From contig JAPMOS010000061.1 of the NCBI GenBank assembly GCA_027972325.1, positions 164,644-228,643 on the forward strand: a stretch of 64,000 nucleotides of DNA, in the 5' to 3' direction. Position numbers and translations under genes: made by a program. This stretch comes from Paratrimastix pyriformis (lineage: Eukaryota > Preaxostyla > Paratrimastigidae). Positions 1 through 64,000 of the stretch are shown here, piece by piece (position 1 is the first letter of the stretch; each line of letters starts with the position of its first letter). Under the pieces are notes generated by a model that did not search any database, was not told the DNA's origin, and saw nothing but the letters and a program-made list of their open reading frames with translations.

Positions 1-405
1 GGCATGAGCGGCGGTCCGAGATGAGACACAAAAAACGACAAACAGACACAAAAAACGACAAACAGACACAAAAAACGACAAAGACAAAATGACATCATCC
101 GCAAAGGCCAGTGCGATGACAGCGGGGTCCGGCATTTGGCTGCATCCGGGGCTGTGATTTGAAAGCACACAAAAAGGGGTTCCCGTTCCCTTTTTTCTCC
201 ATCCAATTCTATTCTCGTCTTTCCATCTTTTCTGAGGGCCTTTTGATCAATAATCGGCCGAAATTTGGGTGCGGTTTCCCGGTAACTGTCCGCGTTTTGG
301 GGACAGTTCTTCCAAGAACACGAGGTTCCCCACCCCGTGTATCAAAAATACAAAAAAGGAGGGATGGATGGAGGGGGATGAAGGGGGGGGGGCGGCAGGT
401 GAGAC

Positions 406-3400
406 CTGGGCGCCCGCCTGCAGCTCGGGGACGATGTTGCTGTTGAAGAAGTCAATCACGGTCTGCAGGTGGTCCGTCTGGGTGACGCCCTTCTGCAGGG
501 TGAAGCCCTGTGGGGTGGCGAGCGGACGAGCGGGATGGGACGGGACGGGACGGGATGGGACGGGACGGGACGGGATGGGATGGGACGGGACGGGATGGGA
601 CGGGACGGGACGGGATGGGACGGGACGGGACGGGACGGGACGGACGGGACGGGACGGGACGGGACGGGACGGGACGGGATGGGGATGGCGGAGTGGTGAG
701 AACGACGTCCCGCCACGCATACATCCAGGGAAGGGCGGCCGAAGGGAATGACAACGACTGGGGATACCCCCAAATTGACTCCTTCACCGAGTCTCTTCTG
801 ACGATTTTTGTCACACAGAACCCATCACCCACTGCCGCGGATGACATGAGATTTCTTTGGCGTTCATGCTGTGGGCCGCTCGCTCCCCGGGGCGATGTCA
901 TCAAGGGGAATCGGAGTGGCACAAGAGGCATGGAGTGTGGTGGGTGGCGGGTGGTGGGTGTCGGGTGGTGGGTGGCGGGTGGCGGGTGGCGGGTGGCGGG
1001 TGGCGGGTGGCGGGTGGTGGGTGTCGGGTGTCGGGTGTCGGGTGGTGGGTGTCGGGTGTCGGGTGGCGGGTGGTGGGTGGCGGGTGGCGGGTGGTGGGTG
1101 GCGGGTGGTGGGTGGTGGGTGGCGGGTGGCGGGTGGCGGGTGGTGGGTGGCGGGTGGCGGGTGGTGGGTGGGACGGGGGGGGGGGCGGGACCTTGGCGCA
1201 GAGGGACATGATGACCAGGATGGCGGTGGTCTTGTCGCCCCACTTCTCGGCCGGGTTCTGGGCGTAGCTCTGCAGCAGGCTGGCCACAACCTGAGGTGGG
1301 CGAGACGGGCGGGGTGGGAGGGCAGTGTGTGGATCATAGATATGCCCATATGGCCACCATCCGACCATATATATAACCAGATGACCCTATATCACCCATG
1401 GTGGGGGGCAGGCGGACCTGGAGCATGAGGGTGGTGATATTCTGCTGGAAGTGCTTGCACAGGGCCCGAACGAGCTCCATCGCGGCGCGGCGGCGAGTCC
1501 CCACGTCCGAACCCTGCCCCGTGGTGCGCCGTGCCCGGTGCGGGTGTGAAAAGCAGAGCGGATGCGTGTGAATGGATGGATGGATGGATGGATGGATGGA
1601 TGGATGGATGGATGGATGGATGGATGGATGGATGGATGGATGGATGGATGGATGGATGGATGGATGGATGGATGGATGGATGGATGGATGGATGGATGGA
1701 TGGATGGATGGATGGATGGATGGATGGATGAAGAGGATGGATGGATGGATGGATGGATGGATGAAGAGGATGGATGGATGGATGGATGGATGGGTGGATG
1801 GATGGATGGATGGATGGATGGATGGGGAAGAGGATGGGGGGGCGGGTATGAGACGGGGCAAGGCAAGGCGGGGCGGACCTCCGTGTCGAACTGGATGAAT
1901 TGCTTGGGCTCGTCCTCAAACATATCCGCGTCGGCCTCTGCCACCCCCCCCCCCCCCCCCCCCAGACAAACAGAGAAACGCCAGAAAAGACATCAGTCAG
2001 ATACCGCCAAAAGGGGTGGAGTCCAACAGTATGATCATCTGGCCATGACCATCCATATATGACCATCCATATATGACCATCCATATATGACCATCCATAT
2101 ATGACCATCCATATATGACCATCCATATCTGACCATCCATATGACCATCCATATGACCATCCATATGACCATCCCCATATGACCATCCATATGACCATCC
2201 ATATATGACCATCCATATATGACCATCCATATATGACCATCCATATATGACCATCCATATGACCATCCCCATATGACCATCCAAATGACCATCCATATGG
2301 CCATCCACATGGCCATCCATATGACCATCCATATGAACCACCCATATGAACCATCCATATGAACCATCCATATGAACCATCCATATGAACCATCCATCCA
2401 TATGACATGAACACTTTCTCTCAAGGACGGACCGGTGAGCCTGAGGTTGGGCAGGATGACCCGCTCAGCCAGATCGCGCATGCCGGCCTCGTTGTTGAAG
2501 AGCTGGTGGTGAACACCCTCGGCGATGGCAACCAGGAACCGGATGGCATTCGTCACGAGCTACGCAAACACATCATACATCACATATACCGGGAGAGAGA
2601 GAAGAGAGTGGTTGAAGAGCTGATGGTGGACACCCTCCGCGATGGCAACCAGAAACCGGATGGCGTTCGTCACGAGCTGCCCAGACACACATCGCATATC
2701 ACATCACATACAACAGTCGGGTGAGAGAGAAGAGAGTTGTTGAAAGTGGTGGTGGTGAACGCCCTCGACGATGGGAACCAGGAACCGGATGACGTTCGTT
2801 ACAAGCTGCCCAGACACACATCACACACATCACATACAACAGTCGGGAGAGATTTTTGCGGTGGAAAAAGGACTCCGGGCCATCAAATCCTTATTTTGAT
2901 AAGGTTGACAGCCGATTTGTCAGATCGGCTGATCAAATGGTGCCCTCAATCCCCTGGTGCCGACAATGGCTTCCTTCCTTCCACTAACCTCACCCCGGGG
3001 TGGATGTTAGCCAGACCTTGTCGAGGCGCTGGTGGGACCCCGAGCGCATGAGCAGGTTCCAGATGGCGGTGACGAAGGTCCCCAGGAAGGGGGCCATCTC
3101 TTCCTCGTAGCGCTGGGTGTACAGCACCACAATGTTGACGATCAGCGACTGGATCCGGTCCAGGATCGAGGCCTTGTCCGAGTCCTGTGAGGGGAGGGGG
3201 GGATGGGGGAATGGGGGAAGGATATGGGGGGGGGGGGGGGGGGGGGATGGCAAGGGTAGAAAGACGAGAGTGAGCGATGTGTGTGTGCGTGTGTGGAGGA
3301 GAGGGAGGGAGGAGGGAGGAGGGAGGGAGGAGGTACGCAATTTCACCCAACTTTGGCCGCCGCCGCCATCACCACCACCATCACGGAAATATGGGGGGGA

Positions 3401-4505
3401 GGGGGGGGAGGGGGGAGGGAGGGGGGACCACCGACCTCGCACAGGGCGTCGCACTGCACCACGAGCAGCTTGTGCAGGCTGGTCATGATGGGTTCGAGGT
3501 GGTCTTCGAAGAAGGCCGGCAGCCCCTGGCAGTTCAGTGAGTAGTAGATCTTCAGGCAGAGCTGGTAGCACTGCAGGGTCTGCATCAACGGGGTCAGTTG
3601 GGCCGGGGCAGGCCGGGTCGACCCCAGGGCGGCCAGCTGGGACTCGGCCGCGGCCGTGGTTTGCTAAACGAGTGCCCCCCGGGGGGGTTGAGACCATGTG
3701 ATGAGGTGATGAGATGTGAGACCTGAATAAAAGTGAGCAGCGGCTGCTGGATAATGTCCAGCACGTACTTAATCTGGAGCAGAAGCTCGTTGCATTCGTA
3801 CTCGTGGCGGAAGCTGGGGATGAATGATGACAATGGTCGTGAATTCAAAGTGCCCATCCACCGGGACGGACCGCTTCAGAACGAGGCGAACGATGGTGAG
3901 CATAGTGTTGATCAGGGCAATATCGGAGGTTTGTTGCAGCTTCGCAACCAAATCCTATCATCGGGGCGGTGGGTGGTGTTGGTGGGGTGCGTGCGTTACG
4001 ACAGACAGGAAGGAAGTTCCAGTTCTTCGGGAAGTCAGTCTTCGAAATGAACTCAATCGAGGTCAAAAGCTGCGCCTGGGCCTTGGAGGGGCCCCGGAGC
4101 ACCTCGGCAATCAGCTGATCCTTGATCCGCTTACGGGAATCCTCGTCAATGAAAACATCAGTGTGTTCATCTTCGGACTGCGGTGTCGGCGGCAGAAAAG
4201 GACAAGGATGTGAGAAACGAGAGGGGTTGTACAATGGAACACAGACAGGAACCCATTTTGCCAGAATAAAGTTCTTGAACAAAATGGCGCAGCACTGCTG
4301 CATATCGGGCGTTGGGGGCTGAGAGATGACTTGGAGGAGGTGCAGCGGGTACTGCGGAATACGCTCCATGGATTCGCGGAGCTTTTCGGCTGGTCGAAGA
4401 TAGGTCTGAGAAGGAAAAAGAATAGGGACACCAAAACTGACCCTCCTTGATGCGCGCCGGATCACCGCTGGACAGATTTTGCAAGAAGGGCACCAGAGTC
4501 TGCAT
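406..4505 (-). CDS. CSE1: Exportin-2 (CSE1/CAS), N-terminal half; gene continues past the window start
   Basis: HEAT-repeat exportin that returns importin-alpha from nucleus to cytoplasm together with Ran-GTP. Twelve exons fit by phase and family similarity: 4505-4442, 4389-4253, 4177-4007, 3954-3872, 3813-3723, 3663-3436, 3184-3017, 2559-2433, 1937-1879, 1513-1418, 1290-1192 and 507-406. They total 475 codons, against roughly 970 residues for the whole protein in animals. Landmarks in order are [90 protein letters not shown] and [10 protein letters not shown]. The start is the ATG whose frame leads into the first family segment. From 405 to 1 only intron is visible. Introns hold minisatellites and an exon triplication, listed separately. 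No frameshift is seen in the placed exons. Family assignment is firm; exon ends are inferred. Confidence 0.93.
530..683. repeat. GGGAC/GGGAT pentanucleotide array in a CSE1 intron
   Basis: About 150 bases of tandem CGGGA and TGGGA units lie between CSE1 exons 507-406 and 1290-1192. All six frames stay open across the array, giving artificial Pro-Ser-Arg or Gly-Arg-Asp frames that are not genes. Confidence 0.9.
937..1172. repeat. 7-base GGGTGGC/GGGTGGT/GGGTGTC array in a CSE1 intron
   Basis: A heptamer minisatellite with three mixed variants fills most of the intron beside exon 1290-1192. The variants are interspersed and not in blocks, which suggests repeated unequal exchange or slippage. 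The long His-Pro frames across it are artefacts. Confidence 0.88.
1572..1836. repeat. (ATGG)n tetranucleotide array in a CSE1 intron
   Basis: A nearly pure ATGG array, broken twice by an AAGAGG interruption near 1730 and 1765, lies between exons 1937-1879 and 1513-1418. Confidence 0.92.
1944..1963. repeat. C20 homopolymer beside a CSE1 acceptor
   Basis: Twenty C on the plus strand read as poly-G on the coding strand, a few bases upstream of the acceptor of exon 1937-1879. Most other long homopolymers in the window are poly-C on the coding strand, so this one is the exception. Confidence 0.8.
2041..2405. repeat. ATGACCATCCAT(AT) minisatellite in a CSE1 intron
   Basis: Tandem units of about 10-12 bases (ATGACCATCCAT with optional AT insertions) change gradually into ATGAACCATCC units toward 2400. 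The block lies between exons 2559-2433 and 1937-1879. Confidence 0.88.
2491..2860 (-). repeat. Three tandem copies of the 5' part of one CSE1 exon
   Basis: The segment encoding [16 protein letters not shown] occurs three times in tandem, about 117-129 bases apart, with inferred exon starts at 2559, 2676 and 2805. Only the copy starting at 2559 continues into the rest of the exon and has a usable donor (at 2432). The other two stop matching after about 70 bases and have no donor there. They look like decayed exon copies left in the intron, each with its acceptor-proximal flank. Confidence 0.85.
3226..3246. repeat. G21 homopolymer in a CSE1 intron
   Basis: Poly-G on the plus strand, so poly-C in the pre-mRNA, in the intron between exons 3663-3436 and 3184-3017. 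GGGA-rich low-complexity DNA surrounds it. Confidence 0.8.
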
Positions 4506-4571
4506 TCGAAAATCAAAAAGAAAACGCCCTGAACAAAGCCACCATGTCTCGGCTCAGTCAGTCAGTCAGTC

Positions 4572-4805
4572 TCGTGTTAATGCAGCCTCGTGTGAGGCTA
4601 ACTAAGGAGCCATGAGAAAGAAATCACAAAAGGTTTTATCCCCCAATTCCCCCGTCACCTCATCACCCCCGATAGGCTTCGGCTCAAAATGCGTCGCATC
4701 TCATCACCCCCACCTCCTTCATCACCGATCCGGCTGGTGAGCCTCGGCCTCGTGGTTGCGCTTGGTCGGTATGCCACCATCCTAGGTCGCCCCGAAAGCA
4801 AGACA
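4572..4805 (+). repeat. Dispersed repeat, copy 1, with a 33-base hairpin-containing end
   Basis: This block recurs at 10037-10258 and, more diverged, at 29781-29976. Its left end is a 33-base motif at 4572-4604 with an internal stem GCCTC-N4-GAGGC. Its right part contains GCTTGGTCGGTATGCCACCA, shared almost exactly with the second copy. An inverted copy of the 33-base motif lies at 6275-6307. It starts 67 bases upstream of the CSE1 start codon and may include that promoter. It could be the tail of a retroelement, since LINE remnants follow copies 1 and 2. Confidence 0.72.
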
Positions 4806-4936
4806 GGGAGAGAAAGTGGATGGAAGAGCGACGACCTCAGACTTCCCCCCCCTCCCCGCATGTTTTGAGGACGAGCCCACCGGCGAGCCTGACGCTGCCG
4901 TCGTCCACCCGCAAAGGAGAGGGGTTCGGTCGATTG

Positions 4937-5940
4937 CTATGTAGTGGAGGCCTCGTTCTGGTGGCCGCTAGTCTGCTGGATGGGCACAGCAGGCAGCCTT
5001 CCTTGGCTCAGCCCCGGTGGTGTCGTCTCCCGCCGGGCCCTCCGATCGCCGGCCGTCCGCGGTGGCTCGGCTCGTCGCACCTTGAGCAGTTGCAGCCGGC
5101 GCGCGTGGGCCTGGGCCAAGAAGTCTCCCGCAATCCGGTTGGCGGCCTCACGGGTCGGGCGCCCCCAACCAGCGGCCGGCCTCCCGATCATGACCTGCCA
5201 CTTGTCCGCGCCCAGGGCCTCGAGATGGGCCCAGTCCGGGGCCCCCAGGACCGCATGGAGGCGGTCCCAGGCCTTCTTGCGGAGCTCCTCGTAGGCGGGG
5301 CACTGCTGGATGATGTGTTGGGCGTCCTCGAGTGGTCCCGCGTCGTTGCAGCAGATGCAGGCTCCCCCGCGCTTCGCCTCAGGTCTGTTCTTCCAGGTGC
5401 GCATGAACTCACCGTTCAGGTACATCCCTGCGTGCAGTTGGGCTGCTATGCGGCGCCCCGCCGGGCTCATGTCGTCCAGGTAGGCCTCGCTGTGGCCAAA
5501 GTCCTGCTTGACCTGCCGCAGGAGTGCCAGCCTTGGGTGCGAGTGGGCGTCCTCCATCTTCGCGCCACTTGGCCTCCACATATGTGCGCACTCGCTTCCG
5601 GACCAAGTCCTTCCAGGCCCGGATGCCGATGGTCCGGATGGCCTCGTCCACCGGGCGCACCCCCGTGCCAAGGCCATAGTCCGCCATGACCGCCTCAGCA
5701 GCCCCGGCCCATTCGCCGATGCACTGGTGCCCTGTCCTCACCTCTGGGAGCTTCTCACCCAGCTCCACCAGTTCGCGGACCAGGCGGCCCTGCGGCAGCA
5801 GCTTGATTCGAACATGATCTCCTGGGCCCGCAAGGCCGCCACCGGTATCAGGCCCAGATCGGCCTCGACCGCTGCGGATGATGCTTGCCCCATACACTGG
5901 AGGGCATAGCAGGCGAAGACGCGTTGAACCGAGTCCATTG
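4937..5940 (-). pseudogene. LINE-like retroelement remnant, region after the reverse transcriptase, frameshifted
   Basis: The minus strand encodes, in three successive frames, the tail of a non-LTR retrotransposon polyprotein: MDSVQRVFACYALQC to about 5800, then LVRELVELGEKL to about 5560, then QVKQDFGHSEAYL to the end. The third part has a CxxC-x10-H-x4-C zinc-knuckle pattern (CICC, then H and C) typical of the region after LINE reverse transcriptases. At least two frameshifts break the frame, and no reverse transcriptase palm is present. The plus-strand open frames over this interval are shadows. It sits in a tandem duplication unit between CSE1 and F-box copy A. Confidence 0.68.
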
Positions 5941-6274
5941 CTCAGTCAGGTCGGCCACTCGGGCCCCGCGGGGTGGATGTGTGCCGTGACTCGCAGAGTG
6001 GGTGCCCCAGTTTCCTGGGGTCTGGAACAAGGCTTCGAGAAATATCGAGCATTGATCAGGGCAAATACAATTAGCGCATAGACGGGTGGGCAAACTCAAT
6101 CGGACATGAATCAAAAAAGTGGCCCTGGCCCGGGGACAACAGGGACAACGGTGCTGGGTGCATCATCGACGGGGCGAGTCGCCGACAATTCCTGCCCGAG
6201 CCATGATGAAATAGGCCCCTTGTGTACCAAACCTGCTCGATTGGCACTGAAGGGGACGCACTGGCTTTTATATT

Positions 6275-6307
6275 TAGTTAGCCTCACGCGAGGCGGCATT
6301 AACACGA
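6275..6307 (-). repeat. Inverted copy of the 33-base hairpin motif
   Basis: Reverse complement of 4572-4604 with 31 of 33 bases identical, including the GCCTC-N4-GAGGC stem. Together the two copies bracket a 1.74-kb block holding the LINE remnant, in the arrangement of terminal inverted repeats. Confidence 0.75.
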
Positions 6308-6462
6308 GACTGGCTGGCACCATCCCTAAAGGAGGCCACGAATGCAGGGGGCCACTGTCCACCACCCGAGGTCAGCGCGCACCCTCTGATTGGCCCTGTG
6401 CCGCACCACCACACCCACGCGAACCTTTGTTTGAGGAAGACTTGCGGCAGGGGAGGGGGTTA

Positions 6463-6565
6463 TATTCCCAATCGGCAGGGGAGGGGGTTATATTCCCAAT
6501 CGGCAGGGGGAAGGGGTTATATTTCCAATCGGCAGGGGTTATATTCCCAATCGGCAGGGGAAGGG
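6463..6565. repeat. 25-base tandem repeat, four copies
   Basis: Four units built on GTTATATTCCCAATCGGCAG. They overlap the C-terminal frame of F-box copy A on the minus strand, giving repeated PLPIGNI-type peptides, so the last exon there has either gained a repeat tail or run into non-coding DNA. Confidence 0.85.
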
Positions 6566-6961
6566 GGATGGGTCGATCCTCGGGCAACATCGTCAAGAGG
6601 CTTTTTGAGCTTTCTTCCTCTTCAAGCTGGCGGAGTGGAAGGAGATCGGAATGAAAATGAGTCGAACCGTTCGCTTTGGGGGGAGGAGGGGAGGAGGAGG
6701 AAACATGCGATGATGCCGATGGTGGTGGTGATGGTGATGATGAATGCCCTTGATGATGCCCTTGATGATGCTCTTGATGATGCTTGGATGATGATGCCGA
6801 TGATGGTTGGATGATGATGTTTGGGGGCACAGACCGGACGGCCAGGTTCGGGTAATCAGCTCCGCAGAGGAGGAAGAAGTTTGAGGAAGCGTCGCACATT
6901 TCCCAGGGGCCCAAGGCCCGTCATGACCATCAGTCGACGCACCTGCCGCGCGTTGAGACTG

Positions 6962-7195
6962 CGGGTGGAGTGGGGTGGAGTGGGGAGGTGGGGGTGGGTG
7001 GGGGAGGGTGGAGTGGGGTGGAGTGGGGTGGAGTGGGGTGGAGTGGGGTGGGTGGGGTGGGTGGGGGTGGAGTGGGGTGGGTGGGAGTGGGGGGTGGAGT
7101 GGGGGTGGAGTGGGGTGGGTGGGGTGGAGTGGGGGTGGAGTGGGGTGGGTGGGGTGGAGTGGGCGTGGGTGAGGGGATGGATGGTGGTGGATGGG
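6962..7195. repeat. GGAGTGGGGT-type minisatellite in F-box copy A
   Basis: Tandem G-rich units (GTGGAGTGGG and GTGGGTGGG variants) lie just upstream, in gene orientation, of the segment encoding RQVRRLMVMTGLGPLGNV. Confidence 0.85.
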
Positions 7196-7450
7196 TGGTG
7201 ATGAATGGAGAGAGATATGGATGGTCCCGCGTGAATGTGCTCCAATATGCGGCGGGTCTGTGAGCGCGCTCGATTTTTGAAGTCTCCTTCACCTCGGCTC
7301 GCTCCACTCGGCCAGGTCTTATAAATAATGGGAGCCAGACCACTCCACGGGCGTGAACGAAGTAGCGGGGGTGTGCTTGAAGAGGGGGAACTGCGGTCGG
7401 AAATCGTCGGCGTCCCGGTCTTCGGGCACGCCCCCGTCCCCAACGCAGTC

Positions 7451-7536
7451 TTCAAGATCATCATCATCATCATCATCATCATCCCCACCAGCACCAGCAC
7501 CAGCACCAGCACCAGCACCAGCACCAGCACCAGCAC

Positions 7537-7585
<49 letters not shown>
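7451..7585 (-). repeat. Coding microsatellite: poly-Asp and Gly-Ala run in F-box copy A
   Basis: On the minus strand the open frame continues from KLNKLWDP through about 16 Asp, eight Gly-Ala pairs and nine more Asp into LEDCVGDGG without a stop. The same site is DPDDDDLEAC in copy B and DDEDPDLEDC in copy C, so a short acidic stretch has expanded in copy A only. Confidence 0.82.
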
Positions 7586-7586
<1 letters not shown>

Positions 7587-7798
7587 GGATCCCACAACTT
7601 GTTCAGTTTGGCGAAGCCCAGCTGTTTCTGCCAGGCCCACTCCGCAGCGTCGGCACCGGGCCTCCTCGCATACTCCTCCGCCATGGGTGCCTGGCCAAGG
7701 CCATATCGCAGCCGGATCAGATCGGCACTGCGATCCACACGTGGGTGTCAGGAGTGTGTGCGTGTGATGCCAATGGATGCACAACATCTTCACGCAGG

Positions 7799-7800
7799 GG

Positions 7801-7881
<81 letters not shown>

Positions 7882-8284
7882 CCACCACCACCATCATCAT
7901 CCAGGCATCGTCATCCAATCATCCAGTCATCATCGTCCAGGCGTCATCATCCAATCGTCATAATCATCCAGTCATCATCATCCGGTCATCATCCATCCAG
8001 ACATCATCCAGTCGTCATCATCCAGATCATCATCATCATTCATCATCCAGATCATCATCATCATCCAGTCATCATCATCATCCAGTCATCATCATCATCA
8101 TCCGATCATCATCATCATCCGATCATCATCATCATCCAGTCATCATCATCATCCAGTCATCATCCAGTCATCCAGTCATCATCCAGTCATCATCCAGTCA
8201 CCATCCAGTCATCATCCAGTCATCCAGTCATCATCATCATCCAGTCATCATCCAGTCATCATCCAGTCATCATCATCATCCGGT
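7799..8284. repeat. Compound ATC satellite in an intron of F-box copy A
   Basis: Pure ATC at first, then ATC runs separated by CATCCAGTC, CATCCAATC or CATCCGATC interruptions. Both strands stay open, giving artificial poly-His, poly-Ser and poly-Ile frames. Confidence 0.93.
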
Positions 8285-8625
8285 GATGGGGAGACCTGAT
8301 CTGCAGCTCGAGGAAGAGCGGTACTGAGCCGCGGCCGTTCTGCAGGCAGACCGGCGAGAGGTCCGCCTTGACCCGGCATCGCTTCCCTGTGGGAGTCGGC
8401 AGGCAGATCGAGGAGGAACTGGAGGTCAACCCCCGGCATCAACATCATCATCAACATCATCATCAACATCATCAACATCAGCACCAACATGAACATGAAC
8501 ATGAACATCACCACCATTCATCCATCATCATCATCATCCGTCGTCTCCGGTGGATTGCTCCGCTTTGCCTGCTCGTCGTCAGGGCCACCATTTTTGTTGT
8601 GTCACTCATGCTGCTGCTTGGATGC

Positions 8626-8662
8626 TGGTGACGATGATGCTGATGCTGATGACGATGACGAC

Positions 8663-8693
<31 letters not shown>

Positions 8694-8728
8694 CTGATGA
8701 TGATGATGATTGGATGACGATGATGATC

Positions 8729-8774
<46 letters not shown>

Positions 8775-8830
8775 CGGATGATCGGAGTGGTGGTAATGAT
8801 GATGATGATTGGATGATGATTGGATATTGA
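8626..8830. repeat. GAT satellite, opposite orientation
   Basis: GAT/TGATGC runs, the reverse orientation of 7799-8284, lie in the next intron of the same gene. The two inverted arrays could pair in RNA or DNA. Confidence 0.88.
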
Positions 8831-9115
8831 TTGGATGATGGGTGGACCCTGACCATTCTCGGCGAATGTGGCCATATTGGCGAGCACCTCCTCCCAGGGG
8901 AGGTCGATTCGGACCAGGCTGTGAACCTCACTGCCGATGGGCCGAGTCGGAGGAAGACCTGGTGATGGTGGTGGTGAGGTGGTGGGTGCAGCAGTAGTGT
9001 TGTTGGTGCGGTGTTGAGGTAAGGGGTTGGTCAGTTGACGGGACGCCCATTTCCAACACCGTCCCACGACACGCAATCAGGAAAGCGAACAAAAAGCTGT
9101 GATTGTGCTCGTGGC

Positions 9116-9117
<2 letters not shown>

Positions 9118-9147
<30 letters not shown>
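9118..9147. repeat. G30 homopolymer
   Basis: Thirty G on the plus strand, so poly-C in the minus-strand transcript, directly after the segment encoding APPDWLQKCL of F-box copy A. The same intron of copy B has shorter G runs at about 13237-13266. Confidence 0.88.
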
Positions 9148-9148
<1 letters not shown>

Positions 9149-10036
9149 GAGACATTTCTGCAGCCAATCGGGCGGGGCGCAGAAGTACTCGCAGCGGAGC
9201 CGGCGGACAAGGGTGAGGGCGCGCTGCAGGATGGGATCAGTGCGTTGGTGGTCTGGATGGGAACACGACAGGAGGATGGGGAAACGGGTGAGGATGGCGG
9301 GGTGGATCCGGAGGGGGGGTGGGTGGGTGGGACGGACCCTGCTCACGTAGGTGCGCAATCTGGTCGACCAAACTGTGGATCGAACCCGCGATCGCAGGGG
9401 CCCGTCTCGTCATCCCTTCCTGAAGAAACAGAAAAGTGCGAGACAGAGCAGGGGGGAAGCATAAATACCCCCGGTAATAACAACAAACAGCAAATACACA
9501 AACCTGTTTGACGAGACTCTGGCTTGAAAGTCTGATCTTCTGCAATCGTGCCAGCTCAAGATGGAGCTTCTTCTCCAAGGGTTCCGCAATCTGATCGGCC
9601 ATTTCCGCGCGCGTCAGTTGGACCCAATTCTGGACGGCTCTTGGTAGGTTCAGATAAAATTCCTGAATCGCAAGCTCGTGGGTCATCCGTCGAACCCGCA
9701 AAATCTCGAGGGAGCCATGCAGGATCTCATCCCAGAGCTGTGAGAGGAAGCAGGAGTGTGATGGTTTATTGTGATTTGGAAAACGCAGGCCTGGCCCTGG
9801 TCTTCCAGCGGGACAGTTGCAAAAGGGTTCTGATTGCTGCTCGCCGCGATGGCGGATGGTGCTGGCGCTGGTGCGATGGTGCTGGCGCTGGTGGGGATTG
9901 TGGTTGTTGGCATCCGCAGAGTAGAGATCCCAAGTATCTGCGAGGTCATCTGGCACAGGGACCGAGAAACGAGCCTGGCAATGGCCGACTGAAGCGTCAC
10001 CGCAGGGGCCACACCGATTAGGACGGAAAAGTCAAA

Positions 10037-10258
10037 TTCAGAGTCTCGCCCCTTGTGAGGCTAAAAGGAGCCACGAGAAAGAAATCACAAAAGGTTTTAT
10101 CCAATTCCCCCGGCACCTCATCACCCCCGCCCGATAGGCATCGGCATCGCATCTCATCATCACCCCCACCTCCTTCAGCACCGAGCCAGCTGGTGAGCCT
10201 CGGCCTCGTGGTTGCACTTGGTCGGTATGCCACCATCCTAGGTCGCCCCGAAAGCAGG
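10037..10258 (+). repeat. Dispersed repeat, copy 2
   Basis: Close match to 4590-4802, including the GAGAAAGAAATCACAAAAGG phrase and the GGTCGGTATGCCACCATCCT phrase. The first half of the 33-base motif is missing; only GTGAGGCTAA remains. It lies immediately upstream of F-box copy A, as copy 1 lies upstream of CSE1. Confidence 0.78.
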
Positions 10259-10329
10259 CAGGAAGAGAAGGCGGATGGAAAAAGCGACAACCAGGACGGA
10301 AAAAAGAGAGCCCGATGACCCAGCACCGA

Positions 10330-10720
10330 AATTCCAACTCTCGTGCAACTCGAATGCCGGCGTGCGGATGGTGTCGGACACGCCGACATAGTGGCATGTT
10401 CCCCAGGGCAGCTTCCCGAAAAAGCTGTGGAGACCCCGAACCAGCCGGTCGTGACGAGCGGTGTAGAGACGGTGGTACTGTGTGCAGTCGCTGAGAAGGT
10501 GTGCAGAGCGAGCAGGTCCCCCCCCCCCCCCGGTGCGGGGCCCAGCCCACTTTGCCTTCGTGACGAGCTGGATGGCCCTCTTGACCCGCCTGAGGGGAGG
10601 AGAGGGGGGACCAGGGGTCACAAAAGGCCCCCTTGCGTACCAATTGCTCGACTGGCACTGAAGGACGCACTGGCACGAGGCACGAGGCAGAGGGACACTG
10701 TCCGCCACCATCACCACCCT
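10330..10720 (-). pseudogene. LINE-like remnant related to the element at 54.1-55.4 kb
   Basis: A minus-strand frame reads ARSAHLLSDC then YTARHDRLVRGLHSFFGK. This matches the region after the zinc knuckle of the fragment at 54104-55445 (MAHLLSACGRF, YTARHDRAVRRLWAWFGG). The frame is interrupted and only a short piece survives. It occupies the same place in duplication unit 2 as the different LINE remnant at 4937-5940 in unit 1. Confidence 0.6.
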
Positions 10721-10922
10721 GTGCCTGTTGATCTTGGCCAGCCACCCTCTGAGTACCCTGCACCCCACCCACCCCACTGGACCTTTGACGAAGACGTACG
10801 GGAGGGAATGGGACATATATTCGAATGCGAGGAATGGGGTATATATTCCGGAGTTGGGAATGGGGGATATTCCGGGGAGGGCCGACAGCGAGGGGGAGGG
10901 GTCGATCCACCATCAAATCGAT

Positions 10923-12584
10923 TTATTTACGGCATACTTCTTCTCCAAGCTGGGGGAGTGAAAGGAGGTTGGAATGATCATGAGTTGAACCGTTCGCTTT
11001 TTTTTTGGGAGGGAGACGATGCCGATGATGCCGATGGTGGTTGGGATGGTATGATGATGATGGATGATGGATGATGGATGATGGTGATGATGATGATGAT
11101 GATGGATGATGATGGATGATGGTGATGGATGATGATGGTGATGGATGATGCTAATGGTGATGGATGCTGATGCTGATGGATGCTGATGATGCTGATGATG
11201 CTGCTGATGATGATGATGCCGCTGCCGATGATGATGATGATGCTGAGCCGATTGATGATGCCGATGATGATGATTCAAATGCGGACAAGTAATCGGGATG
11301 ATGAGAAGTGATGGAGAGGAAGTGAAGAGGTGGGAGGTGGGGAAGGGTTGGATGGAGGGGTGATGGAGGGGGGGGATCGAGGGTCCCGTGGGCACAGAAC
11401 ATGCGGGCACAGGGTTGGTGGGTTTGAAAGGACGAAAACGCATGGGAGGAGCAGACCACAATTCGGGCGTAAAGGACTTATCTCGCTCGTCGAAGAAGTG
11501 CTTGAAGAGCGGAGAATACGACCGGAAAAGGCGGCGGGGTCCCGGTCTTCGGGCACGCCCCGGCACAGGCCTCAAGATCATCATCATCCGGATCAGCGGC
11601 GTCACGGGAAGTGACTCCAGCCCACAACTTGTTCAGTTTGGTGAAGCCCAGCTGTTTCTGCCAGGCCCACTCCACAGCATATGCATCATCGGGCTGCCTC
11701 GCATCCGCCACGGGTGCCTGGCCAAGGGCATACCGCAGCTGGATCGGATCCGCACTGTGACACCCACGCGGTGTCAGTGTGATGCCGGTGGGGGGCATGG
11801 GGCATGGGGGCATGGGGCATGGGGCATGGGGCATGGGGCATGGGGGCATGGGGCATGGGGGCATGGGGCATGGGGGCATGGGGGCATGGGGCATGGGGGC
11901 ATGGGGGCATGGGGGCATGGGGGCATGGGGCATGAGCTTGAACTATGTTGATGGAGTGAGATGGGCAATCAAGGTCTGGCCGAACAGACTGGTGAAAACA
12001 AAAATGAGCTGGTGGATGAAAACCACCAGGATTTCCGCGAAAAAATGGAACAACTCACGCGATCATCATCACCATCACCCGATCATTAAGATCCAGGCAT
12101 ATCATCCAGGCATTATCATCCAATCATCCAATCTTCATCGTCATCAGCTTCATCTTCATGGTCATCCAATCATCATCGTCGGCATCATCCAGTCATCATC
12201 ATCATCATCCAGTCATCATCCAGTCATCATCCAGTCATCATCCAGTCATCATCCAGTCATCATCCAGTCATCATCCAGTCATCATCATCATCTGGTGGTG
12301 GGCGACCTGATCTCCAGCTCGAGGAAGAGCGGCACGGAGCCGCGGCCGTTCTGCAGGCAGACCGGCGAGAGGTCCGCCTTGACCCGGCATCGCTTCCCTG
12401 TTGGAGTCGGCAGGCAGAGAGGAGGAACCGTCATCATCATCATCGCCGTCATTCAGTCATCCTCATCGTCCAATCATCCTCATCCTCATCCTCCCCCGTC
12501 ATCCCGTCATCCCGTCATCCCGTCATCATCATCCAATCATCATCATCATCATACAGCAGCATCGTCATCATCCAATCATCATCA

Positions 12585-12619
<35 letters not shown>

Positions 12620-12632
12620 ATCATCATCATCA

Positions 12633-12691
<59 letters not shown>

Positions 12692-14246
12692 ATCATCATC
12701 CCAATCATCATCCCAATCATCATCCCAATCATCATCCAATCATCATCCAATCATCATCCAATCATCATCCAATCATCATCCAATCATCATCCAATCATCA
12801 TCCTCATCATCATCATCATCATCATCCAATCATCATACATCTTCTCCCGTCCGACGATAATAATAATGATGGCGATTAGATGATGATGATGACTGGGTGA
12901 TGATGGAGGATGATGCTGATGCTGATGCTGATGATGAGGTCCGGGGAGTGGAGCCCTGACCATTCTCGGCGAATGTGGCCATATTGGCGAGTACCTCCTC
13001 CCAGGGGAGGTCGATTCGGACCAGGCTGTGAACCTCACTGCCGATGGGCCCAGTCGGAGGAAGACCTGGTGGTGGTGGTGCAGTGTTGATGAGATGGTGG
13101 GTGCAAGGAGACGGTGATGCAACGTTGAGGCAAGGGAGGGGGATTGGCGAGTTGAAGGGACGCCCATTTCCATCACCGTCCCACGACACGCACAATCAGG
13201 AAAGCGAACAAAAGCTGTGATTGTGCTCGTGACTTGGGGGGGGGGGGGGGGAGACGGGGGGGGGGGATGTAGACATTTCTGCAGCCAATCGGGCGGGGCG
13301 CAGAAGTACTCGCAGCGGAGCCGGCGGACAAGGGTGAGGGCGCGCTGCAGGATGGGATCAGTGCGCTGGTGGTCTGGAGAGACAGGATGGATGAGAAACG
13401 GCCCGGAGGGAGCCGGGGAGTGGGGGGCAGAGATTTCCGGGGGAGGAGACGGACCATGCTCACGTAGGTGTGCAATCTGGTCGACCAAACTGTGGATAGA
13501 ACCCGCGATCGCAGGGGCCCGTCTGGTCATCCCTTCCTGAAGAAACAGAAAAGTGCGAGACAGCAAGAGATTGGAGCATAAATACCCCCGGTAATAACAA
13601 AAACGCAAACCTGTTTGACGAGACTTTGGCTTGAAAGTCTGATCTTCTTCAATCGTGCCAGCTCAAGATGGAGCTTCTTCTCCAAGGGTTCCGCAATCTG
13701 ATCGGCCATTTCCGCGCGCGTCAGTTGGACCCAATTCTGGACGGCTCTTGGTAGCTTCAGATAAAATTCACGAATCGCAAGCTCGTGGGCCATCCGTCGA
13801 ACCCGCAAAATCTCGAGTGAGCCATGCAGAACCTCATCGCAGAGCTGTGAGAGGAGGCAAGAGTGTGATGGTTTATTGTGATTTGGAAATGAAGCGCAGA
13901 CTTGGTTCCGGTCTTCCAGCGGGACAGTTGCAAAAGGGTTCTGATTGCTGCTCGCCGCGAGGGCGGATGCAGCCGAAGAAGAGGCTGCGATGGCGCTGGC
14001 GCTGGTGGGGATTGTGGTTGCTGGCACCCGCAGAGTAGGGATCCCGAGTATCTGCGAGGTCATCTGGCACAGGGACCGAGAAACGAGCCTGAGATTGCGG
14101 ATACTGGCAATGGCCGACTGAAGCGGCGCTTCGAAAAGATGCAAGACGACCAGCGCAAAGATCGATTGGGGGAGGTCTGTCAAGGTCAAATGTGGAAACG
14201 GAAATTCAACGGCAGGAGCATCGAGGTCCTTGGTGCGGCGGCTCAT
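10923..14246 (-). CDS. F-box-like protein family 1, copy B
   Basis: The start at 14246 (MSRRTKD) opens an F-box-like segment, DLPQSIFALVVLHLFEAPL then LRLVSRSLCQM, at residues about 25-65. Downstream segments follow the family order: LCDEVLHGSLEILRVRR, LTRAEMADQIAEPLEKKL, then an intron (GTTTGC donor, TTCAG acceptor), EGMTRRAPAIAGSIHSLVDQ, DPILQRALTLVRRL, VHSLVRIDLPWEEVLANM, RCRVKADLSP and LRYALGQAPVADARQ. The last exon is tiny and ends at 10923 (LGEEVCRK then stop). The frame changes near 11560 relative to copy A, and the segment encoding LGPLGNVRRF is missing, replaced by GAT repeats, so its 3' part may be damaged. F-box proteins act as substrate adaptors of SCF ubiquitin ligases; the substrate here is unknown. 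B is head-to-head with copy C. Confidence 0.6.
11046..11275. repeat. GAT/GATGCT satellite
   Basis: GAT runs mixed with GATGGATGAT and GCTGATGAT variants near the 3' end of F-box copy B, where copies A and C carry a coding exon. Confidence 0.88.
11798..11932. repeat. GGGCATG minisatellite
   Basis: Tandem GGGCATG and GGGGCATG units in an intron of F-box copy B. Confidence 0.9.
12060..12300. repeat. Compound ATC/CCAGTC satellite
   Basis: ATC runs with regular CATCCAGTC interruptions, next to the RCRVKADLSP exon of copy B. It occupies the same position as the satellite at 7799-8284 in copy A, so the array predates the duplication. Confidence 0.88.
12430..12842. repeat. Compound ATC satellite
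   Basis: ATC runs with CATCCAATC and CATCCCAATC interruptions in the intron between the RCRVKADLSP and VHSLVRIDLPW exons of copy B. Copy A has GAT arrays at the equivalent place. Confidence 0.9.
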
Positions 14247-14289
14247 CGTCACCGCAGGGGCCACACCGATTATCCCTCCACCAGGACGG

Positions 14290-15000
14290 AAAAAAAGAGG
14301 CCGAAATACCGTTGCCCTCTTCCCTTTCTCCTCCCTCTAGTCCGGCATCACCGTCCCCGGAGTTTGAGAGCCGAACACGGGCCAGCTGTCAAGGCAATGG
14401 AAAAAGTCGATCAAAACACGCATCTGTCAAAGAGTTGTTGCGAAACTGAGAGTGCCACCGATTCAGCGGTGTCCTCGTAGTCGTATTCCCCCTTTGGGGT
14501 CACGGAAGGTCGTCCGATCTCAGGAACGTTTTCGTTCAATCCAGCACGCTGTTCCCCTTATGGGCCCATCATCCCTCTGGAAGCTGTCCCCCGGCGTGCA
14601 GCTCGTGCCCGTCGTCCCACTTGGGATGACTTCCGAGGGAAGATCCCGATCTAGCACCCGCTCCGAGATATGGTCGCCCTCGTTCCTTTATTCTCCCTCT
14701 ATTCCGGCATCACCGCCCACGGAAGCACGGGCCAGCTGTCAGGCAATGCAGAAACTTAGATCAAAATCAAAACATCCTCCCCCTTTCTTCGTGCTTCTCC
14801 TGTCCGATTCAACGGTGTCCTCCTCGTTTTCGTTCAATCCAACTTCCCCAATAAGCCCGTCTGGAATTTGTCCCCGGAGTGCCGTTCGTGCCACCGCGGG
14901 GCCACCGGCCGGGAGGAGCCAACCATAGGGTCGTTGGCTTGGATCCCTCCGGAGTGGAAAGCAGGGCGAGAAGGTGGAGCTTGTCGTCTTCGCATCTTTC
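14290..15000. repeat. Tandem-duplicated intergenic segment between head-to-head F-box copies B and C
   Basis: No gene is seen in the 870 bases between the start codons at 14246 and 15121. The stretch holds two diverged copies of a unit of about 350 bases. Shared landmarks are CGGCATCACCG, CACGGGCCAGCTGTCA, GTGTCCTC and TTTTCGTTCAATCCA, in the same order near 14340-14540 and 14710-14845. It may serve as a bidirectional promoter; this is inference from position. Confidence 0.65.
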
Positions 15001-15120
15001 TTTCTGGAGATGGCCCTTCCGAGTCTTCCATCGTCAGGGCACCGCACCAGGCGAATCAGCCATCAGCCGGCCCTGAATCATCTCCTTTGACTGACAACCG
15101 ATTTTCACCCAGGTGAAGGG

Positions 15121-17375
15121 ATGAGCCGGCACGCTAAAGTCCCCAAGAAGGCTCCTGTTGTGAAGATTCCGCCTTCGCCCTTGGCCGACCTCCCCCAATC
15201 AGTCTTTGCACTTGTTCTCCTGCATCTTTTCGAAATGCCGCTCCAGTCGGCCAGGGACAGCATCAGCAATCTCATGCTCGTTTCTCGGCGCTTGTGCCAG
15301 ATGACCTCGCAGGTCCTTGCTCTACGGGTTGCGGCAACCACCTCCCCCAGCATAAGCACTGCCGCAGCCCCTTCATCTGCGTTCTCCCTCCGGGATAACG
15401 CGAACCCTTTAGCATCTGTCACGTTGGACAATGAGGGCCAGGTCTCTCTCCATTTCCCGATCCTATCAGTCCATCACCCCTGGCCACCACAGCTCTGCGA
15501 TGAGGTCCTGCATGGCTCACTCGAGGTTTTACGTGTTCGGCGGATGACCCACGAGCTTGCGATTCGTGAATTTTATCTGAAGCTACCAAGAGCCGTCCGG
15601 AATTGGTTCCAACCAACGCGCGCGGAAATGACCAACACATTGGCCAAATCCCTGGATCAGAAGCTCCAGGCTGACCTGTTGCAATGGAAGGAGATGAGAT
15701 GCGCGAAGCAGCAGGTGAAACAGGACCCTACGTTCGTGTGTTCCATCCACGATTTGATTGATCAGATTGCACACCTCCGCGAGCAGGGTCTGACCCGTTA
15801 TTACCTCCTCTCCTTGGAAATCGTTGCTCCTCCCTCCGCTCCCATCCAGACCACATACGCACCGACCCCATCCTGAGGCACGCCCTGCTTCTCATCCGCC
15901 GGCTCCGCTGCGAGACCCTCAGTCCATCGGCTGATTGGCTGCAGAAATGTCTGTTCCCCCATCATCCATCCCTCTTCCATCCAAGTGCCTCTGTCCGCTC
16001 GCTTCCGACCACCACCAACCTGCCCACCCTTCAAAATTGTGTCATCTATAGGTCGGCAGGTTCCGGCTGGGGCCCCAGTCCATGAGTTTCACACCCTGGT
16101 GCGGATCGACATTCCATGGGAGGAGGTGCTCGCCAGCATGGCCATCGCACTACTGCATTCCTAACAGCTGAGGGAGGATACACACAGACCGGGCAAAGCG
16201 TGGGCCGGCGGAGCGGTGCAGCTGGCGTCATCACCGGCGACCCCGGACGGTGACAGACAACGACGGGACGCGGGACAGAGAGAGACATTGGTGTGCAGTT
16301 TCCGTTTTCTTTTGTTCTTATGTGCACCTGCCCCACAGGGAAGCGATGTCGGGTCAAGGCGGACCTCTCGCCAGCCTGCCTGCAGAACGGCCGCGGCTCC
16401 GTGCCGCTCTTCCTCGAGCTGCGGATCAGGTCGTCAACCGCCAGACCCCGCACCTGCCCCCTGTCCCCCCTGTCCCCCCTGTCCCCCTGTCCCCCTGTCC
16501 CCCCTGTCCCCCCTGTCCCCCTGTCCCTCTGTCCCCCTCCGCTGCCTCCCCCCGCCCCTTTGCCACGCCTGCATGCCATCTCTCACGCTGACACCCATGG
16601 GCGGTCGCAGCGCGGAAGTTGCACAGCTGCGGTACGAGCTTGGCCGGGCACCACAAGGGCCGAATGCAGGCAGCAAGCCCGATGTGGAGCGGGCATGGCA
16701 GGAGCAGCTGGGCTTCGTAAAACTGGACAAGTTGAAGGAAAGGGCACACCGGATGACGAGGATCCGGATCTTGAGGACTGCGCTGGGGACGGGGGCGTCC
16801 CAGAAGACCAGCCACCGTTTTCGGCCAAGTGACCCGCTCTTCGAGCACCGCTCAGGTAATTATTTTAATCCCGCTCATTGGTCTGTTTGCATTGGCTCTT
16901 CTTCGGTTTCGTTGTTGTCACCGCAGTTCCACGCACAATATCGGGGCCACCCTTGCTGCACAGTCACGAACCACCCTCCCTTCCGACCTCCCCCCCACCT
17001 CCTCCTCCTCCTCCTCCTCCTCCTCCGTCCAGTCTCAACGTGCGGCCACTGCGTCGGCTGATGGGCGTGATGGGCATGTGGCCACTGGGAAATGTGCAGC
17101 GCTTCCTCGAACTTCTCCTCCTCCTGTGCGGAGCCGATTACTCGAGCCTGGCTGCCCGGTCTGTGCCCCCTTCTCTTCCCTCCCTCCCTCCCCATGATCG
17201 ATTCAATTTTTTCATTCCGGCTTTCTTCCACTCCGCCAGCTTGGGACAAAGGACCGTCGAAGTCGAACCAGACTTTTGGTTTTGATGGCATTGCTGCGGC
17301 TGCCTGTAACCATCCTGCAGATTCGGAATATACCCCATTCCGCTCCACATGTTGTCGTCGATCAGATGCCAGCAT
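15121..17375 (+). pseudogene. F-box-like protein family 1, copy C (frame interrupted)
   Basis: The start ATG at 15121 begins a frame with a complete F-box-like segment (LPQSVFALVLLHLFEMPLQ, then LMLVSRRLCQM) at residues about 23-60. Then follow an intron of about 60 bases ending near 15492, LCDEVLHGSLEVLRVRRMTH, and the segment CSIHDLIDQIAHLREQG read straight through where A and B have an intron. Later segments are DPILRHALLLIRRLRCE, TLVRIDIPWEEVLASM, CRVKADLSPACLQNGRGS, LRYELGRAPQ, LEDCAGDGGVPED and PLGNVQRFLELLLLLCGADY. A stop at about 16161 follows MAIALLHS, and a frame change is needed near 16740. The gene is probably non-functional or spliced differently. The 3' end is uncertain because it converges with the next gene near 17400. 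Confidence 0.55.
16450..16545. repeat. CCCCTGTCC minisatellite
   Basis: Tandem CCCCTGTCC and CCCCCTGTCC units in F-box copy C, in the intron where copies A and B carry ATC or GGGCATG arrays. Confidence 0.85.
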
Positions 17376-17412
17376 GTCGGAAGGAGTTATGGGAAGGTGG
17401 ACTGGTATATGT

Positions 17413-20400
17413 TATTCGGTGCAGCAGATGTAGCGGTGGGATCGCTTGGGCGATTTGCCCTCGGCGAAGTCGACGAAGAATTGGCAACTGCGCTGCTTGG
17501 CCCGCTCCCGCTCCAGATCGGCCATGGACCTGCACGATGTCGGGCGTTTGTGTGACGGGTGTGATAGTCAGAGGGCAGCGACAGCGAGAGGCAAGAAAGA
17601 CTTCATGGGTCTCGAGCCCTCCTCCACGCCACACCACCAGATCCAAGACCTGGTCCATGAGCAGAACCCAGGGTCTGTGTCTCGTCGCAGCCAAACAGAC
17701 GCTGCCATTGAATCGGGCATGAAAACCTCAAACACCTCCCAGCACAGACAGACAGTCGCAAGCGCATATGGGCGTATCCACTGGCACACGGGCGGCAACA
17801 GGAATGCAGACCCCTGCCCCTCTGTGGCCACCACGAAATACTCCTCCGTCCGCTTCAGCATATCGTTGCATAGGCGCGCGGCCTCGGCGGCCTCGGCATC
17901 GTCATCGTCGTCATCGTGTGTTGGCTTCCGTTTGGGGCGATAGCGTCCGTATCGCAGATCCTGTCGCAAACGGTTCGTGTCGAAGGCTGCCGCCTCGCCG
18001 CCAGTGGGGGCCTCTTCAGGCTCCGGGGCGGATCCGAGGCAGACAGGCAGCGGGACCAATTCGGCCGGGGGGCACTCGTCGGCCACGGAAGGCGTCGCCG
18101 AGCAGACGATCCATGAGGGCGGGATGAAGGGACCGCGCTTGGTGGTGGTGGACGTCCGCTGTGGACGGGACGCAGGGGGAGAGAAGGGGAGGCGTGTTGT
18201 GCAACAACCGACCAAGACAGGCACCCCCAAACAGCACACATCCACGCATTTTCGCTGCAGCAACAGCGGCATGCATCGCCGTCATCACCACCCGCCATGA
18301 ACATGACCCTCACTCATCCAATCATCATCGGGCACAGTGGACACGACGCCACGACTGCAGGCTGTCTGACAAGCCGCAAACAATGCGCAGCACCATCGCA
18401 GCCATGCATGGACGTCAGTCAGTCTTGTGCCCGCACATGCTGTATCCGCTCTCGCTCCCGCTCACACGACACAACGGGCATACCGCATTGAGAAGCAGAC
18501 ACACAACCTCGCAGCACAGATCCCGCCAGAAGTGGAAGCGGACGGACCGCAGTGGGGGGCGGGGGTGCTGGGATTGGCGAGTCCCATGTGATGTCCCACT
18601 GTGGGTCGTACACCGCGTCCGGATCCACCGCGCCTGTGGCATCAGGAGAAAAGGAGGCGAGGTGAGAGGGAGTCGTGGGGTCAAGTCCTCCCGCCCGGTT
18701 ATCTTTTAGTCGGATGTCGGTCGACAAGTGAGTCAGCAAGATTTGACTAGAATTCTAGTCAGATTTGACTAGAGTTATAAAAATTTTAGTCAACAAACTT
18801 GTCGGCAAAAGTTCACTAGAGCTCTTGTAAAAAAGTTGACTAGAGTTGATTAGAAACCACACATACTGTAGGGGGCATGAGCAAAGAGCGGAATGGAAGG
18901 CGTCGACGAGCAGACGCCCATGAGGGCGAATCATTTCACGCACTCGCCGGTGGTATTGGTGAACGCACACACACGACCAACCGACCGATGACAGCCCGAT
19001 GCGGCCTCTGCTCGCGGGTGGCCTGGCCGATGACCCAGGGCTGCTGGCTGGTCTCTGCGCACACGGAATAATGCGACTCCCAGCTTTGGCCGTAGCCCCG
19101 GGCGCGGAGGGACAGCGGCTGGCTGCCCACTGCGCACAGACGGAAGCGAGTTAGCACGGGGGAAGAGGGGCGGTAGAGGTGGCGGTGAGCATGCCCAACG
19201 AATAAATACAGCGGTGGATGTCGGCGGGCGACTCAGATGGCACAGTCGTTCTGTGTGTTCCGTCCCGCTCCGAGCCGTGTCGTGCCTTTCGTGGGCTGAG
19301 TGCCTGCTTTTTGGAATTGCGCTCTGTGTGTCGCATCATTTGTGCCGTTTCTCCTGGCCTGTGTGACAACTGCATCTGCATTGGTGGCCCCTGCCATTAT
19401 GGTGTCGTCCCATCATATGCGGCGGCTCGTCTCTATGTCAATGTGGCCTTTGTTGTTTGTTGTTGTCATCGACCTTGCGTCTGCCCCCGAGTGCCGTGTG
19501 CCATGTGTCTGAGTGCCTCCCGTGCGGACCGACAGCCTTGACGCCCCTGAGGGCCCGCTGTTCCTTCTGGAGGCTGAGCATGGCATCGATCAGCATGCCC
19601 TGCATGGGCCGGGACAAGAAGCAGTGCCGAAGGACCAGCCCCCGCAGGGCCCCCACGGGGCGGGGTGGCTACACCAGGGAGGACCGGCGGGGGAGGAGGA
19701 AACGATGATGAGACAGTGCTGCTTTTGCAGTCTTTGCTGCTTCCTCCAAGAAGGGCGGGTGGATGAAAAAGAGACAACGCAATACATAATCCCATCCTCA
19801 CGTCCTAACATGTCCACACGCACCACACCCGCTCCTCCCCAGACCAACTCCTTGAGATCGCTCTTCACCGCCTCGTGCGAGGCAGGCAGGGGCACAGTCT
19901 CACCCCGCCAGCGCCCAATGGCATCCCGGCTGCGGGGGAACGTCCCGCTGGGTGTGTAGGGTCTGGTCAGGCTCTCGAGCCAGTGCAGAAGGTGAACGGC
20001 ATCCTCGTCGCCCAGCGGGGAGTGCGACAGGTCGAGCACATCCAGCCGGCGCAAGAGCGGTGAGTCGGAGAGGAAGGGAAGCAGGGAGTCGATGTTCTCG
20101 TAGTTGCAGAAACCGAGGCGGCGAAGGTGGGGCAGGGGGCCTGGGGATGGTTGGGGGGTGGAGAAATTCAGAAAATGAGAACCCGAATAATTATAGCCAT
20201 CCAGTCATCACATCAACATCATAATTCTCGACACCATCAGCAGCATCCATTCGTCACGGACCAGGTTTCACCTCGGGCTCGTCCATCATCAGCAAGGCCC
20301 GAAAGTCGTCGTTGCAGATGCGGCAGCCGTAATCCGGGGTGCCCAGCCACAACTCCAGGCGGGTCAGAGCGGGGAAGCCGCCCTCTGCGCCGGCGGTGTT

Positions 20401-22637
20401 GTGTGTAACAGCAGGGGGGGGTGGGTCACGGGGTGGCGGAGGTGAGTTCTTCCACGCATACGCGCACGAACATAGACAAGAGGTGTCCCTGCCCACACGC
20501 CGCAGAATTGCCATACAGGCGGGCTGTCACACATGCCTCCCGCGACGATGGTGGTTGAGGCCGATGCATGACGGACGGTGCAGGGTGGCGATGGTGGTGG
20601 GGCCGATGCCGGAGCCCTCGATGGTGAGGGAGGTCAGGTCGGAGCCACCCGGGACCCAGTCGATCGAACAATCGTTACCCCGGATTCGCAGAGTGCGCAG
20701 CTGCCGCATCCGATCGAGCATCGCCGTCGGGTCGTCGGCCTGCATGTGGGTCACTTGAACCTGCGCCATCCCGAAAAACAGCACAAATCGGGGGGGGGGG
20801 GGGGGGGGTCATCAAGATCGAGGCAAGCCGTCATATCCTGGACAAGGACGGGATGGGACACACGGGTGACCTGACGCATCCCGTGATGAAGGTAATCCCC
20901 ACACACACACGTACCATGGCGGGTAACTTCGAAATGATGCGCGTCAATGCATATGAATCACTGCACAAAACGCAAAACCGGGGAGGTAGACGAGTGGATG
21001 GAGATGAAGGCGAGATGGGTGGGGAGGGGGATGGACGAGAAAGTAGATGAATGCCGTGTTCGGGCTGAGGACAGGGAGGAGAAGGAGTGGTAGTGCGGGG
21101 CGCAGTCCAGCAGACATCGTCATAGTTTGTATCGCCCACGAAGAGATTTCTCAACGAGGGGAACGAGTCGCTATAGGGGGGGAAACGAGAGAAGGGAGAG
21201 ATGGATGAGTGAGAAAGGGCTGGGAGGGAACCGCGGAGCAGCGGAGTTGAAGAGGACGATGGAAAGAAAATGTTGTTGGTGGGGATGGTTGGGGCGTGCG
21301 GGCGACGGTGAGTTGTGTCGGTCGGACAGTCGAATGGTGATGTCGAGAAGGAGATGTTCGTGATGGCCGGCTGTGATTGCTGTGGATGATGGCGGTGGTC
21401 ATGCCAGGCTGTGGTGATGGTGGTAATGATAGGGCTGTTGATTGTTGTGGATGGCGCTGGTCATGCTAGGGCTGCTGATGGCTTGGCTGTCCCGACATCC
21501 AGTTCTCCGTCACCCCAGCCAGGTCACTCCTCCCTCCTCCCCCCCCCTCCTCCTCCTCCTTCTCTCCCCCACCCGACCTGTCCTCGGCCAGGCAATCGTA
21601 CACGCAGCGGTAGTTGCACATCCCGAAGTCGCCCAGGATGAGGGTCTGGATCTGGTGCGCCCATGAGGTCATGGATAGGCCCTTCGTCAACTGCGTGTAG
21701 ATGAAATCTGGAATAACGGTTGTGCAGGAGACAGTCGAGCGGGGGTGAACTGGAGGTGCGCACAACAGGAGATGGCACCTACTTCTGTTTGTGTGTGCGC
21801 ATGGTGGGTGTTTGGGTGCCCGCCGGAGTGGCGATATCACGCGAATGCGCACTGGCGCAACAGACCGATATCACCCCGGCGCTGGTCCTCCACCGTGGCG
21901 CCCATGTCGCCGAAGCGGCCCGAGAGACGCAAAGGAGCGCGCGGATTGAAGGGCTTGACCCGAGCCTGAGCCCCGGTCTTGGCCCAGAGGGCGTTGGCCA
22001 CAGGGGAAAGGTCCTCGGCGGCGGCGGCGGCGGCGGCGGCAGCAGCAGCGGCAGAGGCAGCGGTCTCCTCTGGTGCCTCAGGGGGGGTGATATTCAGCTC
22101 GGCCAGGGATCTGGTGGCCTGGACGGCTGGGACGTTGGCGTAGGAGACCATAAAACGAACGGAGGCCAACGCGGCATTCTGATCGTACGTGTCAGACTCG
22201 ACAGCGGAGTAGTCTGCGGAGAGATGAGAAAGTCGCCGTTGGTTGAATGGATTGGAGATGGAGCAGACCCGGAACGAAATGTTGCACCCCGTTCCCGACG
22301 AAGATCATCTCGGAGTTTTCTTCTTCCCACAGCATCTGCCAGAGGTCGCGTTTTCGCATATCGGGGTACTAGGCGGCGACGGGCGGGCAGGATGCGTAAT
22401 GATGTGATGATGGGGCAGGGGTGGGCAGACGGAAGACATCAACAAGTGAAATTGCTCGCGGTAGTGCACCCAAAGGATACCCTTCCACACTTCATCCCGT
22501 TTGGACAGCCGGGACAGGAACGTATTGACGCGGGCGATGTTCAGGACCACATCAACGGGGGGCACGAAACAGATGATTTTGGCGACCAGAACAGGCGGCA
22601 AAGAGAGGAGGGGAAAGGGGTGGTCCGCCTTTGGCAT
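17413..22637 (-). CDS. F-box/leucine-rich-repeat protein, copy 1
   Basis: Start ATG at 22637 (MPKADHPF) and an F-box at residues 10-55: LPPVLVAKIICFVPPVDVVL, then ARVNTFLSRLSKRDEVWKG. Later exons encode KRDLWQMLWEEENSEMIFVG (from about 22365), ALASVRFMVSYANVPAVQAT (22170), TQLTKGLSMTSWAHQIQTL (21700), LRNLFVGDTNYDD (21155), VQVTHMQADDPTAMLDRMRQ (20770), GGFPALTRLELWLGTPDYG (20390), LPHLRRLGFCNYENVDSLL, LDVLDLSHSPLGDEDAVHLL (20050), LRGLVLRHCFLSRPMQGML (19650), QSWESHYSVCAETSQQPWV (19090), DPDAVYDPQWDITWDSP (18630), FIPPSWIVCSATPSVADECP (18130) and SMADLERERAKQRSC, ending at 17413. The leucine-rich segments form the substrate-binding part. It probably acts as an SCF ubiquitin-ligase adaptor; substrate unknown. 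The 3' end converges with F-box copy C; the 5' end is divergent from the CRN gene, 82 bases away. A second copy lies at 25093-29667. Confidence 0.7.
18712..18870. repeat. AT-rich palindromic insertion in an F-box/LRR intron (MITE-like)
   Basis: A markedly AT-rich patch in GC-rich DNA, absent from the equivalent intron of copy 2. It contains a perfect 16-base palindrome GACTAGAATTCTAGTC (18745-18760), several more TTGACTAGA units and outer inverted segments GTCGACAAGT and ACTTGTCGGC. This resembles a small inverted-repeat element, but no clear target duplication was found. Confidence 0.45.
20790..20808. repeat. G19 homopolymer
   Basis: Poly-C in the transcript of F-box/LRR copy 1, just upstream of the acceptor of the exon encoding VQVTHMQAD. 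Confidence 0.85.
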
Positions 22638-22718
22638 GTCTGCTCGCCGAAGCCGGCGGGTCGATATTGGACAACGGCGCTATAGCCAGGCCGGTCAAAG
22701 CGGACGGAAGTTTGCTGT

Positions 22719-24903
22719 GTGTTGGGGAACAAAGCGGCGGGAGTGACAGTGATGGAAACCGCAGGCGCAAACACTCCAGTACTGTCTGTTCTCCTGTGTT
22801 TGAAACGGATCATCTGGCATTCTTGTGGTGTATCTTTAGATGGGGGGCTCGCGCGTCTTCTCCGCCTTGATTTGGGGCAGGATTTCGCCACAATAAAACA
22901 GACTATTGCTTCGCATTTCAACGTCGCCCTGGTTTCAATCTCATTCTCGGTCACTTCGTATGGCGAGAAACCGGTGCCAACAGAACTTGACGCCGATACG
23001 TTGCCGCTTGCGCGGCTTGAACCTCGTTTAGTGTTCTACGCTACTTCAGGTCACTTGCTGGCTCATTGCGCGGTATCGACTCATCGTCCCTCCTCACAGG
23101 CTCTGAGGAATTGGAGCAGCTCAATCAACGTGGTCTGCCTCCCGCGCGTGATTCCATAAAACAACAGCAACCCACTCCGTCACCGTCTTACAAATTCTTG
23201 ATTTCATCCCTGACCACAAAAAAATAACATCCTCCCCCCTCCCCTCCCTCCCCCACACACCCCGCGCAGGGCTCGCCGCTGTCCTTGAAAGAGCATCTTT
23301 GGACCTTGGATCCGCATCAGACTTCGGCCGTCACTCCGTCGAGTCTCTGCCACGTCTCCACTGTGCCTTCGGGGTCACCCGGTTCGGCCGGCTCCCGTTC
23401 CCTCCGCAACTCGGCCACCGCGCCTTCTTGCAATTTATGCAGGAGTTCGACGGGCCGCTTGACCCGGATTACTCTCTCAGCCCCATCCTGGCAGACCTTT
23501 CGCAATGCCTTGCGGACGCCGCCAGGACGGACTGCGACGAACGCACGCTGACTTCATCAGCATCCGACCTGTTGGCCCGGCTTCTTGGGGTCCCGCCCGC
23601 GTCTCTTGGGCCGAGGCCAGTGCCCGGACACAGGGACAGCCAGTGCGACCTGGCATATGTCTCAGGCCCCGCCGCGTATCCCCTGCTGATCACGGTGGTG
23701 AAAAAGAAGCTCGATGGCGATGCACTCTGCGAATTGGGTGCCTACTACGCCCAAATGTGGGCCGACCGGCCCCTGGCCTGCTGTCCCAGCTTCCTGCTCC
23801 AATGGGTGGGCTCGTACTTCGCCGTCGTCGCGGCCATGGCGACGCCTGATGGAATCTGGATTGAGGAGATGACTCCGTTCGTCGGGGTGATGTTCTATCA
23901 CAACCCGGCCTCCAGCCTGGTCGCTTTGAAGCTGTTTTCGGCCTTACGCCACTCCTTGAAGCTTGAAGACGCTCGCAGACTCGGTTCCCACGCCGCAGTT
24001 GCCCGCGATCGGGCGCCCTTCTTCGACCATCGGCAACCCGATCGAGCAGCGCTTCCCCTTCTTCTTCGCCCCGCAGTTGGGCCTGCACATCAATGAGCAG
24101 ATCGCGGAGTCGCTCTGCTTTCGGGCCCACCAACTGGTAGCGGTCTGTCCAGCTGGCTGCATCCGATGCACACCTCAGATTCCATTCGCGCTCCGTCCCC
24201 AGGAACCCATGCGACATTCCGAGCAGCGATCCATCCCCGTCATGGTCAAGGTTGTCTTTGGCCACTACGGCATTGAAGCGCACCAAATCCTCTCCGATGC
24301 CGGCCTGGCCCCCGCCCTCCTCGCCTGCTACGAGTTGCCTTCGTTGCGTCCGCTGTTTCTCCGGGCCGCCCCGAGTCCACAGCCCGAGTCGGATGGCGAA
24401 TGGACCGATGAAGGTTGTTCCTCCACCACCTCCACTGCCTCCACCATCGTCGAGAACACAGTTACCGCCACTGCGGCCACCACCCCCACCACAAGCAGCT
24501 CACTCCGGCCATTCCTGATGTTGCCGAAGCCACTGCCGCCACCACGCGAGCCAGGGCAGTGCTGGTGATCATGGAGGACATACCAGATTTTCGGCGGTGG
24601 AAGACGTGCACTCCTGAGGAGCGGAGATCGCTCGTACCGGAGCTCTCTCGTGCTGTCCGCCTGCTCCACGGTCGCACGCCCCCCATTGTGCACGGTGACC
24701 TTCGAAGTCGCAACGTGGGAGCCATCCGAGATGCGGGCGGCCTCCTTCATCTCAAGGTGGTGGACTTCGACTGGGCGGATCGGGTGCTCGCTGCGCGGTA
24801 TCCGCTCGACCTCAATCCGGGCGTCGCGTGGCCAGTCGAGGCGCCGGAGGGAGCCCCCATTCTGACGGAACACGACAATTACTGGGTCGGACAGCTCCAC
24901 TGA
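22719..24903 (+). pseudogene. Crinkler-type (CRN) protein: ubiquitin-like header and C-terminal kinase domain, frame interrupted
   Basis: The first exon from 22719 (or 22752) has a header-like segment (LLRLDLGQDFATIKQTIASHF). An intron of about 220 bases (donor near 23050, acceptor at 23270) leads to a long middle domain (GHRAFLQFMQEFDGPLDPDY, CELGAYYAQMWADRPLACC, FVGVMFYHNPASSLVALKLF). The C-terminal segment from about 24570 is kinase-like: VHGDLRSRNVG is the catalytic loop and KVVDFDWADR the metal-binding motif, followed by YPLDLNPGVAWPV. HGDLR-x2-N plus DFDWA is characteristic of CRN kinases. A 7-base tandem duplication CTTGAAG at 23955-23968 shifts the frame, and a second shift or short intron is needed near 24490-24560. 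CRN proteins are thought to act inside target cells or in conflict between organisms; the role here is unknown. It lies between two F-box/LRR copies, divergent from the first. Confidence 0.66.
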
Positions 24904-25092
24904 GGGGGCGTGGCCAGTCGAGGCGCCGGACCGGAGCCCCTCTGGTGAACCTCGCGACCACCACCCGCTTCCGGCGGGCGAGGCGGAAGACATGGACGCA
25001 GCGGAGACGGCAGACGCCGACAACCGACGGAGCCTCCCATAAAATGGAATCTGTGAAAGAAATAAAATGACTCCCTCCAGGTGGGTGGGCAG

Positions 25093-25552
25093 TTAGCTTT
25101 TTTTTTCTTGGGGGGGGGGGGGGGGGGGGGCCGCGGGGTGGAAGAGGCTCCAAAAACAAAAAAGAGAAGAGTATTTAGCAAGAGTCGCAGAAACGAAACG
25201 ACGATCGCTTGGAGTGGGGAATCCTCCTGAAGCTGTTATTCGGTACAGCAGATATACCTCGAGACATGACTTGCCTTCGGCGAAGTCGACGAAGAAGTGG
25301 CAACTGCGCTGCTTGGCCCGCTCCCGCTCCAGATCGGCCATGGACCTGCATGTGAGATGCATTTGTTAAAGGCACGAGATATGCCAAACAAAAGGGAGGC
25401 GCGGTGTTAAACAAAAAGTGAGGTGGGTGGCGGCAGAGGGCAGCGAGGCAAGAAGCCTTCATGGCCGCCTGCACCCTCGGTCCATCTCCACCGCCCCGCC
25501 GCCACATCACCACTAGCAAGCATCAGACAGAGACAGACAGACAAACAGAACT

Positions 25553-25593
<41 letters not shown>

Positions 25594-28500
25594 ATGACCA
25601 GAACGCAACCAGAGGGCGCCACGAATCACATCAACACAGACAAATAGGCCCAACAGGATCGCAGACCCCTGCCCCTCCGTGGCCAGAACGAAAGACTCCT
25701 CCGTCCGCTTCAGCATCTCGTTGCAGAGGCGCGCGGCCTCGGCGGCCTCGGCATCGTCATCATCATCATTGTATGTTGGCTTCCGTTTGGGGCGATAGCG
25801 TCGGAACCTCAGATCATGTCGCAACTTGTCCGTGTCGAAGGCCGCCGCGTCAGTGGGGGCCTCTTCAGGCTCCGGGGCGGATCCGAGGCAGACAGGCAGC
25901 GGGACCAATTCGGCCGGGGGGCACTCGTCGACCACGGAAGGCGTCGACGAGCAGACGATCCATGAGGGCGGGACGAAGGGACCGCGCTTGTTGGAGGACA
26001 CCCGCTGTGGACGGGACGCAGGGGGGAGAGAAAGAGCATAAGGTTGGGGTATGGAATACATACGTCCACCACATCCGCACTTCAGCTGCGGCAGCATCGT
26101 GGACAGCTGAGACAAGCAGCGCACAGCATCCAACTCACTCCGACCTACCGTCCGAGTATGTTAAACAGACACGCACCCTGTGCAGATCCCGTCAGACGTG
26201 GAAGCGGACGGACCGCAGTGGGGGGCGGGGGTGCTGGGATTGGCGAGTCCCACGTGATGTCCCACTGCGGGTCGTACACCGCGTCCGGATCCACAGCGCC
26301 TGGACCGAGGAGAGGAGGTGAAGGGTGAGGACATCGTGCCTGCATGACCCCATCGTTCAGATTTGCGTTAAACTGTGGTGGTGGGAAATGGGGACGAACA
26401 AAACCGTTGATTTCACTCGCAGTGAACAAATGTACCGCAGGCCAACCGACCGGTGACAGCCCGATGCGGCCTCTGCTCGCGGGTGGCCTGGCCGATGACC
26501 CAGGGCTGCTGGCTGGTCTCTGCGCACACGGAATAACGCGACTCCCAGCTTTGGCCGTAGCCCCGGGCGCGGAGGGACAGCGGCTGGCTGCTCACTGTGG
26601 GCGGACGGAAGCGAGTGAGCACGGGGGGGAAGGGTGGTGGAGGTGGCGATGAAGGCCAAAAATGCACTAGCAGGAAGACAGCATGAGTGTCAGGTGGACG
26701 TGGCTCGGCCATTCCGTGTGCTGTTCCTGCTGTTTCCATCCCGTTCCGTTCGTGGCGGGGTGTTTTCGTTTGTACTCTGTCTGGCCATACCTTGTATGCA
26801 TTAATGCTTCCCCATACAGGCGCAGAAACAGACCGGCAGCCTTGACCGCCTTGAGGGCCCGCTGTTCCTTCTGGAGGCTGAGCATGGCATCGATCAGCAT
26901 GCCCTGCATGGGCCGGGACAAGAAGCAGTGCCGAAGGACCAGTCCCCGCAGGGCCCCCACGGGGCGGGGTGGCTACACCCACCAGGGAGGATGAGGAATG
27001 ATGAGCCAGTCATGTTTTTGTTGTTGTTGTTGCGATTGTTAAAGTTTCTGCCTGTGTCCACCCTCCGGGTCAACAGCAACACAAACACAAAGTCGCACGC
27101 ATATGCACACGTGCGCACGAGCGTGCGTGCTCACCAACTCCTTCAGGTCCACGCACGTGAAGACACGCACAGTCACAGCAACGCACGCCGTCCCAGACCA
27201 ACTCCTTGAGATCGCTCTCCACCGCCTCGTGCGGGGCAGGCAGGGGCAATGTCTCGTGTCGATAGCGCCCAATGGCATCCCGGCTGCGGGGGAACGTCCC
27301 GCTGGGTACGTAGGGTCTGGTCAGGCTCTCGAGCCAGTGCAGAAGGTGCACGGCCTCCTCGTCGCCGAGCGAACAGTGCGACAGGTCGAGCACGTCAAGC
27401 CGGCGCATGAGTGGGGAGTCGGAGAGGAAGGGAAGCAGGGAGTCGACGTTCTCGTAGTTGCAGAAACCGAGGCGGCGAAGGTGGGGCAGGGGGCCTGGTG
27501 CGGTTGGGGGGGGGGGGGGGGGGGGGGGCGAGAAATGAAAGGGGATATGAGTGGCGGAGAATAGAGTGGGCCCCCATCGTTCGGTGCCAGGCGTCATCGC
27601 CATCACAAGTGCGATCAAGATCATCGCTCATCATATTAAACTGCGTCCATTCGTCACGGACCAGGTTTCACCTCGGGCTCGTCCATCATCAGCAAGGCCC
27701 GAAAGTCGTCGTTACAGATGCGACATCCGTAATCCGGGGTGCCCAGCCACAGCTCCAGGCGGGTCAGGGCGGGGAAACCGCCCTCTGCGCCGGAGAGTTG
27801 CGATGGAGGGTGCGGGTGGTGACGGAATGGAGGATTAACACGAGACGCATTTCGCAATGATCCAACCGCGCCCTCATGCGCTGCGCACGCACAGAGACGG
27901 AGGTGCATGCCCAGACACGACACGTATTCGTCACAGACGCAGATGCCAGGCGGCGCAGGGTGGCGAGTGTCGTGATGCCGAATCACGCACACAGACACGC
28001 ATAACGGACGGTGCAGGGTGACGATGGTATTGGGGCCGATGCAAGAGCCCTCGATGGTGAGGGAGGTCAGATCGGAGCCACCCGGGACCCAGTCGATCGA
28101 ACAATCGTTACCCCGGATTCGCAGAGTGCGCAGCTGCCGCATCCGATCGAGCATCGCCGTCGGGCGGTCGGCCTGCATGTGGGTCACTTGAACCTGCGCC
28201 ATCCCCATATGGTGATGATGGTACTTACAATGAAAAGCAAACCAATCGGGATGTCGGAAAGATGGGCCGACGGATGGAGATGAAAGAGGATGGCGGGCAG
28301 AGATAGGGGCGGATGAACTCGGAGTGGTTGCGATCAGCAGGAGGGCAGAGACGGAGTCGCGTGGGGCGTCGCCCAGACATCGTCATAGCTCGTATCGCCC
28401 ACGAAGAGGTGCGCCAGTGAAGGGTAAGAGTCGCTGCGGATGCGGAGCGGAGAGACGGGAGGAAACGATGACAGGGGGAACAGAGGAGGTGCTTGCAAGG

Positions 28501-29667
28501 ATCGGGCCCGAATCCCCGACCGGAGTGGCGGCGGTGAACCGGAAAGGGGGAGGACTATGGGAATGAGTGTTTGTTGGGACAGTTTGGGTGGCGGTGGTGA
28601 TGACTGTGCGCCTGCCTTGATCACAAGAAGGGGCCCTTTCACAAACAGACCTGTGCTCGGCCAGGCAGTCATACACGCACTGGTAGGAATTGAAGACCCC
28701 GAAGTCGCCCAGGATGAGGGTCTGGATCTGCAGCGACCACCAGGTCATGGGCAGGCACTTCGCCAGCTGCATGCAGATGTTGTCTGTGACAGATGGATGT
28801 GGCTGGTGAGCATGTGCACACATGGGTCCCAATCAGTACCGTGGCATGCGCATGTGGTGGATGTTACGTGCAACACGCTGACAGACCGGTATCACCCCGG
28901 CGCTGGTCCTCCGGCACCGTGGCGCCCATGTCGCCGAAGCGGCCCGAGAGTCGCAAAGGAGCGCGCGGATTGAACGGTTTGACCCGGGCCTGAGCCCCGG
29001 TCTTGGCCCAGAGGGCGTTGGCCACAGGGGAAAGGTCATCGGAGGTGGTGGTGGCAGTGACAGTGGCGGTGGTGATAGTCTCCTCTGGCGCTTCAGGGGG
29101 GGTGATGTTCTGCTCGGCCAGGGATTTGGTGGCCTGGGCGGCTGGGACGTTGGCATAGGAGACCATAAAACGAACAGAGGCCAGCGCGACATTCTGATCG
29201 TACGTGCCAGACTCGTCAGCGGAGTAGTCTGCGGAGAGAGGGAGAAATTGCGGTTGGTGGATTGAATTGGACGACGGGAGAGATGTGATGCAGACCCGGA
29301 ACGAAATGTTGCACCCCGTTCCCGACGAAGATCATCTCGGAGTTTTCTTCTTCCCACAGCATCTGCCAGAGGTCGCGTTTTCGCATGTCGGGGGACTAGG
29401 AGCGGCGGGCGGGCAGGATGATGATATGTGATGAGAGGGGCTGCGAGAACGTGGGCAGACGGAAGACATCAACAAGTGAAATTGCTCGCGATAATGCACC
29501 CACAGGATACCCTTCCACACTTCATCCCGTTTGGACAGCCGGGACAGGAACGTATTGACGCGGGCGATGTTCAGGACCACATCAACGGGGGGCACGAAAC
29601 AGATGATTTTGGCGACCAGAACAGGCGGCAAAGAGAGGAGGGGAAAGGGGTGGTCCGCCTTTGGCAT
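25093..29667 (-). CDS. F-box/leucine-rich-repeat protein, copy 2
   Basis: Nearly the same protein as copy 1. The start is at 29667 with an identical F-box (LPPVLVAKIICFVPPVDVVL). Exons then encode ALASVRFMVSYANVPAAQAT, MQLAKCLPMTWWSLQIQTL, LAHLFVGDTSYDDV, VQVTHMQADRPTAMLDRMRQ, GGFPALTRLELWLGTPDYG, LDVLDLSHCSLGDEEAVHLL, LRGLVLRHCFLSRPMQGML, DPDAVYDPQWDITWDSP, PPSWIVCSSTPSVVDECP and SMADLERERAKQRSC. Junctions keep frame where checked, for example the GTCTGT donor before DNICMQLAKC and the GCGCAG acceptor before VQVTHMQAD. Near 25255 a small deletion relative to copy 1 (where the end is GYICCTE-like) moves the frame, so the protein runs on to a stop at 25093. It is probably an SCF adaptor; copies 1 and 2 are recent paralogues around the CRN gene. 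Confidence 0.7.
25555..25593. repeat. C39 homopolymer
   Basis: The longest homopolymer in the window, in the 3' part of F-box/LRR copy 2. Copy 1 has no such tract at the matching intron (about 17560-17780), so it arose after the duplication. Confidence 0.9.
27506..27528. repeat. G23 homopolymer
   Basis: Poly-C in the transcript of F-box/LRR copy 2, a few bases upstream of the acceptor of the exon encoding LPHLRRLGFCNYENV. Copy 1 has only G6 at the same place. Confidence 0.86.
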
Positions 29668-29780
29668 GCTTCTGCTCGCCGAAGCCGGCGGGTGGGTCGA
29701 TATTGGACAACGGCGCTAGCCGCAGGCCGGACAGCGCTCTTCGGCTCATTCCTGCGATATTTCTCCCAATTCAGACAGTT

Positions 29781-29976
29781 TCGTGTTAATGCAGCCTCGG
29801 AGGAAGCTAACTATCAAAATTATACAAGAGAATTTCGCTCCTCCTTCCCTTTCCCAGTTCCACCTCATTATCACCTGCACGCTCACGCCTCATCAGTCAG
29901 TCTCTCCAGCGCTGGGCCAGGCGTGACCCCAGGCACCGTTGTCCCGCTTGGTCAGTCTGTCACCATCCTCGGTTGA
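29781..29976 (+). repeat. Dispersed repeat, copy 3 (diverged)
   Basis: Begins with a diverged copy of the 33-base motif (29781-29813; the outer parts TCGTGTTAATGCAGCCTCG and GCTAACTA are exact). It ends with CGCTTGGTCAGTCTGTCACC, corresponding to the end of copy 1. It lies about 190 bases upstream of the surface-protein start codon, as copy 1 lies next to CSE1. Confidence 0.6.
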
Positions 29977-30167
29977 TTGGGTTTTGGTGAAAGGTCTGCA
30001 TTCGTACGTTCGATTATTACAACTGCCGACACTGCAACCGCGACATATGAACATTCTTTCATCTGTTGACACCGGAATTTCCCGACCATTGTTTGCCGGC
30101 GGACGGTAGTTTCTTCGCGAAAATGGAGGGGTTTCAACCCAGGCAAGCCAGGCAGACAATCGGCAAC

Positions 30168-32102
30168 ATGAAGCTATTGAAGGTTCTTGGGGTCTTCCTT
30201 AGCCTCGCTTTTTTTCTGCCGTCATCCGTATGGGGAATTCGTCCATTCATCCCTTCTTCGGCCTCGGCCTCGGTCGTGAATGCTGGTCTGCGGGCACAGC
30301 ATCTTCCCTCCCTCTTTTTTCTCCATTTGCGCACCACATGGGTGGGTCAGTGTGTCCTCAAAAATGAATGGAAGGGTTCGAGAGGAAAAACCCCACCAGA
30401 TCAGCTCTCGTTATTTGTGACCTGAGCTCGGGTTTTTCCCAGTCGTGTTGCTTGTCACCTCACGATCACGAGGCTAGACAGGCTGAGCGTGGGCACCCAC
30501 AACTTGTTCACACTCACCTTCACCCTCCCTCTCCTTCTTCCCCCGTGCAGGCACACACACAGAGCTTTACGCTCCCTTGTGTACCTTCCAAGCTCCTGCT
30601 TCCATCATTGCCGGTGCGGACCTGATCATTACTTATATCGGTCGGGACGCTGACAACAACACCGTCCCTTGCACCCCCACCAACATGGCCACCAATTTCA
30701 CCTTCACACTGGACGACACGGATGTCACGGCGCTCGTCTGGGGATGCAACGGATCCCTGTTCATGGCTTCTTTCGTCCCCGCCCCGGGGGAGCATCATCG
30801 ATTGGGTATGCCGGGGGCGAATCAGACGGTCACGGTCGCACTCGGTCCGTCGTAATCAATCTGTGAAGAACCATCACCTCATCCGAGCGAATTCCTCCTT
30901 AGATATTTCGCCTGCTGACAGAGCGGTGCGCTCGGTCTCCGAGGTGATGGCGGGGAAGGACTTCTTTGCCACCATCGACGCCAGGACATCAGCAGGCGCC
31001 CCAGTGTCGTGTACCGGGGCCGCAGCCAGCACTACTTTTGACATACGCATGAATGACACCAAACCCAGCGTCAAGTGGCATTGTTCCTTCGGTCCGCTGG
31101 GGCGGGGCGTCCCCTGTCTCTCTCCCCCCCCACATGACGCGCCCCTTCCTCCTTCCTTGTTCTCTTCACATTTTTGATCTGCCTGTTCTCCGTTCTTTCT
31201 TCTTTCAGGCGGCTTCCGCACGACAGGCAGCAGCGGAAGGCCTTATGACCCTTTGACTGCGAACATCACCGGCTTCTCGGCAGAGCCGCCCACAGCTTCC
31301 AGTCCCATGTACATTTACGTCATGTGCGGGGGCCCAGATTATCTTGATTTTCTTTTGATTCGAGACGGTGCACTCAATTGGACCACCGTTGTCTGTGGCC
31401 CGCCACATCACATCCGTGTCAATCATTTTGTTTTTGTCGTTCTCATAGGACCGAACGATTTCACTCGTGGGATGGACGCGCATCGTGCTCCCACCGATCG
31501 GAAAGGTGACTGGCCTGAAACTTCAAACGATCTGTCAGCCAAAAGTTGCCATTGGCGAGATCGGGTTCCTCAACGGGAGCACCGAGGTGCCCTGGTTCAG
31601 CGGGACGGGGCTCCTCCCGGCCGGGTTCATGCCCAGGTCCGAAATCTTGGTCAAGTGTCGGAAAGGATGTCTTGTTTCTCGGTAGTGCCAATTTGATGCC
31701 CTTCGGGCCATTGGACTATGCTGATCCATTTTTGGCCACGCCACAACCACCCTCGACCATCCTGCAATGGGTGGCCTTTTGGCAACCCATCGTGGCGGGC
31801 CGTTGGACGATGACCGCACGCTCTCTCGACGAGCTTGACTCCGTGGGGACCAGCTCTATCGTCACCGTCAATCCAGTTCCCATTTGTTGGCCAACGCCAC
31901 CCTCACCTGCCTCTTTTTGGCAGAGCCAATCGACAGTTGGCACTGTTTGCTGTCAGTCCCACCTTCCGGGCGGGTCGGACTCCCGTTGTCGATCCAGATC
32001 ATGAGCCGTGACCGCTGGTCCGTCTTTGTGTGCCTGTACGTGTGGACCGAACATCCAAAAATGCACGGCGGGTGACCCAAAGTCTTGCCTTTCCACCCCC
32101 CC

Positions 32103-32133
<31 letters not shown>

Positions 32134-35100
32134 ACATCTCGCTCTCCGGCTCTCTGGTGCTCCTGTCTTGCCTAATGCCTGGGACCCTTTGACGACATCT
32201 ACTAACCCCCCTTCTGTATCCGCAGGGATAACGTGGTTCCCTGCACCCCGGCTCTCCTCCTCACGGAGGGCTTTGGAATCCGCTGGGACGATGTGCCCGA
32301 TGTGACCTCCGTGACATGGTCGTGTGCGCTTGACCAAGACCCGGCCCCCGTCGTGGGCACCATGACGCCGACACCGTCTATGGCCGGACCCCACATGGTC
32401 AGGCCAAAGATGCGGGACGGCTCTATGATCCGAACGGCCACATTGTCGATTGCATGTCTGTATGATCAGAGAGCGGACGGAGTGGGAATGGAGCGGACCA
32501 TGCAATTCCGGGCTAGAATTGACCCATCGCATTCCCAGATGCCGCACCACAGATGAGCAACCTCACCGCTTCGCCCAGCTTCGTGCTTGGCCAGCCCTAC
32601 ACGGCCATCATCGAGGCCCGCGACCCTGCTGGGAACTCGATTGGCTGCAGCCCTGCATTCTTGCAACTGCATATGTTGTCTATTCAGTGGGATGGCGCGG
32701 CACCCTGGGGCGGAGTCAGCTGGGCGTGCAACACCTCGGTGAGTCCGGCCCTCTTTGTGGCGACTGTGACCCCAGTCGTGGCCGGCGTCCATCGGTTCAC
32801 CGTCTCGTTTTCCGGCGAGGTGGACACCCTTGATTTGGTGGTCGAGGGACCACTGCCCGGTCTGTGACTCCCCCGAAGTCTGTGACTTTGGCTGAACACT
32901 ACTGTGTCTGTAGAGATCTCGGCCCTGAACAGCACTGCGCGCTTATTGAACACCACCCAGGCGGGGCAGCCCTGGTATGCCATCATTCAGGCCAAGACCT
33001 CAGCCGGCGCGGAAGTTGGATGCTCGCCCTCCTCGGCTGCGAACACCTTTGACATCCTCTGGAACGGAACCGCGCCGCGCGGGATCTCGTGGAAGTGCAC
33101 ATTTGGTCTGTTTCAAGGGCCCGGCCTTATTTCTTGAGTTCTGATTCGTCTCTGCGTCTAGGCGGATACCGTTCCATCTATGATTACTACCAGTCGATGA
33201 CCGTGCAAGGCGGGTACCTGCGAGGGCCCACTTCTTCCAGCCCGTTGTACGCCTACATGATGTGGGCTCCGGTTTACGCCGGCTGGAAACCCTCCATCAC
33301 AGTCCAGTTGTGGGACTGTTCGGCAACGCCTTCGCTCAGTCAATATACAGTCTGTCCAACAATAAACTAGCCACCCATAATTTTTTGGTTCCCCGGGCAA
33401 GAGGGGTCCCGGGCTCCGGGGGGCCCCTTGCATTATGCTCAGTGCTCCGCCCTGCCTCAGGTCTGCCATCCACCTCCCCCCAAACGCCTACCCACACCGA
33501 GCACAGGATTGATTTTTTTCATGCCTCGACTTTCTGCCCTCGATCGAGCCCGAGTCGCGGTTTTTGTGCAGCAGGGGCGCACCCGCACCTCGGTGGCAGC
33601 CGAATTGGGAGTGAACCGGCACACTGTCTCACGCTGGGCGGTGCGGGTTGGCACCGGCCAACCGTTGGCGGACAAGGCTCATCTTGGTCGGACAAGGGCC
33701 ACCACCCCGCCCACTGACCGGAAGATGATTTCCCTCTCCATGTCCCCGGCCAAGCCCTCCCTGCGGTCCATTGCTGCACAAGTGAAGACTACGAAGGGCA
33801 CTCACCCCTCCCATGAGACTGTTCGCTCGCGCCTCTTCACCGTGGGCCTGCGCTGGGGGGGCAATCCGAAGAAACCCACCCTGACCCCGGCCATCATGAA
33901 GAAACGGTTCGCCTTTGCCTGTGCCAACCTGCACCGTGACTGGAGCTGAGTGCTGTTTTCTGACGAGTGCACCGCCCGCCTGCATGCACAAGCCACGAAG
34001 AGTTGGGGCTACCCTGGGAAGCGCAAGCCCGTCCTCACTGTGAAGCATCCGGCCAAGATTAACCTCCACGGTTGCTTCGGTCAGGGTGGATGGGGACGCC
34101 TGTTCTCCTTCCAGGAGAACCTCACTGGCCCCCTCATGGCCCGGATTGTGACTGATGAGCTTGTGCCTCTGCCCTCGAGGTGTGTGTTGAGGGCCCCGAG
34201 GGCCGGGTGCTGCATGACAACGATCCCAAGTACCGGTCCCACTTGGTGACGGACCGTGTCGCTGAGGAGAACTTGACCGACATCGGGCTACCCCCCCAGA
34301 GCCCCGACCTCAACCCGATGGAAAACGTGTGGGCACTCCTCAAGAGGAAGCTGCTTGAACGCCACCCCGAAACGCTCGCTGGATTGATCCGGGTGCTCAA
34401 GGCCGAGTGGGCCACCATGGACGCCGACCTCCCCGAAAAGTTGGCCAACTCGATGCCCGACCGACTTCGTGCCGTCATTCGGGCCCACGGTGGCCACACC
34501 AAATACTAAGTGGATGGGTGGAGTCCTTGTGGTGTTGTGCATGCGTGGCACTCAGAAAAATCCCCGGCTCCCTCTTGGTGCACTCGCTCTGACATGAAAA
34601 GGAGTGGCTCGTTTATTGTTGGACATACTGTAACGTCTGTCCCCCCCCCCCCCCCCCCCCCAATCACTCACACTCTTTTCGCTGGCAGTGGGGGGCCCCT
34701 GACCCTCTGGTCTGGACCCGCCGGGAGATTGTGCCTCCTGGTGGATGCGTGTCAAAGCTCGTGATCGACTCCGACGTCTTTTTTGGCCGGATGGCCTTCG
34801 GCGAGCTCGGATTTCTCGATGGGACCACCGAGGTGCCCTGGTTCAGGGGAACCGGGCTCCTTCCGGACGGCATCAAGCTCATGTCTGGCCCCCCAGATCC
34901 TCCACCAAAATCCTCCGCCACCCCCACCGCCAACAACAACAAGCTCAATGCTCACCATTTGGCATACAACAGCTTCTCCGATGGATCTGGAACTTGGGAT
35001 GCATTTGGGCCGGCCGACTGGGCCAACCCCTTCGCAGCCAGCCTGCATCCGGTCAATTACACCCAGCAATGGATCGCAGGCTGGATCCCCACCTCGGGTG

Positions 35101-38100
35101 GAGACTGGGAGGCAACCGCCCGCACCATCGGTGGGCTCGAGCCGATGGTAATCAACAGCTCCATCGTCACCGTCACCCCAGGTTCGGTTTCGCGATTGGC
35201 GGATTAGTCGTGATGGGTGGGTGGGCCGTGATGGGCGGATTTGTCGCGAATTGAATTCGCAAGCCTGTCCATGTGTTGCCCGTGATGCACCCTTTTCGTG
35301 ACATCTCATCCAAACCACGTGTTTTCGGGGCCCTGATTTCCGTCTCGGGACGGACGTGCTCAATCAAGTATCGCTTCTCTGAACTGCCTCTTGATGAATG
35401 GGTGCATGCGGAGGAAACGGTCTGACGGTTGTCTGCATGTCATATATTGGCTGCGCTTCATATACATCGTTTGATTCCCTCACTTGTCATGTATTGACTG
35501 GGCTTCATCTGCATCGGTTTGTTTCCCTCTCCCCCCCCCCCCCCCCCAGGACCACTTCAAGCAAGCAATAGTTCATTTACGGCCCCAGCCAAGTGGCGAG
35601 TGGCCGGCCAGGTGGTCATTGAGGTGGTGGGTCGTGACCAATGGTCTGACAAGTTTTGCCTGACACAATGAGCTACATATGATAAATACCGAAAACTGCC
35701 CGACTGTGAGATATACCATTGAATTGGAAATGGAGAGAGAAGTGGGGGGGGGGGGGGGTCGCCTTGACATTCTGCCTTTTTCATGTGCGAATCTCATTTT
35801 TTGTCTGCTGCTCATCGCCTCTGCTTCTGTTGCTCCTGTGGTGGCACAGGAACAACACGGTCCCCTGTACAGCGGCACTCCTTCTCCAGGAGAGGTTTGA
35901 CTTCCAGGAGGTTTGGCTTCCACTGGGTGAGTGCGACCTATGTGGCCGTGACATGGTCATGTGGGCACAGTCGAAACCCGGCTCCGTTTCTGGGCACCCT
36001 GACACCCCTCCGAGCTTGGCCGGAACCCACACATTCCGGCCGTGGATCAGCGATTTCCCGTTGGCCCTCCTGCCACGGTGCTCGTCACTCGTCTGTTGCG
36101 TTGTACCCACCTTCTTGTGACACGCTGCGCATTGCGAACGCATCTGCATCGAGGAAGAGCACACAAGAAGAGGCGTGCATCTGGGCCAAACTTTGTCGAT
36201 GAGGGGGGGGAGGGGGGGGGGGGGGGGGGAGGGAGGAGGCGTGATGAAATCGGTAGCAAACGCTCATGCATGCACACACGCAAGTTCATTTGTCTCTTTG
36301 TCCGTTCTTCCAGAATCAAAAGGCACCAAATGACGATGAAAACAGCTTTTCATCGCTCAGGCTGTGCGTCATTTGAGACCCTTCCTGTCCGATTGATCAG
36401 TCCCTTTGCTCCACACACGCACGTTCATCCGACATCACGCTGCAGGCTTCGTGCCCGAGAGCAACATCACAGCGCCGAACGTCGCCATAGCTGGGCAGCC
36501 ATACCCGGTCACCATCACGGCCCGCGATGCCACTGGCGCCGTCGTGAGCTGTGATTACGACTGGGACCGGGCTTTCGTCCTGCTGTGGGACAGCTCGGCA
36601 CCTGAATCGCTGGCTTGGTCCTGCGATTATCAGCAGAGTCCGACCCGCTTTGTGGCAACTCTTGCCCCGAAGGTGGCCGGCCTTCACCAGGTGACCGCCA
36701 ACCTGGCCGGGTCCGGAGATGACATCCTCCACCCAGGACTTCCACCCGTTCGCGTCCTGCCTGGTCCGTCCAGCGCCCATGAAATCCAGTCATTCCTCCC
36801 AGGCCAAGCCGTTGTTGATCAAACCCAACAAACACCGCTCCTCCATCTTTCCCTGTAGGTCCGCCCTCTGCGGCAACCTCGTCGCTACTGCTGGCCAACA
36901 CCACGGTTGACTCGGTCAATCCCATCCTTCTCGCTGCCCAGGACGCCTACCACAACCTGATCCCGTGCAACATCTCCATTACGGGAACCTTCAGGGTGCT
37001 GGCCGGTGGCCAACTGCCCCGCAACCTGACTTGGTCCTGCTGGGCAGGGGGCTGGCAATTCCACAGCCAAATTGAGCTCGCAGTGGGAAACACCTCGACA
37101 CCACCCCGGGCACCGCTCTATGTATGGGTCTTCCTCGCGTCCGGTAACGGCAGCAACAGCGGCGACGAGCTCAAGATCACCTGGCGCCGGAGTGATGGCG
37201 CGGCCTACGAGGCAACCTGGAGTGCCCATTACGACTGTACAACACCATCGTGGCGGGGTGCACTGCCTCCCCGTGGTCGCTGGCACCGTATTGTTACGAC
37301 GACTCTGGGCCAGGCCACCATCAGCGGGCTGGCCATGTCCCTGTCCCTGGACGGCTCGGCTGCTGATGCAGCCGTCGGGCCCGCGGGATACCTGGACCCG
37401 GTCACAGGCGCAGAGGTGCCTTGGGCGGGGCTTCTCCTCGCCGCCAACAGCAGCACCGCCACCAGCATCGATGGGCTGGCCATGATGCACCCGCTTGGAA
37501 ACCAGACGACTGGCAGCACCACCAGCCTGTTTGTTGCCACGTGGATACCCCTGCAGGCCCGCGAGAAGCTCACCTTGACGGTGGCTGCAGGCGGGACGAC
37601 GATCACCGGGTCCCCAGGCCTGATCACGGTGGGGCAAGGTCGGTGGACCCACGTGGCGTGCGCGCGCGGACGTACAATTTGTTGTCGTTTGCATGCCAGG
37701 CAGCAGGGTTGGCACAGAAACGACCACCACAGAGGATCCGCAAATCATGAATCCGTGAGTTCACTGCTTTGCTCACTCGACCGTTCATTTGTCCCCCCCC
37801 CCCCCCCCCCCCCCCCAATTTCTCCGCTGATGCAGGCTCTCTCTCGGCCCAAACCAGCCCGTTCCTCCGGCCGGCCAACGTCACGGCCGGCGCCATGTAC
37901 CGCCTTCTGATTGCGGGCATTGATGGGCACGGGAACGCGGTCCCGTGCTCGTCCGTCCCTGATCCTGCGGGATCCCTCGCGGTGCGCTGGGACGGGCTGC
38001 CGCCTGCCGGCATCCACTGGTCGTGCGGGGGCAGTAACGGCGGTGCGAGTAGCGACCTTTTCCAGGTCTCCTGGCCGGCAGTAGGCCAGGTTGGCAACCA

Positions 38101-39774
38101 CACGGTGGGTGTCTACTTCCCCGATGGGACATCGGCCGAGTGGCAGGTGGCCGTGCTGCTCGGTCTGCTTTACCCCGTTCCATCATCATCATCATCACCC
38201 CACCATCACCCACCATCACCTTACCACACCATCCGGCCACGATCCATCATCACCACTCCCGTCATCATCATCACCGCCGCCCAGATCAGCATCATCACCA
38301 CCCAGATCACCAGCATCATCATTGCCTCATCCCCTCCCCAGGTTCTGCCTCCTCGATGGAATCGACGATCACGACCCTCAACAGCACCATGGCCGGGAGC
38401 GCAGTCTCAGTCACCTTGTCCGCCCGCGATGCCTCCGGAAACCCGATCCCATGCGTCGAGACCACGCTGTCGCCACCGCCTTTCAACATCCGATGGAACG
38501 GCACCGTGCCAGCCGACCTGACCTGGGCATGCAACGGGTCGAGCCAATTTGTGGCCACCTTCACCCCCCGCGGCGCCTCGGGTGACGTCTGGCTCGACCT
38601 GAGCCTGGCCTCAGCCCCTCCAGCGAACGTGACCCACCAGCCCATTGTCGTGCTGCCGGACACGGTCCCGCCCCAGCTCACGGCCGTCCGCTTTGAGTCC
38701 TCCAACAGCCGAGACCCGGCCCTCGCCCGGCGGGGCGATATGCTGAGCGTCTTCTTCACGGCCAGCGAGCCCGTTCGCCCAGCGACCAACATTACCATCG
38801 GCGGGCTGCTTGCGGAGGAGCTGATCAGCATCGACGCGGCGGGGCGCCAATGGGTGGCACGGCGGGCGGCCAATTGCACGACCGAAGGCCCCATCGGATT
38901 CGCCGTCTCCGGGGTGGATGACTGGGCAGGCAACAGCATGGTGGTGGCGGTGGTGGACACGGTCACGGTGGGACCTAATACAATTCGGATTGGTCTGTTC
39001 AACCTCAACGACAAGCAGACAGCTGGAAGAGAATCAAACTCACTTGATATTTCACCAACAACGAAATTCCATCATTGCCGTCCCCCTTTCTTCTGTTGTG
39101 GCAGACTGCACCCCGCCTCGACCGATGAACGTGACCGCCCGCAGCTCAAACCCCGTCGACCCTCGCCTGGCCCTCCCCGGCGACCAACTCACCCTGACCT
39201 TCGCCGTTTCGGAACCGATCGACACGTCCACCGTCGGGCTCTTCCTGGCCACACACCCCGCCAATATCACCACGGTCGAGGCCCTGGCACAAGGCGCCAT
39301 CTACCAGGCGACATACGTGGTGCTGGCCGGTGACGCGTTGGGCGAGGCGCAATGGCTGTTCAACCGCATGGCGGACCTTGCCGGGAATGAGATGGTCGCA
39401 CCGGTCGTCTCGGGGAGGCTGGCCTACTTTGGTCTGTCCGGAGAACCTCTGAGAGAGGTCACGCTTGGAATCCTCTGTGTCACGCATTCATCCAATCATC
39501 GTCATCATCCTCATCATCCAATCATCCAATCATCATCATCCAATCATCATCATCATCATCCGCGAGCTTGAGGTTGTCGAAGTTCTCGAAGACCTCATAG
39601 AAGTACGAGTAGCTGCAGGAGGGTGGGAGTGAGCTCCATCATGGCTATGCACAGGGGAGCGCAGACGCAGTCTTGTGGTCGCGCTCTGCGGCGTGGAGGA
39701 GACCCGACTGCAGATCGAGCTTGGCCTGCATCACAGGGGGCATGTAGACCAATCATCATCATCACCATCATCAC

Positions 39775-39855
<81 letters not shown>

Positions 39856-39877
39856 ATCATCGTCATCATCGTCGTCA

Positions 39878-39909
<32 letters not shown>

Positions 39910-42462
39910 ATCCGGGCATCATCGCAAGGACAGGCGGCGCCCACCACCCGGTTTCCCTGAAAGATTGGCTGGGCTGTTGGTGGAAGGAAGAGTGGAGTGA
40001 CGTGGATTGACGGAACCCCTGCTGACTCCGCACCCTCTCTTCTTCCCATCAGGGAGCACCTGCCTGCAGGATTCACACTGCGGAGGCCTCGATGGAGCCA
40101 AATGCGCCATGAACCATTCCTTGCTGCCCGCGGCTGTTTATCACTGCGAGTGTCCCGAGGGGTCCAGCGGACCACACTGCGAAACGTGGAATAGTCTGTC
40201 ACGCGTCCGGAATACCTCAAAATCCCCACCAACACCACCCACCACCCATCGCCGATGATGACACACGGTTCGTTTTTCTCGCGTGCGCTGTTTTGCAGAC
40301 TCCCGGTTGTCCCTCATTAGCGACGTATCCTACACGACCCCCACCACCACCATCTCCGGCCAGCCCTCCAGCGTCATCGTCACGGCCCGGGACGCGGAGG
40401 GCACCCCGATCGGCTGCAACAGTGCCTCGGCCGGGGCCGCCTTCACGGCCCTCTGGGACGGTGCCGTCCCTGCCGACCTCCGCTGGTCATGCAACGGGTC
40501 CCGTTTCGTGGCCACGTTCACACTCGGGGGCAACGGGACCGCAGGCAACCACACCCTGGTTGTGCGGTGCACAACGGTGGGCAATGTCACGGCGACGGGG
40601 CAATGCGGGAATTCGACCTGTGGAGTGCGCCTGGCGGATGGTCTGCTATGCCCCGGTGGTGATGATGCTGACTGGGTGGGCCTCTTGATCTCGACGTGAT
40701 ATGGCGCTCCCCCACCTGTGCACCGGAGGCGAGCCCCCCCCCCCCCCCCCCCGAAAGACCTGTCTCACTATGCTTCTTCTCCGTCTTCTTCATCTCCTCC
40801 CTCCATCCTCCTGCAGACCCGGCGCGCATCTCGCCGGCTCAGTCCGACTTTGTCACTCCCACCACCACCAGCGGCAGCACCAACAGCAGCACCGGGCTCA
40901 ACAACACATTCCCAGCCAGCCAGCCCTACAGCATCACCGTCACGGCCCGTGACACGGCAGGCAATCCGATCGCCTGCGACCCCGCCACGGCCGGGGCCGC
41001 CTTCTCCGCCCTCTGGGACGGAGCCGCACCGGCCGATCTCCGCTGGTCATGCAACGGGTCCCGCTTCGTGGCCACCTTCACGCCCACCGCGGGAACCCAC
41101 GTGCTCACCATCTCGCAGCACGGCGTTGTGGGCCTGCGGCTTGTGCTGGAGGTCGCAGAGGTGGGTCCGTTGATGATCATCGCATTCGACCCCCCGTCGT
41201 CCGACACATGCCGTTGACACCCGATACATGCCGTTCACACCGACACATGTTCACGTTCGACCGACACATGCCGTTCTCACCACCCGGTTTCTTCCCCTCC
41301 CCTGCAGTGCCAACGCCAACGCCAACCCCCACAACCCCAATGGCCACACCAACACCAACACCAACATCACCCGCGCCCACGTCAACACGACCGACCCCAC
41401 CTTTTCCGAGCCCCTCGCCGGCACCGCACTCCTGCTGGACCAACGCGGACTGCCGCGCCGCCGGCGATCAGGCGGCAACATGCGACGACACCACCTGGCG
41501 TTGTCAATGCAGCACCCCTGAGTGGCAATCGGTTGATGATGGGGCCGCCTGCCAGAGGGCCGCCAAGGCTACCGCGATGGTGTGGCCCTACGTGGTGGCT
41601 CCCATATTGTGCTGTTCTGTCACCGTCCTTGCCGCGCTGGTCATCGTCTGGAGGCACCGGATGAAGATGCGCCGGATGGTCGTTGTGGTCTGTGTTCCCT
41701 CCCACCCCCCTTCCCGCCCCACCCCTCCCCGCTTACCATCCTCATCTGACTCGAAGCTAATCACCCAAAATGCCTTGCTGTCATGAGTGCGGCCTGGTAA
41801 GACGACCCACACCGTTTCGCGGAATCATTTTTTCCCTCATCATGTCGCAGCCGACCGCGCCCGTTGCAAGCTGCCCCCCGGGTTCTGCACCCCCACTGGA
41901 GATGGACGTCGTGTGTCACCTGCCCCCGGCCCTCCTGACCCTTCCCACCCTTCCAGAGACCACCCCCGCAACGGCCCAGGCACCCTCGGACCCCCCGCCA
42001 TCCTTTCTGCCGCCGCCACCTCCCGTTGCGCCACCCCCGCCACCCCCCGCCACGGCCACGGTCGCGAGCCTCGTCCCCGAGGAATCAAATGATTGGGCCG
42101 CCCCCGCGCCGCTACCACCTGGGTCTCCCTGGCTTCCATCGGGCACCCTGTCCCCATCAGACCCTGCCCAACTCCCCGTACCAACAGAGGCATCACCACC
42201 GGCCGAATCCCACACGGCCATTCTTCTCGCAAGTCCGCCCACATCGCCCCCCAATTTCAGGCCCAGGCCACGGCCGACCACTGCCAAGGCCATTCTTGTC
42301 GACACACCTGCACCCGCTTCTGGGGGGCCGCTCCTAGAACCCGCCTCTGCCGCTGCCTCGGCGGCACTCACCTTCGCAGTACCGCTCGCCGAAAGCGCAT
42401 CCCCCGCAGTGGGTCCCGAGGACTTGCCGACCGCCTCGGAAGCTCCCATCGCCACCGCGTAA
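30168..42462 (+). CDS. Large modular type I surface protein (Ig/filamin-like modules, EGF-like, TM, Pro-rich tail)
   Basis: The start at 30168 gives a signal peptide (MKLLKVLGVFLSLAFFLPSS). Then follow many modules sharing the pattern AGQPY.VTI.ARDA.GN.I.C, WDG.AP..L.WSCNGS.FVATF. Clear ones are near 30590-30855, 30930-31100, 32550-32867, 32904-33100, 36440-36770, 36880-37640, 37840-38150, 38350-38640, 40320-40640 and 40830-41160. A different pair of modules (SSNSRDPALARRGDMLSVFF, SSNPVDPRLALPGDQLTLTF) is at 38670-38960 and 39110-39440. An EGF-like module is at 40050-40190 (CLQDSHCGGL, CECPEGSSGPHC). Near the end are a Thr/Pro stalk, a Cys-rich module, a membrane span (VAPILCCSVTVLAALVIVW, about 41590-41650), a basic stop-transfer, an intron with a GTCGTT donor and a Pro-rich tail to 42462. 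There are many NxS/T sites. A tandem duplication causes a frameshift near 35895, so it may be partly decayed. The likely site is the plasma membrane; the ligand is unknown. Confidence 0.68.
32096..32119. repeat. C24 homopolymer plus (CA)n in a surface-protein intron
   Basis: Poly-C on the coding strand followed by CACACA, upstream of the acceptor near 32225. Similar tracts in other introns of this gene lie at 34641-34662, 35531-35547, 37793-37816 and 40737-40752. The one at 35531-35547 runs straight into the CAG acceptor. Confidence 0.85.
33348..33374 (+). repeat. Left terminal inverted repeat of the Tc1/mariner element
   Basis: Begins CAGTCTGTCCAACAATAAAC and is preceded by TA. It pairs with 34604-34630. 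Confidence 0.92.
33521..34509 (+). pseudogene. Tc1/mariner transposase, one stop codon and one frameshift
   Basis: DDE transposase that would cut and paste the element. The N-terminal helix-turn-helix segment is SALDRARVAVFVQQGRTRTS then LGVNRHTVSRW. The catalytic residues are all visible: first Asp in VLFSDE, second in LHDNDPKYRSH, and Glu in QSPDLNPMENVWALLKRK. An in-frame TGA at 33947-33949 just before VLFSDE, and a frameshift near 34175-34180 before VCVEGPEGRVL, break the frame. It therefore cannot make an active enzyme unless the host reads through, although the terminal repeats are well preserved. Confidence 0.9.
34604..34630 (-). repeat. Right terminal inverted repeat of the Tc1/mariner element
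   Basis: Its reverse complement begins CAGTATGTCCAACAATAAAC, and TA follows it at 34631-34632. Confidence 0.92.
39480..39558. repeat. ATC satellite, left flank of the Rpn6 fragment
   Basis: ATC runs with CATCCAATC interruptions. They start in a surface-protein intron and end where the antisense Rpn6 fragment begins. Confidence 0.85.
39559..39752 (-). pseudogene. Captured fragment of 26S proteasome subunit Rpn6/PSMD11, two partial exons with their intron
   Basis: On the minus strand, VYMPPVMQAKLDLQSGLLHA then AERDHKTA is followed by an intron (GTCTGC donor, CTGCAG acceptor, about 55 bases) and YSYFYEVFENFDNLKLAD. Splicing restores KTAYSYFYE exactly as in the PSMD11/Rpn6 family (animal form: LQATLDMQSGIIHAAE, KTAYSYFYEAFE). 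Only about 45 codons are present. It lies antisense in a surface-protein intron and ATC satellite abuts both ends. Because the intron is kept, it was copied as DNA and not from mRNA. Confidence 0.85.
39753..39912. repeat. ATC/CGTCAT satellite, right flank of the Rpn6 fragment
   Basis: A nearly pure ATC run, then CATCGTCGTCAT variants, in the same surface-protein intron. Confidence 0.9.
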
Positions 42463-43195
42463 ACACACCGCCGGTGGGGGGGGGGGGGGGGGGGGTGGAG
42501 CGAGTGCTGCTACCAGTCCTTGCATGTGGTACCACTTTGGTGATCATGCGCGGAGCGGATTCTGACGTCATTTCCCGATCCACGAGAGCCGAAACACCCT
42601 TTTGCCGGTTGGGCGCGCTTGAGTCGGGACTGCGCTCGTCAAACTGCCCCCACGAACGGCGGCGGGGGTGGGTCCGGTATGGCTCGGGGCCAGGTCATGT
42701 CAGACCCGAGAGGCCCGCTGCGGGTTGGTGCGTCGATGAGGGGCCAGCAGGGATCGTCGAACACCGAGAGGCAACCTCTCATGGTCGACTGTGCCCGCCA
42801 CCATGACCGTCTTGCATGACAATCAGCTGTGGTTTCCAGCTCCCTCTCCTCTTTTCCACATAGCGAGCGCTATTGACACACCGACCATGCCGGACGATGA
42901 TGACGCCCAAGGCGGACGCTGGAAGAAGAGGGTATTGACGTGATGATGCTGGGTGAGGCGGTCGCGCTCGGAGATGGAGTGAAAGACTGGGATGATATCA
43001 TTTGTGAGCTTTTGACGATTCAATTTCCAGTTAGTCCCACGAGACTGCACGAATGAAGCGAAATCGCCCGAAGCGAAAACTCGGGATCAGCCTGCACAAC
43101 CCCCAGAGTTGATTGCATTTCCCGCATCCTCAAGGAAAAAAACGTCTGCCTGTTGCTTTTTTTTTCAAATTTCCTTATCCTGTTCTGAATAATAG
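42463..43195. other. Intergenic stretch between the surface protein and eL8
   Basis: No gene recognised. A G20 run lies at 42476-42495. The last 60 bases before the eL8 start are T-rich and end in TAG directly before the ATG, as if a 5' UTR intron acceptor lay there. No promoter motif can be named with confidence. Confidence 0.55.
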
Positions 43196-44224
43196 ATGCC
43201 GAAGGAGGCCGCTCGCAAGCCCGTTGCCAAGAAGACCGCCGGCAAGAAGCCCGTCCAGCAGAAGAAGGAGTCCGAGTTCGCCAACCTCATTGCCAAGCGC
43301 CCCCGTTCCTTCCACGTTGGCGGTGACGTGCACCCCCCTCGTGATGTCTCCCGCTACGTTAAGTGGCCCAAGTACATCCGCCTCCAGCGCCAGAAGAAGG
43401 TTATGTACCAGCGCATGAAGACCCCCGCCATGATCAACCAGTTCACCCAGACCCTTGACAAGCACGTCGGTTAGTAGATATTGCTCCTTGCATCGATCCA
43501 GACTCACCAATATTTCATTTAGCCACTGAGATGTTCAAGCTCCTCCACAAGTACCGCCCTGAGGACAAGAAGGCCAAGAAGGAGCGTCTCCTGAAGCTCG
43601 CCGAGGCCAAGAAGGAGGGCAAGCAGGAGGAGGCCCCCAAGAAGCCCATGACCCTGAAGTGCGGCCTGAACCACATCACCACCCTCGTTGAGCAGAAGAA
43701 GGCCAAGCTCGTCGTCATTGCTCACGACGTCGACCCCATCGAGGTACGTGGGTTTGGATGTTTGTGCTTTGCACCATCCATGTTAGGCGAGTGAGTTCCA
43801 ATTTTTATTGGACCCCTCCTCGACCGATGACCCCACTTGTGGTTTCCACACCTCTGTCCCCAAAGGGTTTCGACATGTTATTCACCCGTCTCCATTTTCT
43901 CATTCTGCATCATAGCTCGTCATCTGGCTGCCCACTCTGTGCCGCAAGATGGACGTCCCCTACTGCATTGTTAAGGGCAAGGCTCGCCTTGGCACCCTGG
44001 TTGGCCTCAAGACCGCCACTTGCCTGGCTCTGACTGACGTTAAGCCCGAGGACAAGAAGACCTTCTCTGACCTCGTTGCCGTCTGCCGCACCAACTACAT
44101 CGACCGCGCTGAGGCCATCGTCCGCCAGCAGGGCGGCGGGAAGCTTGGTGTCAAGTCCGCCAAGAAGATCGAGAAGCGCCAGAAGGCTCTCGCCAAGGAC
44201 GAGAAGCAGCGCGAGAAGATGTAA
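43196..44224 (+). CDS. RPL7A: 60S ribosomal protein eL8 (L7a)
   Basis: Large-subunit ribosomal protein of the L7Ae/eL8 family that binds rRNA during 60S assembly and in the ribosome. Three exons keep frame: 43196-43469, 43523-43743 and 43916-44224. Introns have donors GTTAGT and GTACGT and acceptors TTTAG and CATAG. Motifs: basic N-terminus, [73 protein letters not shown] and [20 protein letters not shown], which carries the L7Ae fold. The length of about 268 residues is normal. Codons are strongly biased to C or G endings, as expected of high expression, and this is the only gene here whose donors look conventional. Intact. Confidence 0.97.
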
Positions 44225-44404
44225 ACAGTCTTCTTTTTCCACTGCGGGAAATTACCGGAACCCTCGAATACACTCCTTTGGCATAAGAATGTTCTTTGAG
44301 GACTTGGGGAAAATCTTCAAAAGGGTTTTGAGTCTTCGACACAGGCAGGACCTTAGTTCCAGATGCATCTGTTCTTCACTGCGGCTCGCGTTTACCGGGA
44401 GACC

Positions 44405-44540
44405 AGGGGGGGATGCCGAGGAGGATGCCCGGGAGGGGATGCCCGAGGAGGGGGGGATGCCCGAGGAGGGGGATGCCCGAGGAGGGGGGGATGCCCGAGG
44501 AGGATGGGACGAGGAGGGGGGGATGCCCGAGGAGGAGGGG
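44405..44540. repeat. GGGGATGCCCGAGGAGG minisatellite downstream of eL8
   Basis: About eight tandem units of 15-18 bases with slight variation, starting some 180 bases after the eL8 stop. It resembles a CRISPR array only superficially; there are no spacers. Confidence 0.88.
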
Positions 44541-44812
44541 CGGAGGCCTCCTTGTTGCCCTCGTCTGCTGGGTGGGCCTGATGGATCTGCTGCTACCTGG
44601 ACGACGATCCTGGTGCGGTCAGTCTAGAGACATACAGCTGTGTATTTGCGCCCGGGCCTCCGCATGCCCAGCAGCGCTTCGTGTCCTCTGCCTCCCTCCC
44701 TCCTCCAACCCCATGGGCTTTGGTTTGAAGGGGTGAATGCTGCGGATCTCTCAGGGGAAGACGCTCTGACAAGACACCAGCCAAAATTAACGCCCGGTTC
44801 TTGAACGATCCT

Positions 44813-44996
44813 CACTCCTCTTCGTCGCCCAGCACCTCGAGGGACTCCCCACGGAAGTATAGTCTCCTCACTCCTCCTCGTCGCCCAGCACCTCGAGGGA
44901 CTCCCCCCGGAAGTACAGTCCGGCACGGTTCTTGAACGAGCCTCACTCCTCTTCGTCGCCCAGCACCTCAAGGGACTCCCCCCGGAAGTACAGTCC
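44813..44996 (-). repeat. Triplicated 3' end of the retroelement
   Basis: A segment of about 55 bases encoding YFRGESLEVLGDEEE plus stop on the minus strand is present three times in tandem (near 44813-44866, 44868-44925 and 44940-44996). The units differ at a few bases. Confidence 0.8.
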
Positions 44997-45524
44997 GACG
45001 CACGCGTAGATGGGCACCCCGGCCGGTATTTGACCACGGGCCGTGGCATAGACCTTCGCGCCCAGACGCACAACGAGGGTGCGGGCCTCCCCGGGGCCGG
45101 CCGGTGGCTCGACCGCCACCGTGATGATGGTGCCGGCCGGCCAGTTGGTGGAGATCGCCCCATCCACCCCGCCAAACTCGTTGCGGATCTCGAGGAGGCG
45201 GGTCAGGACTCTGGTGAGCGTCTCGGGGATGGCAATCGGTCGGAGCAGGCGGGGGTTCTTCTTGGGAACGGCGACGAGGCGGGATGCGCAAAGGCAACGC
45301 GGCAGCCACCCGGCTGCCAGGAAGTAGTTGAAAGCTGTGGTGAGGAGGTCCACGATGGCTTCGTCCTTCAAAACCACCTTGCGCAGGTGGTCGGGGGCGA
45401 GGCCACTCGGTCCCCCGGCTGTCCCACGTCCCCCCACCTTGAGGATGCAGGCCTTGACCTGCTCTGACGTCAGGGTGAGAGCGGGGATCTCCGGGGCGGC
45501 AGGGGGTGGTGCCGGCGCAGTGTC

Positions 45525-45700
45525 GACGGCAGGCTGAGCGGACGGTGCGACGGCAGGCTGATCGGACGGGGCGACGGCAGGCCGAGCGGACGGGGCGACG
45601 GCAGGCTGAGCGGACGGTGCGACGGCAGGCTGGGCGGACGGTGCGACGGCAGGCTGATCGGACGGGGCGACGGCAGGCTGATCGGACGGTGATGCGGACT
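45525..45700 (-). repeat. 24-base coding minisatellite in the retroelement
   Basis: About eight units built on GACGGTGCGACGGCAGGCTG encode repeated QPAVAPSA or QPAVAPSD on the minus strand, just before the reverse transcriptase segment. Confidence 0.9.
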
Positions 45701-47395
45701 GGCTGAACAAGGTGGCGATGGCGTCGGTGGACGGGTTGCTTGCGGGCTTGGGATGGGCGGCGGTCATTGCGGCGAGCTGTTCGTCGGGCGTCAGTTGGAC
45801 CTCCCCTTTGCGGAGGAGTGAGACCGCGGTGGAGATGCGGCCTTGCCCGATGAGCTGGTATACCGGGCGGTGATCTTGTCGACGTGGCGGCGTTTGCGGT
45901 TGGCGACTCGGCGGGCCAGGAGCTCGTTGGGTAGGGCCAGCAGTGAGGCAGTTGCCTGCTCCACGGCCGGCTTGGAGGCGGGGTCAGGCGGGCTGGTGGT
46001 TGCCGAAGGAAGGAGCGTGACGAGAGCGGACAGGCGGGACTTGAACGCGACGGCGAAGCGGGAAACCTGGCGAGGGTAAACGACGGCGGGACCCATTGCG
46101 ACGCAGGGATGGGGTGGCACTCGGAGGGTGGGAGGCTTGTGGGTGGAAGGGAGGGGAGTGGGGGTGGGGGTCTGCGTTGCCTGGGAGGGAGCCAATTGAG
46201 GAGCGCGACATCTGCGAGGCGAGATTTGTGTGCTGGAGCGATGAGATGGATGGAGGCGATGGCGAGTCGGGCTAGGAGGTCGCGGTTGGTCGCAACCCTG
46301 AGGACCCTGTCCCGGACTGCGTGGGCGATGGGGGCGGTAGGCTGTTCGAGGAGGATCTTTTGGCCACTGGCGCCAAACTGGACGAGCTTGAGGGAGGTGA
46401 CGATGGACGGGTCCTTGAGCCACCTGGCCAGGGTGACCAGGCGGAGGAAGCCGGATCGGGCGAGTTCATCTGCGGACTTGAAGCTGCGGCCGGGCTGGGA
46501 GGCTGATGGTTGCGGAGTGGGAGCGGCTTGCAGGGGTTGCTGGAGTGAGGGTTGGGCTGGGAGGACGGCGATGGCTGCTGAAGGGAGGCGGCAGGCTGAG
46601 GGATGGGTGTTGCAGGCTGAGGGATGGGTGTTGCGGCAGGGGATGGGTGTTGCGGGCGTGCGCAGGGGCGGCAGGCAGATAGGCACGGTAATGCTGATTG
46701 GACAATGAAAGGAAAACCGGCGGGGAGGAGGCAAGTCCCAACCGCGAGAAGCGAGGCCCATCGGTGATGATGATCACCGACCGCTCGGCGGCCAGCGCCC
46801 AAGGAGGAGAGCCCTTTCGGGCACCCGGCCGGGGGAGACCATGCGGGTAACGTGGGCCTGGATCTTCTGGCTGAAGGGCTCAAATCTTGGGGGCTCCGGT
46901 GTCAAAATCGAAATGGAGTTCGTCTCGGATGAAGAGCCTCAGCACGGCCGAGTTGGTCCCGAAGAAGCAGCAGGCGCGGAGGCGCTCCCCCGCGTGCTGC
47001 TCCGTGGATCGGCCCGTGGCTGCAGCCACAGAGCGGAAAAAACAATCACCTTGACCGCCGCAGTCAAATAGCGAGAATCCGTTGGGGATGGGAGTAGGAA
47101 GATAGTCGAGGGAGAAGTCTTCGGCCATGAGGTCGGATGGAAATGGCGATCGGAATGCATTCTCAAGGGCCGAAAGGGTGGGAACGAAAGGGAGAGGCAC
47201 TGGGAGCGCTTTTGATGGAGGAAGGCTCTGAAACACGTTGGGAGTGTGGTGTGAGGGACTGGGGGGAGGGGAAGATGCGCGGATGCGCGAGTGAGGAGGA
47301 GAAGATGCTGAGGGGAGACTCTCGTGTGGATTGCTCGAACTTGACTGGTTGGGCTGATGGGGATGCTTCCGCGACTGAACTGCTGTGGACTTCAC

Positions 47396-49038
47396 GGAGA
47401 AGAAATTCGAATTGAACGAGATGTGGAGCTACACCCCTGGGTACTGTACTACTGCGGATTTTGGGTATCCTGCCGTTAGAATAGCCCCTTCCCGAAACCC
47501 GAAAAATCATAGGGGCCCCACTTGGCGGCCACGCCCTGCCCCACAGGGACATGCTAGCGGACCCCCGACAACGGGGCTGGCTTCTCCAACACTTCAAGTG
47601 TGTCCCCACCAAAGGAGACTCGTGGAACATGAAAGGACGCACGGTGGCTCGGCATGTCGCCCATCGATGATGTCGTCCCCTCTCGTAGGCATTTTTCACC
47701 CTTGAAACTGCAGGCAACACTTCTTTATGTTACCACAAGGGTCCCCTTTGGATTTTTTGCTTCTTGGCAAACCATTTTGAGAGCGGCCCATTCCCGATTA
47801 ATGTCGATCGAACTCCCTCGATAATGTTTCCACACACCTGAAATTGCTTGGGTATGCTTCCTTTGTCATGGGCTGTTTTCTCTTTTGGGGCCAATCCTTT
47901 TCCGTCGCACTCTTGCCCTCATTGATCGATGTATCGCAGCCCCGCCTCTCCCCTCATCAGACCACGTCCAGCATCTTGGCTGGTTCATTGCCTTTCATCC
48001 TTACGCATTCCCTTGCGAAAGAAACCATGAAACAGGTCTACAGCAGGTCACATCGTCCGATTCCATTTTCAGAGGTCACTGAGAGTTCTCTCAGGCGAGA
48101 AAGTTTCCACGGTGTCGCCAGTGATGGATCAAGTGTGGGTAAATGATTACCGGCCTTGCGATCACCAAGAGCGAGACTGTACACGAAGAGAATGACATTG
48201 CAAAATTCTGGCGGGCGAGCTTCAAACGCATCTGGGTGATCAACGAACTCCGTAGTTTTCTTCTCCTCTGTTTCCTGGCGGCCCGAAAGTTGATTGGCAA
48301 CTACCTATTATAGATAGGTGGGTGGGTCACTCGGTTCGCCGAGTTCTAAGCAGGGAATGTATAAAAATTTGTTTCCCAAAGGTTCCAGTGCGGTTTCCGC
48401 AGAAAGCCAAAAGAAGGACGATCATCAACCGCAAGGAAAAACAGCGGGAAAAACAGCGGGAATCACCCTGGAACTCTGTCGTGCCGTTTGCCGATGTGGT
48501 GGAGGCTCTTGAATTGTTTCCAGCGCCCCAACAGCTCTGCCGATCGGCTAGTCACGAAAGCCCCTGATAGCCAATTCCATTAGAATCCTTCCCCCGCCAG
48601 GACTGACCCTGGGAGACGCAGCGAACCGTGGTAACCAACGGTTTTTTGGGGGCGAAAAAGAGGCACAAATTTCCCCCATTTTTCGATTGTTTTGTGCACC
48701 CTGCTCGATCCACTGGAGATCCCCCTTAGTCACGAAGTTTCTGAAGAGATTTTATATAGACCTGTCCGCCTCTCCAACGGTTTCCACGGATGACTTCAGG
48801 ATTCGTGGTAAAGTGCTCGGCAATATACATTGCATGTTTTCCTGAACCAGACGATCGACCCAAGGTCCGGTCTCCGGCCATGGGTAGCCCTGGTCCGAGT
48901 GTTTTTTTGAGGTCCTTTGTCTGGCTGACCGTCACCGACCGGGCCACTCCAGGCCCTCAAAAGTTCCAGCCGGCATGGAAATCCGCGCGCGAGGTTCTTA
49001 CCACAAGGTGTTGTTTCTAACACTGCCGACCTCCGAGC
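47396..49038. other. Gene-free stretch, less GC-rich than its surroundings
   Basis: Only short unrelated frames are present on either strand, without recognisable motifs or repeats. Base composition is closer to even than in the flanking genes. It may contain the promoter of the CRN gene at 49039, but I see nothing specific. Confidence 0.5.
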
Positions 49039-52000
49039 ATGGAACCTGCCGCCGCAGTTACCACGTCAATCTGTCGGTATCTTGCGGCTTTGTGTGTTCC
49101 CTTTCTCATTGCCGTAGTGGAAGAATTCCGGAACCTGGTGAGGGACTTAGTCGGACCCGGGTGTCTTTATCTCAAGTACCGGGAAGTTGATTTGCAGCTT
49201 TTGTCCGATATCTATCCTTCGTTGCCAATTCTTGTGGAAGAGCTGACGAGAAATGGCTGCGGTCCCGGCAGCATCCCACTCGCCCTTTTCATCAACGCGA
49301 ACTTTCCTCCGGGTCTGTGTGTGCGAGCCACCAGGCCCATCCGCACTTTTTTCATTTGTTTTTGTGGGGTGAGGTGAGACCTTGTTTGATCGATCAAATA
49401 CCCTCTCCCTGCTTCCTCTGTGCCCTTTCGCGAGGTCAGGGGGGGTCAAAATTAGCGAACCGCTACATTCCTGCTCGCCGCTCGCATCTCCACTCGCGCT
49501 TTATTGTTCTTTTCCCATCGATCAAATACCCTCTCCCTGCTTCCAGGCCCTGCGGTGGCGACAGCTACACTGCCAGCTCCAGCTCCTGTGGTGGTTGGTC
49601 TGTTTGCAAGCGCTCTGCTCTGCCCTGCCCTGCCCTTCCCTGCCCTTCCCTGCCCTGGGCACCCCCCCCCAACGAAAAAAAACCTCTTTGACCTCGAGAA
49701 ACGGAGCAAAACTGAATCACCTTCTCACCCACTCTCACTGTCTCTCTCTGTCACTCTTCCCGGTTTTGTCCCTTTCCTTCCGCCGCCACAAGTCCCCCCC
49801 ACCAGGAGGGCGGCCCAATTTGCGACTTTCTTGACGAGCCTGAAAGACATCGCCGCGCAGGAAAAGTGCCTTCGCTTGGGCCCCTCTAACAACGCCCTCC
49901 AAGATGTCGATGCAATCGTCATTCGCGATTGCTATGCGCCACTTTTTGATGCCATCATGGCCAACTGGTGCAAGCAGAGCCATTCTGAAAAGTTTCGTTG
50001 CGTGCTGACCGGTGTTCCTGGTCTGAGCGCCGCTTGTTCGTGCGTTCTGCTCACTCACTGCCTGCTCGATCGATGGTTTGCGGGCGCAGGCATTGGAAAA
50101 TCGATGTTCGGTTTCTACTTCCTTTGGCGCCTCCTCACGTCCTCCCCGTCGTCGCTGCCTCCGCCCGCTCCGTACCGAGCGATCGGCTATGCCCCCTCCT
50201 TCATAAAGGCCGTGTTCCTGTCCTCGTACGTGGAGGGCCAGGGCTACAGCCCGTTCGTTCCCAGCTCCGACTCCCCCGAGGAGATCGCGAATGCTTTCTT
50301 GATCTGTGATTCCCTCGAACTTGGGGATGTGCAACAGCAGGCATTCACTTGTCCAACCGTTATGATCTCGTCCCCTCAGCCGAAGAAACTCCGCCAATTT
50401 ATCAACAAGTCCTCTTCAGATGTCCCCACATTCTACATGCCCCCAAATACCCGCGAGGAACTCGTCGAAATGGCGCACCACCACCTTCCCCCCCTGAGCC
50501 TGCCGGAGGAAGAAATTCAGCTGCGAGCACGCAAATTTTACCATATGTCTGCCCCCCACTCCGCCTCCACTTCTCGTTCGAGTTTTTTTTTTTGGTGGAA
50601 CAGCTTCGGTGGGGTTGCCCGGCCCTTCACCAGGAGCCTGGAAACAAATGAGGAAGGTTACAAAAACTCCTTGCTGGGCCTTGTCAAAAGTCTCTCTCTC
50701 TCGGCTTTTTTTCGCTCGATTGCTCACTCCCCTTCGTCGCCCCTAGGGGAAGTCACCGTCTCCATGCTCTACCAGCTCGATCAACCCGTCTTCTCCTCAG
50801 TGCCTGAAGATGCACATTCGCTCTTTCAGATTCTCCCGATCCCCGATGGCACCTTCCAAAAGTTCGTCATCCACTTGCCACACCCGATCTGGGAGCGGTT
50901 GGTTGCCGACTTCCTGGTTGCCAAGACCCCAGGTGAGGTTCGGGCCTTCGTCGCAGGATATTACGTCGCTCCCCAATGTCAGCGCCTTCGAGGAATTCTT
51001 TTCGAAGGCCTCTTCAGGGCGTGGTTCCCATTTCCTTCTGCGCCCGCTTCCGATCATCCGTTGTTGCTCCTGGCGCGGCCCCTCACCAACCCGGGTGACC
51101 CGCCCCTGCCCATCCCTCTTTTGAAGAGACCTGTCCAAGAAGACTTCAGAATCGACGGGCACGCCGCGGCCATCGTCAAGCAGGATCCTGATTGCCTCCT
51201 TCTTCCTGGCGCCAAGAATTCTCCCGTGGCCGATGCCTTGTTGCCACGGGCAAGGTGGCCTTTTCCGTCACCGTCGCGGCGAGCCACAGTGTGAATTTCC
51301 ATGGGCTCTTGGAGATCTGCAACCTTCTCGAGGCCACACGGGAGGATCCCCTGAACCTGGTTTTTGTGGTTCCGGCCCCCCTTGTCGAGGCCGAGTGGCA
51401 GCGACCCATGCCCCTGTCGCTGCCCACTGCCGGCAAAACGCCCAACAAGAAGAGGCGAACGAAGCCGCAAACGAAGCCGCGAACGAAGCCGCGAACGAAG
51501 CCGCGAACGAAGCCGGTGGAGCAACTGGTGACGGAGCTGACGGAGCGAGTGCGCCAATATGTACTTGGGATCGACCCTCTGAAAATGGTGCCCGGGAGCG
51601 TTTTCGAGGTCTCTTCTCCCCCTCCCTCTTCCCTTTCCACCCCAATTCCGGTGGAAAACCCGAGCCGCCTTCTCATTCATTCGCTCACTCACTCATTGTT
51701 GTCATCCGCTGCGCTTCTTGTCCAGAATGGCCCCACTGTTGTCCTCGCGCGCGCCAAGGCCCAACTGGACGCTGATCAGGAAACTTCCGAGGACGACTCC
51801 GACGAGCAGGAAACTTCCGAGGACGACTCCGACGAGCAGGAAACTTCTGACTCCGAGGCCACCTCGGGGGCACCCACTTCCACCTCGGTGGCATCCACTT
51901 CCACCTCGGTGGCACCCCCACCCACCTCGGTGGCACCCCCACCCACCTCGGTGGCACCCCCACCCACCTCGGTGGCACCCCCACCCACCTCCGCCTCCTC

Positions 52001-52070
52001 GCGGTACCCGTTGAGAAATCGAAAGGAAATCTCCCACTTTGAGGGCGGGAGAGCTGGCGGTGAGGGTTGA
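49039..52070 (+). CDS. CRN/RHS-type P-loop NTPase with C-terminal nuclease-like domain, copy D1
   Basis: Exon 1 (49039 to about 49311) encodes a header (YLKYREVDLQLLSDIYPSLP). A small exon at about 49550-49598 follows, then the NTPase. The Walker A motif GVPGIGKS is split by an intron (GTCTGA donor near 50029, GCGCAG acceptor near 50091) and continues MFGFYFLWRLL. Next come a Walker B-like FLICDSLELG, VMISSPQPKKLRQF, FYMPPNTREELVEM and, after an intron, GGVARPFTRSLE. The nuclease-like part has ILFEGLFRAW, NSPVADAL, VAASHSVNFHGLLEICNLL and LVFVVPAP, the layout of the REase domain in CRN/RHS proteins. A one-base loss near 51240 shifts the frame between ADAL and the rest; the same lesion is in copy D2. 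The C-terminus has KPRT repeats, acidic repeats and SVAPPPT repeats. Such proteins are proposed effectors or transposon-derived; the function here is unknown. Confidence 0.7.
51462..51520 (+). repeat. 12-base coding repeat (KPRT units) in D1
   Basis: AACGAAGCCGCG units encode four to five TKPR/TKPQ repeats in the inferred C-terminal frame of D1. Copy D2 has fewer units, so the array changed after the inverted duplication. Confidence 0.82.
51895..51995 (+). repeat. GGTGGCACCCCCACCCACCTC minisatellite in the D1 last exon
   Basis: Units of 21 bases encode VAPPPTS repeats. The equivalent part of D2 is shorter and has a different repeat structure. Confidence 0.85.
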
Positions 52071-52265
52071 GTAAAATTTAGACCCCTCATCGAGCGCTTA
52101 CCCCTCTGTTTCCGGTTTTGTACGTCGACAAGAACCCAACTCATCTCCTACCTGGAGGCCCATGTCGAGACCAGGGGGGCGGGTGGGTGGTGCCCCGAAA
52201 CCCGACTGTGGCAGATTGGCAGATCTCCGGCCACCGTCCTGCCCCATTCCTCATCTCCCCGCTGA

Positions 52266-53892
<1,627 letters not shown>

Positions 53893-54103
53893 TGAGAGAC
53901 ATGCTGTGTATTTGCTAGGACGCAGGCGAAGAGAAACTTTACTCCCGCCTTCGCGTCGCGCGTTACACGTTCCGATGGGGTCCCTGGGCCTAATGACCTC
54001 GTGTTGGGCCCTCCTCGGCCGGGGCAGCCGCGGCGAGCGGAGCCCCAGTGGGTGGGTGATAGGGGGCGGCGGGGAGGTGGGGTTGGGGGGGGGGTGCCTT
54101 GTG

Positions 54104-55445
54104 TCAGGGGTGCGGCTCGTCGGCAGCCGCCCTGTTCCGCATGGTCATCAGGGCCAGGGCGTCGCGCACGAGCAGGGTGGCGAGGGAGGAGAGGCACTTC
54201 TGGAGGCCCAGCCGGATCTCAGGCGGGGAGGCCGGGGTGGTCCGAGAGGGCCTGCAGCGTGGCCCGAGGGACGACTCCCGCGCCGAGAGGACGACCGGGA
54301 CCACGCGGCAGGGTTGCCCGGTGGCTTTCGAGATCGACCGACAAAGCTCGGCGTAGTGGGTGGCTTTTCCCGCTGCCAGGGCTGGCCAACCTGGCTGTCG
54401 CCCCTGTGATGGCCACGTCCACGAGCCACCAGGCGCCGTCGGGGGCCCGAGACTGCAGGACCAGGTCCGGGTGCAGGTCTCGGAAGGCCGCTGGGATCTC
54501 ATCCAGCAGGGGTTGCGGGAGGGCCGGCTGACGGTTGGTTGCCGAGACGCCCAGGTAGTGCCGGATCACCCAGGCGTCCTGGCCGCCGAACCAGGCCCAT
54601 AGGCGGCGGACGGCACGGTCGTGCCTGGCCGTGTAGTAATGGTGGAACCTGCCGCAGGCCGACAGCAGGTGGGCCATGGTCTCTGGGGCCCCGTGGCAGA
54701 GCGGGCAGGGTGTGGTCCAGGCAGCGCCCCTTGGCCCGCGTAGAGGGCGCGGATGGTTGCCAGGGTGGGGAACGTGCCAAAGAGCAGCCAGACGAGGCGG
54801 CGCACCTTCCAGGCGGGGGCCGCGAGCTGCCGCCAGGCCGCCGAGGCCAGCTTCTGCTCGAGTGTGTCGAGGGTCACCCCGATGAGGCCATGCTCCGGCG
54901 CTGTAGCCACTCGCGGCTGTCTTCCTCACATTGGAGGGCAAGGCAGAACCCCGGGCCGCGGCGGTGAACGGTCGAGCGGGGAACGGCAGGGGCGCATCCA
55001 CCGGTCCTGATGGCCGGAACCGGAGCGGGGCTGGGCAGGTGAGGCCGATCTGTTGCGGGGGCGGTAGGCTTCCGGGGTTGGTGGCGGGGGGCGGCGGGTC
55101 TGCCGCCGGCCTCCCGCCAGGCGGTCAGCTTGCAGGTTCCCCCACAGTTGGGGGGCATGGGGGACGGCGACGTCGGCGTGTGATGGGACGTGGTGACAGA
55201 GGAGGCGCGGCCAGCGGGAGAGCAGCTCGTCGCGGATCCGGAGGACGGTCTGCTGGCACTGAGACAGGCCACAGGACCGGCAAAGGGCCCCGAGGGCGTA
55301 TGAGCTGTCGGAGAGGAGCAGGATGGCTCGGCTCGGTGGCACCCGCTCCCTGCTGAGCAACTCGGCGGCCAGGCGGATGGCCTCCACCTCGGCCTGCGCG
55401 TTGCTGGTGGGCCAGAGGAGCGTGCGGCGGAGCGCCACCGCTCTG
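54104..55445 (-). pseudogene. LINE-like fragment: RNase H, zinc knuckle and possible endonuclease
   Basis: On the minus strand the order is as follows. First an RNase H-like segment (AEVEAIRLAAELL, LLLSDSSYALGAL, then HVPSHADV and GNLQADRLAGG, with catalytic E, D and D visible). Next a linker (LASAAWRQLAAPAWKVRRL, FGTFPTLATIRALYAG). Then a CxxC-H-C knuckle (CPLCHGAPETMAHLLSAC). Last a segment LHPDLVLQSRAPDG then WWLVDVAITG, which resembles the PD-D core of restriction-like endonucleases in some LINEs. The frame changes near 54720, and no reverse transcriptase precedes it. ATC satellites abut both ends. It is related to the remnant at 10330-10720. Confidence 0.66.
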
Positions 55446-55448
55446 CCG

Positions 55449-56473
<1,025 letters not shown>

Positions 56474-56478
56474 CCCCG

Positions 56479-56844
56479 ACGTCATCGACTCCCACACGGC
56501 GGCCCTCAACTACGGGGTGGCCACCAACACCCAAGTGGATTCGCCCAGCCAACACCCCGGCCGTCCTCGAACTCGGATCGACGGGAAGGAGTACGGCAGG
56601 GTGGTGGATATCATGGTGGCGAAGGGCACCGAGTGCAAACGTGGTGAGAACGTTCGTCGAACGTATTACCAAAGCAGTGTCTCGTTCCTCCTCTACTGCT
56701 CACCCAATCATGGCCAGTACCCCGAGGAGTTCACCGAACTGGCTCATGTGAACGTGGCATGTCCAGGGGTCGGTCAGCCCGAGGCTTCCGAGGCCCGATT
56801 CTACTTTGCCGGCACGGAACTCGAGTTGACGGCCACAAACGCCC

Positions 56845-56845
<1 letters not shown>
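56479..56845 (+). pseudogene. Captured fragment of an HSPA12-type Hsp70 gene
   Basis: The plus-strand frame carries ALNYGVATNTQVDSPSQH, RIDGKEYGRVVDIMVAKG, ECKRGENVRRTYYQ, VSFLLYCSPNHGQYP and EARFYFAGTELELTATNAH. This order matches the C-terminal part of HSPA12-like Hsp70 proteins: a YGV motif, a VKKGT-x-VKxGExV-x2-YY type block, F-x-LYCS and GTEL-x-LTA. Start, nucleotide-binding domain and stop are absent; ATC satellite abuts the left end and GAT satellite the right. It is a gene fragment, not a gene. Assignment rests on pattern recall, not a search. Confidence 0.6.
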
Positions 56846-56891
<46 letters not shown>

Positions 56892-56899
56892 GGTGGTGG

Positions 56900-56943
<44 letters not shown>

Positions 56944-56945
56944 GT
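56846..56945. repeat. GAT/GGT satellite
   Basis: GAT and GGT runs joining the HSPA12-like fragment to the right palindrome arm; the reverse orientation of the array at the inner end of the left arm. Confidence 0.9.
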
Positions 56946-57114
56946 TGTGCTGATGGTGATGATCAGCGGGGAGATGAGGAATGGGGCAGGACGCAAGAGG
57001 AGACACAGACTCGGGCAGCCCCATCTGCCACGGCCACAGTCGGGTTTCGGGGCACCACCCCACCCGGCCCCCCTGGTCTCGACATGGGCCTCCAGGTAGG
57101 AGATGAGTTGGGTT

Positions 57115-57250
57115 CTTGTCGACGTACAAAACCGGAAACAGAGGGGTAAGCGCTCGATGAGGGGTTTCAATTTTACTCTATTCTTGTCGACGTACAAAAC
57201 CGAAAACACAACAGGGGTAAGCGCTCGATGAGGGGCTTAAATTTTACTCA
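57115..57250. repeat. Tandem duplication of the 3' flank of D2
   Basis: A unit of about 66 bases starting TTGTCGACGTACAAAACCG and containing GGTAAGCGCTCGATGAGGGG is present twice here but once in the left arm (52066-52130), so it arose after the arms separated. Confidence 0.85.
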
Positions 57251-57289
57251 ACCCTCACTGCCAGCTCTCCCGCCCTCAAAGTGGGAGAT

Positions 57290-59455
57290 TTACTTTCGAT
57301 TTCTCAACGGGTACCGCGAGGAGGCGGAGGTGGGTGGGGGTGGGGTGGGGTGGGGTGGGGATGCCCCCGAGGTGGAAGTGGATGCCCCCGAGGTGGAAGT
57401 GGGTGCCCCCGAGGTGGCCTCGGAGTCAGAAGTTTCCTGCTCGTCGGAGTCGTCCTCAGAAGTTTCCTGATCGGCGTCCCTCGAGGTCTCCAGTTGGGCC
57501 CTGGCGCGCGTGAGCATTGGGGGCCTTCTGGACAAGAAGCGCAGCGGTATGGATGACACAATGAGTGAGTGAGCGAATGAATGCGAAGGCGGCTCGGGTT
57601 TTCCTCCGGAATTGGGGAGGAATGGGAAGTGGGAGGGGGAGAAGAGACCTCGCAAACGCTTCCGGGCACCATTTTCAGAGGGTCGATCCCAAGTACATAT
57701 TGGCGCACTCGCTCCGTCAGCTCCGTCAGCTCCCGTTGCTCCACCGACTTCGTTCGCGGCTTCGTTTGCGGCTTCGTTTGCGGCTTCGTTCGCCTCTTCT
57801 TGTTGGGCGTTTTGCCGGCAGTGGGCAGCGACAGGGGCATGGGTCGCTGCCACTCGGCCTCGACAAGGGGGGCCGGAACCACAAAAACCAGGTTCAGGGG
57901 ATCCTCCCGTGTGGCCTCGAGAAGGTTGCAGATCTCCAAGAGCCCATGGAAATTCACACTGTGGCTCGCCGCGACGGTGACGGAAAAGGCCACCTTGCCC
58001 GTGGCAACAAGGCATCGGCCACGGGAGAATTCTTGGCGCCAGGAAGAAGGAGGCAATCAGGATCCTGCTTGACGATGGCCGCGGCGTGCCCGTCGATTCT
58101 GAAGTCTTCTTGGACAGGTCTCTTCAAAAGAGGGATGGGCAGGGGCGGGTCACCCGGGTTGGTGAGGGGCCGCGCCAGGAGCAACAACGGATGATCGGAA
58201 GCGGGCGCAGAAGGAAATGGGAACCACGCCCTGAAGAGGCCTTCGAAAAGAATTCCTCGAAGGCGCTGACATTGGGGAGCGACGTAATATCCTGCGACGA
58301 AGGCCCGAACCTCACCTGGGGTCTTGGCAACCAGGAAGTCGGCAACCAACCGCTCCCAGATTGGGTGTGGCAAGTGGATGACGAACTTTTGGAAGGTGCC
58401 ATCGGGGATCGGGAGAATCTGAAAGAGCGAATGTGCATCTTCAGGCACTGAGGATAAGCAGGGTTGATCGAGCTGGTAGAGCATGGAGACGGTGACTTCC
58501 CCTAGGGGCGACGAAGGGGAGTGAGCAATCGAGCGAAAAAAAGCCGAGAGAGAGACTTTTGACAAGGTCCAGCAAGGAGTCTTTGTAACCTTCCTCATCT
58601 GTTTCAAGGCTCCTGGTGAAGGGCCGGGCAACCCCACCGAAGCTGTTCCACCAATAAAAAAAAAAAAACTCGAACGAGAAGGGGAGGCGGAGTGGGGGCA
58701 GACATGCGGTAAAACCTGCGTGCTCGCTGCTGAATTTCTTCCGGCGACAGGCTCAGGGGGGGAAGGTGGTGGTGCGACATTTCGACGAGTTCCTCGCGGG
58801 TATTTGGGGGCATGTAGAATGTGGGGACATGTGAAGAGGCCTTGTCGACAAATTGGCGGAGTCTGTTCGGCTGAGGGGACGAGATCATAACGGTTGGACA
58901 CATGAATGCCTGCTGTTGCACATCCCCAAGTTTGATGGAATCACAGATCAAGAAGGCATCCAAGATCCCCTTGGGGGAGGCGGAGCTGGGAACGAACGGG
59001 CTGTAGCCCTGGCCCTCCACGTACGAGGACAGGAACACGGCCTTTATGAATGAGGGGGCATAGCCGATCGCTCGGTACGGAGGACCAGGAGCGGGCGGCG
59101 GAGGCAGCGACGACGGGGAGGACGTGAGGAGGCGCCAAAGGAAGTAGAAACCGAACATCGATTTTCCAATGCCTGCGCCCGCAAACCATCGATCGAGCAG
59201 GCAGTGAGTGAGCAGAACGCACGAACAAGAGGCGCTCAGACCAGGAACACCGGTCAGCACGCAACGAAAATGTTCAAAATGGCTCTGCTTGCGCCAGCCG
59301 GCCATGATGGCATCAAAAAGTGGCGCATAGCAATCGCGAATGACGATTGCATCGACATCTCGGAGGGCGTTGTTAGAGGGGCCCAAGCGAAGGCACTTTT
59401 CCTGCACGGTGATGTCTTTCAGGCTCGTCAAGAAAGTCGCAAAATCTTGGGCCAC
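57290..59455 (-). pseudogene. CRN/RHS-type NTPase-nuclease, copy D2, lacking the 5' exons
   Basis: Inverted near-identical copy of D1 starting at the NTPase exon (MAQDFATFLTSLKDI at 59455). It keeps the split Walker A motif, FLICDSIKLG, VMISSPQPNRLRQF, FYMPPNTREELVEM, ILFEGLFRAW and NSPVADAL. It has the same one-base frame lesion near 58010. Homology to D1 stops at about 59480, so the header exons are missing, and nothing similar is found upstream. The last exon stops earlier than in D1 (LRNRK then TAA, where D1 has GAA), and its tandem repeats are shorter. It is probably a pseudogene or source of antisense RNA; an alternative start in new upstream sequence cannot be excluded. Confidence 0.68.
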
Positions 59456-59479
59456 CCTACTGGTGGGGGGGACTTGTGG

Positions 59480-60855
59480 CGGCCTTGTTCACTGTGTCAA
59501 ACCATCTCTGGACTCACTGTCTTGTTTCAAGACGTGGCCCAAACGGACCAAAATCGGAATCGAATCACACAGAATTATGCTGGTCTCGCATCAGCGAACG
59601 CTGTGTTCAAGTGATGGAAGAAGGATGAATGCGCGAGTGCGGGTCCAGATGTCAGGGGGTTGCCAGTAGCACATACCGCGCGGCCTAACGCTCGCCGGCG
59701 GTCTATCGCGCTGGCCGCGTCTTTGTGGCGCCAGCTACGCATCATGGCAACAACTCCAATGTTCCCCGGGGAGCTTGCTGTCGAAAAAAATGGACATAGA
59801 ATTGCGCCACCGTTGACGGCACGCTGGGGGCCGTTTCGCTATGGAAGCCATTTCGCCAATCACCCCTGCGGTCATGCTCATCGACCGAGGAACCGCCACT
59901 CTGTTGTGACCGCCACGTGAACATGGGCCGACCGAGTTTGCGGGCCCAGATGGCCCGCTCGGTACCTCAGGGGGTGGGCGGGGTGGGTTCCGGCCCGGGG
60001 GAAGGCAGGACAATGACCCGGGAAAGTAGGCGGACACCCCCTCCTGACAAGATGTCCCCGGTGCCTGGTCACACCGGGGGTTTGGGGCGGGACAACACCC
60101 CACCGGGTGGGCCTCGTGCATGTCCTCCATGCAGACCAGCTTCTGTCACTCGTCATGACCACCACCCGTGTCAAGTGGATGATTTTCTTGATTGCCAGAC
60201 AGACACTCATATATGTATGCGTTGAGGGGGAGGAGGTGAACGCAATGGGGGAGGGATGGCAAGACGGGGGAAGATGTAGGCGAGAGATGAATGCATGCAA
60301 CAAACAGTCAGATACGGGGGGGATGCAGACAAAAGAAGCAGAGACAGAGAGGGAGGGACGGGGGGGAAGAAGGGACGGGGGAAGAGGACGGAAAGGAGGG
60401 GAAGGGAACGGGGAAGGAAAAGGGAACGGGGAAGGATGGGGGGAGGATGGCAGGGGCAGGGCGTGGCGGAGAAGCAGGGAGATTTGGGTGGATACAAGGG
60501 GGCAAATTGATGGCGTCTAAGTCAAAGGTGTCAGAATGTGCAAAAACAAGTCGGGAGCGCGTCAAACGAGAGCACATGAGCAACACGTGCGTGGTGGATG
60601 ATGGGCAGCGAGCGAGTGCGGAGGAGGAAGAAGATGGGGACCCAAACGGCAAGAACACAAACGCTTGGGATGGGTGGCCCAGTCCGCACAAGCAAAGACA
60701 AGGAAGATTGAAGAAAAACCATGCGGGCAAAACAAACTCAAGAAAAAGCAAAGAGAATGTCAACCACCAACCAGAGTCGGTGCTGAAGGGAGACAGCGAG
60801 GGAGAGGCAGAACACGAGACGCAAAACCACAAAACCCCCCGAGGGAGGCCGCTTT
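59480..60855. other. Intergenic stretch with a dispersed repeat
   Basis: No gene recognised. 59687-59805 is a dispersed repeat (below). 60300-60480 is a G/A-rich patch (GGGAAGG units). Open frames here are low-complexity or lack motifs. Confidence 0.5.
59687..59805 (+). repeat. Dispersed repeat, copy 1 of 2
   Basis: Shares CGCTCGCCGGC, ATCGCGCTGGCC, GTGGCGC, ATGTTCCCCGG-GAGCT and an A-run followed by TG with 62054-62195, in the same order and orientation, with small insertions and deletions between. Confidence 0.6.
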
Positions 60856-61660
60856 TCACATCCAGGGGCGTCGGAAAACGGCGGCAGCCTCGGCGTCGGC
60901 CTTCTCTGGGGTCGGAGCAGGGAGTCGCAGAAAATTCATCTTGATGCGGTCTCCCGGGTCGGTGGTGTCGACAGAGTCCTGAGGAGACGCCGGACTGGCC
61001 GGGATGGAAGCGGCCTCTTGTTTCGAGGTGGTGCTCCGAAGAAAGTCGAGATACCATTTGGGTGGGCTGCGGAAAGCGGCCGTCGAAAGTGCAGCCAAAG
61101 AGGAGAGAGAATCGTAATGCGGACCGGTGACGAGTGTTCCCCAGCCTTTCAACACTTTCAATCCATTGGTGAACTGAGTAGGGGCCTCTCCGGAAGATTA
61201 TACCTTGCGGGCGGGTGTTCTGCGAAGAAAAAGAAAAAAAGAAGAGGCTCGGAAATGCCCTCAAACAAAGGCAGACATTTAGATATGAGATAAAATCGTC
61301 CATCATATCAGAAGGGACAATGTGTTCAATTTCAGGGCGCACCTTGCCGGCTGAGTGATAATGGGCGGATTTGGGGGGGGGGGGGTGGTGGTCAAAGAGG
61401 AGGACAGGGTCAGAACCTGAGTCAAAACAGCAACAAAGAGGAAAGGAGAAACCTGTCATTGCCGGCGCAAAGAGCCAGGAGCCTGGATATGCCTTTCGAA
61501 TGGCTTTATCGCACTCCACCAGAATGTCGTGGGCCTGTGGCGACCGAGCATTCCATTTTGTCAAAGTGGTCGGGGCAGGCTTGGGTGCTACCTGTGCGGA
61601 TCCTTCAATCTCCAGTCTGGTGTGAGGGAGTGTGCGGAAGTTTTGCCGGCGCGACTGCAG
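60856..61660 (-). CDS. Unidentified small multi-exon protein
   Basis: Three segments join in frame on the minus strand. Segment 1 is near 61650-61463 (TLPHTRLEIEGSAQVAPKP, WNARSPQAHDILVECDKAIR, YPGSWLFAPAMT), with a GTTTCT donor. Segment 2 is near 61353-61285 (GKVRPEIEHIVPSDMMDDF), CTCAG acceptor and GTCTGC donor. Segment 3 is about 61179-60856 (FTNGLKVLKGWGTLVTGPHY, RSPPKWYLDFLRSTTSKQEA, RIKMNFLRLPAPTPEKADAE), ending VFRRPWM then stop. Phase agrees at both junctions, which argues for a real gene. The start codon is not settled; an upstream exon is likely. No family is recognised. It is divergent from the BtpA-family gene. Confidence 0.45.
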
Positions 61661-61925
61661 CCGACACCTCGGATGGTGCCATCTTGTTCACTGTCAAAAT
61701 TTTGTCAAACTCACTCTCTTCTGGACATGGGGAGAAAACGTGGCCGGAGAAGAAAAAGAGGACACTGCCTTTTCTCTCTCAAATTTATGTGTGTAGGCAC
61801 TTTGGCTCTGGGGTTGTAGGTGGCTCGAAATCATATCAATAAAAAGTGTGCTGAGTTCGATTTCACCGCGGATGAGTGCAATCAGACTCCCCGAAGGAGG
61901 GGTCCGCAGTTGCCTGCCCTCTCTG

Positions 61926-61927
<2 letters not shown>

Positions 61928-61957
<30 letters not shown>
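61928..61957. repeat. G30 homopolymer
   Basis: Thirty G between the unidentified gene and the BtpA-family gene. Confidence 0.9.
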
Positions 61958-61958
<1 letters not shown>

Positions 61959-62053
61959 CAGTCAAGTCGGAGTAAGGCAGGCTGACTGGCACGTGTAGGG
62001 ATTGGCGCAGAACACCACCGGGTCAGGTGGAGCAAAGAAACTGCCTGCCAACG

Positions 62054-62195
62054 CTCGCCGGCACCACCTGCCCTGCACAGGCCATCGCGCTGGCCACACG
62101 AAACGGCGTGGCGCAAGCTGCACCGCATTGACCATCGACCCATGTTCCCCGGAGAGCTACGACAAAAACCCGCAAAAAAATGTGCAAATGATGGT
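62054..62195 (+). repeat. Dispersed repeat, copy 2 of 2
   Basis: Diverged partner of 59687-59805. It lies between the BtpA-family gene and the G30 tract at 61928-61957. Confidence 0.6.
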
Positions 62196-62382
62196 AATAC
62201 TTGGGCCATCGTTCTCGGGGGCCGTTCCGATTCGATGCTCGGGGGCCGTTCCGATTCGATCATTGCTGAAACAGTTTGTTTTTTTTCAGTGATTCGCTCA
62301 TCGACCAAGTGCAGATGAACTGCCTCTGCGCCAGTCTGCGGTGTTTTCGAAGATAACCGGTGGAATACAGGCTCTTCGCCTC

Positions 62383-64000
62383 ATGATGGCTTCTCGCGCT
62401 TCTGTGCTCCCCCCTAAGGCCCTCGTGGGCATGGTTCATGTTCACGCACTCCCTGGGACTCCACACAATAACAAAACTGTTCAGCAAATCATTGATATCG
62501 CCGTTTCGGAGTCGGTTGCTCTCGAGCGTGCTGGCTTCGATGCCATCATCCTTGGTTTGGTTCTTGTTGGTCATTTTCTATGCATATATGTCCATTTCCC
62601 TTAGAAAATATGCACGATACCCCGTACTTGAACCGTGAGGTCGGGCCCGAGATCGTTGCTTGCATGACTGCCGTGTGTGCTGCTGTGCATCATGCAGTCC
62701 ACATTCCGATTGGTCTTGTTGAATATTTGCACTCATTTCTGCTCACTTCCGCCATTAGGCATTCAAGTCCTGGCTGGGGCCAACCGGGCTGCTCTGGCTG
62801 TCGCCCAGGCGGGCGGAGCCTCCTTCTGCCGGTGCGAAGGCTTCGTGTTTGCGCACGTTGCCGATGAGGGTATGATGAACTCCGACGCTGGGTCTGTCTT
62901 GCACCACTCTCGCGTTGAAATGTCACATCATCTGATCGATGGATGCAGCATGCTCCTGCGGTACCGTCGGCAGATCGGCGCCGATAACATCGCCATCTAT
63001 GCGGACATCAAGAAGAAGCACTCGGCTCATGCAATCACGGCCGACGTCAGCATCGCCGAGACCGCAAAGGCCGCCCACTTCTTCAGTCTGTCTGCTGGGT
63101 GGCTCCCACCCCGAGGGTTGGGTTGGCTGATTCTGATCTCTCCGCGCACATCCTGTGGGGGACTGTCGACACATCTTGATTATTTTGATCCTCTGGGGGG
63201 ACGATATCGACCGATTTTTCAATCTCATGGTGTATTCCCCCCCACACACACACACGCACACAACAGACGCGGACGGTGTCATCGTGACGGGCGTGGCCAC
63301 TGGGGACCCGTGCAGCGTGGACGACGTGCGCAACACCTCGCAGGCCCTGCCCCAGGGTGCCATGAAGACCCTCGTTGGCTCAGGGTCCGTCCGGATGGGT
63401 CTTCATCACCCCAGGTGTGGATGGTACCCCAGGTGATCTCCTCTCTCGGGCGGATGGTCCCCAGGTTGTGTATCCCTTTGAAGTGGATGGTACCGTGATC
63501 TCTCTCATTACCGTCCCCCCAACCCCTCCCCCATGGAGGATGGTAATCACCCATGCGACCATCACCCGAATGGTCCTGAGTGGTGACCCAACCAACCCCC
63601 TGCTGACTTTTTTTGGGCGTTGATGATTGGATGATGGTGATGATCATTTGGTGATGTGACACACCCCCACCACACACACACACACACACACTCCGCTTCT
63701 TTCTCGACACACACGCACAGCGCACAGACACACACAGGCACACACAGACACACACAGACACAGACACACAGACACAGACACACAGACACACAGACACACA
63801 CAGACACGCACACAGACACACAGACATGCACGTCCTTTTCTCACATTTGTCCCCCGGCGGCTCACCCCCAGGGTCACCCACAGCCAACCTGTCGACGTCT
63901 GGCCCATGCGGACGCGTTCATTGTGGGGACCTACCTGGTGGCCGGCCAATGGGAGAACCCGCTCGACCCGAGCGGCTCGACTGATGGTGGCCGCCGCCCG
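62383..64000 (+). CDS. BtpA/SgcQ-family protein, partial at the window end
   Basis: TIM-barrel protein of the BtpA (F13E9.13/SgcQ) family; in cyanobacteria BtpA supports photosystem I, while the eukaryotic role is not established. Exons: 62383-62554, 62605-62712, 62759-62891, 62949-63085, 63267-63384, and a last one from 63872 running off the window. Motifs: LVGMVHVHALPGTPHN, ERAGFDAII, ENMHDTPYLNREVGPE, IQVLAGANRAALAVAQAGGA, EGFVFAHVADEG, YADIKKKHSAHAIT, ADGVIVTGVATGDP and, near 63905-63945, LAHADAFIVGTYL. Splices keep frame up to GSGVT at 63884; LAHADAF is then in another frame, so a small frameshift or extra splice lies in the last exon. The intron 63385-63871 holds the (CA)n array. ATG 62383 or 62386 fits the family N-terminus. 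Confidence 0.88.
63665..63835. repeat. (CA)n and CACACAGA array in a BtpA intron
   Basis: CACACA runs mixed with CACAGACA units. Long Val-Cys frames across it on the minus strand are artefacts. Confidence 0.92.

Follow-up and report, generated by a model that had tools for sequence, protein, structure and literature searches.

Canonical U1 pairing favours a GTRAGT donor (GURAGU in the RNA), and in most eukaryotes the letters preferred by U1 at intron positions +3 and +4 differ in part from those preferred by U6. The U12-type donor consensus is (A/G)TATCCTT. Compensatory base changes between U1 and the donor are known from designed U1 suppressors, which are laboratory mutants, whereas the case considered here is the natural state of a genome. 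Across eukaryotes, the GTRAGT donor and the tip of U1 are regarded as nearly invariant. To judge from its genome, both have changed in a protist with many introns, the flagellate Paratrimastix pyriformis (Preaxostyla), which is the source of the window (the whole stretch of 64,000 nucleotides that was analysed). This could be considered a natural experiment in how an RNA code common to many sites gets rewritten.

In the accessible part of a large survey of Saccharomycotina yeasts, a change of U1 position 5 to A is named as a possible compensation for a +4 switch from A to U (Parker et al. 2023, PMC10581693). Compensating U1 changes were sought and, in that part of the survey, none is reported: U1 ACUUACC is given as invariant where U1 was found (227/230 plus 9/10 outgroups), and U6 ACAGA as conserved in all 240 (PMC10581693). 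P. pyriformis differs from these yeasts in that its U1 has changed, at position 6 as well as 5, and in having a METTL16-like protein. The same source mentions Cyanidioschyzon merolae, in which a donor-facing snRNA base has changed as well, but in the U6 ACAGA box and not in U1 (PMC10581693). The diplonemid S. specki, as far as the available text of its report describes, has a natural U1 gene with an altered 5′ tip, but this C-stretch copy stands beside a canonical U1, while in P. pyriformis all eight copies found are changed and the donors have shifted along with them (PMC12621601). Larvaceans are also a lineage with odd donors; in the accessible part of that work, however, the U1 tip is said to retain its complementarity to canonical sites, and the explanations offered are a U2AF duplication and changes in m6A (PMC13326754). 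Closer in descent is Streblomastix strix, a Preaxostyla relative whose donors, in the available portion of the report, conserve U at +4 together with G at +5, as in P. pyriformis, but A at +3 (GTATG) in place of C or T (PMC1501061). A literature search found no report of a rewrite of the U1 tip or donor in P. pyriformis.

The U1 genes were sought in the assembly by scoring 41 of 992 first-look candidates, and the eight matches obtained are a lower bound. None has the 5′ tip AUACUUACCUG expected of U1; all open with AUACAGACCUUG in its place, and ATACAGACCTTG is carried by 8/8. AUACUUACCUG has become AUACAGACCUU through the substitution of A for U at position 5, G for U at position 6, and U for G at position 11. 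The matches span positions 1–166 of the Rfam U1 model, stem-loops included, with E values from 3.7e-13 to 2.0e-10, and one copy (L001), aligned to Rfam U1 over model positions 1–166, has an E value of 7.6e-15. The Rfam gathering score of 69.5 bits is reached by 0/8 (best 60.2 bits). Judged by their sequence, the eight matches are U1 by descent, though they fall below this curated cut-off. They share with canonical U1 the full-length model match, the register, and the C4, A7, C8, and C9 contacts, and differ from it in having A5G6 for U5U6 and U for G11, with donors of the form GTY and not GTR.

A CCCATAA element, a pattern picked after the sequences had been read, lies at −59 or −60 in 8/8 U1 genes and at the same distance in the three U2 genes checked. 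This spacing speaks for the U1 5′ end as placed and for intact promoters. The element is also present upstream of 3/3 U2, 3/3 U5, and 4/4 U6 genes read. The expressed U1 5′ end and its modifications are presumably as read from the genes, and the U1 RNAs would be expressed with the tip AUACAGACC. According to the original prediction, this organism might have a different U1 5′ end, and the genes bear this out, with changes that would face donor positions +3 and +4. The one match in a zf-U1 search (PF06220) for U1C was a WBP4-like protein carrying a zf-U1 finger; U1C itself may have been lost or be interrupted by introns. When other collections were searched for a U1 19-mer, there were 0 occurrences in viral contigs and one in a Desulfosporosinus contig, which was judged a chance match (about two are expected in 257 billion bases).

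The donors were collected by spliced alignment with no preference at +3, which placed 123 introns in 15 genes, including CSE1. The alignment required a GT or GC start and an AG end, so that other intron ends could not be detected. The filters kept 84 of the 123 introns, in 14 genes, and dropped the 39 with a flank sum below 10 on a side or a margin below 5; the HSP60 gene was detected but left out of the intron counts. Position +3 of the kept introns is occupied by C 69 times, by T 14 times, by A once, and never by G. Without CSE1 (n = 65) the counts are C 50, T 14, A 1; the dropped introns (n = 39) have C in 33, T in 3, A in 2, and G in 1, with a GC start in 6. Kept introns start with GT in 83/84 and GC in 1/84, within the ends imposed by the alignment. 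A purine at +3, a hallmark of U2-type introns, is absent from all but one of the 84, to which the eL8 donor GTACGT described below can be added. Among kept GT donors this amounts to 1/83, whereas a purine follows GT in 1467 of the 3455 GTN trinucleotides (42%) counted on the gene strand of these loci (binomial p ~1.5e-18). Elsewhere in the donor, G is found at +5 in 73/84 and at −1 in 70/84; +7 shows no preference (A in 11/84) and +8 little (T in 27/84), although pairing could extend there. The trade-offs expected between donor positions are not significant: +4 T accompanies +3 T in 9/13 and +3 C in 31/69 (p 0.14), and no dependence between −1 G and +5 G is seen in the kept introns (p 0.68).

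Sixteen introns in CCT4 and CCT1 are backed by transcript proteins, with C at +3 in nine, T in six, and A in one (the donor GTATAT). These proteins agree with the genome at 459/459 and 532/533 aligned residues, respectively; for CCT1, alignment to its own transcript protein superseded that to a solved homologue. One kept CCT1 intron is ambiguous: its GT-AG placement (GTCGTT), imposed by the alignment, yields S at a residue that is E in the transcript protein. The donor could instead be GTCTGT, in which case the acceptor would be displaced from AG by one base; +3 is C both ways.

In the window, the CSE1 introns are based on a public gene model. The reference protein, P0121 (“putative Importin alpha re-exporter [Paratrimastix pyriformis]”, 1063 aa), was aligned to the window together with the 4.8 kb adjoining it on the left, giving 778/779 identical aligned residues and 19 introns; the alignment is partial, and the remaining protein maps beyond the DNA aligned. 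All 19 donors are GTC, and 12 of them have their first base inside the window. Numbered along the minus strand, these are intron 1 (4390..4441, donor GTCAGT at 4441), intron 2 (4178..4246, GTCTGT at 4246), intron 3 (3955..4006, GTCTGT at 4006), intron 4 (3814..3871, GTCCGT at 3871), intron 5 (3664..3722, GTCTCA at 3722), and intron 6 (3185..3435, GTCGGT at 3435). They are followed by intron 7 (2560..3016, GTCTGG at 3016), intron 8 (1938..2432, GTCCGT at 2432), intron 9 (1514..1878, GTCCGC at 1878), intron 10 (1291..1417, GTCCGC at 1417), intron 11 (508..1191, GTCCCG at 1191), and intron 12 (1..405 in the window, GTCTCA at 405), which is 440 nt long and runs 35 bases past the window’s left edge. 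The GTC form first proposed for CSE1 thus stands, but the count of 11 donors with +3 C out of 12 becomes 12/12: the second donor had been misplaced at GTTCCT, and the P0121 alignment puts the true one, GTCTGT, a few bases downstream.

Two plus-strand introns lie in a gene that we take, by homology and reading frame, to be eL8 (Rpl7a). As claimed earlier, their donors read outside the GTC form. The first (43470..43522) has GTTAGT, in which +3 T belongs to the G.U wobble class, and the second (43744..43915, placed by reading frame, 172 nt) has GTACGT, an exception with +3 A. The length printed for a Trimastix pyriformis Rpl7a intron, in the accessible part of that paper, is also 172 nt (PMC1201135).

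U1 G6 can pair with +3 C and wobble with +3 U, and A5 can pair with +4 U. In the usual register G6 would lie opposite +3 and A5 opposite +4, and because of this G|GUCUGU would become the best donor, GUU being admitted through the wobble at +3 and +3 A or G nearly excluded. The direction of the U1 change suits the donors: the altered bases pair with GTCTGT. For the 83 GT donors, mean duplex energy is −8.47 kcal/mol against −4.20 for canonical U1, and mean Watson-Crick pairs out of 11 are 6.81 against 5.35. When all 16 dinucleotides were tried at U1 positions 5–6, AG came first in Watson-Crick pairs and second in mean energy; GG fits better in energy (−10.26) and in pairs with G.U counted (7.88 compared to 7.53 for AG). 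The cognate 11-mer AAGGTCTGTAT occurs 36 times (control 19), eight of these being the U1 genes, and its genome count is not informative. The other sites are partly in pairs about 12 kb apart and are possible repeats. Read from gene sequences, the U1–donor pair of P. pyriformis has very probably undergone a natural compensatory rewrite, in which U1 pairing would drive donor choice.

The strongest rival, though somewhat unlikely, is that U6 was the driver, with donors first drifting toward its ACAGA box (whose ACAG can pair with CUGU), while U1 followed or matters little. The ACAGAGA sequence is kept in U6, where 4/4 matches read GATACAGAGAAG, and the usual boxes are kept in U2 (two copies read) and U5 (one copy read). 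Pairs between the 83 GT donors and U6 ACAG number four in 20, three in 33, two in 25, and one in 5, so that 53/83 have at least three. However, U6 is unchanged and therefore cannot alone account for a U1 change in 8/8 matches, and the preference for −1 G suits U1 C9, though U5 could contribute to it. Under the compensatory rewrite, once U1 leaves, U6 would read the same CUGU letters with its unchanged box. Seven U6 bases around that box read exactly as the U1 tip AUACAGA does, and there is about an even chance that U1 and U6 share one reading word, with first recognition and hand-over using the same Watson-Crick code. If so, one constraint would act on the donor, and METTL16 would persist without +4 A, its link in yeasts. 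The system thereby bears on the division of donor choice between U1 and U6 and on METTL16.

It is improbable that A5 carries a chemical modification (conversion to inosine, for instance) and reads +4 C and U alike. Position +4 is T in 41, C in 30, G in 11, and A in 2 of the 84 kept donors, favouring pyrimidines, and the 30 with C are misfits that would not pair with A5; an A.C mismatch together with GC mutation bias accounts for the C too. A mixed system, in which canonical U1 or a U12-type spliceosome handles some introns while the GTC donors make up one class, is less probable still. The two +3 A donors (GTATAT and GTACGT) would suit it, the U1 counts are minimum figures, the snRNA search covered U1, U2, U5, and U6 and not U4, U11, or U12, and AT donors were beyond the alignment’s reach. 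Against it, GTC opens 69/84 kept donors, and the U12-type GTATCC opens none. Also, the canonical U1 11-mer ATACTTACCTG occurs 0 times on both strands of the 56 Mb covered by exact-pattern searches (reversed-pattern control 33+24), and the sole ATACTTACCTT in the assembly (control 6) coincides with none of the eight U1 matches, so these counts do not support a canonical U1 elsewhere in the assembly. Lastly, the idea that a genome of about 60% GC drifts to +3 C, or that introns were misplaced, is extremely improbable, since GTC is the commonest GTN in the loci (1245/3455) but GTG is nearly as frequent (1225) with +3 G in 0/84 kept donors, the transcript-backed junctions agree with the GTY pattern, and U1 is altered to match.

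With donors of this form, GTR-trained gene finders and donor models will perform poorly in this lineage. The donor signal is weak in gene-blind hexamer counts, and intron placement is needed to see it: in the window, GGTCTG is seen 67 times against 61.6 expected, GGTCCG 52 against 39.2, GGTTTG 24 against 28.8, GGTAAG 9 against 6.8, and GGTGAG 57 against 63.6. A CTRAY branch motif is present in 7/84 kept introns.

The donors (5' splice sites) of the CSE1 gene, on the reverse strand of the window, depart from the canonical GTRAGT. Spliced alignment of the public protein model, listed as "putative Importin alpha re-exporter", gives 19 introns, 12 of them with their first base within the window, and GTC opens all 19. 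The list of CSE1 donors in the original prediction was correct except for the second, which is GTCTGT. The public model is presumably a product of gene prediction in the genome project, described in the available text as RNA-trained and RNA-hinted (PMC10703272), so further genes were added by a neutral method. This protein-to-DNA spliced alignment requires only GT (GC at a cost) and AG, leaves +3 unweighted, and is blind to any other intron ends.

The donor survey covered 15 genes plus eL8. The queries were transcript products for CCT4 and CCT1 (16 introns) and solved homologues for CCT2, 3, 5, 6, 7, and 8 and six HSP70 genes. The CCT4 of the genome is identical to eukprot GAFH01001239.1 at 459 of 459 aligned residues and its CCT1 to GAFH01001226.1 at 532 of 533; together with their names (ORF predictions), this suggests that both records are transcript products of P. 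pyriformis. We take GAFH to be a transcriptome record. The eL8 (Rpl7a) intron of the window (43744-43915) is 172 nt long, as is the one given for Rpl7a of Trimastix pyriformis in the accessible part of PMC1201135.

In the 15 genes, 123 introns were placed, and 84 in 14 genes were kept after flank and margin filters. At +3, the kept donors have C in 69, T in 14, A in 1, and G in none; without CSE1 (n = 65) the counts are C 50, T 14, and A 1, and the 39 filtered-out introns lean the same way (C in 33, T in 3, A in 2, G in 1). The donors with +3 A are real exceptions. Elsewhere in the kept set, G occupies -1 in 70, +1 in all 84, and +5 in 73; +2 is T in 83 and C in 1, +4 is T 41, C 30, G 11, and A 2, and +6 is T 39, C 30, G 10, and A 5. 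In the loci of these introns, GTN trinucleotides number 1245 with C, 1225 with G, 743 with T, and 242 with A. Since GTG is nearly as frequent as GTC, the absence of +3 G from the kept donors is not compositional. Dependence tests among donor positions gave no significance.

The assembly searched holds 56,060,509 bases in 495 contigs, and loci sampled from it are 59.9% GC; the genome as published, in the text available, has 56,627,582 bp, 633 scaffolds, and 60.94% GC (PMC10703272). An Rfam search for U1 returned at least eight matches on eight contigs (41 of 992 first-look candidates scored), all below the Rfam cut-off (best 60.2 versus 69.5 bits); one of them, L001, aligned to the model over positions 1-166. 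All eight start with ATACAGACCTTG, which points to the altered U1 5' end proposed in the original prediction. Compared with AUACUUACCUG, the tip is changed at positions 5, 6, and 11, which in the usual register lie opposite +4, +3, and exon -3, respectively. G6 would pair with +3 C and wobble with +3 U, and A5 would pair with +4 U. The canonical U1 11-mer is absent from the assembly, and ATACTTACCTT has a single occurrence, which is not at any of the U1 matches, against six for the control.

The U1 copies look like live genes with a consistently placed 5' end, judging from a CCCATAA element shared at fixed distances by the 18 snRNA genes read (L001-L012 and L052-L057). It lies 59 or 60 bases upstream of all eight U1 genes and of three U2 genes, 53 or 54 upstream of three U5 genes, and 66 or 67 upstream of four U6 genes, which also have a TTATMAGG box at -32. 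CCCATAA and the U6 TTATMAGG form a candidate snRNA promoter code of the P. pyriformis lineage.

The donor shift is very probably caused by a matching change in the U1 tip. In a fixed register over the 83 GT donors, the observed tip makes on average 6.81 Watson-Crick and 0.72 G.U pairs, versus 5.35 and 0.59 for canonical U1, and its duplexes average -8.47 kcal/mol, versus -4.20 kcal/mol for the canonical tip. When all 16 dinucleotides were tried at U1 positions 5-6, AG ranked first by Watson-Crick pairs and second both by energy and by pairs including G.U. GG is better on these two measures because +4 C is frequent, and this is the main misfit of the pairing.

The other snRNAs are conventional where read. 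U6 is unaltered, with GATACAGAGAAGATTAGCAT in four of four matches; AUACAGA is now common to it and the U1 tip. U2 has nine matches above the cut-off and retains its GUAGUA box (two copies read); U5 has seven matches and retains its CCUUUUAC loop (one copy read). A METTL16-like fragment with an FCMCNPPFF motif (L050, G000:C332:38824-39153) has U6 snRNA (adenine-43-N6)-methyltransferases as its best solved matches (E 9.7e-12). METTL16 is tied to +4 preference in yeasts in the accessible text of PMC10581693; P. pyriformis retains the fragment, yet +4 is A in only 2 of 84 donors. Paratrimastix belongs to the Preaxostyla, within the Metamonada, and U1-associated proteins are reported, in the text available, as nearly absent from the metamonads studied (PMC6679479). 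A LUC7 homologue was found. A six-frame zf-U1 search did not detect U1C, which may be due to introns; its sole match was the finger of a WBP4-like protein (L043, G000:C86:24809-24916).

No report of an altered U1/donor pair was among the papers listed by the literature searches; subscription papers, such as a 2019 oxymonad genome study, lay outside their scope. The nearest precedents, from the accessible parts of both papers, are a diplonemid with an extra C-rich U1 (PMC12621601) and a U1 change proposed, but not found, by Parker et al. (PMC10581693). In the available main text of the P. pyriformis genome paper (PMC10703272), "snRNA", "spliceosom", and "introns" are absent, "intron" appears twice (intron hints and a reference title), and "splic" once (a reference). 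In the oxymonad Streblomastix, donor positions +3, +4, and +5 are conserved as A, U, and G, respectively, according to the text available (PMC1501061). From such a GTATG start, U1 position 5 could have become A, followed by +3 A to C along with position 6 to G.

Within intron 7 of CSE1, at window 2560-2830 on the reverse strand, the beginning of the following exon (QLVTNxIRFLVxIxEGVHH) appears twice more in slightly changed form, as a tandem duplication around an exon start. Simple repeats (GGGAC, GGGTGGC, GGAT, and ATGACCATCCAT) enlarge CSE1 introns at window 530-680, 940-1190, 1560-1840, and 2030-2400. An HSP60-type chaperonin (L036, G000:C51:70448-71011), perhaps the organelle form, has an apparent intron within the matched stretch.
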